Shown here piece after piece: positions 1 to 21,319 of a stretch of DNA of 21,319 bases. The DNA comes from a virus. The stretch lies in IMG/VR virus record IMGVR_UViG_3300044972_002084, positions 1 to 21,319 of that record, one strand, 5' to 3'. The notes under the pieces were generated by a model. The model was not told the origin of the DNA, made no database searches, and saw only the letters and a list, made by a program, of their open reading frames with translations. The first letter of the stretch is position 1. Each line of letters opens with the position of its first letter. The translations under genes were made by a program, and so were the position numbers.

Positions 1-161
1 TCAATGAGTATCTAAATAGTCATCTAATGGATGATGATAATGGAACGATGAGAACTTTATTAGTTATAGGCAAATCTTTTAAAAATAACCCAATAGTTAA
101 AGATAACCTTGAATTTTTAGCAAATAAACTACGAACTAAACTTAATGTAGATTTTATATGA
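1..161 (+). CDS. C-terminal end of an unknown protein (5' end outside window)
   Basis: An open frame runs in from the left edge (first complete codon at base 3) and ends at a TGA at 159-161. The visible residues end in a Lys/Asn-rich segment, NKLRTKLNVDFI. The TGA overlaps the ATG of the thymidylate synthase gene in an ATGA arrangement, so the two genes are probably co-transcribed and translationally coupled. About 52 residues are visible and I do not recognise the family. Its function cannot be given; the coupling suggests the same operon as nucleotide metabolism. Confidence 0.6.
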   Translation, partial: NEYLNSHLMDDDNGTMRTLLVIGKSFKNNPIVKDNLEFLANKLRTKLNVDFI

Positions 162-1417
162 ACCATCTAGATAAACAATACCAAGAATTACTTCAGAACA
201 TCCTAGATAATGGGGTAACAAAAATGGATCGTACTGGGACCGGGACCGTTAGTGTTTTTGGTCGTCAGATAAGACATAAAATGAGTGAGGGATTTCCATT
301 AATTACAACTAAAAAAGTATATTGGAAAGGCATTGTAACTGAATTGTTATGGTTCTTACGTGGTGATACCAACATCAAATACCTTGTGGATAATGATTGC
401 CATATTTGGGATGGTGATGCTTATAAGAACTATTTGAATGTGGTAATGTATGAAAAACCTGATTATCTCCACGAAAAATATGGACATTTAATTTTAAGTG
501 TGAAAAGAGAAGGTGATAATTATATTCCTTACACCCAAGAAGAATTTATCAACAAAATCAAAACAGATGATAAGTTTGCTAAGGTGTGGGCGGATTTAGG
601 TCCAATTTATGGTAAACAATGGAGAAGTTGGGACTCTTATAATTTTGTTGATGATGAAGTTCATACAATTAAAATAGACCAAATCGCAAACTCAATCCAC
701 TTACTTAAAACAGACCCAGATTCAAGACGTAATAGGGTTAATTCTTGGAATGTTGGTGAATTGGACCAAATGACACTTCCACCTTGTCATACAGATTTTC
801 AATTTTATACAAGAGAGTTGAGTTTGGAAGAACGTTGTACCTTAGCAAACTTTGCACCATTTGACGATAGATTTCCAGATGGAGATGGTTTTAAATGGGA
901 CGAACATACAATCAATATAGCTGAAGATTGGTTGAGACAACACCATACAAATCTACCAACTAGAGCAATCTCCCTAATGTGGAATCAACGTTCAGTAGAT
1001 ACATTCTTAGGTTTACCATTCAATATCGCTTCTTATGGTTTACTACTTGAAATCATTGCAAAAGAAGTTAATATGGTTCCTGATGAATTGATTGGTAATT
1101 TAGGAGATACGCATTTGTATTTGAATCATATTGAACAAGCGAAGGAACAGATTGGTAGAGAACTTACTAAAGAAGAAAGAAAAAAACTATACGAGAATGA
1201 ATTTACGCCAAATATGGAAGTAAAAAATGACGAATGGTTAGACTCTAAATTAACTACTAGAGAAATACCAAAACGAACAAGAGAACCATACCCATTACCA
1301 AAATTAGACATTCACCCTGGTATGTTAGACTATGAATTAGATAAATTAGAGATTGATATGTTTAAAATATTAGATTACCAATCACACCCACATATTAAAG
1401 CACCTCTATCAAATTAA
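158..1417 (+). CDS. thyA: Thymidylate synthase (ThyA type), enlarged
   Basis: Makes dTMP from dUMP using methylene-tetrahydrofolate, in the cytoplasm, to supply thymine nucleotides for phage DNA. The family landmarks are clear: DRTGTGT near residues 24-30, the phosphate-binding DSRRNRV near 188-194, the catalytic cysteine C210 in LPPCH, the RSVDTFLGLPFNIASY segment near 278-293 and a C-terminal HPHIKAP. At 419 aa it is much longer than the usual ~264 aa. The extra length lies in insertions at about 94-143, 219-270 and 335-370, and the catalytic residues are not interrupted. The start ATG overlaps the stop of the upstream gene. A small unknown gene follows after 4 nt. The reading frame is intact, so there is no td-like intron in the coding sequence. 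Function is confident; the role of the insertions is unknown. Confidence 0.96.
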   Translation: MNHLDKQYQELLQNILDNGVTKMDRTGTGTVSVFGRQIRHKMSEGFPLITTKKVYWKGIVTELLWFLRGDTNIKYLVDNDCHIWDGDAYKNYLNVVMYEKPDYLHEKYGHLILSVKREGDNYIPYTQEEFINKIKTDDKFAKVWADLGPIYGKQWRSWDSYNFVDDEVHTIKIDQIANSIHLLKTDPDSRRNRVNSWNVGELDQMTLPPCHTDFQFYTRELSLEERCTLANFAPFDDRFPDGDGFKWDEHTINIAEDWLRQHHTNLPTRAISLMWNQRSVDTFLGLPFNIASYGLLLEIIAKEVNMVPDELIGNLGDTHLYLNHIEQAKEQIGRELTKEERKKLYENEFTPNMEVKNDEWLDSKLTTREIPKRTREPYPLPKLDIHPGMLDYELDKLEIDMFKILDYQSHPHIKAPLSN

Positions 1418-1421
1418 TTAC

Positions 1422-1700
1422 ATGAAAAAAGAAGATCAAAAAATAGTAGGATATATCATTTATGAGATATCCGTCGTTTCTTATGAATTTCGTGGAGAAA
1501 AGGGAACGACTGTCTTTTCCCCAGAGGTGAGTTGGAAAAAAAAGGTATATACTACTATCACAGCTGCGGAAGAGGCTCTGACTCACATTGAGCAGCACGA
1601 CTGGCGTAACGGAGTAATAGTTCCATTATACGCAAATCTAGAAGACTTGGATAAGGTCTCTAAAAAGTTTAAAGAAATCAAGAAAGAAAACAATAATTAA
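1422..1700 (+). CDS. Hypothetical protein, 92 aa
   Basis: Unrecognised small soluble protein, charged (Lys/Glu-rich at both ends), with no membrane segment or signal peptide. It starts with ATG 4 nt after thyA and stops 3 nt before the next gene, so it sits in the same tight plus-strand operon. A small mixed alpha/beta fold is plausible (beta-like VVSYEFRGEKGTTVF followed by a helical TAAEEALTHIEQ), but this is only impression. Likely a phage accessory protein of unknown function. Confidence 0.7.
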   Translation: MKKEDQKIVGYIIYEISVVSYEFRGEKGTTVFSPEVSWKKKVYTTITAAEEALTHIEQHDWRNGVIVPLYANLEDLDKVSKKFKEIKKENNN

Positions 1701-1703
1701 ATC

Positions 1704-2480
1704 ATGAAAGAAAGTTTAACACTGGCCCAAGCTCAGGAGAAATACGGAAAGACTGAAGGGGCACCGTTTCAAAGGCTGCACAAGATCTTTGACGTAGCAA
1801 TAAACGGAAAACTATATCCAGTATATTCTATCCCTGGATACGAGCATGAACTTGGAAAATCTAATGGATGCCCAGATACCTGGTGGCTAGATTGGTCGGA
1901 CTACGAAGCTCATTCCGATGAGGATGGAGATATTCACGAGACGTTCATTAGAGAGCTAATTCCCTATATAGATATAGGAGCTCATAGAATATGCTGGGAA
2001 ATCAGATATCGTCAATACAATACCATGAAATATAAATGGGATGAGTGGGATATGAGAAATGGAGGGAAATGCGAGATGTATGCAAACGGAAAATTAGTAT
2101 ACTCATTTTACTCTAGAGAAATAGGATATGCTCTTTCCAGAGCTCAATCTTTGGAGACAATTCTAATAGAGCACCCGTTTGATTTCTTAAACCAAGAAAA
2201 GGAAAACGGTCGAAAGATCTGGTATTATGGTCTACCTGCAACTATTAGACTTGGTTCAGAGCCAGGAGAAATTGGTATAGTTCCTGATTACTCTTACCTG
2301 ACCAAAGAGGAATGGTGGAAAGAGCTAAAGAGGAAGAAAACAAAACTAACACCAAAGGATGGAGTAAAATCAGATGACGATCAATTGGATCAAGAATATT
2401 TTGACCAAGATCAACGCTCTACTTGGATCAATCACGGAGATGCTCTTTGGGACGGAATGATCGGATGGTTTAGAGATTAA
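1704..2480 (+). CDS. Hypothetical protein, 258 aa
   Basis: Unrecognised soluble protein. It is unusually rich in Trp, Tyr and acidic residues, for example TWWLDWSDYEAHSDEDGD near residues 59-76, WEIRYRQY near 108-115 and WDEWDMRNGG near 121-130. There is no membrane segment. The C-terminal part is charged (KRKKTKLTPKDG, then an Asp-rich DDDQLDQEYFDQDQ) and ends in a Trp-containing tail. It lies 3 nt after the 92-aa gene and 15 nt before the next, so it is co-transcribed. No catalytic motif that I can name is visible, and I do not assign a function. Confidence 0.75.
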   Translation: MKESLTLAQAQEKYGKTEGAPFQRLHKIFDVAINGKLYPVYSIPGYEHELGKSNGCPDTWWLDWSDYEAHSDEDGDIHETFIRELIPYIDIGAHRICWEIRYRQYNTMKYKWDEWDMRNGGKCEMYANGKLVYSFYSREIGYALSRAQSLETILIEHPFDFLNQEKENGRKIWYYGLPATIRLGSEPGEIGIVPDYSYLTKEEWWKELKRKKTKLTPKDGVKSDDDQLDQEYFDQDQRSTWINHGDALWDGMIGWFRD

Positions 2481-2495
2481 TTAAAAATAAAAGAA

Positions 2496-2771
2496 ATGAA
2501 TTACACAAACTCAAACGATCCTGATTATCAGGACCAACCAGAAGACTGGTTAAATTCTTCCCTAATCTTTGCCAGAACCTTGAGTCTCATCTTAAGGGAA
2601 AGAGAAGGAGTCGTTGTCAACATAGTGGGAGACGCAAAATTTCAAATGGACGATTCAATCAAGAAAGTCATCGTCTTTCGTCGAGATGGCCAGATGGTGG
2701 TGACTGAATGTGACGAAGACTTAGAGGAGGGTCAATTCGTAATGGTACATGACGAAATAAATCCAAACTAG
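2496..2771 (+). CDS. Hypothetical protein, 91 aa
   Basis: Unrecognised acidic protein. The N-terminus (NSNDPDYQDQPEDWL) is polar and probably disordered. It is followed by a predicted helix (LIFARTLSLILREREG) and beta-like segments (VVVNIVGDAKFQM, KVIVFRRDGQMVV). The start ATG follows an A-rich leader without a Shine-Dalgarno sequence, as for most genes here. It ends 1 nt before the next ATG. Accessory phage gene of unknown function. Confidence 0.7.
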   Translation: MNYTNSNDPDYQDQPEDWLNSSLIFARTLSLILREREGVVVNIVGDAKFQMDDSIKKVIVFRRDGQMVVTECDEDLEEGQFVMVHDEINPN

Positions 2772-2772
2772 A

Positions 2773-2961
2773 ATGACTAAGATAATTATAGGATTTGTTG
2801 ATACTGATCCTGATACTGGAGAAGAGTACACATTCGTTAGGCTCTGTGAGTGTGATGGAGAATGGGCAGCCAATTGGATCGTTGCCACACTAAAGAGAGA
2901 CTTGGCCGAACATTCAGATGAACCAAACCGAGAAATAAAGATAAGATATGAAAATACTTAG
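2773..2961 (+). CDS. Hypothetical protein, 62 aa
   Basis: Very small acidic protein (TKIIIGFVDTDPDTGEEYTF at the start). It begins 1 nt after the previous stop, and its last 14 nt overlap the start of the next gene, as expected in a compact phage operon. No family recognised. Confidence 0.6.
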   Translation: MTKIIIGFVDTDPDTGEEYTFVRLCECDGEWAANWIVATLKRDLAEHSDEPNREIKIRYENT

Positions 2962-3214
2962 ACCAGAAGTAGAAGCCTGTATTGTAAATGGAGGCGGAAT
3001 GCAAGACATGTTTGATAACGTAATAAAAGTCCTATTTAATATCACAGATGACGAATATGATTTTATTGCAGAAAATGCTAATGACGATGAGATTACAGTT
3101 TTTTTGACTGCCCTTGGCAACATAGAGAACGGTTCAAGTTTTACGGAAAGGCGTAGGGCTCTTGAGCTTAGGAATAGGCTACTTGATCGACTAACCCAGG
3201 AGAAAAATTCATAA
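2948..3214 (+). CDS. Hypothetical protein, 88 aa
   Basis: Unrecognised protein, mostly helical by composition, with an acidic middle (ITDDEYDFIAENANDDE) and a basic C-terminus (ERRRALELRNRLLDRLTQEK). It overlaps the upstream gene by 14 nt. A longer antisense frame covers this region but has the composition of a shadow. No function assigned. Confidence 0.65.
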   Translation: MKILRPEVEACIVNGGGMQDMFDNVIKVLFNITDDEYDFIAENANDDEITVFLTALGNIENGSSFTERRRALELRNRLLDRLTQEKNS

Positions 3215-3219
3215 TTATC

Positions 3220-3495
3220 GTGAAAGAGATAGAATCTAAAATAGAACATATGACCTCTACCTATTCTACGATTGAAGATGCAATCCATGCACAGTCGGAG
3301 AAAGTCGAGCTTCTCATCTCAATACATAGAACCTATAACTCTACTGAATTTACCCTAGAGAGGTCGATATTCATTGAGAGACAGGCTCTGATTGAGTTAA
3401 AGAAGATAAAGGAAATTAATCCTAATACTGATACAGTATCGACTAGGGTTACATGGCATACTTGGATTAGAAAAAAATTTAGATTTTTGTTTTAA
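3220..3495 (+). CDS. Hypothetical protein, 91 aa, GTG start
   Basis: Unrecognised helical, charged protein with a basic, aromatic C-terminus (WIRKKFRFLF). The start chosen is GTG, 5 nt after the previous stop; an internal ATG at residue 10 is the alternative. It is the last gene of the block that starts at thyA. The tRNA array leader follows immediately. No family recognised. Confidence 0.6.
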   Translation: MKEIESKIEHMTSTYSTIEDAIHAQSEKVELLISIHRTYNSTEFTLERSIFIERQALIELKKIKEINPNTDTVSTRVTWHTWIRKKFRFLF

Positions 3496-3532
3496 TAGTG
3501 ATTTTTAATTAGTATTATAACAATATACAACA

Positions 3533-3547
3533 GTTCTTTGAAATATT
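3533..3547 (+). promoter_or_regulatory. boxA-like leader sequence upstream of the tRNA array
   Basis: GTTCTTTGAAATATT follows an AT-rich stretch (ATTATAACAATAT at 3514-3526) and lies about 140 nt before the first tRNA. It resembles boxA antitermination elements (E. coli TGCTCTTTAACA) and, from memory, the GTTCTTTGACATATTG-like leader before Bacteroidota rRNA genes. In that role it would let NusB/NusE-type complexes keep polymerase moving through a highly structured non-coding transcript. The match is by eye only. Confidence 0.4.
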
Positions 3548-3570
3548 AAAATACTAAAACATGTGTTGTT

Positions 3571-3584
3571 CCCTTGAGAAAGGA
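3571..3584 (+). repeat. GNRA-type hairpin, copy 1 (CCCTTGAGAAAGGA)
   Basis: CCTT and AAGG pair around a GAGA tetraloop of the GNRA class. The same 14-mer recurs at 4432-4445. In both places it directly follows a GTGTT-type arm that has a complementary partner downstream. Confidence 0.5.
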
Positions 3585-3687
3585 AGACTAGCTATAAACA
3601 CATAGAAACAAGTTAAAGAGTATAGATACTTAATCCTTAAGTTTATATGCTGGTTTACTACAACACAGAGATTCTCAACCTCAACAT

Positions 3688-3773
3688 AGTCAGGTAGCTC
3701 AGAGGTCAGAGCATGATATGCTGTAACCAATCAGGATTTTCAGAGGTCACAGGTTCGAATCCTGTCCTGACTA
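3688..3773 (+). tRNA. tRNA-Tyr (GTA), probable
   Basis: Acceptor AGTCAGG pairs with CCTGACT. The D-stem is GCTC/GAGC. The T-arm is ACAGG-TTCGAAT-CCTGT, and the discriminator is A. The candidate anticodon loop CTGTAAC (3721-3727) gives GTA at 3723-3725. Its stem is TGAT plus TG against CA plus ATCA with one bulged A (3718), which is not canonical. A long variable region (class II, as expected for bacterial tRNA-Tyr) separates it from the T-stem. CCA is not encoded. The fold is good at both ends and irregular in the anticodon stem. Confidence 0.65.
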
Positions 3774-3931
3774 CGATGAACAACACGGTGGCTTCGTGTT
3801 AAAATGATGGATAACGTGCCAGTGATAACCAATGGGATTGTTTTTAACAATGTACGTGTCACAAAAAGAGTCCCCATTAGGAAGGAAAGTTCTCGCAAAC
3901 CTACTTAGGCTTTGTAAAGTAAAGTCAACAT

Positions 3932-4048
3932 GGTCAGGTGGCGCGATGGTATGACGCTCCATTTAATTGAATGGACTCCTTAAGGAATAGAATGAACTCG
4001 AGATAGTTTTATTCTGGAGGTTCTCAGGTTCGAATCCTGTCCTGACTA
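3932..4048 (+). tRNA. tRNA-like gene, leucine-type body with a giant variable-region hairpin
   Basis: Acceptor GGTCAGG pairs with CCTGACT (one G-T pair). The D-arm GCG...CGC matches leucine tRNAs, and the T-arm is TCAGG-TTCGAAT-CCTGT with a T-T mismatch at its base. An anticodon-like hairpin TCCATT/AATGGA (3958-3975) has a 6-nt loop, or 8 nt if shortened to five pairs, so the anticodon is uncertain; TAA is possible. Before the T-arm, a 44-nt block (3976-4019) folds into an extended hairpin: CTCC/GGAG, AGAAT/ATTCT and AACT/AGTT. Total length is 117 nt, about 30 nt more than normal. It could be an insert-bearing tRNA, a tRNA-like RNA or a pseudogene. Confidence 0.5.
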
Positions 4049-4129
4049 CAAAATCCTGCTTATTGACTGATGAGTGAAAGACCTCAAAATTACAATAAGG
4101 TGGTTGACAGCTGGAAAGACAGCAAATAT

Positions 4130-4282
4130 GGCTCTATAGCAAGCTCAGGTAGCTCCTGGACGCTGCGAGTGGGTGAATGAGGGTAATTTGTTAGTAACTC
4201 TCCTTAATACTAGGATCGGAGTATCAAAGTTGAAGCATATTACAAGTAATTCACAAGGTGGGTTCGATTCCTACTAGAGCTA
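4130..4282 (+). tRNA. tRNA-like gene with large inserts, isotype unknown
   Basis: The T-arm GTGGG-TTCGATT-CCTAC and the acceptor 3' strand TAGAGCT plus A are clear. The best 5' acceptor strand is GGCTCTA at 4130-4136 (seven pairs), which implies 13 extra nt before the D-arm TAGCTC...GAGT. A nearer alternative is AGCTCAG at 4142, with a mismatch. The likely anticodon stem TGAAT (4174-4178) / ATTCA (4249-4253) encloses about 70 nt and leaves a normal 4-nt variable loop. The insert contains its own hairpins (ATACT/AGTAT, GTAAT/ATTAC). The anticodon cannot be read until any insert boundaries are known. Confidence 0.45.
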
Positions 4283-4285
4283 CTA

Positions 4286-4418
4286 TCATAAACACGCGGA
4301 AAAGGTAGAAGGGTAATTCCTACGTGATAAAATAGTATAGGCGATCTTAGATTTCCTCGAATCTAGTTAGATTGGTAATGGCTAGACGCGGGTACCACCA
4401 ATGGCCTCGGTTTATGAT
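4286..4418 (+). repeat. Long-range inverted repeat enclosing a structured spacer
   Basis: ATCATAAAC at 4286-4294 is perfectly complementary to GTTTATGAT at 4410-4418. The enclosed ~115 nt hold further pairings, such as TAGATT/AATCTA around 4350 and ATTGGT/ACCAAT around 4371-4402. No T-arm is present, so I do not call a tRNA. It is probably a structured spacer of the array transcript or an uncharacterised small RNA. Confidence 0.35.
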
Positions 4419-4431
4419 TTTATTGTGTTCT

Positions 4432-4445
4432 CCCTTGAGAAAGGA
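4432..4445 (+). repeat. GNRA-type hairpin, copy 2 (CCCTTGAGAAAGGA)
   Basis: Identical to the 14-mer at 3571-3584 and again a CCTT-GAGA-AAGG hairpin. It follows GTGTTC (4425-4430), whose complement GAACAC lies at 4494-4499. A further small hairpin, GAGGG/CCCTC (4501-4517), precedes the next tRNA. Confidence 0.5.
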
Positions 4446-4521
4446 TAAAGAATGTACTAAGCTGATTGCAGTAATGCATGTAATACCTGTACGGAACACA
4501 GAGGGAGTCTCACCCTCAACT

Positions 4522-4603
4522 GCGCGAGTGGTGGAATTGGTAGTCATGCTAGATTTAGGATCTAGTGCCGTAAGGCGTGTGGGTTCGAGTCCCACCTTGC
4601 GTA
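4522..4603 (+). tRNA. tRNA-Leu (TAG)
   Basis: The one fully canonical tRNA of the array. Acceptor is GCGCGAG/CTTGCGT, D-stem GTG/CAT, and anticodon stem CTAGA/TCTAG with loop TTTAGGA, which gives anticodon TAG at 4556-4558. A class II variable arm has a GCC/GGC stem, and the T-arm is GTGGG-TTCGAGT-CCCAC with discriminator A. It reads CUA/CUG leucine codons. CCA is not encoded, as usual in Bacteroidota. Confidence 0.93.
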
Positions 4604-4640
4604 CAGGCAGAAGCTCAACTGAAGAAAAAATAGAGCTGAT

Positions 4641-4759
4641 AGTCAAGTGGCGGAATGGTAGACGCGCCTATCCCTTGTTTAGGGGTGAAGTCAATAGGTT
4701 AATGTGGTATCCAAAGACTCTTGTCACATACTTTACAGGTTCGAGTCCTGTCTTGATTA
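4641..4759 (+). tRNA. tRNA-like gene, leucine-type body with anticodon-loop and variable-region inserts
   Basis: Acceptor AGTCAAG/CTTGATT and D-arm GCG-GAATGGTAGA-CGC are typical of leucine tRNAs, with T-arm ACAGG-TTCGAGT-CCTGT and discriminator A. The stem CCTAT (4667-4671) / ATAGG (4694-4698) is perfect but encloses 22 nt instead of 7, including a CCCT/AGGG mini-hairpin. The variable region holds an ATGTG/CACAT stem (4702-4706, 4725-4729). Length is 119 nt. A competing fold, ATCCC-TTGTTTA-GGGGT, gives a 7-nt loop but is displaced from the D-arm. The anticodon is unresolved. Confidence 0.55.
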
Positions 4760-4760
4760 C

Positions 4761-4777
4761 GATGTTGGGTAGCTCCC
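4761..4777 (+). repeat. Direct repeat GATGTYGGGTAGCTCCC, copy 1
   Basis: Found again at 4883-4899 with one difference in 17 (T to C). It forms a small hairpin, TTGGG-TAGCT-CCCAA. The TAGCTC core looks like the start of a D-arm, so the repeats may be fragments of tRNA duplications. Confidence 0.5.
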
Positions 4778-4836
4778 AAATGAACTTAGGGCGGTATCGG
4801 GCTAGCCTAAGAGAGATTGAAAAAAAGCCCGTACAT

Positions 4837-4929
4837 AGTCAGGTTTGGTACAAGGTCGGTTCGAGTCCGATGGAAGGTCGTGGATGTCGGGTAGCTCCCT
4901 GTATCAAGGTTCGATTCCTTGACTGACTA
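4837..4929 (+). tRNA. Composite tRNA-like gene with a nested second T-arm
   Basis: Acceptor AGTCAGG (4837-4843) pairs with ACTGACT (4922-4928) at six of seven positions. The terminal T-arm is CAAGG-TTCGATT-CCTTG, followed by discriminator A. Inside lies a complete second T-arm, GTCGG-TTCGAGT-CCGAT (4855-4871), and the second copy of the GATGTYGGGTAGCTCCC repeat. No canonical anticodon arm is seen. It may be a recombinant of two tRNAs, a permuted arrangement or a pseudogene. Confidence 0.4.
4883..4899 (+). repeat. Direct repeat GATGTYGGGTAGCTCCC, copy 2
   Basis: Second copy of the 17-mer at 4761-4777, differing at one base. It lies inside the composite tRNA-like gene, directly upstream of its final T-arm. 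Confidence 0.5.
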
Positions 4930-4989
4930 CGCAAAAAACACGGATGGAGTTTCCCTACCTCGAAAGAGATGGGTTTTAGAAGTTCGGCT

Positions 4990-5129
4990 AGTCAGGTGAC
5001 GGAATTGTCATGGTGCTGGGATAAAAACTGGCAGCAGACATCGGTAGACGTAAAGAATGGGTGGATAGCGTGCCATTGGGGAAGAACCAAGAAAGTTACG
5101 CGTTGCAGGTTCGAGCCCTGCCCTGACTA
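4990..5129 (+). tRNA. tRNA-like gene, leucine-type D-arm split by a 36-nt insert
   Basis: Acceptor AGTCAGG/CCTGACT and T-arm GCAGG-TTCGAGC-CCTGC are perfect. Removing 5008-5043 restores an exact leucine-type D-arm, ACG-GAATTGGTAGA-CGT. The removed piece forms its own TGCTG/CAGCA hairpin. The anticodon-to-variable part (5052-5104) is also about 20 nt too long. Candidate stems there are AATGG/CCATT (5056-5077) and CGTAA/TTACG. Total 140 nt. The anticodon is unresolved. Confidence 0.5.
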
Positions 5130-5224
5130 CACCGTTTACTTGATTCCTGGTAGTAGAGTAAAGACCATTGGAGAATTCGGGATGTCTCGCGAATGGTGGT
5201 GTAAGGTAAGAGGAACTTACAACG

Positions 5225-5289
5225 GTGGAGTACCGGAAACAAAAGAAACGAAGCGCATGGGTGATCATGCGTTGAGCTCAAATCTCCAC
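5225..5289 (+). repeat. Nested hairpin just upstream of the last tRNA-like gene
   Basis: GGTGGAG (5225-5231) pairs perfectly with CTCCACC (5283-5289), and inside it CGCATG pairs with CATGCG (5254-5271 region). Another hairpin, TGTAAG/CTTACA, lies just before at about 5199-5220. The element ends 6 nt before the next tRNA-like gene and could guide precursor processing. Confidence 0.45.
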
Positions 5290-5295
5290 CATAAT

Positions 5296-5364
5296 AGTCA
5301 GGTGGCGTGTTGGCATACGCACCGATCGTAAGGGAGATATCAGGTTCGATTCCTGTCCTGACTA
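5296..5364 (+). tRNA. Short tRNA-like gene with reduced anticodon arm
   Basis: Acceptor AGTCAGG/CCTGACT, a four-pair D-stem GCGT-GTTGGCAT-ACGC and T-arm TCAGG-TTCGATT-CCTGT are clear, and the discriminator is A. Only 19 nt (5321-5339) separate the D-stem from the T-stem, where a class I tRNA needs 22-23, and they do not form a five-pair anticodon stem. Length is 69 nt. No isotype can be given. It is the last member of the array. Confidence 0.45.
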
Positions 5365-5382
5365 CTAACAAATAAAAAAAGA

Positions 5383-5577
5383 ATGAAGTATTTTAAATTA
5401 TTCTTGATGTGTCTTGGATTTATCGTAATCACATCAATGTTTGGCGAATGGATCGTCAGTCGAGAAGTTAATGGGTTCCTCCAGCTTTTAAGTTTCGTTG
5501 GGGTGTGTGGAATCTTTATTTATATAGTAAACGAAACAATAAGTATTTTATTTAAAAACAAAAAACAAAATGATTAG
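5383..5577 (+). CDS. Small two-span membrane protein, 64 aa
   Basis: Two hydrophobic segments (about residues 5-25 and 32-57) followed by a short basic tail (KNKKQND) predict a small inner-membrane protein with two spans. The ATG follows an A-rich leader (AAATAAAAAAAGA) just after the tRNA array. Its last 8 nt overlap the start of the SPFH gene, so the two products are probably made together and may act together at the membrane. No family is recognised. A holin-like protein cannot be excluded on topology, but the lysis genes are elsewhere. Confidence 0.7.
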   Translation: MKYFKLFLMCLGFIVITSMFGEWIVSREVNGFLQLLSFVGVCGIFIYIVNETISILFKNKKQND

Positions 5578-6517
5578 TACCGTAATTTTTTTAGTAGGCT
5601 TAGTAATTGCAGCATTTGTCGCATTTACAACAAGAGATGTAATGTATAGCGTAGAAAAAGATCGTTGGGGCGATGACAAAGAAACCCTGAATATGAGATG
5701 GTTGTTCAAACCGCTTGGCATCTTAGTAGGAGGTTTATTAATTTCAATATTTCAACCTTTTTCACTTGAAAGAGTAGATGCAGGCCATGTCGGTATCAAA
5801 GTTAACTTGACTGGTGATAATCGCGGAGTATCTAGTTATGAATACAAGACAGGTTGGGTGATGTATAATACCTGGACTGAACAGATGTTAGAGTTTCCAA
5901 CATTCCAGCAGCATATTGAATACAAGGATCAGCAAGTGATTACTAAAGGCGGGTTTGCATCAACAATTAAACCGTCATTTAACTATTCCCTAAAACCCGC
6001 TGCAATCGGTAACATGTTTGAGAATCTACGACTAGATATTAAACAGATCGAACAAGGCTGGCTGATGAATGCTATTGTATCTTCAGTAAATGATGTAGCC
6101 AATAAATGGGAAGTAGATGCCATCTTTAATAAACGTGAGGAATTTGAGGCAGCTATTGTAACTGAATGTAATAAAAGGTTATCTAAGTGGTTCACAGTAT
6201 CACAGCTAAGAACAAATATCATACCTCCAGCATCACTACAAAAAGCAATTGAGGGTAAAACAAAAGCAGTTCAAGAAGCTCAAGCCGCTCAACAAAGAAC
6301 ACTAGTTGCCGAGGCAGAAGCTAAAGAAAAGATTGCAATTGCAAAAGGCGACTCTGCAAAAGTTATTATTGATGCTCAAGCATTGGCACTGGCGATGAAA
6401 TTAAAACAAAAAGAGATCACACCTCTGTATGTAGAATACCTAAAAGCACAGAGTTGGAATGGGGTATTGCCAAGCACAGTAGCTGGTGGTTCTGGAACAT
6501 TCCTAAACATCAAATAA
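5570..6517 (+). CDS. SPFH / prohibitin (band 7) family membrane protein
   Basis: Likely a membrane-anchored scaffold that forms ring-like assemblies, as prohibitins, stomatins and HflK/C do. Two hydrophobic stretches (about residues 3-20 and 47-64) anchor it. An SPFH-type domain follows (about 66-220, starting LERVDAGHVGIKVNL, a typical family opening). A long Ala/Glu/Lys-rich coiled coil (about 225-270, EAQAAQQRTLVAEAEAKEKI) and a Gly-rich tail GGSGTFLNIK complete it. The length of 315 aa is normal. It overlaps the small membrane protein by 8 nt and ends 5 nt before the PRPP-synthetase-like gene. SPFH proteins are known in large phages but their role is unclear; membrane protection or protease control are guesses. 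Confidence 0.88.
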   Translation: MISTVIFLVGLVIAAFVAFTTRDVMYSVEKDRWGDDKETLNMRWLFKPLGILVGGLLISIFQPFSLERVDAGHVGIKVNLTGDNRGVSSYEYKTGWVMYNTWTEQMLEFPTFQQHIEYKDQQVITKGGFASTIKPSFNYSLKPAAIGNMFENLRLDIKQIEQGWLMNAIVSSVNDVANKWEVDAIFNKREEFEAAIVTECNKRLSKWFTVSQLRTNIIPPASLQKAIEGKTKAVQEAQAAQQRTLVAEAEAKEKIAIAKGDSAKVIIDAQALALAMKLKQKEITPLYVEYLKAQSWNGVLPSTVAGGSGTFLNIK

Positions 6518-6522
6518 CACAA

Positions 6523-7431
6523 ATGGAAAAGACATTAAATTTAGTAAACCCAAACGATGTATTGTCTTGTAAGTATAAAATTAGTAGATTTCCTGATGGA
6601 CAACAGTCCATCAGGATTCTTGAACATGAATACACAACGTATAATAGTCTAATGGAGCAGTCTACTTCGATCTTTATTAAATCAAGATTAAATACTTTTC
6701 AAGATTTAGAACTCATTATATGTGCAAATCAAGCATTAAAAGAGATTGGCGTAAAAAGCGTAAAACTATATATCCCATATTGTATCGGAGGAAGAAGCGA
6801 TAGAAAGTTTCAAGAAGGTGGAATTAACTACATTAAAACAGTAATTGCACCGATCCTTAATTCACAAAACTTTGATGGTGTTAGTATTATGGATCCGCAT
6901 TCAGATGTTTTAGAAGCGTGCATTAACAATTTTGTAAAATTAGATAATTTTTATTTAGGTTCAATGGCGTTAAAGGACATCTATGGGAATAAGTACAATC
7001 ACGAAGATATTTGTCTAGTCTCACCGGATGCTGGAGCATATAAAAAAGTTTTTGATTTTGCTTCTAAGTACGGCATTAAGAATATTATTACTGCCGCGAA
7101 AGTACGGGATATGGAAACTGGAGAGATTATTAGAACAGAAGTACCTAATCTTCATATTGCTGACCTTGACCACGAACTTAAATACGTTATCGTTGATGAT
7201 ATTTGTGATGGAGGAAGAACATTTATTGAGTTAGCAAAAGTTATTAGAAAGCTAAGACCTAACTCAGAAATTTATTTAGTAGTCACTCACGGAATATTCA
7301 GTGCAGGATTTGGGGAGTTAGGGGAATACTTTGACGGAATTTATACTACTAACTCAATTAAAAACATTTCAAATATGGGTACATCATCAACCCTTAAACC
7401 AATTAATTTTAAACAATTTAATATATTCTAA
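6523..7431 (+). CDS. prs: PRPP synthetase family enzyme (ribose-phosphate pyrophosphokinase, or ADP-ribose pyrophosphokinase)
   Basis: Transfers pyrophosphate from ATP to a ribose-5-phosphate-type substrate. Family marks are FPDGQ (23-27), MDPHSD (123-128, in place of the DLHA metal site), SPDAGAYKK (167-175), AAKVRD (191-196, with the Lys and Arg of the catalytic loop) and the PRPP-binding VDDICDGGRT (224-233). The start chosen is the ATG at 6523, 5 nt after the SPFH stop; an in-frame upstream start would run inside that gene. Length is 302 aa, close to the family's ~315. The next gene starts 1 nt after the stop and encodes a NAMPT-like enzyme. The pair either makes NMN (PRPP plus nicotinamide) or, as in the NARP1 pathway of phages, makes ADP-ribose pyrophosphate for direct NAD+ synthesis. 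Sequence alone does not separate the two here. Confidence 0.9.
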   Translation: MEKTLNLVNPNDVLSCKYKISRFPDGQQSIRILEHEYTTYNSLMEQSTSIFIKSRLNTFQDLELIICANQALKEIGVKSVKLYIPYCIGGRSDRKFQEGGINYIKTVIAPILNSQNFDGVSIMDPHSDVLEACINNFVKLDNFYLGSMALKDIYGNKYNHEDICLVSPDAGAYKKVFDFASKYGIKNIITAAKVRDMETGEIIRTEVPNLHIADLDHELKYVIVDDICDGGRTFIELAKVIRKLRPNSEIYLVVTHGIFSAGFGELGEYFDGIYTTNSIKNISNMGTSSTLKPINFKQFNIF

Positions 7432-7432
7432 T

Positions 7433-9064
7433 ATGAATCCATTATTATTAACCGATGGTTATAAAACATCACACAACAAACAATATCCAGAAGGAACAAC
7501 CTTAGTGTATTCTAATTTTACGCCACGCTCAAATAGGTACGCTCCAAAGGGTTGTAACGAAGTAGTCGTATTTGGAACACAAATGGTAATGATGCAAATA
7601 CACGAGACATTCCAAAAAGATTTCTTTGATAAACCGAAAGATGAGGTTTGTGGAGAAATGAAACGTGAGCTGTCAATGTATTTGGGTATAGACTATGATG
7701 TGTCACACTTTGAAGCATTATGGGACCTGCAATATTTACCGATCATAGTCAAATCATTACCTGAAGGAACAAAGGCACCAATCAAGGTTCCAGTAATGAC
7801 AATCTATAACACACATCCTGATTTCTATTGGATCACCAATTACTTGGAAACAATCCTTTCAAACCTATTGTGGAAACCAATGACCTCTGCAACTATCGCT
7901 CATCAGTATCGTAAGGTACTAACTGAATGGATGGAGAAAACTGACAAAACAAATCACCAATTTATTGATTGGCAAGGTCACGATTTCTCAATGCGAGGTA
8001 TGGATTCAGTTGAGGCAGTTATTAGTTCAGGATTAGGTCACTTAACATCATTCTTAGGGACCGATTCTCTACCTACAATTTATGGGGCACGTAAATATTA
8101 TGGAGCAGAAGGATTTGTTGCAGCATCTGTTCCTGCAACTGAGCACTCAGTAATGTGTGCTGGTGGTAAAGAAGATGAAGTAGCCACATTTCGAAGATTG
8201 TTAAATACTTATCCAACAGGAATCTTATCAGTAGTATCTGACACTTGGGACTTATGGAAAGTATGTACTGAGCATATCATTACTTTGAAAGAAGAGATTC
8301 TAGCTCGTGATGGTAAGTTAGTTATTCGTCCTGACTCAGGTGACCCAGTTGATATTCTTTGCGGAGCTTATAATACTATTAGCTCAGGTGATGAGCAAAA
8401 TTTAGATCATAACTATCCCAAGTATGGCGTAGAAAAAGATAGTCCAGAATACAAAGGTGTCATTGAACTTCTTTGGGACGTATTTGGTGGAACAGTTAAC
8501 GAACAAGGTTATAAAGTTCTTGATCCACATATTGGGGCAATCTATGGAGATTCTATTACAATTGATAGAGCTAACGAAATTTGTGCAAGACTAGAAGCAA
8601 AAGGGTTTGCATCAACAAACGTTGTATTAGGCATTGGCTCATTCACTTATCAGTACAATACTAGAGACACGTTTGGTTTTGCAATGAAAGCAACGTACGT
8701 TGAAGTTAAGCATTGGGATGTTGCAACAGAAAGACTTAATGAGTCCTTCGGTAAAAATGCAAATCCTGAATGGGTTGAAGGAAGAGAAATCTTCAAAGAT
8801 CCAATCACAGATGATGGTACTAAGAAGTCTGCAACCGGTTTATTAAGTGTCCATAATCATGACGGCAAATATGTTTTAATTGATCGTTGTACTTGGGAAG
8901 GTGAATCAGTTAGTTCGTTTCAACCAATTTATAAAAACGGAAAGTTCTTCAATGTGACAACGCTAAGTGAAATTAGAGAAAAGTTAGCACATTCTAACAA
9001 CAAAAAATTAGTTACTAAAGTTCTTGAAATGGCAAACTTGATTCACAAGAGTAAAAATAAATAA
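7433..9064 (+). CDS. nadV: Nicotinamide phosphoribosyltransferase family enzyme (NadV/NAMPT, or Namat-type)
   Basis: Joins nicotinamide to an activated ribose: PRPP to give NMN, or ADP-ribose pyrophosphate to give NAD+ in NARP1-type phage systems. Residues matching the NAMPT active site are visible: YKTSHNKQYP near the start, HDFSMRGM (183-190, with R188 at the human R196 position), GTDSL (D211), ATEHSV (H238, the phosphorylated-His position), VVSDTWDLW (268-275) and VIRPDSGDP (297-305, with R299 and D301). The start is the ATG at 7433, 1 nt after the preceding stop; a longer frame would lie inside that gene. Length is 543 aa, slightly longer than human NAMPT. It is the last gene of the operon and is followed by a tRNA-like gene and hairpins. 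Confidence 0.93.
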   Translation: MNPLLLTDGYKTSHNKQYPEGTTLVYSNFTPRSNRYAPKGCNEVVVFGTQMVMMQIHETFQKDFFDKPKDEVCGEMKRELSMYLGIDYDVSHFEALWDLQYLPIIVKSLPEGTKAPIKVPVMTIYNTHPDFYWITNYLETILSNLLWKPMTSATIAHQYRKVLTEWMEKTDKTNHQFIDWQGHDFSMRGMDSVEAVISSGLGHLTSFLGTDSLPTIYGARKYYGAEGFVAASVPATEHSVMCAGGKEDEVATFRRLLNTYPTGILSVVSDTWDLWKVCTEHIITLKEEILARDGKLVIRPDSGDPVDILCGAYNTISSGDEQNLDHNYPKYGVEKDSPEYKGVIELLWDVFGGTVNEQGYKVLDPHIGAIYGDSITIDRANEICARLEAKGFASTNVVLGIGSFTYQYNTRDTFGFAMKATYVEVKHWDVATERLNESFGKNANPEWVEGREIFKDPITDDGTKKSATGLLSVHNHDGKYVLIDRCTWEGESVSSFQPIYKNGKFFNVTTLSEIREKLAHSNNKKLVTKVLEMANLIHKSKNK

Positions 9065-9116
9065 TTTGGGGTAGGGCGACTAATATTACCTCAGTTTTCA
9101 AACAAAAAGCGCGGTT

Positions 9117-9201
9117 GGTCAGGTGGTGTAATTGGTAACACGTTCCTAATTTAATATGGTGAATACCAGGATTAGTACAGGTTCGAATCCTGTCCTGACA
9201 A
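9117..9201 (+). tRNA. Isolated tRNA-like gene with ~13-nt anticodon-loop insert
   Basis: Acceptor GGTCAGG pairs with CCTGACA at six of seven positions. The D-arm GTG-TAATTGGTAA-CAC resembles Bacteroidota tRNA-Gln, and the T-arm ACAGG-TTCGAAT-CCTGT is identical to those of the main array. The anticodon stem TTCCT (9143-9147) / AGGAT (9168-9172) has four good pairs and encloses 20 nt instead of 7, with an internal TGGT-GAAT-ACCA hairpin. A 4-nt variable loop follows. The anticodon is unresolved. Confidence 0.55.
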
Positions 9202-9211
9202 CAAAAATATG

Positions 9212-9284
9212 GCTCATCAAGTCGATGATTATGGATCACTTGATGAGCGATATGATCCATATATAGACAATATGTGATCCATAA
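9212..9284 (+). repeat. Overlapping inverted repeats forming alternative hairpins
   Basis: Three pairings compete. GCTCATCAAGT (9212-9222) pairs with ACTTGATGAGC (9238-9248). TATGGATCA (9230-9238) pairs with TGATCCATA (9253-9261). TTATGGATCAC (9229-9239) pairs with GTGATCCATAA (9274-9284). The segment around 9229-9248 can join only one partner at a time. This could be an RNA switch, an attenuator or a processing signal. Confidence 0.55.
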
Positions 9285-9305
9285 GTAACAATAACTCTAC
9301 TTGTC

Positions 9306-9366
9306 AATAAACCTGTTTCTGTATCAATAAACTAGTATTGTTTATTGATACAGAAACAGGTTTATT
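9306..9366. terminator. Perfect 27-bp hairpin, candidate transcription barrier or RNase III site
   Basis: The arms 9306-9332 and 9340-9366 are exact reverse complements around the 7-nt loop TAGTATT. It lies at the end of the nadV/tRNA unit and before the histidine kinase operon. There is no clear U-tract after either arm, so a classic intrinsic terminator is uncertain. TCAATAAAC occurs twice inside the left arm region. Confidence 0.5.
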
Positions 9367-9411
9367 ATGTAAGGCATAGATGATTTTTGGATACAGATAT
9401 CAATTCCAACG

Positions 9412-9427
9412 AGATAAATAATAAAAA
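9412..9427 (+). promoter_or_regulatory. AGATAAATAATAAAAA motif upstream of the two-component/lysis operon
   Basis: The same 16-mer occurs upstream of two minus-strand genes (16944-16959 and 18853-18868). It resembles the T4 late promoter core TATAAATA. It ends 12 nt before the TTG start of the histidine kinase, so any transcript would have a very short leader. A role as an A-rich translation-initiation element is the alternative. Confidence 0.5.
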
Positions 9428-9439
9428 TATCTTATTGGG

Positions 9440-11086
9440 TTGGCGCCTTTTCATAAACTTGCAGCAATTGCTGTAAAAAAACTATCAAATTTTAAAATTT
9501 CCGGTATTATCGCGCTTTTGATAATGTCGATATTCTTTACGTTAAAGACCTTCGTTACTCTTGATATACTTGAATATTCACGAACGATAGGATTTATTGA
9601 ATACGTGTGTTTTATTTCTCTATGTATACCTGGATACTTTATAGTAAAACAGTTTTTAGACACTAGAAAAGAAATAAATCAATATGCACTTGACGAATTT
9701 AAAACTTTTGTGAACACCGCCGCTCTTGTTTCAATGGCTGATGCTAAAGGCAAGATCACCTACGTAAATGATAAATTCACAAAGGTTTCTGGATGGAGCC
9801 TGGAAGAAGTTCTAGGTCAGGACCACTCAATCGTAAACTCAGACACTCAGCCAGAAGGATATTGGGGAAAAATGTATGCTGATGTCCTAGCTGGAAAAAT
9901 ATGGAATGATGTTGTAACAAATAAAGCAAAGGACGGCTCAGTATATTATGTAGATACTTATATTAAAGCACAGTTCGACCTTTCTGGTAAACTTGAAGGA
10001 TTTATGTCAATTCGTCAAGACGTTACTGATTTGAAAAGAACTGAAAATGAAATATCTAATCGAATGAATGCGATTAACCGGTCAAATGCGGTTATTGAAT
10101 TTGATCTAGATGGAAACATAAAATTTGCGAATAGCCTATTCCTAAAAACGTTGGGTTATTCTTCACATGATGAACTTGTTGGAAAACACCATAACATATT
10201 TGTGGAAGATGAATTAAAGGATACTCGAGAGTATTTAGACCTTTGGGAGAATTTAAAATCCGGTAAATTCTTTACAGGTGAAGTTACTCGAAAGAAAAAA
10301 GACGGATCGGTCGTCTATCTTCAAACAACGTATAATCCAATCATAGGTGAAGATGGGCAACCTTATCGAATAATGAAAATTGCAACTGATATTACTAAGA
10401 GTTATAATCAGCAGGCTGAGATTGAAAAAAAGAATACATATCTTGAACATGCTGCAAAAATCTTACGTCATGACATGCACAGCGGAATCAATACATATAT
10501 TCCTAGAGGATTAAGTTCATTAGAGAGAAGATTAAGCGAGGATCAGGTAAAAGATCTTAAGATTGAATCACCGTTAAAAATGATTAAGGAAGGACTACGA
10601 CACACGCAAAAAGTATATAAAGGGGTTTATGAATTTACTAATCTAGTAAAAAAGGACGTGATTTTAAATAGGGTTGAGTGCAACATTAAAGACATTCTCG
10701 GAGACTATCTTTCCTCGACTGCATATCAATCGCAAGTAATAATTTCAGACTTGGGTCAGTCTAATATAAATGAAGCTCTCTTCTGCACTGCACTGGATAA
10801 CCTAATCAGGAACGGGTTAAAATATAACGATAGCCTCACTAAGTGGGTAAAGATCTCAAGAGAAGAAGATTCAATCATAGTAGAAGATAACGGTAGAGGC
10901 ATGAGCTACGAAGATTTTAAATTATTATCAAAACCTTATACTCGAAGGGAGGGACAGAAAGAAAGTGGGACCGGTTTAGGTTTAAATATATGCGTAGCAA
11001 TATTGGATGAGCACAACTTTTCAATTACATGCAGTAAGTTAGATGATGGGGGAACACGACTAAAAATAAATATTAAAAATGATTGA
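9440..11086 (+). CDS. Membrane-bound PAS-PAS sensor histidine kinase
   Basis: A complete sensor kinase. Two membrane spans (about residues 20-42 and 50-72) are followed by a first PAS domain (about 85-200). This resembles the FAD-binding PAS of Aer, ending GFMSIRQDVTDLK. A second PAS (about 210-320) has the HHNIF and YNPIIGEDGQPYRIMKIATDIT signatures. The H-box is LRHDMHSG with H344, the N-box is DNLIRNGLKYN (453-463), G1 is EDNGRGM (482-488) and G2 is GTGLGL (510-515), so ATP binding and autophosphorylation look intact. The only plausible start is TTG at 9440 (or ATT at 9434), because a stop lies just upstream. The response regulator gene overlaps its end by 8 nt. Sensor kinases are rare in phages. 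Redox or energy sensing is inferred only from the Aer-like PAS. Confidence 0.92.
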   Translation: MAPFHKLAAIAVKKLSNFKISGIIALLIMSIFFTLKTFVTLDILEYSRTIGFIEYVCFISLCIPGYFIVKQFLDTRKEINQYALDEFKTFVNTAALVSMADAKGKITYVNDKFTKVSGWSLEEVLGQDHSIVNSDTQPEGYWGKMYADVLAGKIWNDVVTNKAKDGSVYYVDTYIKAQFDLSGKLEGFMSIRQDVTDLKRTENEISNRMNAINRSNAVIEFDLDGNIKFANSLFLKTLGYSSHDELVGKHHNIFVEDELKDTREYLDLWENLKSGKFFTGEVTRKKKDGSVVYLQTTYNPIIGEDGQPYRIMKIATDITKSYNQQAEIEKKNTYLEHAAKILRHDMHSGINTYIPRGLSSLERRLSEDQVKDLKIESPLKMIKEGLRHTQKVYKGVYEFTNLVKKDVILNRVECNIKDILGDYLSSTAYQSQVIISDLGQSNINEALFCTALDNLIRNGLKYNDSLTKWVKISREEDSIIVEDNGRGMSYEDFKLLSKPYTRREGQKESGTGLGLNICVAILDEHNFSITCSKLDDGGTRLKINIKND

Positions 11087-11510
11087 TTCAATTTTATTAG
11101 TAGATGATGAAAGTTTATTCCACTTAGTGTTTGAGGATGCGTGTAGTTTGCTTGATATTTCGTTATCTTTACAGAGCATCGACAGTTCAGATGAGGCTGC
11201 TCGAATGTTTGAAGAGTGGCAAAAAAATCCAGCAGGTCGACCTGACTGTGTATTTGTTGACTTAAACATCGTCGGCTCATCGTTTGACGGAATAGAATTA
11301 ACGCGTAAGATTAATTTTGAATATGGAAATCATGTAGTTATTGGGATCATTTCATCATCTAATGAGCCAGAAGAACAGGCAAAAGCTCTTCAGGCAGGCG
11401 CACAATTTTGGATTATTAAATCGGATGAGATCGAGCCTAGACTCGAAGAATTTAGAAACGATTATGAATCATATCGAAATAGAACTGCCTCATTTAAAAT
11501 ATACAAATAA
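11079..11510 (+). CDS. Single-domain response regulator (CheY-like receiver)
   Basis: A stand-alone receiver domain of 143 aa with the full phosphorylation site: acidic pair D9-D10 in LLVDDE, phospho-acceptor D61 in VFVDLNI, Ser in GIISSSN (92-93) and K114 in WIIKSD. There is no DNA-binding or enzymatic output domain, so it should act by protein contact, as CheY does. It overlaps the kinase gene by 8 nt and its TAA shares a base with the ATG of the next gene (TAATG), so the three are translationally coupled. The kinase is the obvious phosphodonor. The target is unknown; the next product, a coiled-coil membrane protein, or the holin candidate are the natural guesses. Confidence 0.92.
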   Translation: MIDSILLVDDESLFHLVFEDACSLLDISLSLQSIDSSDEAARMFEEWQKNPAGRPDCVFVDLNIVGSSFDGIELTRKINFEYGNHVVIGIISSSNEPEEQAKALQAGAQFWIIKSDEIEPRLEEFRNDYESYRNRTASFKIYK

Positions 11511-12163
11511 TGAAATTTTGTAGAGAAGACATTGATTCGATAATTGCTCTAAAAAAGAAAAACATTTATTTAGAAGGAAATATTATCAAGCTCATTGAGT
11601 CGGACGATGAAGACTTTACTCAATATTTAGCTGAGGCTCTTTCCAAAGATCGAGAGAATCGTAAACGTCGACTTACCATTACAAAGCAGATACAGGGTCA
11701 AAATTATGAATTAATTGAGCAGAAGAACGAGAATGAGCGATTAATGGAGGAATTAAGGGAGACTCTATCTGAAATGGAGGAATCTAAATCTCAGATAGAG
11801 TGTCAGAACTCTGAGCTTATCCAATGGAAAGAAAAGAACGAGATAATTGGAGAAGAATTAAAGATTGCATTACAGGATGCTGAGCAGGCAAAGGATATTG
11901 CGGAGACTGATTTAGACATGTTACAGAAGAGAACTCAATTTGAATTGATTGGCACGATCGTTAAAGTTGCTCTATACGTTATTATAGGAGTAGGCGTGAC
12001 CACGACTATCCTATATACAGTTGCACTCTTTGCTGGAAAGGATACCCAAATCATAGGCTCTACTTGGAGTAACATGTTCGGTATACTATTAACTAACGCA
12101 TTCTCAATAATTGGTACTATCATGGGTGTTAAATACGCCAGTGAGAAACCAAAAAAAGAATAA
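11510..12163 (+). CDS. Coiled-coil protein with two C-terminal membrane spans
   Basis: The N-terminal ~60 residues are charged. A long coiled coil (about 60-140) contains a 30-residue duplication, residues 64-93 (QNYELIEQKNENERLMEEL...) and 99-128 (QNSELIQWKEKNEIIGEEL...). Two hydrophobic spans follow (about 147-174 and 186-207), then a basic end (KPKKE). Coiled coils of this QN-x-EL / KNE type resemble linker helices in bacterial signalling proteins. It is coupled to the response regulator by TAATG and lies just before the holin candidate. It may be the membrane effector of the two-component system or a lysis regulator. No family is recognised. Confidence 0.8.
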   Translation: MKFCREDIDSIIALKKKNIYLEGNIIKLIESDDEDFTQYLAEALSKDRENRKRRLTITKQIQGQNYELIEQKNENERLMEELRETLSEMEESKSQIECQNSELIQWKEKNEIIGEELKIALQDAEQAKDIAETDLDMLQKRTQFELIGTIVKVALYVIIGVGVTTTILYTVALFAGKDTQIIGSTWSNMFGILLTNAFSIIGTIMGVKYASEKPKKE

Positions 12164-12179
12164 AAAAAATAAATTAAAA

Positions 12180-12488
12180 ATGGCTGAGAAAAAACAAACA
12201 AAAGGAAATCTATTTTTCGGATGGGAAAATATTAAGTGGCTCGTTAGAGAGATCGGAGAAATGTATTCATCTAGAAAATCATATTTCTCTAAAAAGAGAA
12301 TTGAATCAGGTATGGCGTTTATAATTGCTCAATGGGGAATGGTATTTTTTCTATTAGAGAAACACGCAGACATGACCCAATCTGACCTTGCACTATGGGC
12401 AGGTATTGAGTTTGCAGTTTCAGGATATATTATTAACCAGATCCAAAAGGAAAAGAAAGGGTCTTCGGATGAGTCTGAAAATATATAA
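12180..12488 (+). CDS. Two-span membrane protein, holin candidate
   Basis: The start chosen is the ATG at 12180 after an A-rich leader; a longer frame (from 12111) would overlap the upstream gene. The 102-aa protein has a basic N-terminal part with aromatics (NLFFGWENIKWLVREIGEMY), two hydrophobic spans (about 43-60 and 69-88) and a charged tail rich in Lys, Ser, Asp and Glu. Its size, topology and position 20 nt before an endolysin gene fit a holin, which would open the inner membrane to release the endolysin. No specific holin family is recognised, so the assignment rests on context. Confidence 0.6.
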   Translation: MAEKKQTKGNLFFGWENIKWLVREIGEMYSSRKSYFSKKRIESGMAFIIAQWGMVFFLLEKHADMTQSDLALWAGIEFAVSGYIINQIQKEKKGSSDESENI

Positions 12489-12508
12489 TAAAAATAATAC
12501 AATAACTT

Positions 12509-13237
12509 ATGTTACTAAAGAAAGGATCCTCTGGGGATGACGTAAAAAAACTTCAAGCTAAACTTGGAATCACCGCAGATGGATCATTTGGTCCAGGCAC
12601 GGAAGCTAAAGTAAAAGAGTGGCAAACTGCAAATAGTTTAACTGCAGACGGCATAGTAGGCGACACTACTTGGGGAAAGCTATTTGGTATAACTGACCAA
12701 ATTACAGATGCAGTTACGCAAGTTGCAGGATTATCCCTTGACAAGTTAGCCGGAAAAGTTCCATCCGGAGTATTGGAAGAGTTATCAAGAATAGCTACTC
12801 AGTTTGGAATCACCAGTAACTTGAGACTTGCTCATTTTCTTTCACAGTGCGCTCACGAATCAGGTGCATGGAAATATAAATTAGAGATTGCATCAGGACA
12901 AGCTTATGAGGGTAGAAAGGATTTAGGTAATACTCAAAAAGGTGACGGTGTTCGATTTAAAGGTCGAGGATATATCCAGTTGACTGGAAGAGCCAATTAT
13001 GGTGTGTTTTCCCAGTTTATCGGAGAAGATTGCGTTGCTCAACCTGATCTAGTTGCGACCAAATATCCTCTAGCATCTGCGGCTTTCTTCTTTAATCGTA
13101 ATAAGTTATGGACTATTTGTGATCAAGGAGCAACTGATGAAGTAGTGACGAAAGTCTCTAAACGAGTTAACGGTGGAACCAATGGCTTAGCCGATCGTCT
13201 TGCTAAGTTCAAGACTTATTATGGACTACTTAAATAA
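12509..13237 (+). CDS. Endolysin: peptidoglycan-binding domain plus GH19 muramidase/chitinase-like domain
   Basis: Degrades host peptidoglycan at the end of infection. The N-terminal ~60 residues are a PG_binding_1 domain (LLKKGSSGDDVKKLQAKLG, then DGSFGPGTEAKVKEWQ and DGIVGDTTWGKL). The C-terminal ~150 residues are GH19-like, with the catalytic Glu in AHESGAW (E117) and the family segment GRGYIQLTGRANY (152-164). A second acidic residue is expected nearby. There is no signal peptide, so release needs a holin, consistent with the upstream gene. A strong hairpin follows the stop. Confidence 0.94.
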   Translation: MLLKKGSSGDDVKKLQAKLGITADGSFGPGTEAKVKEWQTANSLTADGIVGDTTWGKLFGITDQITDAVTQVAGLSLDKLAGKVPSGVLEELSRIATQFGITSNLRLAHFLSQCAHESGAWKYKLEIASGQAYEGRKDLGNTQKGDGVRFKGRGYIQLTGRANYGVFSQFIGEDCVAQPDLVATKYPLASAAFFFNRNKLWTICDQGATDEVVTKVSKRVNGGTNGLADRLAKFKTYYGLLK

Positions 13238-13242
13238 ATAAC

Positions 13243-13265
13243 AAGGGAGACCTGTTCTCCCTTTA
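13243..13265 (+). terminator. Hairpin terminator after the endolysin gene
   Basis: AAGGGAGA (13243-13250) pairs with TCTCCCTT (13256-13263) around the loop CCTGT, followed by T/A-rich sequence. It ends the lysis operon. Confidence 0.75.
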
Positions 13266-13280
13266 AAATAATTCACACCG

Positions 13281-13520
13281 ATGGAAAAAGGAGAGCGCTT
13301 CATATTCTATGGCAAATCGGGTGTGGTTAAAGGAACCGTCGCTAGTTCTTTTGAAAAGGTGACATATGATCTTAAGCACGAGGTAAAAGTCATAACTCAG
13401 TATATCGTCTCGACCAATGGCGAGACGTATAATGAAAAGATGTGTTTAAAGATTAAATCGGACATACCTAAGTCCTTCTTAAGAAAACTAGTGAGTCTAT
13501 TTAAGCGAGTCTCTTCTTGA
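13281..13520 (+). CDS. Hypothetical protein, 79 aa
   Basis: Unrecognised basic protein with beta-rich composition (RFIFYGKSGVVKGTVASSF, then KVITQYIVSTNGETY) and a basic C-terminal helix (KSFLRKLVSLFKRVSS). It lies after the lysis terminator. Its last 20 nt overlap the 3' end of the convergent minus-strand gene, so transcription from the two sides meets here. Read-through or a weak promoter would be needed for expression. Confidence 0.6.
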   Translation: MEKGERFIFYGKSGVVKGTVASSFEKVTYDLKHEVKVITQYIVSTNGETYNEKMCLKIKSDIPKSFLRKLVSLFKRVSS

Positions 13521-14364
13521 TCTCTTTGACTGTACCAACTTCACTTAAAAGTATTCTAAAGTTCTCTATCATTACGTTAGTCATAATCGGACTCTCAATA
13601 TCGCTTTTGGATGATTGTGACAGAATTTCTTTTTGGAATGCAAGAGTCTCCTTTAATTTCTCATCAGGCTCCAGTGATTTGATTCTTTGAAGCCTATCTG
13701 TGACCTGCTTGTTAATTTCTTCAAGATTAGGAGTACTTTCTGATTCTAAGTATTTAGGTAACACTGATTTTACCGCGAAGTACCTTAAATATTCATTGAG
13801 TTGCTTAGTAAGAGCCGATACTTTTGACTCATCTGAACTGTATATTAACTCAAAAAATTCGGAGGCGGTCGGTCTAATAAACTGGTGATTGTATGCTGAA
13901 AAAGGCACTGCCGTCTTTTGAGCAGTAGTATTTAATAGCATATCCAGGTCAGTAGTTAATTGTAGTGAATATCTAATTTGAACTGAGTCGTCTCTATGAG
14001 TAAACTTATTCGGATAAACTGAACCCCTTAACTGGGTGAAAAGATTAGTATATGAGATCTTTTTAAAAGGACCGGCTTGGCTATTTGAACTTGCTGGGTG
14101 CACTAGATTGATGACAACGTCTTGGGATTCTCCATAAACTGATGAAAGTATCTCGTCTTGGCTTGAATGTAGAGTCAGGGTAAAAGGTCCTCTACCCTCA
14201 GAAATCTCATACATTGATTCAGGCAGACCCTTTAATATTTCTCTAAGCTCTTGATCATATACTTCATCGATCTCAGTGAGTTCACGCTTAGGTATCTCAA
14301 AGGTATAATAACTCTTTTGAGACTCGTTTAATGTGATCCAATATTTAAAGTCAAGTAACTCCAT
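13501..14364 (-). CDS. Candidate packaged head protein with cleavable N-terminal signal, 287 aa
   Basis: The first 15 residues, MELLDFKYWITLNES, match the pattern aromatic-x-x-W-x-x-L-N-E seen in its neighbours. They look like the capsid-targeting propeptide of T4 internal proteins, which the prohead protease cuts after (L/I)-x-E; here that would be after E14. The rest is soluble, with a beta-rich middle (FTLTLHSSQDEILSSVYGE, RYSLQLTTDLDML) and a helical C-terminus. No enzymatic motif is recognised. Its ATG overlaps the stop of the 119-aa gene (TAATG), so it is the last gene of a coupled three-gene unit. If packaged, it would enter the host with the DNA. Confidence 0.72.
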   Translation of the reverse strand: MELLDFKYWITLNESQKSYYTFEIPKRELTEIDEVYDQELREILKGLPESMYEISEGRGPFTLTLHSSQDEILSSVYGESQDVVINLVHPASSNSQAGPFKKISYTNLFTQLRGSVYPNKFTHRDDSVQIRYSLQLTTDLDMLLNTTAQKTAVPFSAYNHQFIRPTASEFFELIYSSDESKVSALTKQLNEYLRYFAVKSVLPKYLESESTPNLEEINKQVTDRLQRIKSLEPDEKLKETLAFQKEILSQSSKSDIESPIMTNVMIENFRILLSEVGTVKEIKKRLA

Positions 14365-14723
14365 TAATAATTTAAGAATTCTAAGCCCTTTGAAGCAAGC
14401 AGGTCAAATACAGAGTCTGCCGAGTCTTCGTATATAATAACTTCACCTATGCTAAGTACGGCTAGGTTTCGATCCAGGTCAAGTTCCATGTGATAATCTA
14501 ATCCAGAATAATTAAATTTAAACTTGATTATCCCTTCCCTTACCTGTAACCTTACCTCTTCTGCTCCAGACTCTTCTAGATATTCCTGGATGCGATGTGC
14601 GTGATCAATTATTTGATATTCATGTCCATCTTCGCGAGGTGCCTCAAAGTCCTGAAGCTCACCAGAATCGTCGATGTATGCTTCATTGATAAATTGCTGA
14701 TATGTCTTAGCTCGGAAGTTCAT
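14364..14723 (-). CDS. Candidate packaged head protein with T4-type propeptide, 119 aa
   Basis: The N-terminus contains KTYQQFINEAY, very close to the T4 internal-protein signal MKTYQEFIAEA. Predicted cleavage is after E14 (I-N-E). The mature part is acidic, with a DSGELQDFEAPREDGHEYQ stretch, a helix (YLEESGAEEVRLQ), beta-like segments (FKFNYSGLDYHMELDLD) and the C-terminal LLASKGLEFLNY. It is coupled to both neighbours by TAATG overlaps. Function after injection is unknown. Confidence 0.78.
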   Translation of the reverse strand: MNFRAKTYQQFINEAYIDDSGELQDFEAPREDGHEYQIIDHAHRIQEYLEESGAEEVRLQVREGIIKFKFNYSGLDYHMELDLDRNLAVLSIGEVIIYEDSADSVFDLLASKGLEFLNY

Positions 14724-16927
14724 TAAAAATCAGTGGCTATGCTCCATCTTTGAAAACTTGGAGAACTATTAGCAGCATAAAGAAGCTGGAAAGTATAAGT
14801 ATCGCTTAATGTGTCTCCCAAAAATGTTCCGTAAAAAGAATCATCATCTACGACGGTATCACCAACCTCTAGGGTAAACATATCCGTAATAGTTTTAAGA
14901 CTTGTCGTATATCGTTTTTTATCCTCAGCAGTGATTGAAGTGCTTGCGTTTACTCGTAGTGTAATACTATTAACTTCAGGTTGCCATTTAGATTTCCAGC
15001 GTGGCATGAGTTTGTTATCCCAGGCCTCAGATTCCTGATCGTTACCCCAAGTACCAGTGCCACTATATTCACCAAAGTTAGCTTCGCCTTGTCCTTTCTT
15101 AACGTCAATATAAGTATAAATACTTGTTCCAAGTGCTTTTAGTGCTGCATCAATTTCAGCAGTTGTTGCTTGTGTTATTGTTTTAGGCTTAGCTGGAGCA
15201 GCTTGTCCAGTATTTAATGGGTCGCTTCCATATACACTAGTCAAGATTTTCTGTTCTGGTGCGGACTCTTCTTTCCAATTTTTTCCTCCATCTGATGAAA
15301 CTTGCCATTTTTTAGCTGGTGTAAACCTATATCTATTTTGTTGTTTAGCCCAAATATACTTTTTCCCATCCCATGATGGTCTGATAAACCATCCTTTGCG
15401 AGTCCCAGAGATCAACTGTTGAATCACTCGCGGATCAGTTTCGACCGTATATGTAGAGTCAGATGCACCCTTCTTCTTAAAGTGCCATACTTCGTTATTC
15501 ATTCGTTTAAATTCCCAATCCTCATATTTTGGATATATTGGATTATTACCAGGTACAGTACTTTTAGCAGATGTTGAAGTCGACTTTGCCTTAGGTTTAT
15601 GTGTTGGAGTAGCACTAACGGTTGCAGCCGTTGCTGGTACACCAAGATCCTCATTAATGATTACTGAGTTACCGTCTAATCCAAGATAACTAATAGGCTT
15701 CCTAGACTCGGTAATACTTTTTAACTCATTTTGCATTCTTTTAACAAATTCAGCACTAATTGTATTAGGTTCGCGTTCATCCCAAAAAGGCTTATTTAAG
15801 CCAGTCTTTAGTACCTCAATTAGAGCAGCCGTTGTTTTGCCATAATCTCCTATTGGGCTTCCTGCTTTACCGTCTCCAGCCTTTGCCGCAAAATTAGCAT
15901 AAGCTGCAACTTTGCTCCATCCAGCGTTCTTAAGTTTAGTATAGAGAAATTTCTGGAATTTCATAAGCTCAATATTTCCTTTCATACCTAAAATAAATCC
16001 TCCTTCTGGAACCTTAATGTCTCCAGTATCAGGTGTGATTGTTTTAGCGACAGCTAGAAAAGCATCAACATCAAAGCCCGTAATTACATTGGACAGAGTC
16101 TCAACTATTCGGGTAGCTGTGAGACCTAAATAAACTTCTTTTGATTCAGGGATAGCTTGAAGCTTATCATATAGAGTCTTAGTAATATCGACTTCAAGAT
16201 CTTCTCCGAGCTGAGCGTCAAGTATTCCAAAACCTGCGTTTAAAGATTTTACAAATAATTGGGAAGCCGTACCTAATTTTTTAGCTAGAATTTCATCTTT
16301 TACTTTAACCATAAGAGGAGTATTAAACGCAAGAGTCTCCTTTTTAATCTTTTTATAAGCGCTAATAATAAATTGGATTACTTCAGCTTTCGTTGCATTG
16401 AGGATACCTGCAGAAGCGTACGGTAGAGTAAATGTAGGTGCACTTTTATCAATAACTATATTGGAACCGCCTTTAACATTTAATAGTGTTCCGGTTAACG
16501 CTAATTGAAGTTCATTGCGTTTAACAAATCTAACCTGTGGATTGATTCCACCAGTCACGGCTTGATTACTTCCTTGAAGCGAAATCTTACTAACGATTGT
16601 AAACATGATTACCTGTTTTCTATCAGTATCTTTACTTACGTCATAAATAACGATATTTGTATCTAGCTTATTTAACCCAGGATAGTATTCTATTAACTTA
16701 GGTTGAGATTTTATCCATTCTAAAATAGCATCAAATCCTTCAACTGTTAATTTATCATTTGCGTCGATAACGTCCGCATCATTTACTATTTTTAGTTTTA
16801 ATGTTTGTTTGTCAACTGGGATAGCAACTACTTTATTGCTATTATCTCCACGTTCTCTTATTCGGCCTAGTTTATCGTCTTCATTTAAGTTTTTCCAATC
16901 TCCGAATTTTTGAATGATATGGCTCAT
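14723..16927 (-). CDS. Large candidate packaged head protein, 734 aa
   Basis: The N-terminus, KFGDWKNLNEDDK, fits the shared propeptide pattern, with predicted cleavage after E16 (L-N-E). A large first part (to about residue 420) is followed by a second I-N-E site (SVIINEDLG), then a Ser/Thr/Pro/Lys/Ala linker (SATPTHKPKAKSTSTSAKS). A Trp-rich part follows (YEDWEFKRMNNEVWHFKKKG and GWFIRPSWDGKKYIW), then a C-terminal acidic/beta region. The segment around KFLYTKLKNAGW to GDYGKTTAALIEVLK resembles peptidoglycan-binding repeats, but weakly. It has its own AGATAAATAATAAAAA motif upstream. No catalytic function is recognised. It could be an internal head protein or a cleaved structural protein. 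Confidence 0.75.
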   Translation of the reverse strand: MSHIIQKFGDWKNLNEDDKLGRIRERGDNSNKVVAIPVDKQTLKLKIVNDADVIDANDKLTVEGFDAILEWIKSQPKLIEYYPGLNKLDTNIVIYDVSKDTDRKQVIMFTIVSKISLQGSNQAVTGGINPQVRFVKRNELQLALTGTLLNVKGGSNIVIDKSAPTFTLPYASAGILNATKAEVIQFIISAYKKIKKETLAFNTPLMVKVKDEILAKKLGTASQLFVKSLNAGFGILDAQLGEDLEVDITKTLYDKLQAIPESKEVYLGLTATRIVETLSNVITGFDVDAFLAVAKTITPDTGDIKVPEGGFILGMKGNIELMKFQKFLYTKLKNAGWSKVAAYANFAAKAGDGKAGSPIGDYGKTTAALIEVLKTGLNKPFWDEREPNTISAEFVKRMQNELKSITESRKPISYLGLDGNSVIINEDLGVPATAATVSATPTHKPKAKSTSTSAKSTVPGNNPIYPKYEDWEFKRMNNEVWHFKKKGASDSTYTVETDPRVIQQLISGTRKGWFIRPSWDGKKYIWAKQQNRYRFTPAKKWQVSSDGGKNWKEESAPEQKILTSVYGSDPLNTGQAAPAKPKTITQATTAEIDAALKALGTSIYTYIDVKKGQGEANFGEYSGTGTWGNDQESEAWDNKLMPRWKSKWQPEVNSITLRVNASTSITAEDKKRYTTSLKTITDMFTLEVGDTVVDDDSFYGTFLGDTLSDTYTFQLLYAANSSPSFQRWSIATDF

Positions 16928-16943
16928 AGTGATGGGCTTATTA

Positions 16944-16959
16944 TTTTTATTATTTATCT
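16944..16959 (-). promoter_or_regulatory. AGATAAATAATAAAAA motif upstream of the 734-aa gene
   Basis: Exact copy on the minus strand of the motif before the histidine kinase. It ends 16 nt before the ATG at 16927 and overlaps the last codons and stop of the upstream 115-aa gene (the GAT AAA TAA codons). Confidence 0.5.
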
Positions 16960-17297
16960 GAGATCCCAGCCTCAGTTTTATGTAGATCTTCCCAATATTG
17001 ATTAAATGCTTTCTGCATAGAATCTTTTTCGTCGACCGTTAATGCTCTACCCTCATTTTCCCAAACGGTTACGACTATTTCCTGCAAGTCCGGAGTCAGA
17101 CTGTGCCATGTTAATATCTCTAATCCGTTAGAGTCGATCATTCTTTCAAACCTGATAGCATAATCACAAAAGCTTCGTAGTGTTGGACAATCCTCCTTTC
17201 TTACGTGTTGAGTCAATAGTGTAAACCATGAGTGGTGGTGTTGGCTAGTTTCCCATTTCTCGAGAAAATCTAGACGGTCAGTATCAGTAAATTTCAT
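16950..17297 (-). CDS. Hypothetical protein, 115 aa
   Basis: Unrecognised helical, acidic protein with many Trp and His residues (LEKWETSQHHHSWFTLLTQH). It lacks the (L/I)-N-E propeptide of its neighbours, so it is probably not packaged by that route. Its ATG faces the divergent sigma factor gene across a 98-nt AT-rich spacer. Its stop region contains the promoter-like motif for the 734-aa gene. Confidence 0.7.
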   Translation of the reverse strand: MKFTDTDRLDFLEKWETSQHHHSWFTLLTQHVRKEDCPTLRSFCDYAIRFERMIDSNGLEILTWHSLTPDLQEIVVTVWENEGRALTVDEKDSMQKAFNQYWEDLHKTEAGISDK

Positions 17298-17395
17298 ATT
17301 TTTCTTTTATTTTATTTAAACTCTTAATTTTTTTTTAGTTCTTTAATCAACCGGACAATAGTTAATATTTAAAAACAACCATTAATTTTAAAATT
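17298..17395. promoter_or_regulatory. Divergent AT-rich intergenic spacer, probable promoters
   Basis: A 98-nt spacer between a minus-strand gene and the plus-strand sigma factor. It includes TTAATATTTAAAAAC before the GTG of the sigma gene. On the minus strand, GTTTAAATAAAATAAAAG lies before the 115-aa gene and loosely resembles the AGATAAATAATAAAAA motif. Two outward promoters are expected; exact sites cannot be fixed. Confidence 0.4.
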
Positions 17396-18292
17396 GTGAG
17401 ACAATTAAAAATCACATCGGATCGAATGACTAATCGAACTGAAAACATTTCAAGATACTTCACTGAGGTTTCAGGTATCCCTATTCTTAGCTCAGATGAA
17501 GAGTTTGAGATTGGAATGAGAGCTCAACAAGGAGATCCAGAAGCTATCGAAAAACTGATTTCATCGAATCTTAGATTCGTGGTCTCAGTAGCAAAACAGT
17601 ATTCTAATCCAGATGCCTCGTTAGATGACCTGATTTGTCAAGGCAATATTGGTCTTTGTGACGCAGCTAGACAATTTGATCCAACTCGAGGCTTTAAGTT
17701 TATCTCATTTGCGGTTTGGCACATTAGAAAGGAGATACTCGTATACCTAAATTCTGAGACCCGAACAGTAAGGGTTCCTCAAAACATCTTAACTGACCTT
17801 CGAAAGATTCGAAAAGCGAATGAAATGATAATGCAGGAAGAGGGTAGGATCGGAACTGCAGTTGAGCTTGAAGAAAGAATATCTCAATTCTCGAACAAGG
17901 AGATAACTGCTGATAAGATTCAAAAGATTATTCAAGCTGAAACCAAAGGAATAGCATTAGACGCTACTAGCACAGATGATGCTCTTTCACCGATTGATTG
18001 GTTGAGTTCTGAAATCAACACGACTAGTCTGACTGACGAATCTGACTTGACTAGAACAGTTAACCTTGCTCTATCTAAATTGACTTTGATTCAAAGGGAT
18101 GTAGTCTGTAGAAAAATGGGACTAAACGGCATGGAACCTGAACACTTTTCAACGATCGCTCGTAGGTATGAACGAACTACTGAATGGGCAAGATCGCTAT
18201 ATGTTAGATGTATTCGAATAATGTATGTAAAACTTAGAACCAATCAGGATATTCCTAATCTACTTTCTGATCAAGAGGTTTGGTCAAAGTAA
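17396..18292 (+). CDS. Sigma-70 family factor of Bacteroidota primary (SigA/RpoD) type
   Basis: Directs RNA polymerase to promoters. It begins MRQLKIT (GTG start), the same opening as the primary sigma factor of Bacteroidota from memory, which supports this start and a host origin. Region 1.2/2 is at about 17-118 (NLRFVVSVAKQY, DLICQGNIGL, GFKFISFAVWHIRKEI), region 3 at about 120-195 (RTVRVPQN onward) and region 4 at about 215-282. The region 4 helix-turn-helix reads FSTIARRYERTTEWARSLYVRCIR instead of the usual TRERVRQI type, and the region 2.4 aromatic WW is WH. Promoter specificity has therefore probably shifted. It is encoded alone on the plus strand among minus-strand late genes and converges by 22 nt with the 190-aa gene. 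It may replace a T4 gp55-like late factor. Confidence 0.92.
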   Translation: MRQLKITSDRMTNRTENISRYFTEVSGIPILSSDEEFEIGMRAQQGDPEAIEKLISSNLRFVVSVAKQYSNPDASLDDLICQGNIGLCDAARQFDPTRGFKFISFAVWHIRKEILVYLNSETRTVRVPQNILTDLRKIRKANEMIMQEEGRIGTAVELEERISQFSNKEITADKIQKIIQAETKGIALDATSTDDALSPIDWLSSEINTTSLTDESDLTRTVNLALSKLTLIQRDVVCRKMGLNGMEPEHFSTIARRYERTTEWARSLYVRCIRIMYVKLRTNQDIPNLLSDQEVWSK

Positions 18293-18843
18293 CCTTTACG
18301 AGTATTACGCTTAACTGAGAATCGTGGATCGTCGAAGTCAATGTGATCAAGGATCCACCTCATAGCAACCCGATAGAACTGATCACCTGGTACAAAATTT
18401 AACCGCTTGATCCCAATATCCATTGAACCGATTCCATATGGAGACCTGCCTCGAACTCCCATAGGTATTCCCTTTGGCATCATTCGACGTATCAACATTA
18501 TTTCAGGAAAGAGACCGATTGCGTACCCATTATGTCGACGATACCCAGGATATGCAAATATGATGCTACCGTTTAGTAACTGAGTTCTAGACGACACAAG
18601 CTCAAGCCCTTTTTCTTGGAGTTCTCGATATTCTGGTAATTGAGTGATTTCCGCAAGTTTTGGGTCGTGCTTAATTAGAGCAGCAGACCCTTTCCCTTTA
18701 AGAAAATCACGAATTTCTTGTTGATCGACCATGCCAAGGTCAGCCAATTGGCGAAGATCCTCAATCTTTTGAGTTATCTCTTCTTCTGACTCGTTCTCAA
18801 ACAGGCTAGACCATTCCTTAAAACCGGCTACGAAATTCTTCAA
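18271..18843 (-). CDS. Candidate packaged head protein with N-terminal signal, 190 aa, TTG start
   Basis: The N-terminus is MKNFVAGFKEWSSLFENE. Its F-x-x-W-x-x-L-x-E pattern matches the neighbours, with predicted cleavage after E16 (L-F-E). The only possible start is TTG, because a TAA lies just upstream. The C-terminal half contains GSIIFAYPGYRRHNGYAIGLFPEIMLIRR and a Gly/Arg-rich PMGVRGRSPYGIGSMDIG stretch; I do not recognise the fold. It is preceded by the AGATAAATAATAAAAA motif and a terminator hairpin, so it is probably its own transcription unit. Its 3' end overlaps the sigma factor gene on the other strand. Confidence 0.72.
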   Translation of the reverse strand: MKNFVAGFKEWSSLFENESEEEITQKIEDLRQLADLGMVDQQEIRDFLKGKGSAALIKHDPKLAEITQLPEYRELQEKGLELVSSRTQLLNGSIIFAYPGYRRHNGYAIGLFPEIMLIRRMMPKGIPMGVRGRSPYGIGSMDIGIKRLNFVPGDQFYRVAMRWILDHIDFDDPRFSVKRNTRKGYFDQTS

Positions 18844-18852
18844 GACTTAAGT

Positions 18853-18868
18853 TTTTTATTATTTATCT
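18853..18868 (-). promoter_or_regulatory. AGATAAATAATAAAAA motif upstream of the 190-aa gene
   Basis: Third exact copy of the 16-mer. It ends 9 nt before the TTG start at 18843 and lies just after a terminator hairpin, which suits a promoter. Confidence 0.55.
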
Positions 18869-18878
18869 AAGACAAGCA

Positions 18879-18933
18879 AGCCCGAACTCTCGCTCGGGCT
18901 GACCGTAAATCGCCTAGGGTAGCAGACGATTTA
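18879..18933 (-). terminator. Tandem hairpins, terminator for the upstream minus-strand genes
   Basis: AGCCCGA (18879-18885) pairs with TCGGGCT (18894-18900) around an 8-nt loop, followed on the minus strand by T-rich TTGCTTGTCTT. A second perfect hairpin, TAAATCG (18906-18912) with CGATTTA (18927-18933), overlaps the end of the 134-aa gene. Confidence 0.7.
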
Positions 18934-19335
18934 GATTAATCCTAATTCTCTAAGCATGTCATCAGCGCTCTTTTCGTGACGAGCTTCATCACCGGAAAGT
19001 TGCTTATATCTCTTGATTTCCATGATATCGTGCTTAGTAAGTTCCCTATTGTCCATGCTAAGTAGTGGATAGATTTGTTTAAAGTACTTTGCCCAAACGG
19101 GTTTCATCTTTTTAAAGATGAGTCCCTTTAGTTCAGAGTTATCATATAGATCCATCATGCCGTGAAACCAAATCATTAGCGCACTGGTCTGAAGTCGACC
19201 GTTTGCTGCATCTACTTCAAAGTCAGCAGTTAGTGTATCTGCTCTTTCAATAATTTCTTTTTCCTGATCATCGCTCTCGTTTAGTCGAATCCAAGTATTA
19301 AAATTTTCTACGCATCTGTGTCGAGTCATAGCCAT
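18931..19335 (-). CDS. Candidate packaged head protein with N-terminal signal, 134 aa
   Basis: The N-terminus contains NFNTWIRLNESDD, matching the F-x-x-W-x-x-L-N-E pattern, with predicted cleavage after E20. An ATG at residue 3 is an alternative start and would place the motif at the usual distance. The mature part is helical and charged, rich in Met and Trp (MIWFHGMMDLYDNSELKG), ending DMLRELGLI. The upstream leader contains AGAATAAATAAAAATAAAAC, a variant of the promoter-like motif. Terminator hairpins follow. No known function. Confidence 0.72.
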   Translation of the reverse strand: MAMTRHRCVENFNTWIRLNESDDQEKEIIERADTLTADFEVDAANGRLQTSALMIWFHGMMDLYDNSELKGLIFKKMKPVWAKYFKQIYPLLSMDNRELTKHDIMEIKRYKQLSGDEARHEKSADDMLRELGLI

Positions 19336-19344
19336 GTTTTATTT

Positions 19345-19707
19345 TTATTTATTCTTGTTTCGTATGAGTAATTCTCCGATCACCTCTATCTTACCGACAA
19401 GTCTCTGAAACTCTACCTGTTCTAATTTAATCTTGCCTGAAGTTCCACGAGCTAGGTCCTTTACTAACGTGTTTAATTCAGACTCAAAGGATTTTAGATC
19501 AAGCTTGCCAGAGGCTGCCTTCTTGTAATAAGGAAGCTTTACCACGAAATGTTGATAGGTAAGTAGAGCAGAACCACCTTTTGCCTTAGCTGCATCTGAG
19601 ATTTTGGTTGCTCCTTCTAGACGAGCCTTTGCGAACTCTTCAAAGGTTAAGTCTTGAGTCTTGGCCTCATTAATAAAGAGGGAATAGGCTTTAATTAGGT
19701 CTTGCAT
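19345..19707 (-). CDS. Candidate packaged head protein with T4-type propeptide, 120 aa
   Basis: The N-terminus is MQDLIKAYSLFINEAKTQD. YSLFINEA aligns with the T4 internal-protein signal YQEFIAEA, with predicted cleavage after E14 (I-N-E). The mature part is a basic, helical protein (LTFEEFAKARLEGATK, KLPYYKKAASGKLDLKS, ending LLIRNKNK), a composition common in T4 internal proteins that bind DNA in the head. It lies 9 nt before the next gene in the transcription direction. Confidence 0.76.
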   Translation of the reverse strand: MQDLIKAYSLFINEAKTQDLTFEEFAKARLEGATKISDAAKAKGGSALLTYQHFVVKLPYYKKAASGKLDLKSFESELNTLVKDLARGTSGKIKLEQVEFQRLVGKIEVIGELLIRNKNK

Positions 19708-19721
19708 AAGTATAAATTATT

Positions 19722-19919
19722 TTAACTTCCTAGGAACTGGATATTTTCTGGTCGCCATTCGACCACTCCGTTTGCCTCGTACGGGATGTTGCCGACCGTT
19801 GCATTTATCATATCCTGAACAGGATCCTTAAGCTTATGTGTAGGTAGGGGCCCATACTGAACGTCACGTTTAGTCAAGTCAAGATTCTTAATTAGTTTAC
19901 CACTGAATACTCCGTCCAT
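19722..19919 (-). CDS. Hypothetical protein, 65 aa
   Basis: Small protein (MDGVFSGKLIKNLDLTKRDVQ at the start, then VGNIPYEANGVVEWRPENIQFLGS). There is no propeptide motif and no membrane segment. It lies between two candidate virion genes and is probably a small virion or assembly protein. Unrecognised. Confidence 0.6.
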   Translation of the reverse strand: MDGVFSGKLIKNLDLTKRDVQYGPLPTHKLKDPVQDMINATVGNIPYEANGVVEWRPENIQFLGS

Positions 19920-19952
19920 TTTTAATGATTTTTAATACTTATCTTAGTAGAT

Positions 19953-20234
19953 TTACTCAATTATACTTTCTACATTATATTTTAAATAGTCTCCTTCAAC
20001 ATATAGAAATTTTGAAGTACTATTAATATCACCTCGTTCAATACTAATATTTAGAATTTCTTTAACTTGAGTTTCGTTAGGCTCAGTGGCAGAAGAGATA
20101 GTGCCGCTTGATGTATAAATTTCTCCACCTGCTACGTAATGTACAGGAGTAGAATAATTAGCCATAAAGTCTTTCCCTTCATTAAGAGTATTAAATTCTG
20201 GCAATACAATAATTTGTGTTATGATAGTTTCCAT
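19953..20234 (-). CDS. Hypothetical protein, 93 aa, possible propeptide
   Basis: Near the N-terminus, PEFNTLNEGKDF includes an L-N-E at residues 17-19, but the W/F spacing of the other propeptides is not kept. The signal call is therefore weak. The rest is beta-rich and polar (HYVAGGEIYTSSGTISS, KFLYVEGDYLKYNVESIIE). It lies 14 nt after the beta-helix gene and may be a small structural or tail-associated protein. Confidence 0.62.
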   Translation of the reverse strand: METIITQIIVLPEFNTLNEGKDFMANYSTPVHYVAGGEIYTSSGTISSATEPNETQVKEILNISIERGDINSTSKFLYVEGDYLKYNVESIIE

Positions 20235-20248
20235 TTTTTATGTTATTT

Positions 20249-21319
20249 TTAAGCAATGTTTAAGCCTGCAACAGTAGTAATTACACCGCTTAGTGTTACT
20301 GCAGTTGCTGTGTTATTTGAATTAGAATTTGCAATATTTACTGGTGCTGCTCCAGTAAAGTCAACAGCCGCGTTTGTGCTACTCGTTATTACAGTAGAAT
20401 TTACTAGATTTAAGCTTCCTGTACTAGTCGTATTTAAAAACCCTAATCCATTGGATTTAATACTTGAATTTGCTACTATTGCATCATTAGCCGCACTATA
20501 TACTCCAGTTGATCCTCCCAATACTATGTTACAATTAGATATGATAGTCTTGCCTAAACCGCTATTTGATATTCTACTATCAGCCGTACCTAGTTTTGCT
20601 ATTACGTTTTGTAGTGTGGTTACACCGCTTGCTGCGTTTGAGCAAAGAGACCCATTAAAGGATCCAGATATTAATCCAGAAAAAACGGCATTGCCGCTAT
20701 TAGATATTAATGCATTTACCGTATTCGCTGATCCTAAATAGTTTATGGTACCGTTAAATACACAAGTGTTGGTAGAAACCGGCATGCTTATGATAGTTTT
20801 TCCATTTCCTGAAGTAAAATTTGTAGAAATATTCCCTGTAAAGTTTACTCTGCTATTTCCTGCCCCTCCAATATCCATGACGTTAGGAGTAGTATTATAA
20901 GAAAAATCATAGTTTCCATCAATATTAATTGTGCCTGCACCGGTACTATCTAGAAGTAGTAATCTATCTCCTAAATATGCTTGCTTAACTTTCGCATTAA
21001 CTGTTAAGTTAGCTGCTCGTATCCAAAGCAATTCGGAACGTACTTCTGCAGTATCGATCGTTAAATTTAAAATACTTCCAGGTAAGCCGGTTTGAACTCT
21101 AATACCAACGCTTAGACCAAAATTAGTCACATTTTGAAAACCGTTAAACTCTTTAGCAGTAACGGTGATCTTGCACTTATTGCCTGCACCATAATAAAGT
21201 ATAGAGCCTGAGCCAGACTGCCCTACTAAATAGTATTTTTGAATTAAATCAGCAGTTATTGTAATTGTATCAGGTTGTGCAGAAGGGTCGATCGTAGGAG
21301 TCGCTTCATTTACCATCAA
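20249..21319 (-). CDS. Beta-helix-like virion protein (fragment, N-terminus may lie outside)
   Basis: 356 visible residues, dominated by short Ser/Thr/Asn/Gly-rich repeats with regularly spaced Ile/Val/Leu (for example GNISTNFTSGNGKTIISMP, NSTVITSSTNAAVDFTG). This is typical of right-handed parallel beta-helices in phage tail fibres, tailspikes and adhesins. No catalytic residues can be named. The frame is open to the window edge. An ATG at 21316 could be the start, but the gene may extend beyond. Its position beside candidate virion genes fits a surface or tail protein. Confidence 0.68.
   Translation of the reverse strand: MMVNEATPTIDPSAQPDTITITADLIQKYYLVGQSGSGSILYYGAGNKCKITVTAKEFNGFQNVTNFGLSVGIRVQTGLPGSILNLTIDTAEVRSELLWIRAANLTVNAKVKQAYLGDRLLLLDSTGAGTINIDGNYDFSYNTTPNVMDIGGAGNSRVNFTGNISTNFTSGNGKTIISMPVSTNTCVFNGTINYLGSANTVNALISNSGNAVFSGLISGSFNGSLCSNAASGVTTLQNVIAKLGTADSRISNSGLGKTIISNCNIVLGGSTGVYSAANDAIVANSSIKSNGLGFLNTTSTGSLNLVNSTVITSSTNAAVDFTGAAPVNIANSNSNNTATAVTLSGVITTVAGLNIA

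Follow-up and report, generated by a model that had tools for sequence, protein, structure and literature searches.

The NAD+ reconstitution pathway NARP1 has been characterized in the Bacillus phage SPbetaL1 (PDB 9w5w and 9w5x), and its biochemistry and rescue have been published both for this phage and for a bacterial homologue from Paenibacillus foliorum (PMC12774641). In SPbetaL1 the two genes stand in tandem, adps first and namat second, and overlap by 1 nt. Another NARP1 is that of the Escherichia phage Bas63 (MZ501086), while ICP1 counters the Nezha NADase defence by means of NrsAB, a Prs/NAMPT-like pair carrying Adps motifs (PMC11559045). The mycobacteriophage DyoEdafos, with its RyDEP, adds published support for the NARP1 pathway against defences. 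Canonical NAMPT, as in NARP2, and HdNadV from Haemophilus ducreyi (PDB 9ke8) have in common with these systems the NAMPT fold and catalytic core, but their product, NMN, requires an NMN adenylyltransferase.

The window, that is the whole stretch of 21,319 bases analyzed here, is a virus contig and a genome fragment without a longer parent. Its plus strand carries an adps-like gene (6523..7431, 302 aa, ATG to TAA), predicted to encode an ADP-ribose pyrophosphate synthetase of PRPP-synthetase fold, and a namat-like gene (7433..9064, 543 aa, ATG at 7433 to TAA at 9064), predicted to encode a nicotinamide ADP-ribose transferase of NAMPT fold. Both frames are intact and a single base (7432) separates them, just as the earlier note described a PRPP-synthetase-like and an NAMPT-like gene side by side with a 1-nt gap; the order and tandem arrangement are those of SPbetaL1, where the genes overlap instead. 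Mechanical ORF calls use earlier TTG starts (6454 and 7331), whereas the ATG starts agree with the starts of the relatives. Upstream, the stop codon of an SPFH/Band 7 gene (5570..6517, plus strand; Pfam PF01145, 7.4e-20) lies 5 nt 5' of adps, and SPFH relatives are conserved neighbors of the pair, present at 35 of the 100 related viral loci compared.

A search against Pfam, PHROGs, and NCBIfam profiles matches the pair to phrog_619 (5.6e-64) and phrog_448 (2.2e-193). Both genes are present in 81 of the 100 related viral loci (counted without de-duplication), on one strand in every case; adps is upstream in 74 of these 81, 14 of them with a gap of at most 30 nt, and the median gap is 658 nt. 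With such overwhelming profile scores and this recurrence, the family matches are not due to chance. Two shorter contigs, L007 and L008, hold identical copies of both genes, while no near-identical match to the window came up among 50,697 phage records, so that the collection holds no cultured close relative.

The Adps-like protein departs from host Prs at two motifs, as the earlier note had pointed out. MDPHSD (residues 123–128, 6889..6906, plus strand) aligns with VDLHAE of Escherichia coli Prs, and DDICDGGRT (residues 225–233, 7195..7221, plus strand) with DDMIDTGGT. Both deviations are Adps features: Bas63 reads DPHSN at the first motif and matches DDICDGGRT exactly at the second, Bas62 has DPHSD and DDICDGGRT, and ICP1 has DPHSD, although NrsAB is otherwise distant in sequence and belongs to a gammaproteobacterial phage. 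The Adps of SPbetaL1 is about 29% identical to that of the window and has DDLSSFGGT at the second motif. The window protein scores 93.4 bits against the NCBIfam ribose-phosphate diphosphokinase model TIGR01251, below its cut-off of 113 bits, and lacks the DLHA and DTGGT-type motifs of canonical PRPP synthetases. Its AlphaFold model (pLDDT 88.4) finds human PRPS1 as the best solved-structure match (Z 26.5, r.m.s. deviation 2.8, 274 aligned residues, 19% identity). In the tree, it groups with the tested Adps proteins, and five canonical Prs split off at an SH-aLRT of 100; three of these five, and two archaeal sequences, entered the tree as aligned segments from PDB search output, some of them partial. 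A sequence search of our PDB copy found no Adps structure, and the selectivity of Adps is unexplained (PMC12774641), which places residue-level proof out of reach for the window protein. Its motifs, its place in the tree, and the missed Prs cut-off support its assignment as a predicted Adps.

For the second protein, the top sequence match in the PDB is SPbetaL1 Namat (9w5x/9w5w, 509 bits), compared with 425 bits for HdNadV and at most 212 bits for canonical NAMPT; the two Namats are 53–55% identical. In SPbetaL1 Namat, Arg40 stacks on the adenine, and Phe392 and Tyr396 bind it (PMC12774641). All three positions of this selectivity clamp are present in the aligned window protein. Arg35, in the clamp loop TPRSNR (7520..7537, plus strand), aligns with Arg40, and Phe404 and Tyr408, in the helix signature GIGSFTYQYNTRD (8630..8668, plus strand), align with Phe392 and Tyr396. 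The 11-residue stretch GSFTYQYNTRD of this helix is the same as in SPbetaL1, letter for letter. We took as typical of NARP1 a clamp loop with Arg, or with Lys or Tyr followed by a stacking residue, and the window has the Arg. Bas63 Namat, which is more distant, has GSYTYQYMTRD in the helix and Lys, not Arg, in the loop. The aromatic residues are absent from HdNadV, as from canonical NAMPT (Ala and Lys in the human and Xcc enzymes); the mammalian, Xcc, and RB16 enzymes carry A/A/G and K/K/E at these two positions. In a viral sub-clade represented by L011, L015, and L018, Namat has a variant signature, GVGSYSMGYATRDN, in which both aromatic positions are kept.

The NAMPT-like catalytic core of the window protein is complete (Asp8, Tyr10, Phe185, Arg188, Asp211, Arg299, Asp301, and His238). 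His238 (8144..8146, plus strand) lies in the motif PATEHSVM and is the predicted catalytic histidine of NAMPT and Namat, a role drawn from PMC12774641 and from family knowledge. In the alignment with SPbetaL1 Namat, the nicotinamide, ribose, and phosphate contacts are all kept; the sole listed contact that differs is Ala362, which is Ser374 in the window and likewise Ser in Bas63 Namat. The AlphaFold model (pLDDT 84.6) has the Namat–NAD structure 9w5w as its best match (Z 41.8, r.m.s. deviation 1.4, 464 aligned residues, 53% identity), ahead of HdNadV (Z 40.3) and human NAMPT (Z 36.5). Best PDB match, clamp residues, clade, and fold together support the identification of this protein as a putative Namat. 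It differs from SPbetaL1 Namat by two insertions, at about residues 312–340 and 430–448, the first of which is predicted to be disordered. They might be taken as marks of a decayed, non-functional copy, but they fall outside the listed ligand contacts, the frames are intact, all catalytic contacts are kept, and identical genes occur in L007 and L008, so that decay is most improbable.

The earlier note had proposed aligning the pair with NARP1 Adps and Namat and with true Prs and NadV, and the trees put both proteins on the NARP1 side. The window Namat falls inside the Namat clade, with canonical human, Xcc, and phage NAMPT outside at 100/100 (the mammalian row of the tree is entry 2h3b, mouse NAMPT by its title). 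HdNadV also falls inside this clade, where it adjoins SPbetaL1 Namat, and it has served to produce NMN (PMC6095924). The family is therefore functionally mixed and clade membership alone does not settle the substrate; we dropped it as sole proof of function, and the clamp residues carry the assignment. In practice, it is these residues that distinguish ADPR-PP enzymes from NMN enzymes; annotation as NAMPT or Prs, or even the clade, does not.

The position of HdNadV is one reason to weigh canonical nicotinamide salvage, in which a divergent Prs would form PRPP, the NAMPT-fold protein would turn it into NMN, and an NMN adenylyltransferase of the host or phage would finish NAD+, in the manner of NARP2 or HdNadV. 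Namat itself retains PRPP activity in vitro, where it also produces NMN (PMC12774641), so that the clamp residues indicate a gain and not exclusivity. The clamp nevertheless reads R/F/Y in the window and E/Q/R in HdNadV, and both trees exclude canonical NAMPT and Prs at full support. NARP2 comprises a canonical NAMPT, whereas the window enzyme appears, by clade and clamp residues, to be of Namat type. No NMN adenylyltransferase was found within the 21.3-kb window, a genome fragment that ends where the record ends, and to that extent the statement of the earlier note that none is nearby holds. CTP-transferase-fold domains, some of them weakly NMNAT-like, do occur in large phages related to the window through the pair, and PF01467 matches were obtained in 13 of 18 larger relatives. 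We considered these proteins as phage NMN adenylyltransferases and rejected them, as those examined are heptose/glycerol-3-phosphate cytidylyltransferase-like or have a fused CTP-transferase domain. The weakly NMNAT-like domains, where scanned, reach 19–35 bits against NCBIfam NMNAT cut-offs of at least 112, and because they stay so far below we do not count these loci as NARP2. All this leaves canonical salvage an improbable account of the pair. The NMNAT-like domains belong to proteins of about 620–660 aa (L115:235-2082, L112, and L116–L120) whose long N-terminal domain looks ligase-like by eye; behind it comes a CTP-transferase domain in which the motifs GRFQPxxxGH and SATxVR occur.

The arrangement of the two genes is observed, as are the clade, the fold, and the clamp residues, and the pair very probably constitutes a NARP1-type NAD+ reconstitution module. 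It is a new example of the already described NARP1 and not a new system, and the NARP1 reading of the earlier note is supported at the level of both sequence and structure. For the window pair we infer that Adps would put pyrophosphate from ATP onto ADP-ribose to give ADPR-PP, and that Namat would couple nicotinamide to ADPR-PP and so yield NAD+ in one step, with no need for an NMN adenylyltransferase. TIR, SIR2, and SEFIR NADase defences release precisely these two starting compounds, ADP-ribose and nicotinamide, which makes it most likely that the pair serves to refill NAD+ while the phage infects a defended cell; the host is probably a member of the Bacteroidota.

A Bacteroidota host is likely because relatives of the window Namat are found on Bacteroidota chromosomes, and because the viral clade that holds it has a sister clade including Flavobacteriaceae chromosomal Namats, which reach 62% identity to the window protein. 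With this pair, NARP1 extends to a lineage of uncultured phages that probably infect Bacteroidota. In a set of genomes with one per species, the 80 best matches are Bacteroidota, judging from their titles; all 80 carry the Namat clamp signature, and 59 have a complete or partial Adps-like gene within 5 kb of Namat. Chromosomal homologues, published for P. foliorum and observed here in Bacteroidota (L131–L210, for example L135:4117-10074, L165:4156-10500, and L197:2821-6470), have a clamp-bearing Namat, mostly with Adps, as in the window. They differ from it in that they often stand in a larger ADP-ribose operon, and those examined contain NrtR, NADAR, macro, Tpt1/KptA, and metallophosphatase genes in varying combinations.

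The same enzymes and reactions may therefore have been selected for general recycling of ADP-ribose and supply of NAD+, the phage carrying a copy of a host metabolic operon. The frequency of the pair's close relatives on Bacteroidota chromosomes makes counter-defence a likely but not the sole possible role, and the NrtR, NADAR, macro, Tpt1/KptA, and NDT-like genes of some operons suggest a housekeeping ADP-ribose metabolism. Against this, published work on phage NARP1 ties the pair to NADase defences, and we consider recycling as the selected role possible but rather unlikely. Recycling and counter-defence are compatible, and neither excludes the other. The Bacteroidota operons make it testable whether NARP1 originated in ordinary ADP-ribose recycling and was later taken up by phages as counter-defence.

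An NDT-like gene (PF15891) stands between adps and namat, or no more than 1 kb away, in 40 of 83 viral and 21 of 59 bacterial loci that have the two genes (loci counted without de-duplication in either set). Examples are L010:10184-10669, L017:8637-9104, L031:7349-7822, L135:7259-7714, and L131:4559-4987; the gene is absent from the window. Within the collection of papers searched, none joins NARP1 with this NDT family name. The gene is a candidate third component of NARP1. More tentatively, these gene neighborhoods may mean that in Bacteroidota and their large phages Adps–Namat belongs to a larger operon for ADP-ribose recycling (with an NrtR regulator, NADAR, macro, Tpt1, and NDT-like genes), in which the NDT-like protein would be a third enzyme feeding or protecting the pathway and of which the window pair would be a stripped two-gene version. 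The RyDEP glycosidase in mycobacteriophage offers a parallel for an enzyme that feeds or protects NARP1. These two side results, the clamp-bearing Namat common on Bacteroidota chromosomes and the NDT-like gene in many relatives, may outweigh the pair itself.

Several other features were observed around the pair. The window proteins that were put through Pfam include no RyR-domain protein. A thymidylate synthase of 419 aa (158-1417) matches Pfam in three stretches, which suggests insertions. tRNA genes flank the pair (3688-5365 and 9117-9202), and tRNA clusters also lie 3' of namat in Bas62 and in the Serratia phage ChuuTotoro. At 9440-11510, a PAS-PAS-histidine kinase (9440-11086) and a response-regulator receiver (11079-11510) overlap by 8 nt; they have no full-length relative in annotated phages and relatives of 71–94% in further viral contigs, among them one of 304 kb. 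This 304-kb contig with the window's histidine kinase was tried as a complete relative and is without adps and namat. On the minus strand, at 13501-19707, several unrelated proteins share a similar N-terminal stretch (KTYQQFINEA, KFGDWKNLNED, GFKEWSSLFENE, NFNTWIRLNES, and AYSLFINEA), which resembles the sequence that targets T4 internal proteins to the capsid. Similar N-terminal stretches are found in proteins of L031.

What the first reader, a model, noticed from the sequence alone, without database searches (positions are those of the whole stretch)
13501..19707. Cluster of candidate injected proteins sharing T4-like capsid-targeting propeptides
Six proteins (287, 119, 734, 190, 134 and 120 aa) start with one of two related patterns, Y-x-x-F-I-N-E-A or F-x-x-W-x-x-L-(N/F)-E, at residues 6-21. 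T4 internal proteins carry MKTYQEFIAEA, cut by the gp21 prohead protease after (L/I)-x-E. The bodies of the six proteins are otherwise unrelated and unrecognised. That is the expected signature of a packaged arsenal delivered with the DNA, possible anti-defence or takeover effectors.
Basis: partly seen in the sequence, partly recalled or inferred. Interest (0 to 1): 0.87.

Follow-up and report, generated by a model that had tools for sequence, protein, structure and literature searches.

The report
T4-like head-cargo tags on phage proteins
Six neighbouring, mutually unrelated proteins of an uncultured relative of phage T4 start with the same short address label that T4 uses to load proteins into its head and then cuts off; relatives of this phage put the label on a dozen or more different proteins each, some of them recognisable enzymes, which suggests a large set of proteins delivered with the DNA.

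Summary
All six proteins carry [Y/F]-x-x-[F/W]-(x-x)-[L/I]-x-E ending at residue 14-20; a seventh (93 aa) has a weaker copy. The bodies are mutually unrelated. In 5-7 relatives per family the two aromatics and the Glu persist while bodies diverge. These are the positions that mutagenesis assigned to targeting (Y4, F7) and processing (I8, E10) in T4 IPIII (PMC9026906).

A gp21-type (S77) protease is over cut-off in 8 of 21 portal-sharing records; one 207-kb contig (G021) holds both the protease and most of the syntenic module. Across 392 protein families in this clade the tag occurs at about 37 N-termini versus 4.7 expected. Tagged proteins include enzymes (Nudix, lysozyme, CHAP), but also a conserved neck-region family, so the tag marks head interior, not "effector" as such.

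In all seven protease genes read, the protease is fused to a scaffold of about 11 tandem 14-residue repeats (Y-x-x-Y-[LIV]-A-E) that resemble the tag.

Packaging, cleavage and ejection remain inferred. Verdict: a T4-type capsid-targeting system, unusually expanded; effector function unproven.

The parts
13501..14364 (-). 287-aa tagged protein; predicted propeptide residues 1-14 (nt 14323-14364), cut LNE14|S15
   Evidence: homologs in L128, L129, L130, L131, G001 and G021 keep the aromatic pair and the Glu
14364..14723 (-). 119-aa tagged protein; propeptide residues 1-14 (nt 14682-14723), KTYQQFINE14|A15, identical at 8 of 10 positions to KTYQEFIAEA of T4 IPII/IPIII; mature body acidic (pI 4.2, charge -17)
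14723..16927 (-). 734-aa tagged multidomain protein; propeptide residues 1-16 (nt 16880-16927), LNE16|D17
15707..15709 (-). codon of E407 in the 734-aa protein: internal ITE|S site, E-S invariant in all seven homologs, in a low-confidence (probably flexible) linker; candidate internal cleavage site
18271..18843 (-). 190-aa tagged protein (TTG start); propeptide residues 1-16 (nt 18796-18843), LFE16|N17; AlphaFold2 gives residues 1-16 pLDDT below 50 and a folded body after them
18931..19335 (-). 134-aa tagged protein; propeptide residues 1-20 (nt 19276-19335), LNE20|S21
19345..19707 (-). 120-aa tagged protein; propeptide residues 1-14 (nt 19666-19707), INE14|A15; body has homologs in other T4-like phages including Flavobacterium phage immuto
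19953..20234 (-).
16950..17297 (-). 115-aa protein of the same cluster without the tag (local negative, conserved in relatives)
17396..18292 (+). sigma-70-type factor gene embedded in the cluster on the other strand, in the same place in the relatives of the module; no tag

Best explanation
The six (probably seven) proteins carry T4-type capsid-targeting propeptides. During head assembly the short N-terminal peptide binds the scaffold core through its two aromatic residues and brings the protein into the prohead. The S77 (gp21-family) protease then cuts after the Glu of [L/I]-x-E, frees the mature body in the head, and the body leaves with the DNA at infection. Shown here: the motif, its enrichment and position, its conservation in relatives while bodies diverge, the presence of an S77 protease with conserved catalytic His and Ser in relatives (one contig with both protease and module), and the unrelated bodies. 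Inferred from T4: scaffold binding, cleavage, packaging, ejection. Inferred more weakly: that the bodies act on the host.
For: Strict motif 6/32 N-termini vs 0/163 internal and none in shuffles; family-level 37 vs 4.7 expected; position peak at residues 8-17. Tag positions equal the T4 IPIII determinants Y4/F7 (targeting) and I8/E10 (processing), with gp21 specificity L/I-x-E (PMC9026906). T4 IPII/IPIII read from the T4 record: MKTYQEFIAEA. Conservation in 5-7 relatives per family. S77 over cut-off in 8/21 related records, His and Ser aligned with T4 gp21 in seven; G021 holds module and S77 in one contig. Head genes T4-like: portal phrog_213 E 6e-27, gp25-like wedge, neck adaptor; MCP related to T4 gp23 with an invariant L-A-E near residue 38. 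AlphaFold2 of the 190-aa protein: residues 1-16 low confidence, body folded, boundary at the predicted cut. Tagged proteins of relatives include stand-alone enzymes: Nudix 3e-14, lysozyme PF18013 4e-22, CHAP 5e-6.
Against: No S77 gene in the window or in the contigs of its nearest relatives; these are fragments. No virion proteomics. The tag is also on a conserved neck-region family, so not every tagged protein is cargo for the host. Tenacibaculum phage PTm1, with a similar protease, has 0/57 tags in 50 kb, and a 636-kb megaphage 0/44 in 42 kb, so the tag set does not go with every such protease.
Confidence: 0.85

Rival explanations
1. The tag is a head-targeting signal, but most tagged proteins are structural or assembly parts of the head core (like T4 gp67/gp68), degraded or kept in the capsid, not delivered effectors.
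For: A 147-aa tagged family sits beside the neck-adaptor and portal genes in nearly all relatives; the 734-aa protein has conserved internal [LIV]-x-E sites in probably flexible linkers, as expected of a core protein that is cut up.
Against: The window's bodies diverge strongly between relatives and in G021 the module lies far from the head genes; tagged relatives include complete enzyme domains (Nudix, lysozyme, CHAP) hard to explain as scaffold.
Confidence: 0.3
2. The peptide is a docking helix for another phage structure (baseplate, membrane, replication compartment), unrelated to the prohead.
For: Only sequence resemblance links it to the T4 signal; two dialects of different spacing exist; several tagged proteins have peptidoglycan-related domains.
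Against: Aromatic pair, branched residue and Glu coincide with the mapped T4 determinants; relatives encode S77 protease and T4-like head genes; tail and replication genes of the 176-kb relative are nearly untagged.
Confidence: 0.08
3. Chance or compositional coincidence.
For: Short motif; the wider patterns are post hoc.
Against: 0/163 internal hits, none in shuffles, family-level excess of about 8-fold, and conservation across relatives.
Confidence: 0.01

Closest known systems
T4 internal proteins IPI/IPII/IPIII and Alt with the capsid targeting sequence, cut by gp21
   Same: Ten-to-twenty-residue N-terminal peptide with aromatic residues at i and i+3, then [L/I]-x-E|; unrelated, fast-evolving bodies; S77 protease and T4-like portal and MCP in relatives
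   Different: A second dialect with two extra residues (F-x-x-W-x-x-L-N-E); 12-16 tagged proteins in each of three relatives (80-207 kb) by a conservative pattern, versus 3 hits in T4 by the same pattern, two of them real IPs; enzymes among them; not all bodies basic (119-aa body pI 4.2)
phiKZ/SPN3US inner-body and ejection proteins
   Same: Many proteins carried in the head, with propeptides removed by a prohead protease (PMC5694885, PMC10052503, abstracts)
   Different: Here the residue two before the Glu is L/I/V and the protease of relatives is of the T4-like S77 type; propeptides are short
Prohead core scaffolding protein and protease of Tenacibaculum phage PTm1 and of large Bacteroidota phages (bS21 phages, moraphages, Lak)
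   Same: S77 protease homologous to that of the relatives; protease and scaffold in one chain is also annotated in PTm1 and seen in megaphage LR756504
   Different: No tagged cargo set was found in the PTm1 or LR756504 stretches tested; no paper found describes the repeats or the tags

Membership tests
T4-type capsid-targeted internal head proteins | Short N-terminal peptide with the targeting aromatics (T4 IPIII Y4, F7) | tested here: met
   6/6 proteins and nearly all homologs; determinants from PMC9026906
T4-type capsid-targeted internal head proteins | [L/I]-x-E cleavage site directly after the peptide | tested here: met
   6/6; it is the first [LIV]-x-E in each protein
T4-type capsid-targeted internal head proteins | gp21 (S77) prohead protease in the same phage | tested here: inconclusive
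   Absent from the 21-kb window fragment; present in 8/21 related records, including G021 which also holds the module
T4-type capsid-targeted internal head proteins | T4-like head genes (portal, MCP) in the same phage | tested here: inconclusive
   Met in relatives; the window fragment does not reach the head genes
T4-type capsid-targeted internal head proteins | Mature protein in the virion, N-terminus right after the Glu | not testable with these tools
   needs virion proteomics
T4-type capsid-targeted internal head proteins | Ejected into the host with the DNA | not testable with these tools
   needs an infection assay
phiKZ-like inner-body proteins | phiKZ-type cleavage motif (S/A-x-E, recalled from general knowledge) | tested here: not met
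   the residue two before the Glu is L or I in all six and L/I/V in nearly all homologs
Peptidase S77 (protease of the relatives) | Pfam PF03420 over cut-off and catalytic His and Ser conserved | tested here: met
   8 records, E about 1e-12; DHP and SSR aligned with NHP and SSR of T4 gp21 in seven

The most novel reading that the evidence does not exclude
In this clade the cargo label is a copy of the scaffold's own building unit. The protease and scaffold are one chain whose roughly 11 tandem 14-residue repeats (Y-x-x-Y-[LIV]-A-E-x-[LV]-N-x-S-I-x) each contain the aromatic-aromatic-aliphatic-x-Glu pattern of the tag. Any protein that acquires one unit at its start would be built into the core and released by the same protease, which would explain how these phages came to carry a dozen or more unrelated proteins, including enzymes, in the head.
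Probability: 0.35. Interest if true: 0.8.

Novelty: new variant of a known kind. Interest (0 to 1): 0.62.

Why it matters
T4 delivers a handful of head proteins; for most phages of environmental Bacteroidota no delivered proteins are known. A readable address label turns genome sequence into a list of candidate delivered proteins, mostly of unknown fold, and so into a testable set of possible counter-defence or takeover factors. A scaffold whose repeat resembles the label would explain how the set grows and could serve as a modular packaging handle.

Tried and rejected
(1) PF03420 in the window, G001 and the nearest relatives: not found, but these are fragments; the control in T4 worked. (2) A scaffold-repeat scoring matrix as an independent predictor of cargo: weak (p 0.002-0.01 in G015/G021, nothing in the window or G001), although T4 IPII and IPIII are the top two of 233 T4 ORFs; so scaffold mimicry is kept only as a hypothesis. 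An earlier version of that script used a faulty pattern (12 repeats only) and is discarded. (3) C-terminal tag-like ends (E|S...F-x-x-F): enriched over all ORFs but not at family level, 4.7 vs 2.8; not claimed. (4) Folds: the 190-aa model (pLDDT 76) and the 734-aa model (pLDDT 60) match no PDB fold at E < 0.001; sequence profiles against PDB gave nothing credible. (5) De novo motif search: the motif was recovered in G001 only; too loose to use elsewhere. (6) DNA and protein look-up of the window in phage records: no near relative. (7) The retropepsin-like (Zn_protease), cyclase and P-loop proteins of G001 have only degenerate tags and are not in the counts.

Full report
The window is a 21.3-kb uncultured virus fragment with no near match among phage records. 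The finding covers a run of - strand genes; the first three overlap by one base.

Observation. The six named proteins do start with the two related patterns; the motif Glu is residue 14, 14, 16, 16, 20 and 14 and is in each case the first [LIV]-x-E of the protein. The 93-aa protein next to them has a weaker copy. The 115- and 65-aa proteins do not.

Relatives. The sigma factor gene led to an 80-kb contig, G001, with the same gene order and homologs that keep the motif. Searches with the 119-aa and 734-aa families gave nearer relatives G014 (128 kb), G023 (140 kb), G025, G026, G024, and again the 207-kb contig G021. In 5-7 homologs per family the first aromatic, the second aromatic and the Glu are among the most conserved N-terminal positions, in families whose mean body conservation is 0.48-0.75. 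Bodies of the six families are unrelated to each other.

What the motif is. T4 IPII and IPIII start MKTYQEFIAEA. Amber-suppressor work placed targeting at residues 4 and 7 and processing at 8 and 10, and gp21 cuts after L/I-x-E (PMC9026906). The 119-aa protein reads KTYQQFINE|A. The tag therefore matches at the functional positions. This is a positional test of the resemblance, not proof of cleavage.

The protease. G001 ends inside a T4-like portal gene, with gp25-like and neck-adaptor genes beside it. A portal search gave 80 loci. Of 21 of these records examined, 8 encode PF03420 over cut-off; T4 rang in the control. In seven genes read in full the His and Ser of T4 gp21 align, and the chain continues for about 450 residues. 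G021 holds the protease (52.9-54.9 kb) and homologs of the 287-, 119-, 734- and 120-aa proteins (193.6-200.6 kb) in one contig.

The scaffold. After the protease domain lie about 11 tandem 14-residue repeats; 76 were read in seven genomes: Y/F/H at position 1, Y/H at 4, mostly L/V/I at 5, mostly A/S at 6, and E at 7 in 68 of 76. The pattern resembles Y-x-x-F-I-x-E of the tag. A 636-kb megaphage has the same kind of repeat (YSEYIAE). A matrix from the repeats ranks T4 IPIII and IPII first and second among 233 T4 ORFs, but it does not pick out the tagged proteins of this clade well. So shared ancestry or mimicry is possible and not established.

Scale. A slightly wider pattern hits 14/143 (G001), 16/214 (G015, 176 kb) and 12/246 (G021) N-termini against 0.3, 1.4 and 1.1 expected, and 77/1027 in portal loci against 5.4. 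With one random member per family it is 37 of 392 families against 4.7. Degenerate tags are missed, so these are probably lower bounds. Tagged proteins with domains: Nudix (G015:168117), lysozyme PF18013 (G015:11511), a weak nucleotidyltransferase match (G001:71183), CHAP (L128:3703), peptidoglycan-binding (G015:36236, G021:170558 and 201322); a class III nucleotidyl cyclase (G001:62588, E 9e-23) starts MKYLVSYPIWES, a degenerate tag. A tagged 147-aa family beside the neck adaptor is nearly universal, so the tag is not a mark of effectors alone.

Structure. AlphaFold2 of the 190-aa protein gives residues 1-16 below pLDDT 50 and a folded body from about residue 20, so the predicted cut falls at the boundary. 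The 734-aa model is poor (pLDDT 60), but its low-confidence segments 1-32, 234-285 and 406-467 contain the tag and the internal [LIV]-x-E sites, one of which (E407-S408) is invariant in seven homologs. Internal cutting is plausible, not shown.

Host. MCP relatives among isolates mostly infect Bacteroidota (Flavobacterium, Tenacibaculum, Chryseobacterium, Prevotella), with Sphingomonas phage PAU as an exception, and the starts of the cluster mostly have AT-rich upstream sequence without a clear Shine-Dalgarno. Large T4-related Bacteroidota phages have been described (PMC12619734, PMC9723584); no mention of such tags was found in the passages searched.

Conclusion. T4-type capsid-targeting propeptides: about 0.85. 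Delivery of most of the six bodies into the host: about 0.6. A counter-defence or takeover role for any given body is open. It is a known mechanism in an expanded form, with a second tag dialect and with a protease-scaffold chain whose repeats resemble the tag.

Noticed in passing
window 9440-11510 (+): A PAS-domain histidine kinase (548 aa, HATPase_c E 3e-15) and a response regulator (143 aa, E 5e-11) side by side in a phage, followed by a conserved membrane-protein gene; the set is kept beside the tagged module in G001, G014, G023 and G026.
   Followed up: partly
window 17396-18292 (+): Sigma-70-type factor encoded on the opposite strand inside the tagged cluster, in the same place in the relatives of the module; possibly a late or class-specific sigma factor.
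   Followed up: partly
L097:17509-19485 (G015:55509-57485), G021:52877-54856, L142:19836: S77 protease fused to a scaffold with about 11 tandem 14-residue repeats Y-x-x-Y-[LIV]-A-E; also in a 636-kb megaphage.
   Followed up: yes
L005:11588-12289 (G001:62588-63289): Phage class III nucleotidyl cyclase (PF00211, 9e-23) whose N-terminus MKYLVSYPIWES looks like a degenerate head tag.
   Followed up: no
L115:4558-5109 (G021:194558-195109): Homolog of the 119-aa protein with an extra N-terminal domain (MPAQTISQQKLFGMALAQKRG...) and the tag FNDFVNE internal, between the two domains.
   Followed up: partly
L077:6490-7287 and L116:7965-8279: The 120-aa body recurs in a 265-aa tagged protein with spacer and extra C-terminal domain, and in Flavobacterium phage immuto with a different N-terminus (MRLLELLREA); other immuto proteins start with FDLKKFLVEN-like peptides, perhaps another tag dialect.
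   Followed up: partly
L002/L003, G001:16723-17709 and 18071-18880; G021 167184-169031 (615 aa): Several proteins end in a mirror image of the tag (NES...SFxxF[VIM]); not significant at family level.
   Followed up: partly
window 20249-21319 (-): ORF cut by the window end; its first visible residues MMVNEATP could be the end of another tag.
   Followed up: no
window 5570-9064 (+): Band 7/SPFH protein, PRPP-synthetase-like and nicotinamide phosphoribosyltransferase genes in a row, the latter two an NAD-salvage set as in other large phages.
   Followed up: no
window 9117-9202 (+): ARAGORN tRNA call with an unreadable two-base anticodon, besides Ile, Leu and Thr tRNAs.
   Followed up: no
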